NCBI GenBank assembly: GCA_903813345.2
Contig: CAIIXF020000006.1
Span: 27,411,936 to 27,475,935, forward strand
Origin: Owenia fusiformis
Lineage: Eukaryota; Annelida; Polychaeta; Sabellida; Oweniidae
Reading direction: 5' to 3'
Length of the DNA stretch: 64,000 bases
The notes beneath the pieces were generated by a model. The model was given only the letters and a program-made list of their open reading frames with translations. It had not been told where the DNA came from and did not search any database. The translations under genes were made by a program, and so were the position numbers. Below, piece after piece: positions 1 through 64,000 of this stretch. Every line of letters begins with the position of its first letter. Within the stretch, counting starts at the first letter, position 1.

Positions 1-662
1 ATAATGGTACACCCACAATTTGGTATTTTAGTAGCATGTTCTCTATCATTTACCAAAATTAATGATCGCTTTAAATTTGCTACAGGATATGATAGTTATA
101 TAATAGGGACAATATACTTCGCACATTCTACGCGATCGATTATGACATTGGCTAATGGGTTATACAATAATTTTCACATCAACAATTTCAGTTTTTCATA
201 TCTCAGAATGACACATTAAAGTCTTATTATGCAAAGAAGACATTAGTTAGCGATTAGCCGTGTTAGTTCCTCTACAAATCGGATTAGGCATTGAACAAAA
301 GTATCATAAAATTGAAATCAAAGAACTAAAGCATTTAATATTAAAACGGTTGTTAACGAAAATTGATTCATGATTTAAAGTTTGTAGGCTTTGTGTGGTT
401 CTCCTAATTCCATTTTTACCATCGGTTGCATGTTTCGTATCTATATCAACTAATTTATGGCATATCTCGATTTTCATTTGTCTAAAGGCAACCATTACAG
501 TATATGTTTCCGGTTTACATAATAGTGGGGAAGGATACAAAGGGCAAGACTAGGGATTTCCTTATATGGGCATAGCTTGTGTTGAATTCATTCGCTGATT
601 TATTTTATTAGAGTCCTTATTCTTTTTCATCCTCATATCAATGACAGTTTCATCAGCAATTA
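1..662. other. Non-coding flank, nothing recognised
   Basis: AT-rich sequence without a recognisable exon, RNA gene or repeat. The next 3' exon(s) of the minus-strand IgGFc-binding gene would be expected here or beyond the left edge. The open frames on the minus strand at about 304-540 do not resemble the continuation of that domain. Confidence 0.4.
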
Positions 663-745
663 GGGGCCATGTAAGTGAATGAACGCAAGGACCCCATCCC
701 GGGGACCCCACACGTCTCGAATTCGAAGACCTCGTGGTTACGTGT
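663..745 (-). repeat. tRNA-derived SINE fragment in intron of IgGFc-binding gene
   Basis: Read on the minus strand, this carries the phrase AACCACGAGG, a B-box-like GAATTCGAGAC and the tail CTTGCGTTCATTCA. The same arrangement occurs at 16145-16262, 12395-12480, 43315-43395 and, on the plus strand, 40435-40560. The A-box part is missing, so the copy is 5'-truncated. It starts about 15 bp downstream of the exon donor at 764-763. Internal rearrangement (a G/C-rich stretch near 690-710) makes it a degenerate member. Confidence 0.6.
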
Positions 746-764
746 ATAACATGTATATACTTAC

Positions 765-1277
765 ATACAATTCGAAATAAATCAGCAGTATTGGAAAATG
801 GTATAGCAGCAAAGTGTTTTCCCCATACCGATACCGGGTACAGTTGTTCAACAATATGCTGAGTATAGATTGTTCCGTTGCTATATTTATCTATATGGCT
901 AACACATCCTGCTATTAGCGATACAGGTGTTGAAGAGACAATTCGACAACCTGTTAAATCAGAGTCACTAGTTAACTGAAGAGTCTGAAATTGATTGAGC
1001 TGTGCTTGTATTCTGTCCCCTTGTTTGTAGGATTTCCCTTTGAATTCCACCTCGAGGGGGTGTGCATTAGGGAGTGTGATGGTTATGTTCGTGGTGCCTA
1101 CATTTGTGCTAATTATTCCTATTTGTGAAAAGCTGTCCACCATTGTATACTCGGGGGTCACTGCATAGTAGTCCGAGCCAATGAAATCGTTTGGGAGGGC
1201 AAGAAAGGGATCGTTGCTGGAGTTGGCGGCATTCAAACCATATATTACTATCTCACTAGAAGCTTCTATGTACAAAC
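765..1277 (-). CDS. IgGFc-binding protein N-terminal domain, internal exon (second exon seen)
   Basis: This is a 513-nt exon, 171 codon equivalents, bounded by a cctttcAG acceptor (AG at 1279-1278) and a GTAAGT donor (764-759). Both ends are phase 1. It joins the exon at 2849-3088 in frame (AAA-G|GT-TTG). The product reads from LYIEASSEIVIYG to DLFRIV and includes DLTGCRIVSSTPVSLIAGC, a pattern typical of the IgGFc_binding domain (FCGBP N-terminal, Pfam PF17517). Members are secreted or surface proteins with beta-rich repeats, linked to mucosal or mucus and immune functions in animals. The exact role here is unknown. Several N-x-S/T sequons fit an extracellular protein. Upstream signal peptide and downstream exons were not found. 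An unrelated beta-rich surface protein is the alternative, but the match to the family phrases is good. Confidence 0.85.
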
Positions 1278-2848
1278 CTGAAAGGAAAAATACACTTTTG
1301 GAAATAAGAAAAACAGGTACAGTGTGCATCTGACGAGCTATGTGACAAACGATATTGGAAAATGTATAGTATTCATTCTGATTCTGATTTTCCTGAAACC
1401 AAAGCGAAGGAAAAAAGAGCAAATCACCGATGCTAATTTCAACAAGCCAATAGACAAATGCCCTCAATATGTTTCAGCCATAATATCTAATTAATACCGC
1501 CATAGTTAATTTAATATCTATCTAGGAAGGGTATACCCGAGCCTTGTTGGCATTCAATTGTGGATGTCTATATTAATTTCGATTCACTTTGAACTGGGTA
1601 TGCTGAAACGAAATACACATCGTAATATGTGTTATTTTCCTAGTTTGCTCAAAATGAGAAATACTGAGAACCTGATGAGGATCGAATTGCGAAGAGTTCA
1701 ATTTAATGTAAGGCTTGCGTACAGTCTAGGAAAATAATTGTGATATGGTAGCAGTGTGTCCTTCAAATAACCCACAATGGAGATCCAATCCCTTGGGCAA
1801 TCATCACATACCTGGGAAAATACGTTCTCTCTATGACAAAATTAATTTACGTTTGTCTTCTGAATTTCCTAAGGCAAGACATTAAAGTCTTCGTATAACA
1901 ATAATTATTATACACGTGACATTTTAGAGTAGCATTATGAAATTGCACTCTTTTTGTTTGAGACATAAACTACTCAGATAACCAATAAAACACCAAGCAC
2001 CAGATGTGCGCAATCTACTTATCAAATGGCAAACCCGTATGAAGTATCCTCCCGTAGCTCGACTATCATTGGGCCCCAGATGTGCATCTTTAGATATGAA
2101 CACGGGACTGATAAATCTTCCTCAGAGATGCGATTTCATTTTCTAGTTCGTTGGAGGGCCGATTTGTTATGTCGGAGTTTGAAACTAAATGTCAAACTGA
2201 AAACCCATTCACAGTTAATCGACTTCTAATACCAACAGACCAGTTTTGATATTTTCTAATTCATTTAATCCTTTTTGATAGGAAAGGGATCTCTTTATTT
2301 CTTTCCATGTCATTAACGAAACTGATGCGTCTGATTCACTCTAATTCTCAGAGTAGTAATCAGATATGGGGTTTTAAGTCGCAGATATTGATTAGAGATG
2401 GGTATTTATAGAAAGATAAAGACAGCTTAAATTGATGTACGTCAATAGGTATACGACATTGTCATTCAACGGTTGACCTTGTTGTGAGGTATTTGGCATT
2501 ATCGGTTGGAGGATGGGCTGTCTACCTATAAATAAGTGTCACTATGTTGACGCTTCAATTATCTTTGTGTCAAAACATCTCTCCAGGTATGCAATGATAA
2601 CTGTACAATATTCCTTAAAGATAATGATAATGCAGAGATGAATACATTCAATATAGTTACAATCTACTGAAGGCATAAACAAGACTCCAGACCCCCAGAG
2701 GTTAAAAAGTGACTTAACTAATGACGATATCGATTTTGCCCTTCTGGAAGAACATGTAGCAACGAGGTACACAAAAACACCTTAGAATAATAAAACAGTT
2801 ACATGTGATTGTGTATAATTTGTGCGGCATTTATATCAACTCATTTAC
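1278..2848 (-). other. Intron of IgGFc-binding gene
   Basis: A 1571-bp intron between the two recognised exons, with donor GTAAAT (2848-2843) and acceptor TTTCAG (to 1278), splitting a glycine codon after its first base. No repeat family was recognised inside. The small open frames within it show no family resemblance. Confidence 0.75.
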
Positions 2849-3088
2849 CTTTATTTTCTATAGAATTGGCGTTCATTCTTAGGTTCACATTTCCTGGTAT
2901 CTCAATTGCAGTTGCGTTACCACCTGTTAGCTCTATCTGGCGGCTAAACACTGGGGTCATCAATGGTGTTGTTATGTTAACACTGACTGTCGATGTTGTC
3001 CGAGGCATGAGGGTTAGTTTCAGCGGAATGGTACTGGAGGAGTCCATGAAACCGATCACAAAGTGGGTCCCTCTGTGATCAGGGACAC
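2849..3088 (-). CDS. IgGFc-binding protein N-terminal domain, upstream exon
   Basis: This is a 240-nt exon bounded by acceptor cccttcAG (AG at 3090-3089) and donor AAAG|GTAAAT (GT at 2848-2847). It is phase 1 at both ends, matching the exon at 765-1277. The product begins GVPDHRGTHFVIGFMDSS and ends SIENKG. The phrase GTxFVxGFM followed by alternating hydrophobic strands (LKLTLMP, VSVNITTP) is the usual opening of the IgGFc_binding domain. So this exon holds the start of the domain and the next exon the rest. Since the exon opens in phase 1 at the domain boundary, at least one further 5' exon with the signal peptide should lie at higher coordinates. None could be identified between 3,224 and 4,550. 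Confidence 0.82.
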
Positions 3089-4556
3089 CTGAAGGGAATA
3101 AGGATAAGCCTATTGTATTAAAGAAAACATGATTGTTATTGATATTGATTCGCCTGTTCTTTGTAATAAGTGAAGTCGTTGTCTTCTTTAAACATAGCAT
3201 TTTTGTGGAAATTAAAACCACCAATACCAGTTTGTCAGACGAATTATTATGCCACAGAGACCTAATTTCGCATTGAATGACCTAATCATCTCAGATTCTG
3301 AGTTTTGGGAATAAATGTGTGGGTAAAATGATGCTCCCTGTGGTATTAATTGTACACTCTTGGAACTTTCAAGTCATATGCGTTGGATATACAGTAACTT
3401 CATCCACGTTTATTAAATTAATCGAGCACTTATAATCCATCAGAGTTGACGAGGAACTAATTTCACAAAGTATGAATACAACGCTTGAATATTCGCAAAC
3501 TAGGAAATACATGTAACTAAATACAAATAAACGAATATACATTCCATGACCAAAGAGAGGAGAAATTAATTTAAGTACAGTGTCTGAGTTTGATGCGTTT
3601 GATTGCAACTAATGATATAAAAGGTCACTTATGTATAGTTGCTGATTCCAATTCAATAATATTACATTAATATTCAAAGAACCCAAGTAAATGACTGAAT
3701 TGTGATATTTTAATATTTTAAAGAATGGTGGGTAGTATTTCACTCTCTATGATATTGTTGAATTGTTGACGGTTCTTGCGCGTTATTGACAATGTATTGC
3801 TAAATGTTTCCATTCGGATTTCTTTATTCATCTGCATATATAAACAAAACATCAAATATTGGTCCAATCCCTGCATGTCCAGGCGTATGTTAACTTGTTT
3901 GGACTTGCTAACGTATAGCCTGCCCATGCAAAACCCTGGTTTTAATTCAACGAGTACCATATCAGTGGAAAGCATACATATGTGAAACAAAGTCAAGTGG
4001 AGAATAGAAGTTTAATATAATGATGAAGAAGAGTATATTTTCGTTTAATGGGCGCAATGCTAATATACATGGTAAGAAAGCGCACTTCCTTTCATTTGAA
4101 GAACCTTTTGATACCCAAAGCAATATTTGCGGTTATATTCATTCTGATTTATCATCTATTTTATTGAAATGGACAAATCAGTAATTTTAGGATCGATGAT
4201 GCATGCAATGCTTTTAGTTGAGCATGCTCGTCTAGGTTTGTTTAAGCTATGTAGTAAATGAACCATTTCAACGCTATTGTTCACAGGGTTACTGAAATGG
4301 AACAAGATATTAGTTTGTAATGGCTTTGTCAAGTAGTCTCTTTTGAAAAACAAAGTTTAAACAAATAATGTAATTACTGAAATTGCATTTGTCATTTCGA
4401 CTTATAGTCCAAATGTTATCCAGGGAAACCTATGGAGGGAAGAAACTCAATCAATCTAAAAAAATGTTAGTACTTATTACGCTAAAATTGCATTTTCTAT
4501 ATACGTCCAGTAATATAGACTGGAAATAGAACATTAATGACTTTACCTTTCAACAT
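3089..4556. other. Non-coding flank 5' of IgGFc-binding exons
   Basis: Should contain the 5' intron and possibly the first exon of the minus-strand gene. A minus-strand open frame at 3718-3996 (92 codons) has plausible amino-acid composition but no family resemblance and no convincing splice sites. No repeat was recognised. Confidence 0.35.
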
Positions 4557-5241
4557 ACCGTTCATCCTCCAAACACAGGCCCCTGGAACTCATACATCGT
4601 ACCAAACAGGAATGTATAGGATGATGTCTGGGGCCCTGTGTTCGGAGGATGCATATCATTAGAATTAGAAGGCTGTGAATTAAGCTTGTGTTAACCGTTC
4701 ATCCTCCAAACACAGGCCCCTGGAGCTCATACATCGTACCAAACAGGAACGTATAGGATGATGTCTGGGGCCCTGTGTTCGGAGGATGCATATCATTAGA
4801 ATTAGAAGGCTCTGAATTAAGCTTGTGTTAACCGTTCATCCTCCAAACACAGGCCTCTGGAGCTCATACATCGTACCAAACAGGAACGTATAGAATGATG
4901 TCTTGGGCCCTGCGTTCGGAGCATGCATATCATTAGAATTAGAAGGCTCTGAATTAAGCTTGTGTTAACCGTTCATCCTCCAAACACAGGCCCCTGGAGC
5001 TCATACATCGTACCAAACAGGAACGTATAGAATGATGTCTTGGGCCCTGCGTTCGGAGGATGCATATCATTAGAATTAGAAGGCTCTGAATTAAGCTTGT
5101 GTTAACCGTTCATCCTCCAAACACAGGCCCCTGGAGCTCATACATCGTACCAAACAGGAACGTATAGGATGATGTCTGGGGCCCTGCGTTCGGAGGATGC
5201 ATATCATTAGAATTAGAAGGCTCTGGATTAAGCTTGTGTTA
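4557..5241. repeat. Satellite array, 5 units of exactly 137 bp, each with internal inverted repeat
   Basis: The phrase ACCGTTCATCCTCC starts at 4557, 4694, 4831, 4968 and 5105, giving a constant 137-bp period with only scattered substitutions. Within every unit, CATCCTCCAAACACAGG is matched about 60 bp later by an inverted near-copy ending CTGTGTTCGGAGGATG. Each unit can therefore fold into a hairpin with an arm of about 20 bp. The near identity of units suggests recent amplification or homogenisation. The arms look like the termini of a short TIR element that became the founder of the array. Confidence 0.95.
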
Positions 5242-6603
5242 ACTGAACAATGTGTCTCAAAGTCGACGATCTCATGTGTAATCACGAGTGTCATCAATAG
5301 CATCTAAATGACTTTCATTATACTTAAGAGCTGAGGCACGGGAATAGAGTTAAAATGTACTGAAATAAAGTTTATTGTGTTACACCTACCATTCACTCAT
5401 CTTTATCAGCATTATGCATGTGTTAGTATGTATGGACAAGAATTTTAGTATTATTTACATATACACTACGAATCACCAACTCAGTCCATGTTTTTTTGGA
5501 CATTTTAAAACGTATTCCTTAGCATCAGCTCTAGAGTGAAAATTAATAATGAATCAGATTCACAAGTTACATAACCCATATTGCACTAGGGACTCGGTAA
5601 GTCAATTTGTACTAATTGTCTTAATAGGGAAGTGACAGTAACATCTATAATCGTTTTAACAGTCTGAGGGGGCTGCTTTTGGTGTCTCAATCTAGCAAAA
5701 TCCAATTAAGACTTCTCAATACCATGATATTTAATTAACGTAATCTATTTATCTTGGGTAATCGTGTAGAAACTTTGGGATTGCACCATTTTTGGTTTTT
5801 CAGCTGACACAATAGAAAGTAATTGAAAAATGCTTTTACATATGGTGAACTCAACATTTTTCAAACAAGTAGACTTAATGTTGTTTCTACAACATAGTTC
5901 TCCCTTTTCATATATATTTCTTATTTATAGATATTTTCACCTCTGCCCACTCTTAAACATCATTGTCTTACTTTCGCCTACCATATCAATTAACCATTTA
6001 GATGCAAACTCATGCATATATTTACACCATTTACTTGAATTTTGAGATAATCGTAAGTTTATAATTTATGCAGTTAACTGGTCGACTATTTTTACTCAAT
6101 GATACATAACTAATACATCATTATATAATGACACTATGTCACACAACAGTGTTACTGTTTATATTTTATATTTTATTGTGATAGCAATTTATATAGAATT
6201 TAGGGTCATGGTTGACGACAACTTACTTCCAGCAGCAATCATAGCCAATGTGTAGCAAAACGTTACGACAGATAGGCCTTGATGTTTCAACTCGCCCTTT
6301 TCCATCATCAGTGATTTGAGTCAAACAGTTACATCATTGATTAGGGGCTGTGGTAATCCGACCTGTAACACATAGATAATTTTTTCGTATTAGAATTGAT
6401 AAATATGTAGATACATTATAGTATTAGCTTATAGTATTAAAACATAAAAATGTAGACCAACGGTCCAACATACGAACTCACGTCTATACAGCTGAAACAC
6501 CAGTAATAACAAAATAAAAAATCACAATTCCATTTATTTATTTGTTTTCTTATTTCTTTATTTATTTATTATTAAAATCAATGTAATATATTTTTAGTTT
6601 ATA
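5242..6603. other. AT-rich non-coding interval
   Basis: No gene, RNA or clear repeat was seen. The stretch at 6510-6598 is strongly AT-rich (runs of TTTA/TTAT) and abuts the foldback element that follows. Confidence 0.4.
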
Positions 6604-7133
6604 CACTGGTGATCCGCTCGATTACGCTGGTTACCGAAACGGTTCGTTTTGGTAACAAAATGTCGGAACGTCGAAGGTACGATTTTTCTTTTTTCCTTAT
6701 TTCACGCGTTGTAGGCAGAATCCCCACGACATTTTTCTCACAAACGTGTATCAGCATCATATGGTTTAGAAAATGTACATGTTTGCGAAAAAATAGCTCA
6801 GAAGACAACAGAATCGTCGATTTAATTCCTCACTTAAGTTACATAAACGGTTTGGGTTAAAAGTGTAGATCTTAACCGTTTTTCGAAAACCGTTTATGTA
6901 ACTTGAATGAGGAATTAAATCGACGATTCTGTTGTCTTCTGAACTATTTGTTCGCAAATATGTACATTTTCTTAAACATGATACCAATACACGTTTGTGT
7001 TAAAAATGTCGTGGGAATTCTGCCTACAACGTGTGAAATAAGGCAAAAGAAAAATTGTACCTTCGATGTTCCGACATTTTGTTACCAAAACGAACCGTTT
7101 CAATAACCAGCGTAATCGAGTGGATCACCAGTG
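6604..7133. mobile_element. Foldback (long inverted repeat) element, 530 bp, 5-bp target duplication TTATA
   Basis: The left half (from CACTGGTGATCC at 6604) and the right half (ending GGATCACCAGTG at 7133) are inverted copies over nearly their full length. The centre is near 6868, at AACCGTTTTTCGAAAACCG. TTATA occurs directly outside both ends (6599-6603 and 7134-7138). There is no coding capacity beyond open frames produced by the palindrome. This is a non-autonomous DNA transposon. The CAC terminus and 5-bp duplication are compatible with several superfamilies and no assignment is made. Confidence 0.85.
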
Positions 7134-7138
7134 TTATA

Positions 7139-9177
7139 GCGGCTATGGCCCCAAGAGGGAGTATCATGTTGGTGCCACATAATGGTATTTACAATGATTT
7201 ATGATATATTTAAGAACAGTACATTGGAATGTGTTAAGTATGATATCGTACATAACATTTAAAGTTTAAATTGAAATTATGGTTAAAGGTCTCTTTTACA
7301 ATAACAGATGCATAACAATAAAAATGTGAAAGGTAATAAATGTGTTGTTTCAGGATCACAAAGACGTGTGATAACATTTGCTGAGATGTTACAGTAGTCC
7401 AAGGATTTACTACTCCAAGCATGAGATTGCAGCCTTATTTTCAATTGATTTTACAGTCATTTCGTTCAAGAATTGAATTACAAAAATAATTGTCTCATCA
7501 ATATTTTAGATATTCAGTTGTCTGTCTAAGGATCAGTAGCTCAAATCACAAATGGAGATCTAAGTATAAATCATCCTACACGTGTATACGAGTATAGTTA
7601 CACGACTACAGTACGCCATGACATAATAAAAGCTATTAAAGAAGAATTATTGAAACAGAACTTTTGCTGCATGCCATGTTCTGAAATAGTAGATACTAAT
7701 ACAAGAAATATACTAATGCTTATGAAGCATGCACTTTTTAATCTTATATCATTAGTTAAGTGGAACACGTGAATCATAATTCCACAATCACTCAAATTTA
7801 AATAGTCAACACGTAATCGTGTAATTCTTATAAACATGAAACTCGTAGGAAATATTTTCAAGAAAATCGATACAATATGATGACACGAAGAAAACGTACA
7901 TATCGTCCTTCATAAACTTTTGTATACAAAAGCAATATGTTTAAATTGTGATTGATAAATAATTTAAAAATGCATGAAGCAACTGACCTAGCATATAAAA
8001 AGTAGATATATGAGCATGAGCGAAATTATAAGTCCAGTCATTCACATTGAGTGGCTTACATGGCGTTCATTAAGTTTGAGGCAAAAGAACAAAAATTGAC
8101 TGAGAAATTTTGTTTCTCAGTCAACCTGGCTGAAATTTTCGCTCAGTGTACCTACACTATTCATACACTTATTTCATGTATGTATATCTAGACGACATCC
8201 TTATAGAATTGTATATGCATCTTTGAAATCAGTTTTCCGTAACGGTGAGTGGCGGGTGCTTTATCCTACCAGGGTAATCATGATAAAACGTTATTGTCTG
8301 ATTGATTAATTTAAGAAATACCCGAGATTGATGATTGTTTGCCTAACTATCCTGCAATGGAAAGTGACCGTGGATAACTCGCCCATAATACTTCAGCACA
8401 CTAGGCCACACATCTTTAAATGGTGTTTACATATTTTAACAATATACCTGACCCAATGCTCTGGTATATATGAAGATGCAAAGGTAACTGCTACATCAGA
8501 AGCCAATATTGGATGTGATTCGATTTGGTACAATAGTGGCAGCGGATGGATGTTTAATATATGTTTTTACCAATGACTTTTTATTTTATATTTATCTTAT
8601 TATGTGAATTTTAGATTTGGAAGACTTTTAGACTTGATACACTAAGGGAATAATAAGTACATTAATATTTAAGTAATAAACAGTTATCGGTAATCTTTTT
8701 TTCCTATTGGTGTTATTCTATCAATAAAGACAAAATGATCGTTGATTAATATTAGATCTGTAAGGTTACATACCCCACCTACATAAATGACCTTTCCATT
8801 TCCTTATGGACCCCTTCCATTAAGCATTAATTGCCAATACATAATAATATCTTATCATAGCGGAATTATCTGCAAACCTGGGGTGTATATACAGATGTTA
8901 CAGTTTACACAGGGTTTCATCTATGATTTGGGGCTCATGTTAACAAGTCCTTGGTGGCAAAACAGACAATTACAACAAATCTCACCCAACTCTTTTTGTT
9001 ACCATAGGTGTAGGTGTTCAGCCCCTGAGCTGGTTACTATGATTGCATCTTTCTCTGATAACAGTATCACACGGATTGTTCTATATGCCCTTGTCATTAG
9101 TTTGGATTGCTGAGTATTTATTTTGATATGTCTGGGGTAAGTAGACGTAAGTAGACGGTAGTTGACGTTTGATTTAT
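7139..9177. other. AT-rich non-coding interval
   Basis: No supported gene. It contains a short perfect hairpin at 8096-8124. Two plus-strand open frames (8328-8576 and 8787-9113) have no recognisable family, no splice-site support and no conserved motif. Confidence 0.4.
8096..8124. repeat. Perfect 12-bp hairpin
   Basis: TTGACTGAGAAA (8096-8107), loop TTTTG, then the exact reverse complement (8113-8124). A weaker relative, GGAGAAACAGATTTTGTTTC, occurs near 26377. Function unknown. Confidence 0.7.
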
Positions 9178-9610
9178 TATCCTATGCCAAGTAGAGTTTT
9201 AGGGAGATAAGTTGGTAAGATATATCCCGTATCCTGATTTTGAGGTTTCCATATCCAGAACCTCTATATCTCCCGCCATATCTCCCGCTTAGGTGCATAT
9301 CTTGCCGCTTCCGATGCATATCTTCCCGCTTCCGGTAATGCAATTAAATGACTTTGCATATGAATGATTTGTTTATTCTTACACCTTGTACTATTGAAAT
9401 GGCCATATGCCCCTGAAAACTCTACTTGGTATAGGATAAAGCAGTTATGTACGGTCGGTTTGGATATTGGGTTCATCCCTCGTGAGATATGCACATCTAC
9501 CTTCGGTCCCTACGGTCCCTCGGGTAGATATGCATATCTCCCTCTGGATAAACCCCATATCCGAAACCTCCCAGTACATTACCCTTATATATATGCTTTC
9601 TTGTTATGAT
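9178..9610. repeat. Complex inverted-repeat region
   Basis: The phrase TATCCTATGCCAAGTAGAG near 9178 recurs inverted near 9425 (CTCTACTTGGTATAGGATA). Several GATATGCATATCT palindromes with CCCGC spacers lie at 9285-9340. A hairpin with arms at 9484-9501 and 9523-9540 (17 of 18 paired) sits at the right. It is probably a decayed foldback element. Limits are uncertain. Confidence 0.6.
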
Positions 9611-11404
9611 TTATTTGGTTTGGGTAATTTCAATTCGTTTAATGATTACTGTTGTTTTTATCGATGAAATGACTAACAAAATATTATTTATGCATATCTG
9701 CTTTCCTTCCAGTGAATTATTCAGTATTTGGTTTGAAAAAATCAATTTATTTTAGTATTTACTTTCTCCAGATGATATCAAGCTTGTATCATATGATATT
9801 TGTATTTGCAACAGTATCATATTATACAATGCAGACAGTGATACATTTAGATGCCGCATACGATTCAGCATATTATTGCCTAGAATAAAACGTAACTTAC
9901 ATTATCTTTGAACATCGTAGTAGTATTTGATATACTATCTTTTTGCTCATAAATATTAAATCCAGATTTTGTTGATAAGATTTATCCCTCACTTCAACAT
10001 GTTCCGTATTTTATTGGTAAGCTTTATTCTATTTGAGTTTGAATAACCATGTTCCGTATTTGTACCCTAATAATATAGAACATTGTACGAAAACTACTTT
10101 TCTACTAATAAATGAGATATAAAAAGCACGTCATACCTGATATCCTTCTGAGCACTTACGCTACCTCGGAATAGCATATATTAGCGTGTGTAACTCTGTT
10201 CCAAACAATGATCATGCCTACATTTTATAACAGTCATTATCTTAAACCAGGAACCATCCGCTGCTTACAATACTCATTATGATTCTGCGCTTGGGGAAAT
10301 ACTTGGCGTTGTCATTGTACTTTTCTATAAGCCGTGCTTGATAATGTCGTTGATAATCTCATTGCTACTGATGCTGGTTTCTAAACCTATGATGATGTAC
10401 AATTGTGTATTACACAGATAGAGATATGAATATAAGGTATTATTGCAGCTAGCCGCACAAGCAGAATCTGGATATTGGAATTGCTTCATAGGTTATAACA
10501 TCGTGTACACATTGATGTATTCTTCAATTCATTTAACATATTATCAATGGATAATTTTAATTTATAAGATTCCTGGTTAAGCTGTATCTATGCGTTGATA
10601 AATTACATTCCAACCATGCTTCAGTTATTCCAATACGATTGTTTCTAAAGCAGTAGCAACTTGTTATCCTCATCAATATGTATCATAAATAGGCTAATTG
10701 GAAAGTTGTTTTTAATAAAAAAAAATCTCACTCGCTCGAGGTTGAGATAATACTAATCCTGAGATATATCTATCATAAAATAGAATCGTATCATAAATCA
10801 CATCAAACTCAATGATTACTGATAGTTGACTTTCACGCCCAACAATGCAACAGTTATTGATTTCATCAATATGGATTTACATGTATATGGTATTAATAAA
10901 ATAAAGCCGAGATATATCATGCTGATTATAAGTATAGAGATACAGGCGTCATGAATTGTTAAGGTGAGCCTCATAGAATGATTAGATTTAATGCATGTAA
11001 TGCAAGCAGGTAAGCTTAAATGGAAAGTGTCACTTTTTAATTAGTCAGAGAGTCGCGTCTAAATCGTTAAACCCTCCATGAATTTACCGTTCTTAAATCA
11101 GTTTTTGTTGCGTCAATGACACCATAGTAAGAGGACAGTATAAGTGCAATGAATCATTGTGTCAGTGGTATAACTCCAAAGATACATCCACACGAAAGAT
11201 AACACTCGTCTCAATACTCTATTCACAATTGCAATTGGCACATTTTCCATTTACATGTTATTATTACTAAACAAAAATGAACTTATTTATGACCAATTTA
11301 TTATTTCTCACCCTGTACTTAATTAAATTAAACAAATGAAACTGATGATTTTTTCCTTTAAATAAAAAAATGCCAATGGTATAACGTCTCTTAAAGACTA
11401 ACTT
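9611..11404. other. AT-rich non-coding interval
   Basis: Nothing gene-like or clearly repetitive was recognised. Confidence 0.35.
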
Positions 11405-11520
11405 TTAACCAATACTGTATTGTAAAATTGTAAAATGTATGTTTATCATGTAACTGTACTGTAATTGTTTTTTGCAATTGCTTTAACATGCTTTTTCTTT
11501 GAAATAAAAAAATTATAAAA
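11405..11520 (+). repeat. Dispersed repeat, probable 3' end of a non-LTR retroelement
   Basis: On the plus strand it ends TTTCTTTGAAATAAAAAAATT followed by an A-rich tail, so a polyadenylation-type signal precedes the tail. The same sequence, inverted and highly similar, lies at 48835-48950. A shorter relative is at 61070-61150 (also inverted). Three copies sharing the same tail end are best explained as retroelement 3' ends, 5'-truncated. No coding part is attached. Confidence 0.6.
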
Positions 11521-12394
11521 AAAAATAGTTCGGAGTTTTGCTCAATAAATAGTTGCTCTTTCTTGTCATGTCGCCCACTCCTATGGGATTTTATTATACA
11601 TGTACAATACTTACAAAAGCACTTGCACAGATATATTGCGTTTATTATTTGGTACTCTTTATGGTCACTGTTTTCCATATTATCAGCTAGCGCATTTTGT
11701 AAATTAAGACCCTCTAAGCGATCAAATTATCCACTAGAGATTCACAAGAACTGTGAATAGCTGACGACATCACACAGCGTAGAAATGCTAATAATACTTT
11801 TAAAACGTTACGAAATGAACGCTTTCGGTGTCATGTTATTCCTTTCCAAGAACATGAACACAAAAATACCCTGAAGTAGACACTCCAGATGACAGATTTC
11901 AAAAATGTTTCAGATTTTATTTCTCGTTGGACTCCATTCCTGCTTTTCATAAACATTTGTATGTCTGCAGATACTTATAACAATTAGAAGATTAATATGT
12001 TTGAGAAAGAACTTGGCCAAGTAGAATGTAAACGGTTTTCAGGAATCCATGGACCATGGTAGATTCGACAGTTCAAAAATGGGCTTAATATGTATCACAG
12101 CGATTGACATTTTTCATACCATTGGAACGCTGAGTATGTCTCTTTTCAGTTTCAGCATATCCAAACATCAAACTGGATCGAATTTTTGAAACGTCTGAAT
12201 CTAATAAAGCTAAACGTTTTTAAACGAAGCATATACCCACTGCATCATTGCCGTACACTAGTTACACTATTCTTCTTTTTGAATTTTGTTGAGAGACCAC
12301 TCTATTATTTTCAGCTATATTTTCAGGGGGTTGGACGTTTATTAATGATGGACGTAAGCGATAGGTGGAGCAAACAAAATAAAAGCCTGAAATG

Positions 12395-12480
12395 AACAAA
12401 CGCAAGAGCCCACGCGTTTCGAACGCAGGCCTCATGATAACTGCGGCAGCGCTTATCTTAGCGTGACAACCCAAAAAAGG
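12395..12480 (-). repeat. tRNA-derived SINE copy, degenerate
   Basis: On the minus strand: a GGTTGTCACGCTAAGATAAG head, a B-box-like GCGTTCGAAAC, then GCTCTTGCGTTTGTTCATTT, the tail shared with the full copy at 40435-40560. The A-box region is diverged. Confidence 0.65.
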
Positions 12481-13930
12481 TTGTTTCATATACCGGTAGT
12501 TTTGTAGGCGGTCATGTTGAATTTACGAACAGCTTTAGCGTGATGAAAAGAGAATAAGTCATGGATTAATAGTCAGATTAGCACACCGATTAAGCAATTC
12601 ATATCTAGCTTTTATAATATCTCCATGCAATTACACTTCCCCTAAGACATAAATAACGTTTTCATATTTTTATATCACTTATTACAGGCACTTGATGTAA
12701 TTATCGGCATGTTCCAATTTCACACTTACGTCTAATCTAAGACCGATGCCAGGTCCCTCTTAATATGGTGGGAATCAAATGTCGGTTAATCTGACTTATC
12801 GAATCTTCTATTGAATATCGCTTGAAGACCCCGGGGAAGAACCGCATAATAGGATTACTTTCCAAGGTGTATCAGTGCAGTAATTAGATTAACATTAGGA
12901 CAATTAGGGATAGAAAACATATTTTACTGTCTCTCTTTATTTGATAAATCTGTCAAGTTATGGGTTGCATAGCTTGTTCGATTCACACCATCCTTTTCTA
13001 AAGGCCGTATACTTTTATTTTCATTTCAGAGACTTCCCAAGGCGACTATGTCATCACATCAAAGACCGTACGACAGTTGCATGTTGTCTGTGTCCACATA
13101 TTCAAAATACGCCCTGCGTTTACTGAAGCATACATAGTATGTGACCGTCGTGGAAATGTTACAAGGGGCTTAAAATTGCTTCTAAAATTGCAATTGGCCG
13201 TAGAGAGTTTAGAGCACACGACCGTCATACAAATTGTGACTGAGACATTATTTAAGCAGTAACTGAAATTTTAGCAAATTTATATTCATAGAATGCATAA
13301 CATCTTCGAATTCAAAGCCATAACAGGCAGAGCATTATAGAAGGTTAGTTACACAAGGATCACAGACTAAAATTTATCTTTATTAATGCAATAATGATAC
13401 TGTCATCGAAATAATGGGTTTCGCGTTGATGTTGTACGAGTTTATTAAAAGCTTTTTCTGTTTATTTAAAGCTCATATGATGGATTGGTTTCTTGATTTC
13501 TTACTTCTTGCATAATACAAAAAGGAAATATTGTTCCTCTTTTGTCTATTTATGCAACCGTTTCCCATGTCGTTCATAATTACATTACAACAACACACTA
13601 ACAAATGAGAGTTTAAAAAGAACACCAGTGTTTCCAATATTACAAATGTTCATTAAGGGGACTGTTCAGGAGAAGAAAATGATTCCTCCGTCGAATGTTC
13701 TTCAAATGTTGGTCTGATCTGAATTGTACATATTTTATTTACATTTAAACATTCATTGGCACGATAATTCAAGCCAAACAGAACATAGTATTTCAGATAA
13801 TTTGCATTCTTGAAAATACAACCAAGCATGGTAATACTTTTAAATATAGTTAAATGGATTACCCTCATCGATTTCATAATTCCAAATTAGCAGTTAGGTG
13901 AACATCTAAAAAAATAATCTAATTTATATA
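12481..13930. other. Non-coding interval
   Basis: No gene, RNA or repeat family recognised. Short open frames on both strands around 13,050-13,260 overlap each other and lack any motif. Confidence 0.35.
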
Positions 13931-14477
13931 CAGGGTGGTCAAAAAAAGGAAACCCTGCATTTTCCTCATATCTTTGTCGCTTTAAGGAATTACTCCCTGA
14001 TATTTCACACATTTGTACATTATTCAATTTCCTACCCCCCTACTATATTTCATGACCATCAGACTGATACAGCACTTTGAATAACATGCTTCAGATTAGG
14101 CCATTATCGCGCTGTGGGCAGAACAGCACAGTTGTCAATGATCCGAATGCATTCCTCAGCAGGTATGGCCTGGATGACACAAATGATCTCACTTTTGAGG
14201 TTTGCATTTGTCCTGAGGTCATTCTCATATACTCTATCTCTGCCATATCCCCACAGGTAGGGACATTTTAGACGATGAGTACAGGTTTCCCCACAACGCG
14301 ATAGTGGCAACTGGGCATGTTCTTTAAAGTAATGTAACATTGTGACTATCAATCTGATGGTCATGAAATAGAGTAGGCTGGTAGCAAATTGAATGATGTA
14401 CAAAAGTGTAAAATATCAGGGAGATATTTGTTAAAATGACAAAGATATGAGGAAAATTGTATTTTTTGACCACCCTG
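13931..14477. mobile_element. Mariner/Tc1-like TIR element (CAGGGTGGTC family), TA-flanked, with transposase relic
   Basis: The left end CAGGGTGGTCAAAAAA and right end TTTTTTGACCACCCTG are inverted, each flanked by TA (13929-13930 and 14478-14479). Inverted similarity continues inward: CTCATATCTTTGTC, the CCCTGATATTT phrase, and a phrase ATGACCATCAGA matched by TCTGATGGTCAT. Arms are about 130 bp. The middle carries a decayed transposase C-terminus on the minus strand (14107-14265). Confidence 0.85.
14107..14265 (-). pseudogene. Relic of mariner-type transposase C-terminus
   Basis: The minus-strand frame reads LWGYGRDRVYENDLRTNANL and then IICVIQAIPAEECIRIIDN. It resembles the family ending in which an FFLWGYLKDxVYxNNP phrase is followed by a helix with IPxE. 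The phrase normally sits just after the second catalytic aspartate region. No DDE/D triad, start codon or full frame remains. It is a non-functional fragment inside the TIR element at 13931-14477. Confidence 0.7.
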
Positions 14478-15485
14478 TATAAGAATGATAGTCCGGATCC
14501 TGTTTGGTGAAAATGTGGTGGAGAATAGAATAGCACGCTGCCGCTTGAGAAACCATGTTCTGACACCCCGCCCCTTTCCTGCAACGGATAGTTGAAGATT
14601 AAAAAAGAAAAAATGATGTATGAATCTTGATGTAGTTCCAAAAAAGGTCAAGATGTGCGATATTCTATTTAACGAGCGGCCTTGAAAATAACAACGAAAG
14701 TAAGAATGGTATGAAAATTATGTGTATGTGTCAGTAACCTTGACTACCCTCATAGACTCACTTCAAGCTCTTAGGCATAAGTGCCGTCTTGATAACTACA
14801 TTGAACATAAACTCCGAGGGCGTTGTATCGGTGATGAAAGAACAACTTAAAGATGCAAATACATCGTACCATACAAATATTGCTTGTTCTTCAGAATACA
14901 ATTTGATCGGAAAATGCATGCTCTTAGTAGGGATAATGTTCTTTTAAATACATCCAAACAGTAACAGATCCTTTGGTTCATAACTGAGACTGAACTACAT
15001 AAGGGTGATGTGTACTTCAAGGTAATAAAGTAAATCTAATGTACTTATTAAGTAGTATCATACCAATGTCCGATCATATTAATTGTGTGACATATAGGAG
15101 ACAAATGTTAATGCTACGAGGTGGAATCGGACCTGCAGGCCTTACAATTTATACATATTTTTGTGTTTCGGAAAATTTGATATTTGATGTATATTTTTTA
15201 GTTCTTCAAAGAAATCTACAAATATTTCGTTGCGGTTTTATCTTTGCATCGTATTTTAATCAACGCCATCACTTTTCAAACGACGTTACCTTGAAATATC
15301 AATACATCATGCTATTCTCATGCTTATAAAACTTTATTTGGCTGTCATTCACCATTTATTAAGCACTAAAAAAATTAATTTGCTCCATGGGTGACAAATT
15401 ATTTCAAGTTTCCCGGTGATTGTCGAGTCTCACATCATACGAATGTAATTTTAGTAGATCTGTCTGCATGGGGTGATTACTGAAA
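14478..15485. other. Non-coding interval
   Basis: No supported gene or repeat was found between the TIR element and the short tandem array at 15486. Confidence 0.35.
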
Positions 15486-15790
15486 AACACAACAAGAAAG
15501 GAAGCAACTAAGAGCATTAGAAGCCATAAGAAAACATAAGCCCCAATACCCCAGTGATCTACCGTACAAAGGATATCAAAGAGTATATTACAAAAAATAC
15601 AACAAGAAAGGAAGCAACTAAGATCATGAGAAGCCATAGGAAAACAAAGCCCCAATATCCAAAGGAGTTTATCGTACAAAGGATATCAAAGAGTATTACA
15701 GAAAAACACAAGAAAATAATGCATCTAAGAGTAAGAAGTCATAAGAAAACAAAGCCCCAATATCCCAAGGGGTCTACCGTACAATGAGTG
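15486..15790 (+). repeat. Tandem repeat, about 2.7 units of roughly 110 bp
   Basis: Phrases CAACAAGAAAGGAAGCAACT, AGAAGCCATAAGAAAAC and AAGCCCCAATATCC recur starting near 15490, 15600 and 15705, ending in TCTACCGTACAA. The open frame through it (15554-15787) is low-complexity Lys/Arg-rich and is explained by the repeat rather than by a gene. A single related phrase (AACCAAACCCCAATATCTC) occurs at 43723. Confidence 0.8.
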
Positions 15791-16144
15791 AATACTTGCT
15801 CCAGTTCAAGGCCATACAAAACCGATTTATCATTGCTGCCTTTCATCCGGTGTCAATGACGAGCATGATGGATTTCACCGTTCAATACATCATGTCGGAT
15901 ATTCCCTTTGTACTTTCGCATTGCAGGACTAACCTTGCTTAGGTTAGCTATATCAATAACCCATTCATCAACACATGTGACTTTAATCATGGTTCGAACA
16001 TTTATCTCAGGGTAACACAAACGGTTGGAGTATATATTTCATAGACAACCTTTCCTAGTTTCGGCCTTTCTCATTTTTCAACGACCATAAGATTATGGAT
16101 TTTATGGGTTCTGAGATTGGTTATCTGTCTCGCTCCATTTGCGA

Positions 16145-16262
16145 TTTTTCACATTGTAGAATGAATGGACACAAGGAGCACATGTGTCTCGAACTCGCAA
16201 CCTCGTGGTTACGGCGCCCAATTGCCTAGCACGAACGTGCCGGCGCTCAATCCATCTCGGCC
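16145..16262 (-). repeat. tRNA-derived SINE copy, nearly full tRNA-like head
   Basis: Read on the minus strand: A-box-like GGCCGAGATGGATTGAGCGCC region, then AACCACGAGGTTGCGAG, B-box-like GAGTTCGAGAC, then GTGCTCCTTGTGTCCATTCA. It aligns along its length with the plus-strand copy at 40435-40560. The head resembles a type II (Leu/Ser-class) tRNA with its longer variable region. Confidence 0.8.
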
Positions 16263-17179
16263 AAGCTAGTATCTACAACAATTTTGGTCCTGTAAAATCA
16301 AAAACGCATTACCACATATCAGACAGTTCCGATACGGTGTCAAGAAATGGAAACGTTACAATCTATAGTGTTGTGAGCTCTTGCCTAGCTTGAGGTTGAA
16401 TTTCGTGTCACCCGTATATTCATCCGTTACTATTTTTGATTGTCCCTCAGCAAATATTGCAACGATTTCGGCATGAATGAAATCTCTGTTGGTCATCATT
16501 CAATTATGGATTGCCATTCGAGACAATTTCCATGTACGTTAGATCATTCGAGATGTTGGGGATTTGTTTTGACATTTGCACTTACATATTTCTAAACGAG
16601 GGATGTTTGCCAACTTCGAGCCGGGGGATATTCATGAACCAGATAACATCACACAGATCTGGAAACCCGTTTTAACAGAGGAGCTCTGGAAACACTCGAT
16701 CAGCACTTATACCATCTCATTTACTTCGTTGAGTTGATATCATGACATTATGCTTTGATCATTGATAGTATGTACATAAACCCCGGCTAAACTCAACGTA
16801 ACCATTCAAGTGGCAGGTGACTGGATTGCGTCGTATTTGCCGTGATTGTCATTGTATGTCACTTTTCTTAACATAAACTAACTTCATCGATGATTTTCTA
16901 GATTAACAACTAATATTTAAAAAAGGAAATGCTATCCATCTATCAAATGAAGTGTAGAATTACTCTGTACAGAAAAAAACGAAGATACACATTGATTCGT
17001 TTAATGATATTGTATAGTACAGGGTGACCGGAAAAAAAGGAGACCATTGAAATAGGCAATATCTCCTAAAATAGACTAGTGACATCAATGAAATTTTGCA
17101 TACATCAGGACAGTTCTATGGAAATTTGTTCCTGAAAGTGTCAATACAAGCAGTCAACTGGTTCAGGAGCTATGATCAT

Positions 17180-17380
17180 TTACATAACATGCTCCAAATA
17201 GGCGCAATTGAGACCAACGCAGAGCTGGATACATTTGGCAAATACCCTTACATATTCCGACCTTGTTATGGCATTACATTTAGCATTTATTGCCACCTTT
17301 AGGTCAGCAATTGTCTCAGGATTGTTTTGGTACACATTGTCTTTCAAATTGCCCCACAAAAAGAAATCAGGTGGATTCAA
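17180..17380 (-). pseudogene. Mariner-type transposase C-terminal fragment, left arm
   Basis: The minus-strand frame reads NPPDFFLWGNLKDNVYQNNP followed by ETIADLKVAI and a C-terminal helix, a typical ending of mariner/Tc1-superfamily (DDE_3-like) transposases of invertebrates. Catalytic residues upstream are absent in this arm. It is a relic within the foldback element at 17020-18012. Confidence 0.82.
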
Positions 17381-17583
17381 ATTTGAGGTGTATGGAGACT
17401 AAGCTTATCTGACCTATGGCTTCTGACTCAGTGGTCCCACTCAGTTACAGTATCATCCTAAGGAGGTTTTGGGCAGCCCTTGGTTTTCATATGGGATTTA
17501 ATTGTGCCATATAGTGGTTTTAGTAACATGGCACTATGCCCAATACCTAAAGTGACTCTTAAGATTTGGTAAATCAGCACTTT

Positions 17584-17765
17584 GGCAACAGGATGATGAA
17601 CCACATGTCAGATAACCCTTCATTGCCATTACAGCCTAGACTTGAATCCTGCTGATTTCTTTTTGTATGGATATTTGAAAGACAATCTATACCAAAACAA
17701 TCCTCAGACTATTGTTGACCTAAAGAAGGCAATCACTGCTATATGTAATGCCATAATAATGCCAT
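17584..17765 (+). pseudogene. Mariner-type transposase fragment, right arm
   Basis: On the plus strand QQDDEPHV (about 17588-17611) is followed, after stop codons, by LNPADFFLYGYLKDNLYQNN and PQTIVDLKKAI (about 17641-17740). It is the inverted paralogue of the left-arm fragment. Frame changes and stops between the two parts show decay. Confidence 0.78.
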
Positions 17766-18395
17766 AGAGGGCAGAACATGTAAGGGTAGTTTGCCATATG
17801 AATCCAACTCTGCGTTGGTCTCAATTGTGCCTATTTGGAGCATGTTATGTAAATGATCATAGCTCCTGAACCAGTTGAATGCTTGTATTGAAACCTTCAG
17901 TAACAAATTTCCATATAACTGTTCCAGTGTATGCAAAATTTCATTGATGGCACTTGTCTAGTTTAGGAGAAATTGATTACTTCAATGGTCTCCTTTTTTT
18001 CCGGTCACCCTGTACTTTGTACAAGATGAGTCAAAGAGTTCACCACACGTATTCTCAAAAAAAATTGAGAAACGAATGTGACCTGAATACGACATTTCTA
18101 TCTTGGATTTTGTCTTATCTGTTCAACGACCTGGTTTCTTGTGAAGTTGCTTTCTTGCAATGATAATTATGTATCTAGAATAACGCATCCAGTAAGGCTT
18201 GTATGTGTTTTTTCGTTTTATTCTTGACTCACAGAGAAATCACGCGCAGATTTTTAGATATTTTTGGGAACCAATGACTAATCTTGTATTTCATAAAATA
18301 AAAATAGTAATAGAGATCGTTTCGCATGTAACGTTTTTAGCATCAGAGAGTGCAGCATCGATATTTTCGCCATGTATGGGAATGTCGTGATTACA

Positions 18396-18790
18396 GAATT
18401 CGAATTCAAACAGCCGCCATTTTGTTCACTTCAACATTTGAATCGTAAATGTTGGTCTTATTTCCAAACGAAAAACTCCAAAACTCACAAGAAATGATCG
18501 AGATACTGGTTCAGATCATTTGGGCTGTTTACTTTGAAATCATAGTAGGTTATAATTTCAGAAAATAACTTCGACGTTTTCATTGTTGGCAAATATCGAG
18601 TTTCGATCCTGGGAGCCAATCCTCCTTGGAATATACTGCTGGAGAACCAACTATGACCCCATGACGTCATTGATTAAGTGCTACCAAATTTCAAAGTCAG
18701 ACCAGATTTTAAATCTCCAAAGAAAAAGTAATTTTTCTCGAGATTTTTCGATAAAACTCCTGGGGCTCTAAAGTTGCGAATGTTTTACGG
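18396..18790. repeat. Dispersed repeat copy (CAGCCGCCATTTTGTTCAC family)
   Basis: The phrases CAGCCGCCATTTTGTTCAC, TTGGTCTTATTTCC and ACAAGAAATGATCGAGATA (18405-18500) recur in the same order at 25840-25945. CCAATCCTCCTTGG near 18615 appears inverted near 25800. It is an old interspersed repeat, with boundaries not resolved. Confidence 0.65.
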
Positions 18791-19366
18791 GTTGCGTCGA
18801 TAATTTAATCAACATACAGTTTATACAAATGGGAGTCAGACTTGTCACGATATTCATAGTTTAAGCATTACAATGATTACCTTTGATAAATGGTTTCAAA
18901 GCTATATCATTTATAAATTTGGATCCCGGGGGATGTTATTCTATCTCACATAATAAGATACATTATGCAAGCAATTTATTTCGGCATCCTGGAGGTCCTT
19001 TATAAGATGTGATCTGGTTTGGAGATAAGTTTAGAAGACTGGTAATTTAATCGAATTCCTCGTCCAATGTGCTATCTAATTGAATTCATAGATAGAACGA
19101 TCAGCATTATGATCAAATGTAAAGATTGGGAATCAAATTAAATAGATGAATTATATACTCAAGGTTAGGATGATTTCCCTATGGTTCCCTCAAGTCCAAT
19201 CTGATTTTGAAATCTTAATTGAGTTACTTTTGACGCGAAGCTGCGTATTATTTTTAAAGAGCGCCATGGGCTGACCAAGCCTCCTTGTTCCCGCTCCAGT
19301 TTAGATATTTGTCCATTTTATATTTCCACTACACAACTTGCAATTATAAATAAAAATTTGCATTAA

Positions 19367-20016
19367 CACCCTTGGTATACGCAGCTAACGAAAATTGACC
19401 GGTACGGGTCAAAAGCTGGACCGGTACGGGTTAACGGTTTTATTTGAATTTAAAACAGCCATAACTTGCTCAATATTGACTTCCTCGTGTCTAATTTGAA
19501 ATAAATGATGCCTCCCGATGCTTTTAAGCATCGGGCTATTGCCCCGAACCGGTCCGTATTCTCGCTGCAAGCAGATTGCCCGAACCGGTCCGTCTTCTCG
19601 CTGCAAGCAGGATGAAATTCTTTGTCACAAAGTTTGGCATTTTTTATAAAATCAAACGCGCGTCATTGAAACTCACAAGATGTAAATAGCATGTCATTTA
19701 CATCATACCTTGATGGGGAAAAATAAATCTTATATGTTAGAAGTACTGAATAAAAGTTATCGTGAAAATGAGACAGTCGTTCTCGAGAGAAAAGAGCATA
19801 AATGCGCATTTAGAGAGTTTTGGTCCGTTTAAAAATCTGTACAAAATTGGGGTACTTAAAAGCATCGAGAGGCATCATATATTTCAAATTAGACACGAGG
19901 AAGTCAATATTGAGCAAGTTATGGCTATTTTAAATTCAAATAAAACCGATAACCCGTACCGGTCCAGCTTTTGACCCGTACCGGTCAATTTTCGTTAGCT
20001 GCGTATACCAAGGGTG
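19367..20016. mobile_element. Foldback element, 650 bp, 5-bp target duplication ATTAA
   Basis: The left terminus CACCCTTGGTATACGCAGCT and the inverted right terminus AGCTGCGTATACCAAGGGTG are flanked by ATTAA (19362-19366 and 20017-20021). Arms of roughly 160 bp include doubled ACCGGTACGGGT motifs and the phrase ACTTCCTCGTGTCTAATTTG. The middle holds duplicated CGAACCGGTCCGT motifs and a non-coding spacer. Open frames here come from the arms and are not genes. Confidence 0.87.
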
Positions 20017-20395
20017 ATTAAGCTTTCTTCCATTTTTTGCTTACGTTTTGACAATTACGATTTCGGGGCCGCTCGTTTAAAGATGGCAGCCATTTTAGTG
20101 CCGATTTTAGAGTAATTTAGGTACAATACATGAAACAGGCAATATGATATATGTAAAAAAAAGTATATAGGACATTAATACAGCTAGTAATGTAGATATT
20201 TAAGAAGCACATGGCAGCCATCTTGAAAAAATGGCGGCCATTACACGCTATTTTACTATTTTTGCTGTAACTTGAAAAGGAGTGGACAAATTTTGTTTAT
20301 ATTTGATATGTGAATACTCTATGCATGACACACTGCGCAGTTGTGGTAGAAAGCGGCCATTTTGAAATATGGCTGCCATTTTTACGTGTGTTATT

Positions 20396-21234
20396 ATTAT
20401 TATTATGTTTATTTTATCCACCAGAATTGGTGTGTTTACATGTAGTACATATAATATTACATAACGGGTACAATTATTTGATATATACAATACGAAAAAA
20501 AATAAATGATTATGTGCAACCAATCTTTGATGTTGACGGACGTCAGGCTACCGCGTTGACGCCGTCTGTTTACATCGTACCTGATACATACAATTTTTTT
20601 TAAAAACAATAAAAAGGGAAAAGGTATATTATTTACAACTTAACCTTGCTATTGACGGACGTCAGGCTACCGCGTTGACGCCGGCGATTTAACATACCTG
20701 TTACATACAAAAAGACAAGTTAGACTGTTTGTGCACAGCTAATCTTTGCTATTGGCGGACGTCAGGCTACCGCGTTGACGCCGTCGATTTACGACATACC
20801 TGTTACATTCAAGTTATTTTTGAATTCTACAGCGTTTAAAAAGGGTGCCTTACATTAATACTCTGCATTGGGTCTTGCCACATATATTTCATTTATTGAC
20901 ATGGCTACCTTAATATATTGATCTTCTGTTAATACATTATTTTCACCAAATAGAATTGGTATCAACACGTCATTTGGTGGGAGTGGGGTATCAAGGTACA
21001 TCTGACTCAGTATATCGTCAATATTTTTCCTCTTTGCCTTATGTCCGGGACATTCTAGTACCATATGAACTAAGTCTTCTGTAGCTTCTCCACAGACCAA
21101 GCATTGATCATTTATCTTGTCACCTGACCACTGTTTACAATTAACCATTAGGTTTCCTTCCCCCGTTAATAGTTTAACCATGGTTCTACATGGTTTAAGT
21201 AGCATGGGATCACACTTTGCTAGGGTCCACCAAA
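20396..21234 (-). mobile_element. 5'-truncated non-LTR retrotransposon (LINE) insertion, 9-bp target duplication
   Basis: TGTGTTATT flanks the insert on both sides (20387-20395 and 21235-21243). The minus-strand element ends in an AAT-type microsatellite tail (20396-20405 read as ATTATTATT on plus). Its 3' untranslated part carries three imperfect units around GACGGACGTCAGGCTACCGC (20533, 20651 and 20753). The 5' end falls inside the coding region, as is usual for target-primed reverse transcription. It sits inside the ATGGCGGCC repeat tract and is younger than it. Confidence 0.82.
20855..21234 (-). pseudogene. LINE ORF2 C-terminal fragment (zinc-finger-like CxxC tail after reverse transcriptase)
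   Basis: The minus-strand frame, open from the 5' truncation point, includes KLLTGEGNLMVN, then CLVCGEATEDLVHMVLECPG (a CxxC-x7-H-x4-C pattern) and ends at the stop at 20855. This phrase, a tract after the RT thumb with a short Cys/His motif, is characteristic of non-LTR retrotransposon reverse-transcriptase proteins. No RT catalytic motif is present because of 5' truncation, so it is inactive. There is no in-frame stop in about 380 nt, which suggests a fairly recent insertion. Confidence 0.78.
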
Positions 21235-24162
21235 TGTGTTATTTTACTTTTTTTTACTATAACTCGGAAAGTAGTAGAGCGATTTTTAATGGCTACCATT
21301 TTTGCGTTTTTTACTATAACTAGAAAAGTAGTGGAGCGATTTTGTTGATGTGTGATATGTGAATACTATAAGAATGGCACACTATCTAATGACACTATGG
21401 TGAGTAAGCGGCCATATTGAAAAATGGCCACCATTTTTACGTGTGTTATTCTACTTTTTTACTATAGTTCAACAAGTTATAGAGCGATTTTGTTCATATT
21501 TGATATGTGAATACTCATAAGCATGGCACAATGTCTTATGCCATTTTGGCTAGTAGGTGGCCATTTGGAAAAATGGCCGCCATATACATGTACGCTATCT
21601 ATATTGGCGTACTTAGAAGCATAATACACTTTCTGGTGACAATTTGGCTAGTGAGCAACCATTTTGAAAATGGTGGCCAATTTTCTGTGTTATTTTATGA
21701 TCTTTGCTATATAGTTCGTTTGTAAAAATGTCACCCATGGCTGTTCGATGGGATTTGCTACGCGTTGGCGTTGCTGTTGTCTAGTTACACTTATGGGCTT
21801 TCAAACCCAATGTTAGTACTTCTCAATTACCATATAATCAAGAGGATGGAATATAATAGCTTGAAGCTGATTTTTATTAGTCGAGAGTCTTGGATATTAT
21901 GATATACCATAATTATGATGTCGTGTCATATACTTCACAACTTTTTCATTAGCATTAAGAGCTACAAGACAGGACGAAGGCTAGCAAAAATCGAAGATGG
22001 CGGAGGAATATCAACGCTTCCTATAATTCATTAATCATTACGTCATACTTGAACCATAACTGGACTATAAACATGACATCAAGATACTTACAAATAGAAT
22101 TGAAGTGACACGTTTGTGATGTTTCTTCACTTGCATTTGCTGTGTTCAGACAATCATACGTAACTAAGAAACAATAGATAGGTCTCGCACAATGATTTTC
22201 GCTCAACGCACCTGAAATCCGCAACGCTTTCACCAGATCCATGCGTCGTAGTTTATATTAAAACTATATGCGGTTGCGGATAGGTTTTAGAGTAGCTATA
22301 ACACGTTGTGCGAAACCTCTCTTCTAGTACTAATTGAGCATATTGCTCGTCATGTGTTAATGGTCCCTCTCGATCCTCTCTCTCGCTATTGATAGCACTC
22401 GACATTAAACCAACAAGATTGAAAAAACAGGTCTCAACTTACTAAACAACTTCTTCATCACCTAGGACACTATCTTTACCTGTCATATTTTATGTCAAAT
22501 AAGTGGCAATATACTGCACGATCCTGTTACCGGAATTATTTACATTAACAGAAAACCTTGATTGCATGTTAAAATATGATTCGTTCTCGATTGGTTCAAC
22601 TCAATGTGGCTTTGGCTCTCTTCGGATTCCTCTGTGAATCAAGATACAAGAAGAAAGACATTTGATAATCACCAGCTCGGGATGGACGGTCCAGTCCAAC
22701 TCAGGTAAAGTATGCTGGTGTAGGGGCGAAAACGACCCGAATCGAAGTGCTAACGACCTGTTTACAATGTATAACTCCCATCTGTAAATTTCCCGATGAC
22801 CATTACATCTCCAGCTTCGAAGAAGAAAATGTCCCGAAATGCCCGGTTCAGTGATGGATTCATAAACTTTTTTAAATAATTCCTTATCTTATCTAAATAT
22901 TCAATATCAATTTAGTCAAGACATAGTTTAGTCAGAATTTTGAGGAAATGTGCGTATTTTGTACATTTTGCGGACCTTTTATAACAGTATTTTGGATACC
23001 TATGTATCTATATAAAATCAAATTGTTTGCGCATTGTATTGAATATGATACTATAACAGTGTCGTCAATATCTACTGTGCAATCAACCTTATTTTCGTCA
23101 GGATACATGTACAACAAGCTCTACATGAGCGCAGACACATTTTGTATGAGATTATGATGTTTCAGATTTCCCTCGGGTTCAAATGTCCTGTCGTTTAATG
23201 GATGCTTACATGAAAACACTTTGCAATAACATGTTGTGATGGAGACAGCCTTTTACCGTCTGAATTCCATACGACATTTGAAATCCGGATATACATAAAT
23301 TCCCTCTTGGCGTACAACAACAGCTCAAAGTCATTCGGATCACCTCATTTAAAGACACTTGAATAAGCCTGATGTGCATATAGCTTCTTCAAAAAAGATT
23401 TTCTCTTAACGATAAAACTCATATATATCTATAGATGAGCTTATGTAATTTTATGTCGCCGCCACAAGTGGTGACAAATTATTACAATATAACTTTTAAT
23501 GGATGGTATTCGGCGGTCGGCGTCTGTGACAAATGGCAGGTGACGCCATCCTGTATGTTAATGTCTTGCCTTGTAAATGAAGTCAAACGTGGTATTGGTT
23601 GGTAGCTAATTTCATATATCGTCTCCCACTCGTTGTTATTAACTCATCGTATACATTCACCTGTCCATGAGCTGCGTTACGTTACCATCGATCCATTTCT
23701 TAAGCTGTTCATTATTGGAGACTGATTGAAAGAAGTAGATGGAATAGAAAGAGTACAAAGCTGGAAGATATCTTTTCAAAATGCATGTCAATGTTTCCAG
23801 TAAAATAATTGATGATTTGAGATACCGATGGGTCCATTTTGAATAAATTGAGAATGGAAACGTCCTTCGATACCGAAGGATTATATCTGTAAATAAAGTC
23901 AGAACTGTTGGATTTTTCCAAAATGAGAGCAAAAAGCTATCCATTTTTTATCTTCAACTTATCCCTTCTTTTTTCTTATCAAAGAACATGTTTTTAACTA
24001 AGAGTGTGGTTTATCCCTATGCATTTGATAGTATAATCAGATCACTTACGATTGATGTTATATTTTACATTTACCTAACTTCATTATTAGAAGCACGGTG
24101 TTGACTTAATGTGTTGTTAATATGACTATACGCTTTAGAAACTTTTTCCTTTTGCCAGTCTA

Positions 24163-24420
24163 TTGGGATGTTGCCATTTAATGCAGAATGTTATTAGACG
24201 ATTAAATGCTGCTTTATATAGAACGATGGCAGCTCAGAGATCTAAAATAAAGCAATTTAATCAAGTCGCTACACACTCCCCCGACTGCAAAGTGTGTTTG
24301 TCCCAACATAGTCCTATATTAATTCATTTGAACATAAATATTTCAGCACATTGTCATTCATCAACATTAACGGTGATAAGTTTTTTGAATGACTTAGTTC
24401 AGAGGATTAATTCAAAATAA
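24163..24420 (+). other. Conserved block of segmental duplication, ORF-like, coding status unclear
   Basis: A frame beginning with a TTG codon runs 85 codons and shares a pattern with the equivalent block at 41003-41233: GCCxxMxNVIRRxNA, then VATHxPxxKxCLSQxS, then ISAxCHSSxL. Both lack an ATG at the aligned start. Nucleotide similarity is comparable to protein similarity, so it may be a conserved non-coding element, an old exon, or a shared degenerate repeat. Confidence 0.35.
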
Positions 24421-25689
24421 TAAATATCCCTTATGGGAATGCATTACTGTTTCTGGCTTTATGCTTTATTCTCGATTGAGTTTTTCGACAAAACGTGATT
24501 GATCAAAGGAAAATTATCACCGGATTATTAGATTTCATCACGGTTATTTCGTGTATTGCTATCGAAAACATATTCTATTGTAATAGAACCGTTGTAATAA
24601 CTAAACATATCGACAGTTAAACTTCAGAGCCTTTGAGATGTATTTTGTTTCACGTGCCTGGTAAATTATAAAAACTCATCTATAAACTGTAAACCATCAA
24701 AATCGATACTCAGTAAAAATAGTCCTCTCTTTCATTTTGATCTCTTGTTCAAAGTTCTAACAAACTATAACATCGTGAACAATAGAGTTCATTGTATTGT
24801 TGATAGCAATGCCAAGTCTATTTTGCATTTGGAACGAAAGGTAGTCACGCTTTATGATGTAAAATTTGTTGGCCAAATTATCAAAAAATGGGCCTCAGAT
24901 TTTCAAAATATTTTCCCACGCAAGCGCAGAATGTTTTCCTCACTCAAAATTTGGGCCTCACCCCCTTGTTAGCTTCTGGATCCGCCAGTGAGTTAACCCC
25001 TTACATACATTTATTTTTGCGAAACGGAGGCCTATATCGTAACATTAACAATTTTATTTTATAATTGGTCGACTTATAACGAACATAGAATAACTTCAAA
25101 ATACAAAACAAATGAAAACAAAACTTGTCAAAGTTAAATATACTTACTGCTGGTTGATTTTAGAAAAGAATTGTACCTTTGGTCAGAAATATAGTCATAG
25201 TAAGCATTAAACAAGTGAATGGATCTTAATTCAGACAGACCTGACAGTCTATCAGGAGTGATCGCTTTCAAAGAGACACCATCGCGGGGATAATTAGGAT
25301 CTACTTTATCAATTAATGCCGTGTCAATATTGGAGATTTAAAAGAGAAAAAAGAAAATTAATGCTATGTTATTCAACTGGCGGAAGATGAATCGAATCCA
25401 TAACATGTTAAATCATTAAAAATTGTGATTATGCATTTTTGATCTCAAAGAGTGTTCCCTGAATTTCAATTTACGTTTTCAAAATTTATCTTTTTAGCCA
25501 ATGTTAGTAAGGTTTTTTCGGCCATAACTTTTTGCTGAAATTGTAAAAATCAAAATCAAAATATATACTATTGCATTAACACTACATATGGTCGACGACA
25601 ACATAAAAATGTCGTTGTTTTCTGACATTACGAGATAAGAGACTATAAATTCATAACCAGCGATCCAAAAGATTTGAACTAATATCTTG

Positions 25690-25945
25690 ATCCTCCTTGT
25701 GTTTGTGTTTAGAATTTTTTGTTTGGAAATACAACTTTGAAAACTTTAAAGTGAAAAAATGGCGGCTGTTAAATTTTGAATTTTGTAATCACGACTCAAG
25801 GAGGATTGGCTCAAAGAGTCCGACATCGATATTTTTCCAAACAGCCGCTATTTTGTTCACTTTCAACATTCGAATCGTGAATTTTTGGTCTTATTTCCTA
25901 ACGAAAAATTCCAAAACTGACAAGAAATGATCGAGATATTTGTAA
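25690..25945. repeat. Dispersed foldback-like repeat (relative of 18396-18790)
   Basis: GTGAAAAAATGGCGGCTGTT (about 25750) is matched inverted by AACAGCCGCTATTTTGTTCAC (about 25843), and GGAAATACAA/TTATTTCC-type phrases continue outward. The right arm matches 18405-18500. Confidence 0.6.
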
Positions 25946-26653
25946 CTGTTTTCAGTATGACAATAATGTTCTTAACTTTGTCAAACTTTATTATTTGTAT
26001 TATTGCTTGTATTCTGTATATGAAATAAATAATTATTCAAAAAATCGTCTTGCGATAATAAGGTAAGGCCATGATACCATGTATGGTAGCAAATCAAGAT
26101 GGAGTCCTGCATGGGAGCCAATTCAACCTTTAATAGTTTATTGAGCACTGCTGCAGATACCCAGTACATCCTCAAGCCGATACAACAGCACTTTGCTATT
26201 GTAAGGAAATGTCGTTCTAACACTTTTTTGTTTGATCTAGGCCACCGTTTCGATCGTGCAGTGGATCCTGGTAATTGTCAGATTGATCATGAATCTGCCC
26301 TTGGAAAATAGGTTACCGGCAAGTGGGTTGTTTACAGATAGTTAATGAGTATTTAACCTAGAAAAAACCGGCGACGGAGAAACAGATTTTGTTTCTCTGT
26401 AGATCGTGGTCTTCCCAAGGGCGAACATAATACCCGGAACGTTCGTAAAATGGCGTTCGGTTTTTACCACATCCGATTTGAATTAATTAAACAAGAGGGG
26501 GGGGAAGCCCCAGAGCCTTAACGATGACTGACATGTTACGTCTCTTGCGCACCACCTTCGTTTGCGCAAATTCTCATTGGTTTCTCACAGGTTAGTTTTC
26601 GAATATGACGCTTCGTTGCGATGTTTTTATCTATGTAAGCATACTCCTTAAGC

Positions 26654-28551
26654 TACGTTCACACCAAAGGCGCTTTGATGGCGCTTTAAAGCGGCTTGTA
26701 AAGCGGCACCAAAGCGTAGCAAAGCTTGATTAAAGCGCCGGGGTCGTAATAGGTCGTAGAAAAGCTCGGGAGTAAAGCGGGATATTCGGTAAGAGCGCTA
26801 AAAAATTTAAACTGTTTAAGCGTTCGCACCAACGGCGCTTTGATGGCGCTTTAAAGCGGCTTGTAAAGCGGCACCAAAGCGTAAAAAAGCTTGATTAAAG
26901 CGTCGGGGTCGTAATAGGTCGTAGAAAAGTTCGGAGTAAAGCGGGATATTCGGCAAAAGCGCCAAAAAATGTTGAACTGTTTAAAAATTTTGGGCGTTCT
27001 GTTACGAATTGATTAAAGCGCCGAGAGCGTATCAAAGCTTAAAAAACCGTTACAAAGCTCAGCAAAGCTTGACCCAAAGCGTAGGAAAGCTTAACAGAGC
27101 TTGGTTCAAAGCGGAGACCCCAGTCTCTTCACGGTCTGTTACCACTTTACACGCTTCGTTAAGATGTCTCAAGATTTGTTACGATCTGGCATGAAGATCT
27201 GACACGAGGGCAGACGCTTTCATCAATATCTGACACTCTTTGTTACGCTTTCATGAAGGACTCTCAAGCTTTCCAACAAATTGAGACGCTTACATCAAGA
27301 ATTGAAACGCTTTGTTAGGCTTTGTTACGCTTGACAAGCTTCCTCATGCTCTCTCACGCTCTTTCACGCCGTGCGTCAAACATCATGTCTTATTCAGATA
27401 TGTCATGCTCTGGTCCATCTGGAATTTCTGGATCTTGTTGTTCTGCCATCGTGTTCTCGAGTCAAAGATGCAATGGTTTTATGGATCTACTGCATCTTTA
27501 TATAGTCATTGGATCAAAAGCGGCATGAAATCGGCGATCTCGACATTTTCCAATGCGTGACAGAGCTTTACAGAGCGTAACAATGCACAACAGAGCTTGG
27601 CAATCGTATCAGAGCCTGATTTAAAGCGTCATAATCGCATCAAAGCGTAATAATGCTTATCAAAGCTTATCAAAGCGTGATTTCAAGCGTAACAAAGCCT
27701 GGTCAAAGCGTGAGGAACCTATCAGAGCTATGTTAAGCTTTCCTACGCTTTGGATCAAGCTTTTCTGAGCTTTGTTACGGTTTGTTAAGCTTTGATACGC
27801 TCTCGGCGCTTAATCGATTCGTAACAGAGCGCCCAAAATTTAGTGTGCGCCAAAGTTTAAAACTGCGCAGGCGCAGCGCTCTCGCTAACCTATATAAAGA
27901 GATTACAGGGTACAGGCTTCAGAGGTAAGCCAGGAAGGTGTACAACTATCGTCCCGTGTTGATTTCCCGTATAATCGTAACCAGGCAAGTTTCACCATTG
28001 GAATTGAAAATGACTATTAGATATACTTTGTAGATGTTTATATATGATCAAACAAATGGCTCATTTTGAACATATAAAAATTATTTGTTTCCCAGGGAAT
28101 GGTATTCCCATGTAGTTCGTATACACACATAAATCGTGTACATTATGTTGTACTTGAATAGCCTGGCTTATATAATATTGAAGGGCATGCAGATTGTACA
28201 CACGAGTACATGCATGAAGGCCTAATATTGATATTGCTTGCACACCTAAGTAAAAATAAACTCTTCTAATCCCCTAATGTAAACACGGCGGTATACGTAG
28301 CCCGATTTATCGGGGGCTTTAAAAAGTTTAACATTTTTTGGCGCTCTTGCCGAATATCCCGCTTTACTCTGAGCTTTTCTACGACCTATTACGACCCCGA
28401 CGCTTTAATCAAGCTTTGTTACGCTTTGGTGCCGCTTTACAAGCCGCTTTAAAGCGCCATCAAAGCGCCGTTGGTATGAAGAAAAATGACAAAAATGACG
28501 GCGCTTTGCTCGCCGATTTAAAGCGTGGCATTCGCCGTTGGTGTGAACGTA
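26654..28551. mobile_element. Large foldback element built from AAAGC/GCTTT motifs, about 1.9 kb
   Basis: The left end TACGTTCACACCAAAGGCGC is mirrored on the right by CGCCGTTGGTGTGAACGTA. From the left edge to about 27,720 the plus strand is packed with AAAGC motifs (AAAGCGT, AAAGCTT, AAAGCGG) every 8-16 bp. The far right half (27,720-27,835 and 28,318-28,550) has the complementary GCTTT motifs. The left side contains an internal direct duplication of about 160 bp (26654 and 26820 onward). A non-repetitive segment of about 470 bp (27,850-28,315) lies near the right side. No coding sequence; small frames here are products of the motif repeats. No target duplication was evident. Confidence 0.78.
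27862..27932 (+). promoter_or_regulatory. Promoter-like segment: GCGCAGGCGCAG, TATATAAAG box, possible splice donor
   Basis: Inside the foldback element, CTGCGCAGGCGCAG (27863-27876) resembles an NRF-1 site. TATATAAAG (27891-27899) is a canonical TATA-box sequence, and CAGAGGTAAGC (27921-27931) is a good 5' splice site about 30 bp downstream. Together they could be a promoter with a very short first exon. No downstream exon was found, so this is inference only. Confidence 0.35.
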
Positions 28552-29437
28552 CCTTTACATCTTCCTTTATCTTGATTAGACTAGAATCAGAGGGTTGAAA
28601 ATATCATGACATCTTATATTTTGACGAGCCGGCAATTCATGTTTACCAATTGAAAGGTAAAGGCTTCCCAAATTGGTGCTGAGATTTAACAAAAAGAAAT
28701 AGGTGTCAAAATGTGGTTTTGGGTAAAAAATGTGTTTTTTGCAGAAAAAAATTTTGAAAATTTGTTTTAGTACAAACAGTCTGATTAACTACAAAAAGTG
28801 AAAATAAACCATATTTGATTGATTTTCGAGATTTTTGGAAGCTTTTAGGGAATTTGCTTGTGGTTGGCCTATCAGTGAAATAAGTTGTCAATGTACTATT
28901 AATATGCATTGATAATAGAGATATTATTAAGGTTTACTACTCGAATTAGCACTTCACCAAGAAAAATGATATATTTTAATTAAATTTTATTTCGTATGAC
29001 ATTGTGTCATATTCCAGTTCATATGTTATATTACCCAAATGTTCATAGAAATAAAGAATTCAAATGTGGTGCATGTCACCAATGTATACTTTAATATATC
29101 CTCAAAACATTTTTGCAGAGACGATCGTTGGTTTACTATTAGGCCATCAGCTTCACCCCAAAATTTGGGTTATCGGTATCAAGTTAGGGGAATAATCGCC
29201 ATAGTGATTTTTGGGAAGGTTAAGACCTCTAGAGTAAGAAAATATGTGATAGCATTGCAACAGTTGTAGCTTAATGGATGTTATCACCCATTTTTCAAAA
29301 TGGCCACCGGTGCGTGAGTTACAATATAAAAGTAGGTATATCTAAGCATACTGAGATACAAATACTGTGATTTTAGGATCTTAGTTTGGGTTTTAGGGGT
29401 TTTAGGGGTAAATCGGAGTCATGAAATAATTAATTGT

Positions 29438-29760
29438 CATAGAAATCCAAGATGGCTGCCAAAATGGGTGCCAAAACGAATTCGTAATTATTAATTTAAA
29501 CTCAAAAAAACACTCAGGAACAGTGAATTTTTAGCCTATGTCTACATTTTAAGGGTCAAGGATTTCATTTACATGTATGTCTAAAGCTTTCAGTTGTCAA
29601 ATAATTGCTTTTCATAGAAATCCAAAATGGCCACCAAAATGAGTGCCAAAACGAATATGTAACTTCTGATTTAAGCTAAAAAACACTTAAGAACAGTGAC
29701 TTTGGAGCCCATGTCTACATTTTAAGGGTAAAAGATTTCATTTATGTCTATAAGCACCGG
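29438..29760 (+). repeat. Two-copy tandem duplication, period about 176 bp
   Basis: CATAGAAATCCAAGATGGC (29438) and CATAGAAATCCAAAATGGCC (29614) start two units that share GTGCCAAAACGAAT, GAACAGTGA and ATGTCTACATTTTAAGGGT. Confidence 0.8.
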
Positions 29761-30318
29761 GTACTAAATAAGCTCTTGGTCTTCATGACATGCCTTTGAG
29801 TTTTCGATGACAGAACTGTTGATGAACTGTCAAATGATCATCGAGATTCATTCAAATATCTATATGCATTGTGAGATCAACAGTCTCTACCATCCGTTGG
29901 AATGGAGAGACTGTGGATCTCACATTAAGCTTCATGATAAAGAGAGACCCTGATAAATCAGAATGCTCTATGCCATGTTATTTACGGGAACCCTCCTCGC
30001 CGGATCCACCTCAACAATGGCTGCCCTATAATCACGCCTAAGTTATAAATTCTCGGATTAAATTGCATAAATAACATCTTCAATAACATAGATACGTTTT
30101 TATGCTAACATAATACAAATAAGAAAGGTTCACCATTATGTATCCTGCATTAACTACTCTTAAATACATGAAAATTCATGAAGATTCCATTATAATTTGC
30201 ACTTTTGTCTCACCCTGTATATCATGTACATTATATGTATATCATGTACAATATGTTCATCAGTATTGCTCGCAATGAATGACAGACAATACATCATCAT
30301 AGAAATAGATTGACTGTA

Positions 30319-30465
30319 CGAGGGTTGTCCCATAAGTCTATGAAACTTACAGAGATAGATCTAGAAGAAATATATCTAAGTTACAAAATGTGAAATTTTT
30401 ATCATTGTATCTCAAATATTCTATGAATTAGAATACAAATTTCAAGACTTATGGGACAACCCTCG
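30319..30465. mobile_element. Short mariner-like MITE (CGAGGGTTGTCCCATAAGTC termini), TA-flanked
   Basis: CGAGGGTTGTCCCATAAGTC at the left and its exact inverse at the right are flanked by TA (30317-30318 and 30466-30467). It is 147 bp, non-coding and AT-rich inside. The TIR start is typical of mariner elements. Confidence 0.88.
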
Positions 30466-32023
30466 TATATCAGGTATATCAGCGCCTCAAGATAACAACG
30501 TGTTTGTTAATAGAGTGTAAATGAGACAGTATTTTAATGAGCTATCTGTCAAAAATACACTAACCCTCCAGGTTGAAAAATCAATTTAGTGTCTCGCAAG
30601 ATATAGGCATGACCTAACAAGATGACTTAAACGCCCCAAGTGCAACTGTCAAGGAAAAACAAAGGGTAAGTGTACTGCATAACATATTATAGTCTGAACG
30701 ACATAGAACTAGTTCAAGGAAGTAGTCCCAGGAAATATCTACAGATTGTGTTAAAAAATACTTTCGTTATATTGAAAAACTTCTTCACTAGGATACGGGA
30801 TACAATAGTTCTTCCAAATTATCCCGAAATGATAAATATTGATATCTTTACATAAAATTCCTTTATACGTTTGCCCTATAATATAACATTAGAGCCGCTA
30901 ATGAGTTGTTTCAGTAATCGATCGTTGTTAGGGCTAACAAACTTGACTATTGCCCACAGGAAATCATAACTTACCAACGCCTTCCAATTCCTAGAACCGG
31001 AGTCGCTACGAAGAGTATAGTAAACATACATACTGTGCATTTCTTCTCATTGCTGGTCTTTTTTACATTAAGTTTTTCTTTGGGGTGTGTTGGTGTTTGC
31101 TCAAGGGCGAACGTAAAACCCAGAACGTGCCACGCTCGCAATTTCAATGTATTCTGCGTATCCTGTTCTATCAACCAATGAAATACTAAAGTAATGAGGA
31201 CATGCAAAGCCCCGGATATATACATACTAAGGCCCGGGTATTAAATAAGTCATTGGTTTGCTGTCTTTGAACCTGCTATATTCCTTAATATTTATTTTCC
31301 TACTTTGTTCCTCGAGACATTTTTCCTTGTGCTTGTAGCTATATGCTATTTTATTATATACCCTATATGTATTCTAGATGCTCATTGGCTTATTCATGGT
31401 CACCTGATTTGAAATAGATGAACTAATTCCCTTGAAAGTCCCAAGTCCCTGATAACAGCAAAGATGAAATGTACTAATCACCAGTTAGGTCATTCTGATA
31501 CTCATAGCATCTTTCTGTTTCACCTGAAACATGCTCTGATATTATGAGGGATATTCTGTGATCTGAGCACATCAGATGGGAAGATTTATAAGTGTGATAG
31601 CTATCATGTAATCATTTACCTTATGCCAATACATTACATAATAGGCATTGTATTTAACAGCAGAAATTAGCACAGGCACAGGTACACAAGTTTAATGACC
31701 CCAATTAGATAAAATATGAGCTGGGGTGAAAGATCTCAAAAATCCTCAATATTGGGCTCTCCTGGATCGTTAAATCAAGCTCATTATATCATGGCATCTC
31801 AGGGCTGAGAAGAATTGAGATGTCATGTTTTATCATGATGCAGTTAGGTCATTTGACCAGTCATTAGTACATTTTATCTTCCCTGCTAGCTGTGATTTAT
31901 GGGAGTTGAATGGCAAAATGCCTTTAAATGCCTATAAGAAGCTGTAATCATTAAATGTTGGAATTAAAAGATTTCTCATTTTGTTTTTATTTGCGGAGTA
32001 CATATACATAAGGTATATGATAA

Positions 32024-32195
32024 AACAAATAGTGACTGCCACATTTTCGGGAAATAGTGTAAAAAATCCCCTAGGGAATATCCTGTCCACTGACATGTTC
32101 CCTCGGCCTGCAAACTTGGGAACATGTCAGTGGACAGGATATTCCATCGGGAAAATATTTTGCACTATTGCCCTCAATGGCAGTCGCTATTTGTT
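32024..32195. mobile_element. Near-perfect long hairpin / palindromic MITE
   Basis: Arms 32075-32102 and 32118-32145 are perfectly complementary over 28 bp around a 15-nt loop. Weaker pairing continues out to AACAAATAGTGACTGCC (32024) and GGCAGTCGCTATTTGTT (to 32195). No open frame of interest. It could be a palindromic MITE or a dsRNA-forming transcript source. Confidence 0.85.
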
Positions 32196-32718
32196 AAATA
32201 ACTGATGGGTGCCGTTGCTTTTAGTCGCTGTTTGGTGTAAATGAGCTATTTCATCCATGATAAAAAATATAGAAAAATGTAATCATTAAACGTTTTTAAA
32301 GTCAATTTTGGATGGATTTTGTTCAAATGTGTCTAAATCTACTTGGCTCGAAAGGTTCTCATTTGTGTTGAGGGAAAACGCAAGTTATGAAACCCTTTTT
32401 TACAGGAGCTGATGACATCAGAACGAGAAAACGGAAATTACTTGACGTGTCTTCCCTATTCAGGTAACAGACGTACCAATGACCTGAACAGCGACAAAGG
32501 TATTTCATTTTGAGGCTAATAATAGCCTAAAGTTTCCTGTTTGATAGAATTACATCTTTATTCCTATCAAGAGCTTCTATCAAGGATAAGAGGAAGTTAA
32601 ATCGTCCTTACATTGAACAGTACAAGGTTGTTGAATTCAAAGAATTTCTTTCGTGACAACATTGACACGTATTATTTAAAAGATGAGATGTAGCAATAGA
32701 TACAATGCGCTGACTATA

Positions 32719-32913
32719 CAGGCCCGTAGCCAGGGGGGGTTCGATGGGTTCGAGCCCCCCCCCCCCCAACCCCTCCTGGCCAAAATATCTTTCACCATTC
32801 TGACCATTTCTTAAGTGATTTTGGCCATTTTTGGACCAGATTGTCACAAGTGAACCCTCCCTGGAATTTTTCAAAAAGCGAAGCCCCCTTGGCAAATCCT
32901 GGCTACGGGCCTG
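32719..32913. mobile_element. MITE with CAGGCCCGTAGCCAGG termini, 5-bp duplication CTATA
   Basis: CAGGCCCGTAGCCAGG at the left and CCTGGCTACGGGCCTG at the right, with CTATA at 32714-32718 and 32914-32918. The interior is G/C-rich at the left (poly-C run at 32756-32767) and non-coding. Confidence 0.85.
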
Positions 32914-33299
32914 CTATACCAGATGTAATTCATCATTCAAACAAAGGAACGGTTATTAAAAATATCATCTGTTCCGACCATTAGCTAAATTGCTAGTAAT
33001 TCTATTTAATTGAAAGTCTATATACCAGTAGTTATGTAATTCATGGTAACCGTTTGGATCACAATCATTATAAAGATCGATTCCAGGATAAAATGATATC
33101 TCGTAGCTAGGCTAATTTGGCTAACATTAGAAAGACACATCATAAAATGAAGTGGATTTTTTGTAAGGCCTCATCATGATTGCAAATCAGCATATGGATT
33201 ATTTCATATAACTAATAAATCACGCGCTGTACGGATCCTTAATTAATGAGGACAGATTTCTGAGCTAATATAGGCCTTCAATAAAATGATCGTTGTCCT

Positions 33300-34959
33300 G
33301 GTAGGATCCAGAAATATATGACTGACTTTCTGATCATTGAACCTGAGACTTAACATTCAAAGTATTTTAGACCTAAACTTGAACTCATACTTTTCAGAAA
33401 ATCATATTTTTGTAAAAAAAAACAGATCTCGCTGAAAATATGAATTTTTGCTTCTTAGTCAAAAAATTCTCACTACACTAAATAACGTTGCCAACTACGA
33501 AGTAAAGGGAGATATAATAGGACGTCGGACAACCATTATACTTTCTACCAACTACAGTTACCCATGAGCCCAAAAGCAATGAAGCGAAATCTAATGAATA
33601 TTACAAATATTAAAAAGGCTAATACACCAAATACTGTGTGTATGTTATAAAATATATAAGCTGTGCTTCTTGAAATCATTAATACTCCCGTAACGTTTAC
33701 ACAAGATATCTTATAAGCCTTTATATCCTCTGGGAATAAGAAGTTGATTTAGCTGGAGTAATTAAACCATGTTTTCCGTTTGTTACTACAAACAACTATC
33801 GTTGTTATGGTGAACTTACTTGTTGTCGTTATGGTAACCTCAAAAGGTATTACATAATTATTGCATACAGTTTGTGTTTTGTGATAACAAAACGTACCAT
33901 GCCAATTTAGTTGTAGATTCTAATTCATCTTATCAAAAGAACTTATGAAATGTGTTACTTGAACTTTAATTACCGTAAATAATTTTAATTTTGCGCCAGT
34001 TTTATCTTAAGGATTTGCATATTCTGTTCAAGAATGCAAATTAAAACATTGGTCAGTAACACATTGCAATGTTATCCATTGGTGTTTTGAAATATTTCTT
34101 TAACTATTCAATAGATTAAATGGCCGCCAATTCACTGAAAATGGCAAATTCGCCAAATTAAAACTGTCATATTATTCCAATTTACAATACCATATTAATT
34201 GACTGTTTGATGAATGTGTTTAATGGTTGGATATTGATTGCTGGTAGTTTTTTCTTTGTTTTCGAATTTACCCCACTTCTATGTTACTGCTTCGTTAAAT
34301 TATTTCTCTATTAACTTCCATGTTTTACTCGACTTACCTGACAATGTTCGATTAGAATCCCACTCCTCAGATGACATTGGGAAAAATTGAATGTTCAGCC
34401 ATCCGAACCGTCAGTATATTTTCTGGATCTACTCCGCTATTCTGAGACCTCTCTTCTCTGTGCAAGTAGAAAATGAAATGATGGAATATCCTTATACATT
34501 TAGATACTGAACTAAGATCTTTGTCTTTAAGTGTAAGGCATTCCCTGTGAGTGGATTGATGTTTTGTGTCGGGATACAATTTTATTCAATTTAATCTCCG
34601 TATTTGCGGTTACAAAATATCTTATTTTCTTAGTAATATCTCACAATTTCTCATCGACTCATTCGTTGTTTGTCAAGATGTTAGTGGAATGTGTTCCGTA
34701 GAATTCGTACTGAGTTGAGTTACGTAGCTCTCTGTTTCGCTGCCTGTATCAATCCAACGAGTCAACTATATCTAGTAGTGCTATTTCAGTAATCTTATAT
34801 ACGCAGTAGGTTATCTTCAATTCAAATACACAGTTATATCAAAATATTAATAAGTCAAACTAGTGATGGAGGCTAAGCAAACCGAATAAAAAACAACTTC
34901 TGTGGAATTCTTGCTGTCATATTCTTTCGGAAAAACATTACTTACAAATTCCAGCGTTT
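33300..34959. other. AT-rich non-coding interval in duplication copy A
   Basis: No gene or repeat was recognised apart from its place between two collinear anchors of the segmental duplication. Confidence 0.35.
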
Positions 34960-37124
34960 CTGTTTATTATAAGATTATCCCATTAGCCGAGCAATCTATT
35001 ATCTTAGCTCTAAGCATTAATTTGATGTGTCATAATGTCTTATTAAAAACGAGTTTTGAATTATCATCCCTCTTATCTGACTTAATCTCCACTTCACTAT
35101 GCATCAACAGGACATGTCGATATTACGGTAAGTGTACAGGTTGGCCTAGAAATGCCTTGACATTTTATGTCCATAATTTTATGAAATTATTTTGCGCACA
35201 TGGGTTCTCGCCAGAGACTCGTGATAAAAACGATGTAAAATAATTTACTTCCGAACGTGTACATTCTCATTTTTGATTTCCATATGGATACATGCATGTA
35301 TTCTATTTTCAAAAAGAGTATAATAAATTGGATTCATCAACATGAAAAGGTAACAATTACAGTATACTTATATTCACTGCACGATTGGATAACTATGCTA
35401 ATGGGGGGGTGCACGGAATGGCCAATTAGACATTGTGAAATTTATAAAGGCCATCGATCTCATTAAGAATCGGGCTAAGAAGTAAGAATAGTCTTCATCT
35501 GTTATAAAATAAAGAACGCGTATATTGTTTGTTGTGTTCTGATTGGAATGTGCCATGGCATTGGTATTATGTCCTCTATGTGTGAATAGTTACTATAAGG
35601 GTGTCAGTTATCAAATAATGGCCAAGGTATTCGTGTTGGCTTTTATTAACCACTATGTTCCACTTGAGAATTTCGTATTCCTTTCAATAGGATATACTTC
35701 ACGACCTTTATGGATCAATGCTAACAATTTCAAAGTCACGCCACTAAGTATCTATTGAAACCCCCGCAGAAAACTTGGCACTTCTACTTTTTACACCCTA
35801 GATTTGTTCTTTACTCCTGGGCCTTAAAGGCGCCTGGGTAAAGGCGACAGAGATCACTGTTTGGTTCGTAATTTAATGAAAGTAAATACCCATTTACACC
35901 AAAGATGTTCATCAGTTTATTAAACGACTTATTTATAATATATATTAACATTATCTCTATGTGTCATATTTTATGTCATATAAGTAACAATATAGTTCAC
36001 TTTTCAATACCCTATTATCTTCATCAAAGACTAACACTGAAGGAAAATCTTAACTACCAAAAGTGTCGGGTTAATGGCGAGTAAATGATTCATTCTTGAT
36101 AAGCCTTTGTGTTTTTATAATAATTATATAAACTGCGATTGGTTTTCATCCCTGTCAGTGACTCAAAAATATAAGAGTGACTTAGATTCAGAAGATTGCC
36201 ACGGGGTATGGCAGATTGTGATATCATAAATGACATGATTGTTCCGCCTGTGTCGCATGTTGTAGAACCTTGCATAACTTGGAATTGAACACAACCAATT
36301 CTTGTTTCAGCATTAATGTATCCATTTTGACTGAAACAACTATTTTCAGTAAAAGATACGAAAATCGCTGAATCAGCAGAATTTAGATCATCCTCTCAAG
36401 CCGTTAAGTGTTTCATTGGCAACCTTTAAATGACTGCATAGAAAGACATGCGAAACATGGTTGTGCCAAATCTAACTAATGCCAATTATTTTTACATATT
36501 ATGAAAAATGCAAGAGAATGGTATTGCTATAATACCGGCTACTTGCTGCATGTGACGAAGTTCTCTCCAAACAGTCTTCAGTGAAAATACTTCTCTTTGA
36601 AGAACACAAACGATTACCAATTAGTAACAAACACTAAATCAACTCCAAGAGACACACGGTTAATTATAATCAGTAAAAGCAGTGCAATTTAGGTCGAATA
36701 GACCTTACGATCGTAGGATCAATCTTTGAAGCCTGTATTAGAATATTTTACGAGAGGAACTACGATAGCCTAGCATCCTCTCTAGATCTCTTACGACAAA
36801 TATACTACCAGAAACAAAGTATTTTTGATTGATATAATCATTTAAGTCCCCAAAAGATCAGTAGCCCTTTAATGTCATTAGATGCAAAATATTGCAGGGG
36901 TTGTTGGTGCACTAGTTTTACAGGCAGCTGCCTGCCATTTAATGATCGTCTCCGCCGATTGGGTGGCAGTTATGCTTCAGATATACTTTGCTTAGCTTTA
37001 AATGTGAAGCAGATTATGATGTTTTATATATTTCACGAGGTTTAGACTTCCTGTCATTAAACAGGAGATTTCGTGGAATTACCTTATTAGGACCGAGACG
37101 ATCCATTGCCACTTACACAGAATC

Positions 37125-37310
37125 CTATGGCGGATCCGGGGGGCCCATGGGGCCCGGGCCCCCCCCCCCCCTAAGGTTGGCCCAGAAAAAAAAGTTGGGC
37201 CCAAAAAAATTTAGGCCAAAAAAGGCCTTTAGGCCCCAAAAAGTGGGCCTTTTGGTCATTATTGGGCCTTCTAAGGCCTTATTTTTTTCATTTTAGGCCA
37301 AATTTTGGTA
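37125..37310 (+). repeat. G/C-rich terminus of a dispersed element (GGCGGATCC family)
   Basis: GGCGGATCCGGGGGGCCC is followed by poly-C and GGCCCAAAAA-type phrases. An inverted partner-type end, TTCTGGATCCGCCAGTG, lies alone at 24973-24989 after a GGGCCTCA-rich stretch. Only one end is present at each site. Confidence 0.5.
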
Positions 37311-37312
37311 TT

Positions 37313-38060
37313 TAATAAGCCTGTGCACAATTTACATTGTTTTGCCACTCGTACCACGTGGCATTAAATGAGCCTGTGCACAATTTACATTGTTTTGCCA
37401 CTCGTATCACTTGGCATGTAATAAGCCTGTGCACAACTTACATTGTTTTGCCACTCGTACCACGTGACATTTAATAAGCCTGTGCACAATTTACATTGTT
37501 TTGCCACTCGTATCATCACTTGGCATTTAATAAGCCTGTGCACAATTTACATTGTTTTGCCACTCGTATCATCACTTGGTATTTAATAAGCCTGTGCACA
37601 ATTTACATTGTTTTGCCACTCGTATCATCACTTGGCATTTAATAAGCCTGTGCACAATTTACATTGTTTTGTCACTCTTACCACGTGGAGTTTAATAAGC
37701 CTGTGCACAGCTTTCATTGTTTTGCAAATCGTACCACGTGGCATTTAATAAGCCTGTGCACAATTTACATTGTTTTGTCACTCTTACCACGTGGAGTTTA
37801 ATAAGCCTGTGCACAGCTTTCATTGTTTTGCCAATCGTACCATGTGGCATTTAATAAGCCTGTGCACAATTTACATTGTTTTGTCACTCTTACCACGTGG
37901 AGTTTAATAAGCCTGTGCACAGCTTTCATTGTTTTGCAAATCGTACCACGTGGCATTTAATAAGCCTGTGCACAATTTACATTGTTTTGTCACTCTTACC
38001 ACGTGGAGTTTAATAAGCATGTGCACAACTTACATTGTTTGCCACTCATATCACTCGGGT
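37313..38060 (+). repeat. Minisatellite, 14 copies of about 54 bp, many with CCACGTGG
   Basis: AATAAGCCTGTGCACAATTT recurs 14 times from 37313 to about 38020 with spacing of 51-57 bp. Each unit continues CATTGTTTTGCCACTCGTAC. About eight units contain the palindrome CACGTG. A two-unit higher-order pattern (units with CACAGCTTTC alternating with CACAATTTAC) appears in the right half, showing local amplification. Confidence 0.95.
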
Positions 38061-38348
38061 TTTCTCCAGATGACAATATGAACATCATACCTTTTTCATA
38101 ATACATGTACGTGTCAATATGATAGTTGAAATAATATTGAAGTCTGAAATGGAAATGCATACTAGTAGTTGAATTTTACGGCAATATTCAAAGTGATATT
38201 AAATTGAAACCTCTCATTCAGAGAGGGATTTTACCATTATTATACTTTACAATAACTTGTATAAGTAAAGTACGGGGGAGATGTTTACAGTTCCATTGGT
38301 TGTCTTAACGTTCGCCTCTTATTCTAGTGTTACCTTTATATCAACATA

Positions 38349-39225
38349 CACTCCCCTCCATAAGTTTGGCAACCTTTTTTCCCCATTGAACTATGTGTTA
38401 AGGCCTCTTTATCTTTGAATTTTTATTTACTTAACCGGCGATGAAATAACTTATAATATTGATGGAAACGTAACTTGACTTTATTTCCAATACCTCCAAA
38501 TTTTCTCAATTTTTTTCCTCAATTACAAATTGTCGAAAATTGATGATAAATTTGATGAATTTTTGAAAATCGTCATTCCCATGTAATCCAATGGGAAATG
38601 GAGGGTTCGGGGCAAATCAGAAATCGGGATATCTTTTCAGTAAAAGATTCAGCAAAAAATATTTTTATATAGAGAATTGAATTGTCTAACTTTTTTGAAC
38701 ACTAAGTGTTTAACTTATTTGATGAATATTAAAGTTACAGCGCTTCAAAGTCATTTTTGAAAATAATTTTTTGGCTCCTGTGTTATTTCAATGGGAGAGG
38801 TTTTTTGAAAAACAATTTTGACTTTAAAGCCCTACAACTTTGTTGAACCTGAAGAAACATATCATTTTTTTTGTTAAATAAAGTTAGCAAATTCAATTGC
38901 CTGCCTAACTCGTATTTTTTGCAAGGACTCGGATGGATGGATATTCAGTCATATGACTTGCGGCAAACCTACCATTTCCCATTGGTTAACATGGGAATGT
39001 CGATTTTCAAAAATTCATCAAATTTATCATCAATTTTCGACAATTTGTAATTGAGGAAAAAAATTGAGAAAATTTGGAGGTATTGGAATTAAAGTCAAAT
39101 TACGTTTCCATATTTAATATAAATATTTTCATCGCAGGTTAAGAGAATAAAAATTCAAAGGTAAATAGGCTTTAACACGTAGTTCAATGGGGGGAAAAAG
39201 GTTGCCAAACTTATGGAGGGGAGTG
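38349..39225. mobile_element. Tc1/mariner-like MITE with CACTCCCCTCCATAAGTTTG termini
   Basis: The left end CACTCCCCTCCATAAGTTTG and the inverted right end are flanked by TA (38347-38348 and 39226-39227). Long inverted arms share AATTTTTATTTACTTAACC, GATGGAAACGTAA and CCCATTGGATTAC-type phrases. No coding sequence. Other copies: 50187-50945 (complete), 41639-42080 (one arm), 52374-52401 (terminus only). Confidence 0.88.
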
Positions 39226-40434
39226 TAGCTAGCTATGTATTCACCTGGCAATGAGAGGCTCAATGGATCGATCGATCCATCTTTTTAGGTTTTCATTGTG
39301 GGACAACTGATAAAAAGAAGCTGTCTAGCTAAATGGAAATTAGTTAAGCAAAATAAAGGCTCAAATAGTATAAAAATGACGTTATTTATCCCATGGTTTG
39401 AATATACAGTTAGAAAGGGGGATTACTAAGAATTAGTATATAATAACAGTACGAAAGTCTAATCGGTTAAAAAAATTAATTTGGACGAAAACCTTTTCTA
39501 CTCATCATGTCTTTTATCGCATTCAGTAATGTCACTGTGTCAGCTTTGAGAGTCATGAAGTCCTATGGAGCAAATTCATTTTCGACATTTTACATATTTA
39601 GTTTGTTACTTATTTTTTCATTCATGTAAAATGGATTTTAATAACGTTTGAGATTAAATTGTTTTGGTTTTTCTTAAAAAAATAACTAAAATAAATGTTT
39701 AATTCACCCCTGGTTATGAAATGATTAATAGGACAACTTTGTAACAAGTGAGTAACGATTGTGACGTAAGCAGACCAGATCCTCAAAGCTGGAACTATCG
39801 CCTTTCAAATGGTATATTGAAATATAAGGACAAATTGCGTCATTTATTTTTCATTAGAACGGACTTAGTAGCTCTCGTTTGCTGAGCTAAATGACCGTTC
39901 TACAATTCCATACCAAACACTACTTCAATTAACTATCCAGGATGTTTATTGTGTTGAAAAAGTTCTTAAAGATTAGCTATACCTATAATCAGTGTAGGCC
40001 CTAAGGGCCGGTCCGCTAACTAGGTTACTTTTCACCTGGACCAGTTGATTATTTCACTAGGTATAGGAAAATAACATTGCACCTGGTCGGTAATGCCATT
40101 TTGACCAGCAAGCTTCAGATCCTTAGAGCCTACTCTGCCTATGATAGCTTTTTCAAAATACTTGTAATTAACTAAGTACTGGTTCGGAGAATTGCTTATA
40201 TGTTGAAAGACCTGTTATAGAGTGTCTTGTGCAACAATTCTTTTTAGGATTTTGTTAAAACATCAGGGTGGCCTTCTAAAACTGTCTCGATCTTATAGGT
40301 CGAGCAGCGTGTGTATATCTAGAAATATATAGTGTCAAAGGGAAAAAGGGGGTAGGGTGCTTCCTCTGGTGTGTCTGAGCGTTAACATCTGCAGCCTCTA
40401 GTCAGATCGACTAACAAAACAACCTTTTTTGGGG

Positions 40435-40560
40435 TTGTCGAGTTGGCCGAGAGGGCTTGAGCGCCAGCACGTTTAGGCTAGGCGATTGGGCCGTAACCAC
40501 GAGGTTGCGAGTTCGAGACGCGTGTGCTCCTTGCGTTTATTCATTTATATATATGGAAGG
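40435..40560 (+). repeat. tRNA-derived SINE, best-preserved copy
   Basis: The head GTTGTCGAGTTGGCCGAGAG has a Leu/Ser-type A box (TGGCCGAGAGG), then GAGCGCCAGCAC, AACCACGAGGTTGCGAG, a B-box-like GAGTTCGAGAC, then a tRNA-unrelated tail GTGCTCCTTGCGTTTATTCA ending in TATATATATGG. It is not an intact tRNA: acceptor pairing and anticodon arm are disrupted. Four related copies occur on the minus strand of this window. Confidence 0.85.
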
Positions 40561-41002
40561 AATCATGGAGATAAATGTTGTACTTCACGTAACGCACATT
40601 CATTCACATGTTTGTCTAAAAATCAAATTAGTTTTCCTCATACTAATTCGCTTCTTAAAAGAGAGTTTCGTTTGTAACTAGACATTATACTATTCTAGTA
40701 ATATTGCACCAATGTTCTTTGATTGCTTATTTTTCAAGTGTCGAATTGATTGATCCACATATACAAATGGTGGTTCGGAGACTTAGCTAGAATTAACTGC
40801 CAGTTGCATGTACATAATACAATGTATACGTATAAATTAAGAAAATAAGAGAATTTTTGCAAGAACTTTACAAGTACTCTCTGAACATCTAAAGTACTTT
40901 TTTCAAATTGGCCCTTGCAATGATTTCATGTCACGTATTTAACTGTTTGCATTATTCAAAGCACGAATTCAGTGAATGTGTTGTTATAACCATTAGACGG
41001 CC

Positions 41003-41233
41003 TTGGGATGTTGTCCTTTTATGCTGAATGTTATTCGAAGATCAAATGCTACTTCACATAAGGACGATGATAGCTTAAATAACGGGTTTAATCGAGTCGC
41101 TACACACTTCCCCACTGTGAAGTCGTGTTTGTCCCAGAACTCTACTATATCAATTAATTTAAACACTGTGATATCAGCATATTGTCATTCATCAGTATTA
41201 GCGGTCGGGAACTTTAGGAATAACAGTATTTAG
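41003..41233 (+). other. Conserved block of segmental duplication (partner of 24163-24420), ORF-like
   Basis: A frame opening with TTG runs 76 codons and aligns with copy A through NVIRRxNA, VATHxP, CLSQxS and ISAxCHSSxL. Length changes between the copies keep this one frame open, but the frame is short and has no ATG at the aligned start. Coding status is undecided. Confidence 0.3.
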
Positions 41234-41638
41234 AAGAATAATTTAATAGTAATTTAATATAAAGGGGAAAATATAAAATATTTCGTTTGGCTACAACAAC
41301 ATGCAAAGGAACTTTATGAATGGAGTAGTATCGGATTTTCATCGTTATGGAATCCTTGAAATAACTAAACATATCGACAATTTAAATTCAGAGGCTTTTG
41401 GGAATATTTTCTTTCATGCAACTTCTTGTTAATCATATCAGTCCTTTCATACAGTGGCAGAATCGATGCTCAATCAAAATATTTTGAATATCCTGTCGTT
41501 TTATCTAGTTTAGAATTATAAACACGCAAGATGTTTGTCGTGAACAATTGAGTTCTCTCACAAGAATTTTAGATAAACTTGAGCAAAATATTCTGCCTTA
41601 TTATACCTTCAAAATGTCTTGATAAATAAACACACAAA

Positions 41639-42080
41639 CACTCCCCTCCATAAAGTTGGCAACCTTAGCTTCCCCATTGAACTACGTGTTAAAGCCTCTT
41701 TACGTTTGAATTTTTATTTACTTAACCTGCGATGAAAATACTTATAATTTTGATGGAAACGTAACTTGACTTTTATTTCCAATACCCCCAAATTTTCTCA
41801 ATCTCAATTACAATAGGTCGATTGATGATTTTGATGAATTTTTGAAAATTGACATTCCTTATGTTAACCAATGGGAAATGGTAGGTTTGCCGCAAGTCAT
41901 ATACACGTAGCAGAATATCCATCCATCCGAGTACTTGCAAAAATACAAGTCAGGTAGGCAATTGAATTTTCTAACTATATTTAGCCAAAAATGAGACGTT
42001 TCTTCAGGTTCAACAAAGTTATAGGTCGTTAAAGTCAAAATTGTTCATCAAAAAACCTCTCGCATTGAAATAACACAGTA
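41639..42080. mobile_element. One-arm fragment of the CACTCCCCTCC MITE
   Basis: It starts CACTCCCCTCCATAAAGTTG, runs through the same arm phrases as 38349-39225 and stops at the fold centre near AAATAACACAGTATGAG. The second arm and right TIR are missing, and there is no left TA. Confidence 0.8.
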
Positions 42081-42621
42081 TGAGTATATAATTATTGTGA
42101 GATATGGATCTCATTTGATGAGGAATAGAATTCTCAAAAGCTTATGAAATTATGATGTTTTCTCCCAATAACAATGTTTGTAAACCAAACACTCTTGTGT
42201 TAATGTATCGAAAGGTATTGAATAACATGTTTATCCTAATTGAAATAGTTCACGATGATATGTATTCCCTATATGCCTACATTATGTGTTTCCAAAATTT
42301 ACTGGACATGAAAGTTGTATACCTAAATAAGCTGAGACCAACTTCAATCTCACTTGTCTAAAGTCCAATATTTTGTTAGAGAAGAGATAAAAAAGTTGAA
42401 AATTCAAAATATGCAAATTCACATTTGTTGGAGGGGTTACAACTAGACATCGGTATACATGATATGAGTCCCTTCTATTTTTAATTAGCTAAGTAACGTT
42501 GTATATCTTCTTCTGTTTCTACCTCGAAATCTAGACAATGGCAAGGCAATTGAAGTGCCTATTAAATGTTGTACCTCGTGTTACTGTTGAGTACCCTTAC
42601 CTAAATTGAGATCCATCACCT

Positions 42622-42891
42622 GGGGCGGTGAATTCGTACGATCCGCGATCCAATCCGGATAAATTTCGTCATGGTAATGATGTATTGTGGGATTGATCCA
42701 AGAATTAATCCAAAAATCGGTGAATTCGTACGATCCTGAGATTTCAATGCAAATGCAAATTGGATAAATCTTGGGGATTCCCCCTCATAATTATCGGATC
42801 GTACGAATTCACCAAATATTTATCGGTCGATTTATCCCAAAAGATAAAATTTATCCGGATTAGATTGGGGATCGTACGAATTCACGGCCCC
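42622..42891. mobile_element. Inverted-repeat element with four GAATTCGTACGATC motifs
   Basis: Left end GGGGCGGTGAATTCGTACGA; right end TCGTACGAATTCACGGCCCC. Two further internal copies of the same motif occur, one in each orientation (about 42719 and 42799). Subterminal GGATAAAT/ATTTATCC phrases are also inverted. Non-coding, about 270 bp. Confidence 0.82.
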
Positions 42892-43314
42892 GGGACCAGA
42901 AAGATAATCGTATTTGATAAAACCCTGGATCTTAATTCAGATAAACGTGACAGCTTATCATATGAGCGATCGCTTTCGAAGAGACATCATCGCTGGAATG
43001 ATTAGGATCTACTTTATTTCAATTGTTTGGGATTCCGAGCTCTGAAGATTTCTAAGTAATTGAACTGCCAGAAAATATGATAACTAAATCGAAAACGTAT
43101 TAAATTAATTGCAATCTGGTAGCTAGGTGTCAAGAAAGTGTCACCCCTTGTATACCATATATTTCATTATCTCATTTTAAATAATTGAGTGGTTTCCTTG
43201 GCATTTATCTCAAATTTTCTATCTAATTGTAATTGCAAAAAATAACTTATCCAACTCGAAAAGTAGATATCATAAGTTGAATAAGCAAGCATCTGTTGTT
43301 TCATACGTCATAAA

Positions 43315-43395
43315 TAGATAAACGTAGAACCTAACGCGTTTCGAACTCACGACATCTCGGTTATGGTCATACATTTTGGCCTAACCTGTATGAGA
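43315..43395 (-). repeat. tRNA-derived SINE copy, highly diverged
   Basis: On the minus strand AACCGAGATGTCGTGAGTTCG is followed by AAACGCGTTAGG and a TACGTTTATCTATTTA tail, aligning with the 3' half of the copy at 40435-40560. Confidence 0.5.
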
Positions 43396-43744
43396 ATATA
43401 TAATTGTTAATTTAGCCTTATCTAGACATCCTAATCAACCCTTGTGTTGGATTAAACGCAAGATACGACATCAGAAAAATAATTTTCAATGGACATAGAA
43501 TCCTAACCAAGCGTCTTATGATAGATTAGAGAAAGATTGATATACAGATTACACCAGATCATATTAGCTACTAATGAGATGTTTTTCAATAATTGATCTA
43601 TGTTTAGCCAACCTAGTGCCCGCGTGAAGTTATTTACTCACCGTTACTCATAGCAACCGTAGAGGGTAGTAGCATATGTTAGCAAAAAGCCAAAGGGAAG
43701 ACAAAAGCACAACTGGGCATGTGAAAACCAAACCCCAATATCTC

Positions 43745-44830
43745 AAAATATGATTCAACAACACATTGACTATACAATATTGAATCCACACTTAGTAATG
43801 AAAGTATACATACTGAATACTGAAACACATTGACTATACTAGATTGAATCCACAACTAGTATTGAAAGTATACCTACTAAAAAGTTTATAGAGAAATAAC
43901 ATTTGATCCGACCATACCATTTGCAAAATTACTAAAAAAATCTTAAAATGATTCAACATATTGACTATACTAGATATTGATTGAATCCACAACGAGTATT
44001 GAAAGTATACCTACTAGAATGTTTATAAGGAAATAACATTTGATCCGACCATACCATTTACATGATTACTAAAAAAAACTTAAGATATTATCCAACAACA
44101 CATTGACTATAATAGATTGAATCCACACCTAGTATTGAAAGTATACATACTGAATTTAAGCTTATAAAGAAATAACATTTGATCCGACCAGACCATTTAC
44201 ATGATTACTAAAAAACCTTAAAATATAATCCAACAACACATTGACTATACTAGATATAGATTGAATCCACCACTAGTATTGAAAGTATACTGTACCTACT
44301 AAAAAGTTTATGAAGAAATAACATTTGATCCGACCATACCATTTGCAAAATTACTCAAAAATCTTAAAATATGATCCAACACATTGACTATACTAGATAT
44401 AGATTGAATCCACAACTAGTATTGAAAGTATACCTACTAAAAAGTTTATAAAGAAATAACATTTGATCCGACCATACCATTTGCAAAATTACTAAAAAAT
44501 CTTAAAATATGATCCAACAAATTGACTATACTAGATATTGATTGAATCCGCAACTAGTATTGAAAGTATACCTACTAAAAAAGTTTATAAGGAAATAACA
44601 TTTGATCCGACCATACCATTTACATGATTACTAAAAAATCTTAAAATATGATCCAACACATTGACTATACTAGATATAGATTGAATCCACAGCAACTAGT
44701 ACCTACTTAAAAAGTTTATAAAGAAATAACTTTTGATCCGACCATACCATTTGAAAAATTACTAAAAAACTTAAGATATGATGCAACAACACATTGACTA
44801 TACTAGATATAAATTGAATCCACGACTAGT
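43745..44830 (+). repeat. Satellite array, about 8 units of roughly 137 bp
   Basis: ATTGACTATACTAGAT recurs near 43764, 43830, 43968, 44103, 44240, 44383, 44522, 44659 and 44795. The first interval is half-length. Units contain AAATAACATTTGATCCGACC, ATACCATTTGCAAAATTACT and AGTATTGAAAGTATACCTAC. The array is present only in duplication copy B. Confidence 0.93.
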
Positions 44831-46121
44831 AAAAACAATGTACGACATGACACTAGACAGGTCTTCGTCTTAAGGTAACAAAATCTAATTCATTGTTAGC
44901 TGACAATCTTTATGGAGATAAATTCTGGTGGAAATACGTCAATCTATCTCTTGAACTAACCAATTTGGCGTTCATGTTTACGAAGCACTATAGTACACGA
45001 TCATAGTCAGATTTTTTGTAAGGCCTCATCATGATTGTAAAGCAGCATATGGATTATTTCATACAACTAATAAATCACGCGCTGTGCGGTTCCTTAATTA
45101 ATGAGGGTATACCGTTGTACATATATCGGTCTTTAATAAAGTAATTGTTCATCCCGAATGGACTGAATGTAATCACAAAGAACATATCTTAATACTCATG
45201 TATATCTCAATTACATACTGTTGAGCGTAATTAGTAATGTACTGATGTATGCTCCCTATAATACGGAAAACTATGTTTGCTTAGCTTTTAATCTCGATTT
45301 CTAATGTAACGACTTATATTAGATATGAGACATTTTTGGAATAAAGACAAGAAGATGGGATTTGGTTTTCAAGATACGATTTGGATTGTCAATTTGCAAT
45401 TTTTAAACCTAGATCTTTCAACAAGTTGAACTTACCAAGGAAACCTTCCGTATACACATTCCAATTATTTTTCCTAGAAACAACGACCGTTACAAAGTAA
45501 ATAATTTTGATTTCACGAAACTCTGACCTGAAAGTATTAGATTATAAAAGAAGTTTACTATCACATCAATTGTTGCTTTCTCTTTCCGCATTCAAAAATT
45601 GCGTGGCCAGTTTATGTTATGAAAACCCGAGGTTACGAGCATTGGTATCAAACGTTTTAATAAATATGAATAACGGTCGGGGAATAACCTTAGTTTGAAT
45701 TAATACTATGGTTGACATAACGAGAGTAATTGATTAATGTTTTAAATCAAACATGATGCTACGACCAACAATAGTTTGCTATGATGAATGTTATTTTTGT
45801 TATAATGGTTGAGGCACCGAACGATATTGATAATTCAAACTCGATTTGAAGGTAGAAGACTCATAGTTGACCAAAATAGGGTCGAACAAGGCATTAACAT
45901 GCAAAATGGCACCATCTGCCATTTGTTACAGACGATGAACCCTAATCGCCGACCGCCGAACACGAACAGTCGAATACCGTCCACAAGAAGTTAGGGACTA
46001 CAACAATATGTCACCATTCTTTAGTGACATGAAAACGTCATCCTAAATTGTGCTTTCATAAGCAAGGGGCAATTTTCCAACATTTTAAGGGGGCCCTCAA
46101 CGTAAGTTGTTTATTTGTTCG

Positions 46122-46460
46122 TGGAACCATTCAGTAAAATTACGACGTCTTTGCACTTTAAAGTGCTCCTGAGACCGTCTACCCAAAGTTGGCTCGCTAT
46201 CTTGATGCAACCACGCACTCATTGGTGGAACCATTCTGTAACATTACGATTTCTCTGCACCGAAGTTCTCGTGAGACATTTGACAACGTGTACCCAAAGT
46301 TGGCACGCTATATTGATGCAAACACTGATCATGACTCATTGGTGGAACCATTCAGTCATTTCTCTGCACCATGATGTCCAATCAAGATCATCCGAGTACC
46401 TTTGAGCTCCTGAGACGTTTGACAACGTCTACCCAAAGTGGGCATGCTATATCGACGTAG
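46122..46460 (+). repeat. Three-copy tandem repeat, period about 104-117 bp
   Basis: GGTGGAACCATTC (46123, 46227, 46344) and GTCTACCCAAAGTTGGC-type phrases recur. The open frames across it are repetitive and change phase between units, so a gene is not supported. Confidence 0.7.
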
Positions 46461-46639
46461 TTTATGATTGAGCTCTTGTATTTATCCAAATAGTGTTATA
46501 CAATTAGACTTCCCGGGTTAGACTTGTGCTAAAAATTATTCAGAAATCTGGTACACCTGGACTATCTTTCAGATAAGCAGTATTTCTAAATATTAAGCAG
46601 TGAGTTAACAACCAATGCAGGCGAACCAAACGCAATATA

Positions 46640-47556
46640 CAGGGTGTTCAAAAAAAACGCAACCCAAAGAAATCGCAATATCTTGGAAAATACTAATCCA
46701 ATTATGTTCATATTTTCAGGAAAGAAAGAAGAGACTGTGTATGTATAGCCCTGTTGTTAGTTAGTTGTAAAACATGATATCTTGGACACTTTCTCAAAAG
46801 ACAGTTGTACTAGCAAAATATGAAAAACGTGAATGGAAAATCATTATATCTTGGAAAATATTAATTCAATTATGTTCATTCTTTCAGGAAAAGAAGAAGA
46901 GACTGTGTATGTATAGCTCCTGTTGTCAGTAAGCTATAAAACATGTTGCCTTGTACACCTGCTCAAATGACAGTTGTACTAGGAAAATATGAAAATGCAG
47001 TCAGAGGTGACTGCCACAGCAATAAAACCAAATAACTTTCTAACCATGGTGATTTGGCACTTCAGATTTGGCACAAATTATCCTCGTTCAATGTGTAGTG
47101 AATTTGTGGAGTTTCATCAAAATCACTCCAGGGACTTTACAGTCATGGTCAAAATGGCTTCTTAAGTCTCTCTGAACCAGGGCGTTTGACTGCGATTTGA
47201 AAGCATTTCAGCCATAATTGTAAAGTCCCTGAAGTGATTTTGATTTCACTCAACAGATTTACCATACAATGAATATGAAAATGATTTGTGCCAAATTTGA
47301 AGAGCCAAAGCACTATGGTTAGGAAGTTATTTAATTTTTTCGCGGATGCTGTCACCCCTGATTTGGTTTTTCATATTTTCCTCGTACAACTGTCTTTTGA
47401 GCAGGTGTCCAAGGCATCATGTTTTACAACTAACCATTTACAGGAGCTGTTCATACACAGTCTCTTCTTTATTCCCTGAAAATATGAACATAATTGACCC
47501 AGCATTTTTCAAGATATAGCGATTTCTTTGGGTTGCGTTTTTTTTTTAACACCCTG
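46640..47556. mobile_element. Mariner-like foldback TIR element (CAGGGTGTTC family), TA-flanked
   Basis: Left CAGGGTGTTCAAAAAAAACG and the inverted right end are flanked by TA (46638-46639, 47557-47558). Arms of more than 400 bp are inverted copies. The left arm has an extra direct duplication of about 165 bp (ATCTTGGAAAATA at 46680 and 46850). No transposase similarity was recognised. Confidence 0.87.
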
Positions 47557-47764
47557 TATATCTGCAATTTTTGCTTCGATATTTTCAAAGCATTATTGTT
47601 GAATTCCATGGATTCTGCTAGATATAAGATTATCCCATTAGCGACGTAATAGATTATCTTTGTTAAGCATTAATCTGATGTATCGTAATATGTTATTAAA
47701 AATCAGTCTTGAATTATCTTCCTTTCTGTCTGACTTAATCTTTATTTGACTACACGTTAGTATA

Positions 47765-48367
47765 CAGGGTTGGCCAAAACATAATACCTAGTTTAAAGAT
47801 GAATATCATATGATACATGTTATATCATGTCATGTATTATATATCATATTAAAGATAAATCATTTCCTAACAATATGACACCGTCCGTTAGAAAAATCGT
47901 TGTTTTCCTGTGGAGTTAGAGGCTAAAATTGACACCAGGGGTTTCATGAGTGACCAAGAAAATATATTCACTGCTGATTTCCAATTTGTGAAAAATAGAG
48001 AGAAAATAAAAGTTTAGTGCAAAATTTTCACCAATAATAATATATCTTTTGAATCAACTGTCAATTGTGTATTACTCTTCTATAATGATTCAGTCAAGCA
48101 TATTGAGTTCAGCTGTGACTGCAATATGAAGGGAAATACTGGAATTTTCATTTTTTGATTTTTGGTCGCTCATGACACCCTTGGTGTCAATTTTGATTCA
48201 GCCTCTAACTCCACAAGAAAACAAGAGTTTTTTAATCGGATGGTGTCGCATTGTATGGAAATGATTTATCTTTAAAATGATATATGAAACATGCCATGGT
48301 TTATCATATCATATCATATGAATCATTCACCTTCATACTTGGGTATTGTTTTTTGGCCTTAAACCTG
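47765..48367. mobile_element. Mariner-like foldback TIR element (CAGGGTTGGCC family), TA-flanked
   Basis: Left CAGGGTTGGCCAAAACATAA; the inverted right end is less exact (TTTTGGCCTTAAACCTG). TA at 47763-47764 and 48368-48369. Arms share ATCATATGAT-rich phrases and CCTCTAACTCCACAAG-type phrases. Non-coding. Confidence 0.82.
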
Positions 48368-48834
48368 TATGTGTGAAATATTTTGATTCCCATGAGCTGA
48401 TATACAAAAATAGTTTAATAAAGATTCTCAATTGAGAAATAGGTAATTTTATAAAAGGATTTCGCATCTTTTTTAGATTTCATTTAAAAGAAAAAAGTCC
48501 CAAGCTGACAGTGCCATCTTTTTCAATGAAAGCAACATTCTTCATTGCGTCATTTTACACATTTATGTAGTCGCCGTCCACAAAAAAGTTGGAGACTATA
48601 ACAATACAACTATGATGGTAACATAAAAATCTCGATTGATCGTGATGCATAGCGTTGACTCATCAATACATGCATTAACTACTAGTATTGTTTATTAATT
48701 TTAAAGATAATGTATTTAATAATTTAACCCAGTTGAATTTTATATACACTGTTGCTCGTACATCTGCAATATTTGGCAAAAACAGTTTAATGTCTTTATT
48801 ATGAGAATTACAAACGTTTTCATTGTTAAATTGG

Positions 48835-48950
48835 GATTTTTTATAATTTTTTTATTTCAAAGAATAAGCATGTTAAAGCAACTGCAAAAAAACAATTACA
48901 ATACAGTTCCATGGTAAACATACAATTTACAATTTTACAATACATGAATA
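48835..48950 (-). repeat. Dispersed repeat, retroelement 3' end (partner of 11405-11520)
   Basis: On the minus strand it ends TTCTTTGAAATAAAAAAATT plus an AT-rich tail, closely matching 11405-11520 over the whole length. Confidence 0.65.
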
Positions 48951-49158
48951 ACGGTTTTTAATATTGAATAGATGACTGGATCTGGAAATAATATTTATTT
49001 ACCATACGCACAAAAAGATGTCTCTAGCTATTTATGGATGGACTTTAAGGCCTCGCTCCTAGCATTTGAACGATGTTTTAATAGAAGTAAATCAATACCC
49101 TCTGAATAGCTGAAAGCCTTTATAAAAAGTATACACTAACATAAAGCAATGTTTTTGA

Positions 49159-49350
49159 TTGCCAACGCATGCATTTACTACAGATGTGTTGGAATATGAA
49201 ACATGGTATTCACCTGGAGGACCTAATAACGAACAATCGCTACCGGATGGCACATATGTACTGCAGGAAGAGCAGCAAAAAATCGAAATCACATTGAAAT
49301 CACATTGTATGCCAAACGAGACGGTTGATGGGATTGCCATTAGCTCATAG
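49159..49350 (+). other. Open frame, possible terminal exon, unidentified
   Basis: The frame has non-repetitive, protein-like composition: YETWYSPGGPNNEQSLPDG, then YVLQEEQQKIEITLKSHCMP and a stop at 49348-49350. A TACTACAG acceptor-like site lies at its start (about 49182) and GTAAGT follows the stop at 49361. No family was recognised and no partner exons found. It may be chance. Confidence 0.25.
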
Positions 49351-49483
49351 TCACCCGGATGTAAGTATATCTATAGCACTCTGATTAGTCTGATACCATT
49401 GTAATTGTTTTCCAATTAGCCTCATAACAAAACTCTTAGAGGGGAGATGACATAGTTTATAATGATGAGTCTTAAGTTTGAAT

Positions 49484-49560
49484 TAGAATTTAGAATTTAG
49501 AATTAGAATTAGAATTTATTAAGGCACGGCCACTGTGATATCAGGGCATGGCCAGACTAC
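49484..49560 (-). repeat. Probable 3' tail of a non-LTR retroelement
   Basis: On the minus strand GGCCGTGCCTTAATAAATTC is followed by repeated TAATTC/TAAATTC hexamers, the arrangement (AATAAA then a short tandem tail) typical of LINE 3' ends. No coding part. Confidence 0.45.
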
Positions 49561-50186
49561 AATTATACAAACTACATTTATACAGTTACATTTATACAGT
49601 CACGTTAATCTACAAAGATATTAAGACAATATATTTGTAGATTATGACAACATAATTAAGTTTGAATGTAAGGGATTAGACTGTACTGTATAATGCTCTT
49701 CTATTCATTTCAGTTCACGAATGGTCGACATTCTACCCAGCGTCTGTGTAGCTCACTAGAACATAGCTGACCCAACCGTGAGCAAGCTCATAAATTCACG
49801 AAGGGAGGCCCAAAAATTTTAATCCTCCCATTTTTCATCCATTGAGGCCAATTTCTCTAAAAGTGTGTAACTTAGCCTTCCTAATATACATCGAGTTCAT
49901 ACTGTGAAAAAATGTAAACATGTTGAATAGTTTGTGATAAACATGAAAAATACGTGTACGCCTTGCGCCAGGTACGTTACGCCTCGTGTATTCTCCAATT
50001 TCAGAGACAAAAAAGTCTTAGAAAATAGTGAGAATTGAAATTAGAAATATATCTATGACACCAGGTAACCAAAGAGCCTGTTTCTCTTTCTGCGAATACT
50101 TGCAAAATGGCCTAGTTATCAGCAACGTCTCGCGGCGTGTATTCGTCTCTCAGTAGTTGATCATCAAGCTGGGGTCTATTGACGTA

Positions 50187-50945
50187 CACTCCCCTCCATA
50201 AGTTTGGCAACCTTTGCTCCTCCATTGAACAACGTGTTAAAGCCTCTTTACCTTTGAATTTTACTTAACCTGCAATGAAAATACTTATTGATACTATTGA
50301 TGGAAACGTAATTTGACTTCATTTCCGAACCTCCGAAAATTGATGATAAATTTGAGGAATCTTTGAAAATCGACATTCCCATGTTAACCAATGGGAAATG
50401 GTATGTTAACTGTAAGTCATATGACAGAAGATCCATCCATCCGAGTACTTGCAAAAATACAAGTTGGATAGGCAATTGAATTTGCTAACTTTGTTGGAAT
50501 ATTGTTTTTCAAAAAAACTCTTCCATTGAAATAACACAGGAGGCGAAAAATGATTTTTAAATATGACCTTGAAGCTCTGTCACTTTAGTATTCATCAAGT
50601 AAACCAAACACTTTGTGTACAAAAAAGTTACACAATTCAATTTTCTATATAAAAATATATTTTGCTGAATCTTTTACTGAATTGATATCCTGATATCTGA
50701 TTTGCCCCGAACCCACCATTTCCCATTGGTTTACATGGGAATGACGATTTTCAAAAATCTATCTTCATCGTCAATTGTAATTGAGGAAAAAAAAATTGAA
50801 AAATTGGAGGTACTGGAAATAAAGTCAAATTTCGCTTTCATTAATAGTTAAAGTATTTTCACCGGCGTAAAAATTCAAAGCTAAAGAGGCTTCAACACGT
50901 AGTTCAATGGGGGAGCAAAGGTTGCCAAACTTATGGAGGGAAGTG
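50187..50945. mobile_element. Tc1/mariner-like MITE, CACTCCCCTCC family, complete copy
   Basis: Termini identical in type to 38349-39225 and flanked by TA (50185-50186 and 50946-50947). Arms show small deletions relative to the other copy. Confidence 0.87.
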
Positions 50946-51686
50946 TAATATTCACAATTCACTGTAAATTATGAAAAGCTTTTATAAGATATATAAAATA
51001 AGATCTAAAACTAAAGGCTTTGTCATAATTACCAGCTAAAGTACACCTTTGTTTTTGTAATACAAAATTTCAATTAAATCTGCAGATTGCATGTCGACGT
51101 TGATTTACGGCAATGGCTTACTACTGAGTAGAATATGATGAATAAAAAGAAATCATTACAGTATTACAATGCGTCTTTAGGAGTACATCAATAAACTATC
51201 AAGGCACCTATATCCTTTTTGAACGAATTGTACAAGTGGAAAAATTAAGAAATCTTGTTCAAGACAAACGAAGGAAGTATGGGATATGTCTTGTGGATGT
51301 GTTTTGATGTATTATGTGTTAATTGTGGGATTCAGAATAAGATCACAATCACGTTACTATAACGACGAACACTATGATTCCTGCTAATTTACCTTTTGAT
51401 GAACACCCTCGAAGTTCTATTATATATGGATTCGATAAGGCAGGTTTTGTATCTCAGATACGGTAAATGCCGTTACCTTCTATTTAAAAATGGCGGATGG
51501 GAGTTATTATTTTTTAGATTTTATCCAATTCAATCAGTTGCCATGGAAATATGGCTTTCAAATGTCGATCACATCGTTGGACACCAACGATATCTACTAC
51601 AGCTTGACAAACATTTCATGAGTACGTGTATTAATTTTCATTAGGGAGTTTAAGATGAGAGTAAAGATATACGTCGTATCCATATA

Positions 51687-52315
51687 CAGGGTGGGCCAAA
51701 AAAACGCCACTTTTTTCAAAATGCTATAACTTTTTTAATTTTTGATATTAAATCATAATTTGCATACCAAATGAAACTTGAGGTTGTTATCTAGCCATTG
51801 ATCATGAATTATACACTTTTACTTGAATAAAATATGTCACCAGCGTCTCACTTAAACATGTGGTGTGCCATGAGAAATAAGCATAATTTGCAAAATGTTT
51901 CTGAACTGATATGGCCTGATGATCGCCTAGCTAATAGCCCTGATGCAAAACCCAGTGAGTATAGGGTATGAGAAGATCTCCAGGAGATTGTATGAAGGCA
52001 CCCAATCTAGAAAATTGCTCAACTAAAGCTGGCAATTAAGACAGGTTGAAAAAAACTTAGCTAACATTTCATTGATACTGCAATATCAGCAAGGCGACTA
52101 AGTGACTAAAATTTATCATCAATTAGGGTGGCGGACCAATTGAACTCCCCTTTTAGATCAAACATAATCCAAGTTGAAGGACTCGTTACATTATATTATT
52201 ACTAAGAACCCTATATATAACCCACTATATAACTGCAAAATCTAGGGTATGTAGGTTGGAAAATAAAAAAGTTGTAGTGTCTTGAAAAAAAAGTGGCGTT
52301 TTTTGGCCCACCCTG
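51687..52315. mobile_element. Mariner-like TIR element (CAGGGTGGGCC family), TA-flanked
   Basis: Left CAGGGTGGGCCAAAAAAACG and right CGTTTTTTGGCCCACCCTG, flanked by TA at 51685-51686 and 52316-52317. The interior is non-repetitive and non-coding. Confidence 0.87.
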
Positions 52316-52373
52316 TATATCCTTATCCGTATGTTTGAAAATTACCGCTTTGTACAACAACAAACTACATGTA

Positions 52374-52401
52374 CACTCCCCTCCATAAGTTTGGCAACCT
52401 T
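52374..52401 (+). repeat. Solo terminus of the CACTCCCCTCC MITE
   Basis: CACTCCCCTCCATAAGTTTG and the next 8 bases match the left TIR at 38349 and 50187, then similarity stops. It lies 58 bp from the end of the 51687-52315 element. Confidence 0.8.
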
Positions 52402-55139
52402 TGTAAACATGTACATTCATCAAACAATTTCCACACTGCTGAAGAATCAAATCAGTATTTTAATGAGATTATCGTTAAGATGGATGTGTGGTATATGTAG
52501 TAATCTTTATAACTTACAACTATTGAATGCATTACTGCAGTTGGTTGGTTTATTTCGTTCGCTATGACCGTGGCACATGATTTGGTCACATATTAAGAGT
52601 GCCCTTTTTTAAAATAGAACACCGGCTTGGTGAGTTATATTATTTGAATCTTTATTGTTGAAATGAGTTCTCACCAATTGATTCAAACATGCATTACTGT
52701 ATACACGTGATTTGTTCGCTCTTTTGATACACCTGTGCTTGATGAGACATGCGTTGATATTTCGCTCATTTCTTATGGGGACATAAAACAAAGCAATATG
52801 GCAATCATAAATTCAATATGTTATTTTTATGTTTGCAAAACTCGCAAAGTTATGATCGTGCACTTTCAGCATAAAAAGCAACAAAAATGAACCACCACCA
52901 GTCTTACACTCCCTATTATCAAGAACATACCTTAAAGGTATGAACAATTCATGGTCATGTTCCTCTTTCATGATAAAAAGATGCATTTAGAAGCTTTTGC
53001 AATTTGGGCACACTGATGAAGAAAGCTCTCGATAAAAAAGTATTCGTCTTCAAAAGAGAACCTAGAAGAGACTAGACTACATATTAATAAATATACTATA
53101 CATCAATGACAACAACTACAGAATTTGATCAGTCATGAGATCGATCTAACCTTGTTGATTAGCTTATCATAATACTAAACAAGATAATCCAGTGAAAAAA
53201 TCACTGAAAAACTACGAAGACCCGAAGTTAGGTATAATGGGCGAAAAAGATGGAGTGATAGTGAAATGTTGCTTTTAGTGGAATCTATTAAGTAAATGGT
53301 TATATTGTCACAGAAGCATGTAGCGCTACTTATACTATTAGGCTACTGGTATACTGTTCTGGATGGGGTAGGGTTACTTACAAGTAAGGAACTCTATTGT
53401 TATTTTTGTAAATGACTTTTTTACCAAGAACAATATAGATAGCGCTTCGTGCTCTTTTACGTTATGTTACATTTTGCAAGGGGTTTTAAATCAGATTTTC
53501 AAACTGTGAACACAATTTCTATATCTGTTTTTTATGTGTTTTGATGCAGTATTGCATTACCAAGAAAAGGTTTAAATATACGAATAAACTCTAACAAACT
53601 TCATTATGTCACCATCTCTACACGGTGACATAAAACAATCATGTAACTTAAGCACATATTTCAGTATATTGTGGCGTCTTATAGCCCAAAAATATACAAC
53701 AAATCTCAAAAAGTCCAATTAAATCCCTAGTGAATGACATCTGGACCTTGATTGAAACTTATTGGATCTTGTCGTGACATCATTTGGACTCTGTGGAAAG
53801 TTCTAATGTACATCATCCTTCTTGAGCTTTGTTATTATTACCGTGCCCTGGAAATATGAGATAAAAGCATATCTTATATGTGTGGCCTTAGTCAATACAT
53901 TTCCTGCCTGTCTTTGTACAACATTTATACCTTTGAATGAAGATATTTCATGTATTCATACAGTTCATACTAATAGTTTTTAAGTACAATATTATTGTAT
54001 TAGTACTTCTTGCAACATAAACATAAAAGCGACATAACAATAATAAACCAGTTTTAAGTTTAAGACCTACAAATTACGTTTCCTCCGTTTTTAAAGTAGC
54101 ACGTTCACAGAACGAAAACGGTAATGTATAGATTTACGTTTGTGGTTCATGTAATAAAAATGTTATTATGCTTTACCTCTCTATTGCTACAAAATATACC
54201 TTAGCTTTTAGTCTTTTGATCTCTTGATTTGATACATACCTTGACACCTTAGCATATACACTTCTAAACTTTTTTATTGTCTACTGAGCCCAAGTTTTGC
54301 CGATTTCACACCTGATTTGTAATATGATGTCTTTGTTGACATAACCTTTATAATGTTGGTGTGCGTGGTCGTATGCATAGGATCTTGTTGTTGTTCGCGT
54401 TCTTGTTCTGAAAAAGAAATGAATTGGGGCAGTCTATATTCATTTGAGTTCCGACCTTGACCTTCCAGTTTAAAAAACTATCGTTCACTTCTTATGTAGA
54501 TGGTAATAGCCAGTCTCGTGACATAAGTCTCGCGGGAGGCATCTAAGGTTCAATGTCGACGGATAAGCCTATAAAACTAAATAAATCAAGAAGGTTTCAA
54601 AGCCATTTCAGTTTGCTAGATCTATCAGACAAATTTTAACATTTCAATTTTTGTGCAATTTTGACTCGGATCAGAATTCCTTTGAATGGTTTTAAAATAA
54701 AGAGTTTACTTGATGTTTTCTGCAAATGCTGTGCCTACTGTTGTTGTCACATGTTTTAAGAATTCTACATTGTAGCCTACATACGTTATGGTATTACTAA
54801 TATCCCAATGAAAATCCAAAATCCAAAATCCACGAAAGTCCACACGCGAAAAGTCCGCGATGATCACGTTTTTTGGGGGGAGGGGGTCAAACTCAAAACT
54901 AGATTAATTTAGCTTCCTATCAGACATTGAATTTTTGATACCTCTCCTTGCGACCAGCATAGCATCATACTAACCATTTACAGAATGTTAAAGCAGATAT
55001 GAAATGGTGTTTTTTAACCTAAAGGAATCAATATAATTTTTTGATAAATGTATTTGGACATGTTTTCTCATCAGTAGTGCGAAAACTATTTCACTCTAAC
55101 GATCGTTATAGCTGCTTAATAAGCAATATTCGAATTGGT
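52402..55139. other. AT-rich non-coding interval upstream of SLCO
   Basis: No gene or repeat family was recognised. A 10-bp perfect hairpin, TTATGTCACC/GGTGACATAA, lies at 53605-53634. Confidence 0.35.
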
Positions 55140-55890
55140 TGTGACGTTATTGGCCCCCACGTGATCTCTCACTGGTCCCCACGTGGCCCATAACGTCATA
55201 ATGCCAAAATGTTTTGTTTTGGTTTACACAACAATCCTATGGTTGCCGTGACGTTGTGATTACTAAGGAACCAATAAACCAAAGCTATATTTTGTATATG
55301 ACGTTACTTATCACGTGGGGGCCAATTTGATTGATCAGTTAGTTTTATTTCGTTATTTATGACCGTTAGCAGTTATCTAACATTTATTTTATAATGACTA
55401 TCGCAAGAACTCTACGTTGGGCTTACAATGGAGAAAACCGCATTTTTGTAGCTGCAAGTTGAGAAAAGCTATTTCAGTTGTCCTTTAAATATATCAGTGT
55501 TGACTATTTGAACCATCTGAAAAACTCGTTGAACCATGAGTAACTAAATTTCTTCAAGTTCATAAATTGATTTTGCGCCACTTCTGGCTCGAATAATGAT
55601 TCAGTAAAATAAGAAGTTACAATTCTATTCATTTCTACAATCAAGTTGAAGTGAAATTCGATTATAAATACTGAAAACCAGGCTTTAAAATGACAGAAAT
55701 GTTAAAATACGCTTACCCGTTCAGACAAAATTGAGAGCAATGGCGGACAATGCGTTCTACGTCACATGACGACATTACTTGGAAACACAATCGATCCGTA
55801 ATCGCGTCATATGACGACTTAGTAGTTCCCTTGACAATTTGCCATATAAGGTAATAAAGGCGGTCTTTAGGTCACGTGACCGATCCACTG
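55140..55890. promoter_or_regulatory. CACGTG / TGACGT-rich segment upstream of SLCO
   Basis: Between 55150 and 55325: GTGACGTTA, CCCCCACGTGATC, CCCCACGTGGCC, TAACGTCAT, CCGTGACGTTG, ATGACGTTAC and ATCACGTGGGGGCC. That is three CACGTG E-boxes and five TGACGT/ACGTCA half-sites. The outer two E-boxes are inverted (TTGGCCCCCACGTGA and TCACGTGGGGGCCAA). Further sites are at 55758 (ACGTCACATGACG), 55806 and 55873 (GGTCACGTGACC). This is a candidate regulatory region for the transporter about 1-1.6 kb downstream. bHLH-Zip (USF/MITF/TFE) or bZIP factors are known to bind such motifs. The inverted outer boxes could also be an old TIR element. Confidence 0.4.
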
Positions 55891-56742
55891 GTCCATGTCC
55901 GGAATAAGGTACAAAGAACCGCACTTCGTGGGGGGTCTTTGTAAAAAATATTAAAAGGTATGTCAGAACCGACAACTGGACATGATGTTTGCTATAGAAT
56001 CAGCAAGGAAGCGTGGGAGCCAATCGTCCATAGGCTATGATGTATGTATCGAAGTCGTTGATTCACGTCAGCCATTTTGAAAGAGAGTGTAACTGCCATT
56101 ACCGTGTTTTGATACCAAACGCCAATTATAATCTCAAGCTTTGGCTATATGAGATGATGCGCTTGCAGTCACAGTCAAGGCATCTGCTGTTTTGTATTCT
56201 GCAAATACAATATATCACAACTGATATTAGTGTAACTTTGACGTGTCCGACATATTTCTTTTTTAGCTGTAGCGCCTATTTTGTCGTCTAAATAGGTGCA
56301 TTTTAGCGTCCATACGACACAAAAACTATTTTCAGTCTAGAGTTATTACACAGTTACATTCATCAACGATATGGTAACCTTGGTAACGGAGGTATTCATA
56401 GAAAATATAATATCTCGGGGAATATATTGGACATCAGTAATATTAATACCTTTATTCTCATTCAATTATAACTTGAAATGCAATGAAATCAGTGGATTTA
56501 CTCTGGAAGCGATCGTCAAAATCCAGCAGTTCTTTTCATTGGTTAGATTTTGCATCTTTTCTTGAGGTCTTCGTCTTATGAACAGTACACTGTAGCTTAG
56601 CCTCTGGACTCCAAAACAGGTGTAGCAACAATACGGCTGGGCAACGTGAATTTAATTTGGGGTATAGGTTTAACTCAGCCTAATGAAATCCTTGGAGCTA
56701 TATTGAAAGATCACTGATTAATAACTAATTTTCATTTTGCAG

Positions 56743-56816
56743 GAATAGACGATAACATTGCTATAGCGAACACAATATGCTAAGCGATTCGTGTTGTAGT
56801 TGAACGTGACGTCAAA
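56743..56816 (+). other. SLCO 5' untranslated part of first coding exon
   Basis: CATTTTGCAG (AG at 56741-56742) is a good 3' splice site 74 bp before the ATG, suggesting an upstream non-coding exon. The palindromic CRE TGACGTCA lies at 56807-56814, two bases before the start codon. Confidence 0.5.
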
Positions 56817-57462
56817 ATGGCTGATGAGGAAGCATGCGGACTCGGTCAATGGAGACCAAAATCACTTCAGAAACTGAACACGTTGAAATATTTCACCGGA
56901 TTACTCTGCTTACTGACATTCCTCAATGGGACAGAAATGAGCTACAGGGTATCGACGTTAACGACTTTGGAGAAGCGTTTTGGCTACCAAACCTCTGCAT
57001 TTGGATTCATATTGGCTGCCAGCGATATGTCGTATGTCCCCGCATTGATTATTCTCAGCTATTTCGCCAACCGATTCAGCATTCCGAAAGTGATAAGCAT
57101 AGCAGCAATACTGCTTTGTATCGCCTCTTTCCTTTGGCAGCTACCCCACTATATATTCAAAAATGGTCACACAACGAACTTGGACATCATATTAGAAAAT
57201 AAAACAATGATCCGTCAAAGATCATCCGGTTTGTGTAATACTGCCTTATCTAGTAATGGTTACCATAACATCGACGACACTTCCGTAGCTGAAGCTTGTA
57301 ATGTGGCGCATGGTACAAAATCAAATGATGAATATACAGCAGTCACATCGATTTTTGTCATATCTCAATTGATAATGGGTGTGTGTTTGGTACCCGGAGT
57401 GACGTTGGGTATATCCTTCATTGACAGTACATTGAAACAGCAAGGGACCTCCACATATATAG
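56817..57462 (+). CDS. SLCO exon 1 (helices 1-4)
   Basis: 646 nt, residues 1-215 plus one base, with donor ATAG|GTAAGA. Cytosolic N-terminus of about 22 residues; helix 1 about 24-44 (KYFTGLLCLLTFLNG), helix 2 about 61-84, helix 3 about 90-110. An extracellular loop at 111-173 has a sequon at N128 and is longer than in most vertebrate members. Helix 4 about 174-203 (IFVISQLIMGVCLVPG). The phrase TTLEKRFG and the following stretch up to SYFANR fit the family pattern for helix 1 to helix 3. Ends TSTYIG, with the glycine codon split after its first base and completed by exon 2. Confidence 0.93.
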
Positions 57463-60400
57463 GTAAGACCCAAACTTCCACAAATATGGGGTAGGATGGA
57501 GGATTTGCACGTGAACGTGTAAAATAATGGTCCACTGGTGATTAGTTTTCCCTGTCTTCATAATTACTTGTTCGGTTGAGTATGAAGTAGTAACAGTTGT
57601 AATCAGGTCTTGGAAAGACGGGAAAAACTGAAAAATATATCATGTTCCAAGATCATGATACATGTTTTGAAAATATAAGTCGTTATGAAAATGTGCACTC
57701 TGGTTTCACCGATTTTACATTATTAAAAAGGGAATGGAAATATTAAGTATCAAATATAAAATCATAGCCATTCCACATGAATTCCGGTTTCGACAATTAT
57801 TGATAATTAAATTATTATAAAAATAAGATTCAGGTGACTGACATATGCCCTACAAAAAAATGATTTAAAACATCGTTCTTTTGTATGCCTACTAACCATT
57901 GCTGTGGGAACTTTATTTTATTATGTTTGCAGGAATGATATGGGGAAGTTATTACCATGCCAACTCTATTTTACTATGTTTGCAGGAATGAAATGGGGAA
58001 GTTATTACCTTGCCAACTCTATTTTACTATGTTTGTAGGAATGATATGGGGAAGTTATTACCTTGCCAACTCTATTTTACTATGTTTGTAGGAATGATAT
58101 GGGGAAGTTATTAACTTGCCAACTCTACTTTACTATGTTTGTAGGAATGATATGGGGAAGTTATTACCTTGGCAACTCTATTTTACTATGTTTGTAGGAA
58201 TGATATGGGGAAGTTATTACCTTGCCAACTCTATTTTACTATGTTTGCAGGAATGATATGGGGAAGTTATTACCTTGGCAACTCTATTTTACTATGTTTG
58301 TAGGAATGATATGGAGAAGTTATTACCATGCCAACTCTATTTTACTATGTTTGCAGGAATGATATGGGGAGGTTATTACCTTACAACTCTATTTTACTAT
58401 ATGTTTGCAGGAATGAAATGGGGAAGTTATTACCATGCCAACTCTATTTTACTATGTTTGTAGGAATGATATGGAGAAGTTATTATCATGCCAACTCTAT
58501 TTTACTATGTTTGTAGGAATGATATGGGGAAGTTATTACCTTACAACTCTATTTTACTATATGTTTGCAGGAATGAAATGGGGAAGTTATTACCATGCCA
58601 ACTCTATTTTACTATGTTTGTAGGAATGATATGGAGAAGTTATTATCATGCCAACTCTATTTTACTATGTTTGCAGGAATGAAATGGGGAAGTTATTACA
58701 TTGGCAACTCTATTTTACTATGTTTGCAGGAATGATATGGGGAAGTTATTACCTTGGCAACTCTATTTTACTATGTTTGCAGGAATGATATGGGAAAGTT
58801 ATTACCTTGGCAACTCTATTTTACTATGTTTGTAGGAATGATATGGGGAAGTTATTACCTTGGCAACTCTATTTTACTATGTTTGCAGGAATGATATGGG
58901 GAAGTTATTACCTTGCCAACTCTATTTTACTATGTTTGCAGGAATGATATGGGGAAGTTATTACCTTGCCAACTCTATTTTACTATGTTTGTAGGAATGA
59001 TATGGAGAAGTTATTATCATGCCAACTCTATTTTACTATGTTTGTAGGAATGATATGGGGAAGTTATTACCTTGCCAACTCTATTTTACTATGTTTGTAG
59101 GAATGAAATGGGGAAGTTATTACCTTGGCAACTCTATTTTACTATGTTTGTAGGAATGATATGGGGAAGTTATTACCTTGCCAACTCTATTTTACTATGT
59201 TTGTAGGAATGATATGGGGAAGTTATTACCTTGCCAACTTTATTTTACTATGTTTGTAGGAATGATATGGGGAAGTTATTTCCTTGCCAACTCTATTTTA
59301 CTATGTTTGTAGGAATGATATGGGGAAGTTATTACCTTGGCAACTCTATTTTACTATGTTTGTAGGAATGAAATGGGGAAGTTATTACCTTGGCAACTCT
59401 ATTTTACTATGTTTGTAGGAATGATATGGGGAAGTTATTACCTTGGCAACTTGGCAACTCTATTTTACTATGTTTGCAGGAATGATATGGGGAAGTTATT
59501 ACCTTACAACTCTTTTTTACTATGTTTGCAGGAATGATATGGGGAAGTTATAATTATTACCTTGGTAACTCTATTTTACTATGTTTGTAGGAATGATATG
59601 GGGAAGTTATTACCTTGGCAACTGTATTTATCTATGTCTCCTGGAATGATATGGGGAAGTTATTACCTTGCCAACTCTATTTTACTATGTTTGCAGGAAT
59701 GATATGGGGAAGTTATTACCTTACAACTCTATTTTACTATGTTTGCAGGAATGATATGGGGAAGTTATAATTATTACCTTGGTAACTCTATTTTACTATG
59801 TTTGTAGGAATGATATGGGGAAGTTATTACCTTGCCAACTCTATTTTACTATGTTTGCAGGAATGAAATGGGGAAGTTATTACCTTGCCAACTCTATTTT
59901 ACTATGTTTGCAGGAATGATATGGGGAAGTTATTACCTTGCCAACTCTATTTTACTATGTTTGTAGGAATGATATGGGGAAGTTATTACCTTGCCAACTC
60001 TATTTTATTATGTTTGCAGGAATGAAATGGGGAAGTTATTACCTTGGCAACTCTATTTTACTATGTTTGTAGGAATGATATGGGGAAGTTATTACCTTGG
60101 CAACTTGGCAACTCTATTTTACTATGTTTGCAGGAATGATATGGGGAAGTTATTACCTTACAACTCTATTTTACTATGTTTGCAGGAATGATATGGGGAA
60201 GTTATTACATTGCCAACTCTATTTTACTATGTTTGCAGGAATGATATGGGGAAGTTATTACATTACCAACTCTATTTTACTATGTTTGCAGGAATGATAT
60301 GGGGAAGTTATTACCTTGCCAACTCTATTTTACTATGTTTGCAGGAATGATATGGGGAAGTTATTACATTGCCAACTCTATTTTACTATGTTTGCAGGAA

Positions 60401-63400
60401 TGATATGGGGAAGTTATTCCCTTGCCAACTCTATTTTACTATGTTTGCAGGAATGATATGGGGAAGTTATTACCTTTCCAACTCTATTTTACTATGTTTG
60501 CAGGAATGATATGGAGAAGTTATTACCATGCCAACTCTATTTTACTATGTTTGTAGGAATGATATGGGGAAGTTATTACCTTGGCAACTTGGCAACTCTA
60601 TTTTACTATGTTTGTAGGAATGATATGGGGAGTTATTACCTTGGCAACTTGGCAACTCTATTTTACTATGTTTGCAGGAATGATATGGGGAAGTTATTAC
60701 CTTGCCAACTCTATTTTATTATGTTTGCAGGAATGATATGGGGAAGTTATAATTATTACCTTGCCAACTCTATTTTACTATCTTTGCAGGAATGATATGG
60801 GGAAGTTATTACCTTGGGTTTGTAGCAGGTTACCTAGAAGGAGCTATATTCACGAGTATTTATATAGATCTGTCAGGTACAAACCGGAATTTATTCTTGT
60901 GAAAATAATCTCAGAAAAAGGCATTTTGTTTGAAAAATGCCTCGAAATATAGACAAATTGTCAAATGCTCACTTCAAAAATGATCTTTTAAACCCCATAT
61001 GAAACACTAAACCCTCTGTAGGTTATCAAAAGTCTTTTTCTTTTGAAAAAATAGTAAATGGCAAGTAATTCTTTTTTTAATTTCTTTTTATTTCAAAGAA
61101 AAAATATGTTAAAGTTACACATTTGTCTGAGCTATACTGGGTATAACAAGTCCTATATTCTAAAGAAGAAAAAATCCTCCACTTATTGGACCACCCTGTA
61201 TATCTGGTTGTATTTTCAGATACAAAATTGAGCCCTGATGACCCTCATTGGAGAGGTGCGTGGTGGATTGGGTCAATTATAACCATGATACTGGCCCTCC
61301 TTATAATAATGCCTCTAATGCTATTTCCAAAGTCCATTCCACATCCCACAGCCGAAGCCGAAGCTCCTGAAGATGAAAATGAGGAGCTCGAGAAAGTGAC
61401 GGCAAATAATAATGAGGATGCTTCAAAAGCAAACAATTCTGACTATGAATATTCAATTAAAGGTACCTGTATATGTGCTCCTATATCTATGCATTTTGCT
61501 ATCATTCATTGCCACGAAGGAAACATATTTTCCGAGTAGACCTTTCAGTCTACATGTTCACATGGCACAATTTCTGGCCTAAAAATCGATCAAAATGTAG
61601 ATGGATTCTAAATTAAACGCAAGTTTGGTATCTAACAATTCATAATGTAATTCATGTATTTCATTTCAGAATTTCCAAAAGTACTTTCCAGTCTCTTGAC
61701 TAATCCAGTCTACATGGGAATAGTCGTAGGGGGTGTTTTTGTATGCTACATAATGCTACCATGGCCATATTTCTTACCAAAATACATAGAAACGCAATTT
61801 TACCAAACAGCATCGACAGCAAATATCATAACAGGTAAAACTCCTTTATATCAAGAATTAAGGTAACGCATTAAGAAAATTCAGTCACCCAACCGAGAAA
61901 GTATAGGAGGTCAGTGGATATTCTCATTTTCTCATAAGCTAGGAACATTTTTCCTATGTATTATTTGTGCAAAATTGAAATGTGGAGACCATGCGCGTAA
62001 TGATTTATGTATACCCAAAACTCGGATGCGACTCGAACAAGGAGGCCATTCTCTCTCATCACAGGAAACTACTTTCAAAATTAGATGAAATTGTTCTTCA
62101 AGAGGACACCTGCATGTATTTAACAGTGGTCTTTTTATGCGCATCCATATTGCAAGAATGATATCCTAGCGAAATTCTACATCGCTAAAAATGTGATTTG
62201 TTTCATTTTTACTGCCATGTCCAATTTTGCGTTTTTCAGCTGTAATCAACGGCGTCGCGTCATGCTCGGGGCTGTTCATAGGTGGCGCCATTCAGGCAAA
62301 ATTGAATCTGTCCATGCAAGGTATTATTCGAGTACTAATGGTGGCAACGGTGATGTGTGGGGGAGCAATGGGCCTACTGATTGCATTTGATTGTGAGGAC
62401 CAATTCATCGATGCTCATGTTGATAACAGTGGACGGTAAGAACATATGACAATCCGCAGATTGTATTAGATCTAGAGCATCCGACATGTAGTCGGGAGGC
62501 TGTGGGTTCGATTCCCATCAAGGTGGAATTATTTTTTTTCATATCAGCCCTTTTCAAATTAACCAATATTTTCAAAATCTCTTATGAATATAATTATTTT
62601 TAGTAACCGACAAAATATAACGATTTTTTTTCTGCAAAATATTTCTTAAATTTATAATTACTGTCATAAATATTCACCTTCAGTATTCAACAAACATACA
62701 CCTTGTTCTTCGGTCTATATTCATTAGTTCCCAGAATGCACTTCTACAGTGGTATACGCTGGAGTGTATACGGAGGAGTTGTATACGATGACGATATACC
62801 ACTCTCCACTGTATATCGTTGTTATAGACCCATGTTATACAACTGTAATCGGACTTAGAGTGGTATAATACAAATTATACCACAAACGTTACATGTACGT
62901 TTCAGGTTGAACATGACAAACCAATGCAACGCAGGCTGTGGGTGTTCTCTTGATGATTTTACGCCTGTATGTAGCGTGGAGAAAATGTACTTTTCTCCAT
63001 GTCACGCTGGATGCTCGAATGCTCCATTTGAAGAGGGTGGATATACGGTATGTCTAGTCCTCGGCATATGAAATCAGAAGGCCCATGACTCGACGAAAAT
63101 GTGTCTTTTAAAATAAAGCTATTGTAAAAAGCATGTGAACGCAAGAAAACACAATCCGCCTTTAAAAATTAAAACACTAACTAACTGTGTGAACTATTCT
63201 AGTAAAACACCAGCTTTGTGTCGTGAAATAGACACCGATGACTAGTGGTCATCAGAAACTGTAAACTAGCATAAATGTGTACACGTTGTTTATGCCTCAG
63301 TCACATTTGATCTATGGCAACCGTACGGCGGTCGTAGCTTTTCAAAATCTAGAGAAAAATGCAGCATAAAATATAGGGATAAGCAATACCATGTAGATTT

Positions 63401-64000
63401 TCTATATCGATTTTGTGAAGCTACGGCCGCCGTGTGCCCACCGTAGAGCAAATGTGACCGAGTCTTTAGTTCTTATATTTTGTTATTTTAGATCTATGAA
63501 AACTGTTCGTGTGCCCTCGATTATGATCATGTATTCTTTGCCGGGATGTGCCCCAAAGACTGTATGCCTGTTATGGTGCCTTATATATTTGTTGCATTCG
63601 TCATACTCTTCACTACATATTGTACTCAAGTTCTTCCGATGTCAGTCATTTTACAGTGAGTTGCACTTAAATATTTGACAAAAATACTCATTTTACAACG
63701 AGGTTGAGTATAATATATACAATGTCAGTTATTTTACAGTGATTTGCACAACAGTATTTAACATATAAACAATATCCGACTGATCGCATATAGTGTCTCA
63801 AATGGTATCTAATTAAAATGTTTGGAATTGTATTGAATGCAGATTATGTGCAAGAGGAACCAATAAGACTTCAAAGCCTCAGGCCCCCTGACAACAACTA
63901 ATTCTATATGGAATGATTTATTTTGGATATTATAAGATATGATGTTGATTATAGGTGTGTTAAAGAGGAAGAACGGTCTCTTGCTCTTGGGATACATCTT
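56817..64000 (+). CDS. Solute carrier organic anion transporter (OATP/SLCO family), partial gene, 8 exons, 3' end outside window
   Basis: Coding exons join in frame: 56817-57462, 60790-60876, 61220-61462, 61670-61834, 62240-62435, 62906-63047, 63492-63655 and 63955-64000 onward. Together they give 563 codons of an expected 650-720. OATPs are 12-helix plasma-membrane carriers that exchange amphipathic organic anions (bile acids, steroid conjugates, eicosanoids, thyroid hormones, xenobiotics). Evidence: the superfamily signature around DPHWRGAWW at the start of helix 6, ten cysteines in a Kazal-like large extracellular loop with YFSPCHAGC, helices 1-10 recognisable in order, and the EERSLALG phrase after helix 10. 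The start codon has context AAAATGG and is the first ATG after a splice acceptor. The subfamily cannot be assigned; substrate unknown. Intron 1 is filled by a splice-site minisatellite. Confidence 0.93.
57463..57908 (+). other. SLCO intron 1, unique 5' part
   Basis: 446 bp between the exon 1 donor and the first partial unit of the minisatellite. AT-rich; nothing else recognised. Confidence 0.6.
57909..60828 (+). repeat. Minisatellite of 53-bp units made from the intron 1/exon 2 junction, 54 copies
   Basis: The unit is 27 nt identical to the start of exon 2 (GAATGATATGGGGAAG, then TTATTACCTTG) followed by 26 nt of intron type (CAACTCTATTTTACTATG, then TTTGCAG). Counting each junction by eye gives 54 (first AG at 57931-57932, last at 60788-60789). 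About 29 have CAG, 24 have TAG, and one (near 59640) has lost the AG. A few units are lengthened by a GGCAACTT duplication or a TAATTA insertion. The last unit runs into unique coding sequence and is the true start of exon 2. Groups of units repeat as blocks (for example about 160 bp and about 654 bp), showing recent expansion. Open frames within it are repeat products. Confidence 0.96.
60790..60876 (+). CDS. SLCO exon 2 (helix 5)
   Basis: 87 nt, phase 1 at both ends, acceptor TTTGCAG (AG at 60788-60789) and donor TCAG|GTACAA. Encodes the end of the split glycine, then MIWGSYYLGFVAGYLEGAIF and TSIYIDLS, matching OATP helix 5 in position: it follows helix 4 and leads into the loop before the GAWW signature. 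Its first 27 nt are identical or nearly so to every unit of the upstream minisatellite, so this exon start was the founder sequence, or has been homogenised with the array. Confidence 0.92.
61070..61150 (-). repeat. Fragment of dispersed retroelement 3' end in SLCO intron 2
   Basis: TTTTATTTCAAAGAAAAAATATGTTAAAG matches the family at 48835 and (inverted) 11405-11520 over its tail part only. A solo mariner-type terminus, ACCACCCTGTATA, follows at 61189-61201. Confidence 0.5.
61220..61462 (+). CDS. SLCO exon 3 (GAWW signature, helix 6)
   Basis: 243 nt, phase 1 at both ends, acceptor TATTTTCAG and donor AAAG|GTACCT. Encodes DTKLSPDDPHWRGAWWIGSI, the OATP superfamily signature (D-x-x-W-x-GAWW-x-G), then helix 6 (IITMILALLIIMPLMLF), FPKSIPHP, and an acidic, low-complexity cytosolic loop (EAEAPEDENEELEK and on) leading to helix 7. 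The arginine usually before W is His here. Confidence 0.94.
61670..61834 (+). CDS. SLCO exon 4 (helix 7 region)
   Basis: 165 nt, phase 1 at both ends, acceptor CATTTCAG and donor ACAG|GTAAAA. Encodes FPKVLSSLLTNPVYMGIVVG, helix 7 (GGVFVCYIMLPWPYF) and LPKYIETQFYQTASTANIIT, the typical family order: a short amphipathic segment ending LLTNPVY, a helix, then a phrase with LPKYIExQF and S/T-A-N. Confidence 0.93.
62240..62435 (+). CDS. SLCO exon 5 (helices 8-9)
   Basis: 196 nt, enters in phase 1 and leaves in phase 2, acceptor TTTTTCAG and donor GACG|GTAAGA. Encodes AVINGVASCSGLFIGGAIQA (helix 8), a short basic/polar link, helix 9 (IIRVLMVATVMCGGAMGLLIA) and FDCEDQFIDAHVDNSGR, the beginning of the large extracellular loop. 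Confidence 0.92.
62464..62525 (+). repeat. tRNA-like fragment (SINE or tRNA pseudogene) in SLCO intron 5
   Basis: TAGAGCATCCGACATGTAGTC and the B-box-like GGTTCGATTCCCATC are spaced as in the 3' two-thirds of a tRNA. The 5' acceptor strand and A box are not recognisable, so it is a pseudogene or a different SINE family from that at 40435. Confidence 0.55.
62906..63047 (+). CDS. SLCO exon 6 (Kazal-like extracellular loop)
   Basis: 142 nt, enters in phase 2 and leaves in phase 0, acceptor CGTTTCAG and donor TACG|GTATGT. Encodes LNMTNQCNAGCGCSLDDFTP and VCSVEKMYFSPCHAGCSNAP. Six cysteines in Kazal-like spacing, with YFSPCHAGC, are diagnostic of the OATP loop between helices 9 and 10, whose disulfides are needed for surface expression in characterised members. 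A sequon is at NMT. Confidence 0.94.
63296..63464. mobile_element. Palindromic MITE in SLCO intron 6
   Basis: CTCAGTCACATTTGATCTAT on the left is mirrored by a right arm ending GAGCAAATGTGACCGAGT. GGCGGTCGTAGCTTTTCAAAATC pairs with GATTTTGTGAAGCTACGGCCGCC. Arms of about 55 bp, spacer about 60 bp. Target duplication not resolved. Confidence 0.75.
63492..63655 (+). CDS. SLCO exon 7 (end of extracellular loop, helix 10)
   Basis: 164 nt, enters in phase 0 and leaves in phase 2, acceptor TTTTAG and donor TTACA|GTGAGT. Encodes IYENCSCALDYDHVFAGMCP and KDC, giving the last four loop cysteines, then helix 10 (PYIFVAFVILFTTYCTQVLP) and MSVIL. The last codon is completed by exon 8 (CA|G). Confidence 0.93.
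63723..63765 (+). repeat. Partial duplicate of exon 7 end and donor
   Basis: ATGTCAGTTATTTTACAGTG repeats the exon 7 end ATGTCAGTCATTTTACAGTG (63640-63659), and similarity continues into the intron (TTTGCAC). The copied donor reads GTGATT instead of GTGAGT, so it is weaker. Confidence 0.7.
63955..64000 (+). CDS. SLCO exon 8, start (cut by window edge)
   Basis: Acceptor TTGATTATAG (AG at 63953-63954). It completes the Q codon and encodes CVKEEERSLALGIHL, the conserved cytosolic phrase between helices 10 and 11 (family: EE-R-ALG). Helices 11-12 and the C-terminus must lie to the right of the window. Confidence 0.9.

Follow-up and report, generated by a model that had tools for sequence, protein, structure and literature searches.

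The window, the whole 64,000-nucleotide stretch of Owenia fusiformis DNA that was analyzed, belongs to contig C6 of a genome of 498 Mb and contains the first part of an OATP/SLCO transporter gene. This gene extends beyond the window end, and its last Pfam match falls at C6:27477466-27477588. The best PDB matches of the open reading frame that holds exon 1 are SLCO2A1, then SLCO1B3/1B1, with SLCO1C1 among them too. When exons 1 to 5 were spliced by joining 57462 to 60790, they formed one open frame with a single OATP match of 306.5 bits (model positions 2 to 392), compared with the curated cut-off of 25.8 bits for PF03137.

For comparison, we used a paralogue set made up of 19 further OATP loci from this genome. 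In 16 of the 19 paralogues exon 1 could be read to its end, and in all 16 it ends in the same Gly codon. Peptides of exons 7, 8, and 9 match 14, 2, and 14 of the 19 loci, respectively, and the exon 6 peptide had no match among the 19 at an E value of 0.01. The closest two paralogues, L020 and L024, carry CAG/CATGT(A/G)TATGG at the homologous start of exon 2 (the slash marks the junction). Because these paralogues have a homologous exon 2 junction, the sequence that is repeated in the SLCO gene truly straddles an acceptor. The concern that the true exon 2 might start elsewhere was thereby answered, with homology supporting a start at 60790. Overall, the OATP/SLCO gene looks intact.

Table 1. 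Features of the OATP/SLCO gene in the window, and junction-spanning arrays at other loci of the same genome
Feature	Position	Strand	Basis or remark
Coding exon 1	56817..57462	+	PF03137, 110.6 bits for the ORF holding the exon; gene model; donor GTAAGA from 57463
TACTAAC, perfect branch-point-like motif	57890..57896	+	Single copy just 5' of unit 1; CTAAC at 57892-57896
Minisatellite, 54.0 copies of a 53-bp unit	57909..60816	+	Tandem Repeats Finder, 91% matches
Junction of unit 33	59643	+	Sole copy without AG (CTG), within a cluster of changes
CAG of unit 54, acceptor yielding the transporter	60787..60789	+	Gene model
Coding exon 2, 87 nt	60790..60876	+	Model; paralogues L020 and L024 have an exon start homologous to it; donor GTACAA after 60876
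Coding exon 3	61220..61462	+	PF03137; gene model
Coding exon 4	61670..61834	+	Gene model; peptide matches 15/19 paralogue loci
Coding exon 5	62240..62435	+	Gene model; peptide matches 2/19 paralogue loci
L015 (OATP), donor array from within exon 3			60 bp, 12 junction copies (copy 1 is the genuine junction); GAAATGAAAG/GTAACTATAG
L046 (SNF), acceptor array			59 bp, 19 junction copies
L049 (SNF), acceptor array			61 bp, 26 junction copies
L043 (SNF), acceptor array			32 bp, 4 junction copies
L050 (SNF), donor array			68 bp, 6 junction copies
L038 (SNF), donor array			35 bp, 3 junction copies

A tandemly repeated splice junction

The start of exon 2 is the last copy of a minisatellite. Each 53-bp unit consists of 26 nt of intron end (ending in CTATTTTACTATGTTTGCAG) followed by the opening 27 nt of exon 2 (GAATGATATGGGGAAGTTATTACCTTG). 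An earlier note on this DNA had described 54 tandem copies of such a unit and had identified them as the intron 1/exon 2 junction of an SLCO gene. Tandem Repeats Finder and a listing of the junctions bore out the count and the composition, and the spliced OATP match together with the junction shared by paralogues agreed with the identification. Of the span first given, 57909-60828, the start was correct, but the array stops at 60816. We located copies by the motif GGAATGA and obtained 54 intron/exon junctions running gap-free from 57932 to 60789. Since their spacing stays at 52 to 61 nt, no copy was missed despite this way of locating them.

The junction trinucleotide is CAG in 29 units, TAG in 24, and CTG in unit 33, leaving AG in 53 of 54. 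There are 53 junctions upstream of unit 54, and 52 of these have an intact AG, which is what had been estimated (about 52 upstream acceptors). The earlier note was thus right that AG is present in all but one unit; its further claim that the tract CTATTTTACTATGTTTG precedes the AG in all of those was too strong, as 44 of the 54 units carry the exact tract.

The units comprise 31 distinct sequences with a mean pairwise difference of 5.4%, and identical two-unit runs recur (units 10-11 equal 13-14, and units 29-30 equal 41-42). Distinct units combined with block copies are a usual pattern of minisatellite growth. It is conceivable that the copy number, or the entire array, is an artefact of assembly. 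In amphioxus, intron/exon boundaries repeated in tandem have been named "mirages" (PMC3087553, PMC3902484), and one of them is reported to have been misassembled in the draft genome (PMC3087553). We regard an artefact as extremely improbable here, given that the units fall into 31 distinct sequences and include block copies, that there is a single locus, and that several independent arrays are of similar kind.

The unit appears to have arisen in place. A 20-base junction probe, allowing up to 5 mismatches, found 54 copies in the array, whereas shuffled sequence gave 0.05 on average. A 32-base core of the unit, searched with up to 3 mismatches, had 51 matches in the 498-Mb genome, every one inside the array, and the reversed core, used as a control, had no matches genome-wide. 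This confinement rules out a dispersed or mobile repeat as the source of the unit; it indicates that the unit was born locally, from the SLCO intron 1/exon 2 junction. The core search covered a single assembly, in which it found no second haplotype of the array. The left flank reads TGTGGG/AACT and the last copy ends ACCTTG/GG, and the initial duplication could have come about through joining at the two or three G that they share.

Two other arrays belong to the same region or gene. A second 53-bp array, at 37306-38054 of the window, is unrelated in sequence to the SLCO junction array. In the last intron of the SLCO gene, a 26-bp unit occurs in 49 copies; this array stops 54 nt short of the last exon and spans no junction.

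Splice signals and the consequences of upstream acceptors

Among the 54 units, unit 54 alone has C rather than G at position -8, and just one other unit equals its 13 pyrimidines in the 16 positions from -20 to -5. Pairing the normal exon 2 donor with any of the 53 upstream junctions is predicted to bring an in-frame stop in every case. The stop would fall between 7 and 79 residues beyond exon 1, with the next exon junction still 50 nt or more away. The transporter reading frame is obtained from unit 54 alone; judged by that frame, protein production requires the last acceptor. The junction reads AG/GA and not AG/GT, which rules out recursive splice sites.

The one perfect branch-point-like motif lies at the opposite end of the array. 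The TACTAAC at 57890, a putative branch point, would place its branch A 37 nt from the first array AG, whereas the last AG lies some 2.9 kb away. No further CTRAY motif was found between TACTAAC and exon 2; the looser motif TTTAC occurs 50 times in the array. With TACTAAC beside unit 1, branch-point scanning would favor the first AG and exon definition would favor the last.

The position of this motif raises the possibility that the first acceptor (57932) is the one normally used, in which case the array would be exonized and the allele would make little or no protein. We consider this very unlikely. Exons 1 to 5 are open and reach 306.5 bits to OATP, and the peptides of exons 4, 5, 7, 8, and 9 match 15, 2, 14, 2, and 14 of the 19 paralogue loci. 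Moreover, an exon of 2.9 kb would be unusual, and amphioxus mirages are described as being spliced normally (PMC3087553, PMC3902484).

Junction arrays at other loci

To place the array in a wider context, we surveyed 40 loci comprising 263,650 bases and 494 junction positions: 20 OATP loci, including the array gene, and 20 SNF loci. The SNF loci were sampled from 107 PF00209 matches, had several exon matches within 10 kb, and were picked before any arrays in them were known. Arrays were counted if they reached at least 100 nt and at least 2.5 copies.

The SLCO array does not stand alone. The 39 other loci contain six further clear junction-spanning arrays, three at acceptors and three at donors (Table 1). 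Other SNF loci have matches to the exons adjoining the SNF arrays, and these exons have an open reading frame. Of the seven junction arrays, a single one has a period divisible by 3. Two borderline cases were left out of the seven: L038 7015-7158, with few exon bases in its unit, and L050 3880-4231, where the probe finds one copy. At L012, a 33-bp array of 68 copies starts 10 nt into an intron and spans no junction. Among the OATP paralogues, exon 2 could be located by homology in 12 of 19, and in none of these 12 does an array extend over its start.

Of 28 arrays, seven span a junction, compared with 2.6 expected under random placement (simulated P[≥7] = 0.012). When the SLCO array itself was left out, P(≥6) was 0.035. 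For periods of at most 100 bp, a cut chosen afterwards, the expectation was 1.3. The test merged the 25-bp and 68-bp arrays of L050 into one, with a period of 25. The random expectation is somewhat low because junctions were taken from homology blocks and some exons were missed. An excess of arrays at splice junctions is therefore likely but not proven. It is possible, if somewhat doubtful, that splice junctions are preferred birthplaces of minisatellites in the O. fusiformis genome and that about 1% of junctions carry decoy arrays, perhaps thousands genome-wide; this figure derives from seven arrays at 494 sampled junction positions, the SLCO array included.

Selection, competition, and the origin of the array

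We looked for selection on the array in several ways. Columns that never vary number 13 of 24 on the intron side of the unit and 18 of 29 on the exon side (the GGAATGA locator columns included). With so many invariant columns besides the AG, its conservation is not special. In the extra copies of five arrays, the splice dinucleotide is kept in 52 of 53 (SLCO gene), 18 of 18 (L046), 21 of 25 (L049), 10 of 11 (L015), and 5 of 5 (L050). Ranked among the 19 dinucleotides of the probe, it came 9th, 1st, 14th, 6th, and 1st, respectively. The ranking was limited to these five arrays, with L038a and L043 excluded (dinucleotide placed one base off). Neither column invariance nor the dinucleotide ranks in the five arrays revealed selection on decoy AGs.

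The upstream exonic halves tell a similar story. Their distinct changes are 8 nonsynonymous, 1 synonymous, and 1 stop, compared with 57:14:7 for all possible single changes; the count omits three insertion-bearing units that were removed by hand. These proportions are near the uncoded expectation, and no coding constraint on the upstream exonic halves was seen. We saw no sign of selection on the array, and a modest effect may be compatible with the data.

That the exonic halves evolve as uncoded also bears on a proposal made for amphioxus globin genes, where mirages are put forward as possible creators of introns (PMC3087553). By analogy, a central unit of the SLCO array could turn into a new exon, making the array an intermediate of intron gain. 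The published model was built on the same kind of array. We judge this highly improbable for the SLCO gene, where, in addition, inspection revealed no strong donor within the 53-bp unit and the protein needs the last copy only.

Could the array regulate its gene? Upstream AGs might capture U2AF and part of the splicing, yielding nonsense transcripts, with copy number tuning expression or delaying splicing. The 52 upstream AGs that are intact and have pyrimidine tracts of almost equal strength, the strong branch-point-like motif adjoining unit 1, and the fact that all 53 upstream junctions lead to stops of the kind removed by NMD are consistent with such a role. Against it, the retention of AG is ordinary for the unit. 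TAG is a weaker acceptor, and it is found at 24 of the 54 junctions. Similar arrays occur at unrelated junctions of other genes, donors too, and the 12 OATP paralogues with a located exon 2 have none over its start. The acceptor competition or splicing timer envisaged in the earlier note thus found no positive evidence, with AG retention unexceptional and the exonic halves changing as if uncoded. Regulation is possible, but we think it unlikely; a neutral array combined with exon definition is best supported.

The best fit is the remaining suggestion of that note, namely a neutral expansion that is tolerated since the distal acceptor remains functional. The array is probably a neutral mirage that arose by local duplication and grew by unequal exchange, with exon definition picking the copy that adjoins the exon. 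A local tandem duplication of 53 bp would have happened to take in the 3' splice site together with 27 nt from the beginning of exon 2. Growth would then have proceeded by unequal exchange or slippage, in single units and in blocks; the blocks are observed, and the mechanism is our reading of them. The 87-nt exon would be recognized as the interval from the nearest acceptor, that of unit 54, to the exon's own donor (after 60876), and because exon 2 would pair with this nearest acceptor, the 52 upstream AGs would mostly be ignored. Occasional use of an upstream AG would give stop-containing transcripts that decay. The array would have no function of its own and would be tolerated, and the same process would operate at other junctions of the genome, acceptors and donors alike.

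Support for this neutral origin comes from the confinement of the unit to a single array, the recurring blocks of units, the distinct C at -8 and the pyrimidine content of unit 54, the stops predicted from all upstream junctions, the unexceptional conservation of the AG, the uncoded changes in the exonic halves, the six further junction arrays with their mostly frame-breaking periods, and the amphioxus precedent. Two observations count against it. The sole perfect branch-point-like motif lies beside unit 1, where scanning would favor the first AG. In addition, with seven junction arrays compared with 2.6 expected, a purely random model of array birth leaves an excess unexplained.

A gene with dozens of near-identical acceptors, in which only the exon-proximal one gives protein, amounts to a natural experiment on branch-point scanning versus exon definition. 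If junctions are preferred birthplaces of minisatellites, the genome would hold a natural library on splicing choice among dozens of near-identical sites. Junction arrays would also offer a test bed for intron gain via tandem duplication.

Comparison with known systems

The view that no system like this had been described is contradicted by the amphioxus mirages. In the published accounts, RT-PCR and earlier Adh3 data suggest that mirages leave regular splicing undisturbed (PMC3087553). The BflGb6 mirage is reported to have 6 and 3 units in two haplotypes (PMC3087553); mirages of 2 to 7 copies in PGBD5 were added, with Adh and troponin C cited (PMC3902484). As far as these accounts go, the O. 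fusiformis arrays resemble amphioxus mirages in having a tandem unit across a splice junction, in including acceptor and donor types, and in keeping AG or GT in many but not all copies. With BflGb6, the SLCO array also shares its layout, the 3' end of an intron plus the 5' part of exon 2. The SLCO array is a minisatellite-like tandem, spans a true boundary, and keeps AG in 53 of 54 copies. It differs in its annelid host and in its 54 copies, compared with the 6 and 3 given for BflGb6 and the 2 to 7 for PGBD5. The host genome has three matches to the annelid erythrocruorin-linker domain PF16915, all above the cut-off. Searches with the GFP family (PF01353), mollusc haemocyanin (PF14830), and COX1 (PF00115) gave no hits, the last perhaps because the assembly lacks a mitochondrial contig.

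Two human systems are comparable in part. In IFI6, a minisatellite described in 1995 likewise supplies tandem splice sites (PMC4526556). Those are donors, some of which are said to be used, whereas the SLCO copies are candidate acceptors. Human internal tandem repeats in segmental duplications are also minisatellite expansions at exon-intron boundaries that alter gene structure; they are reported to average four copies of a 30-bp unit, and some are said to form novel introns (PMC2812944). Among annelids, earthworm metallothionein genes have been described as carrying minisatellites in their first intron (PMC12783039). In the open-access literature we found no report of junction minisatellites in annelids, which is weak evidence of absence. 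Several such arrays outside lancelets would make mirages a wider phenomenon and not a lancelet curiosity. The SLCO array is a mirage with unusually many copies, one of several in its genome, and probably one in a phylum that is new for mirages.

Arrays across splice junctions

Arrays that span a splice acceptor or donor were found in another OATP gene and in SNF-family transporter genes (table). In the OATP gene of L015, reading of the array indicates that the common 60-bp unit is open in frame, and that copy 2 carries a 2-base insertion followed by a stop. Because GTAAGC occupies most of the preceding copies in the L050 array, compared with GTACTT in the last, duplication may have made this donor stronger.

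Within the window, the 137-bp array has AACG|GTATGT at its downstream edge and is possibly another donor-type junction array.

Arrays away from the junction

The window's OATP gene contains a second large array, with TTCAG in most of its 26-bp units, that ends 54 nt upstream of the last exon. The 33-bp array in the OATP gene of L012 starts 10 nt inside the intron, leaving out the donor.

The additional 53-bp array is unrelated in sequence to the main 53-bp array, and their shared period looks like coincidence. Downstream of the window's OATP gene lies an ORF that presumably resembles a CAP/SCP domain.

Features in the window and in loci (L) fetched from the same genome, with positions local to each locus
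Feature	Unit (bp)	Copies	Position
Across exon 3 donor, OATP	60	12 (junction copies)	L015:2549-3298 (within C10:37254901-37264900)
Across acceptor, SNF	59		L046:1213-2353 (gene orientation)
Across acceptor, SNF	61		L049:3336-5126 (gene orientation)
Across acceptor, SNF	32		L043:626-759
Across donor, SNF	68		L050:4292-4680 (gene orientation)
Across donor, SNF	35		L038:4300-4456
Upstream of IgGFc-binding-domain ORF (562-1473, minus)	137	5	window 4557-5243, minus
Additional 53-bp array	53	14	window 37306-38054
AT-rich array	138	7	window 43824-44831
Second array, window's OATP gene	26	49	L005:719-1992 (64219-65492 in window frame, beyond window)
Intron, another OATP gene	33	68	L012:6889-9080 (gene orientation)
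ORF downstream of OATP gene			L005, about 67483-67725 in window frame
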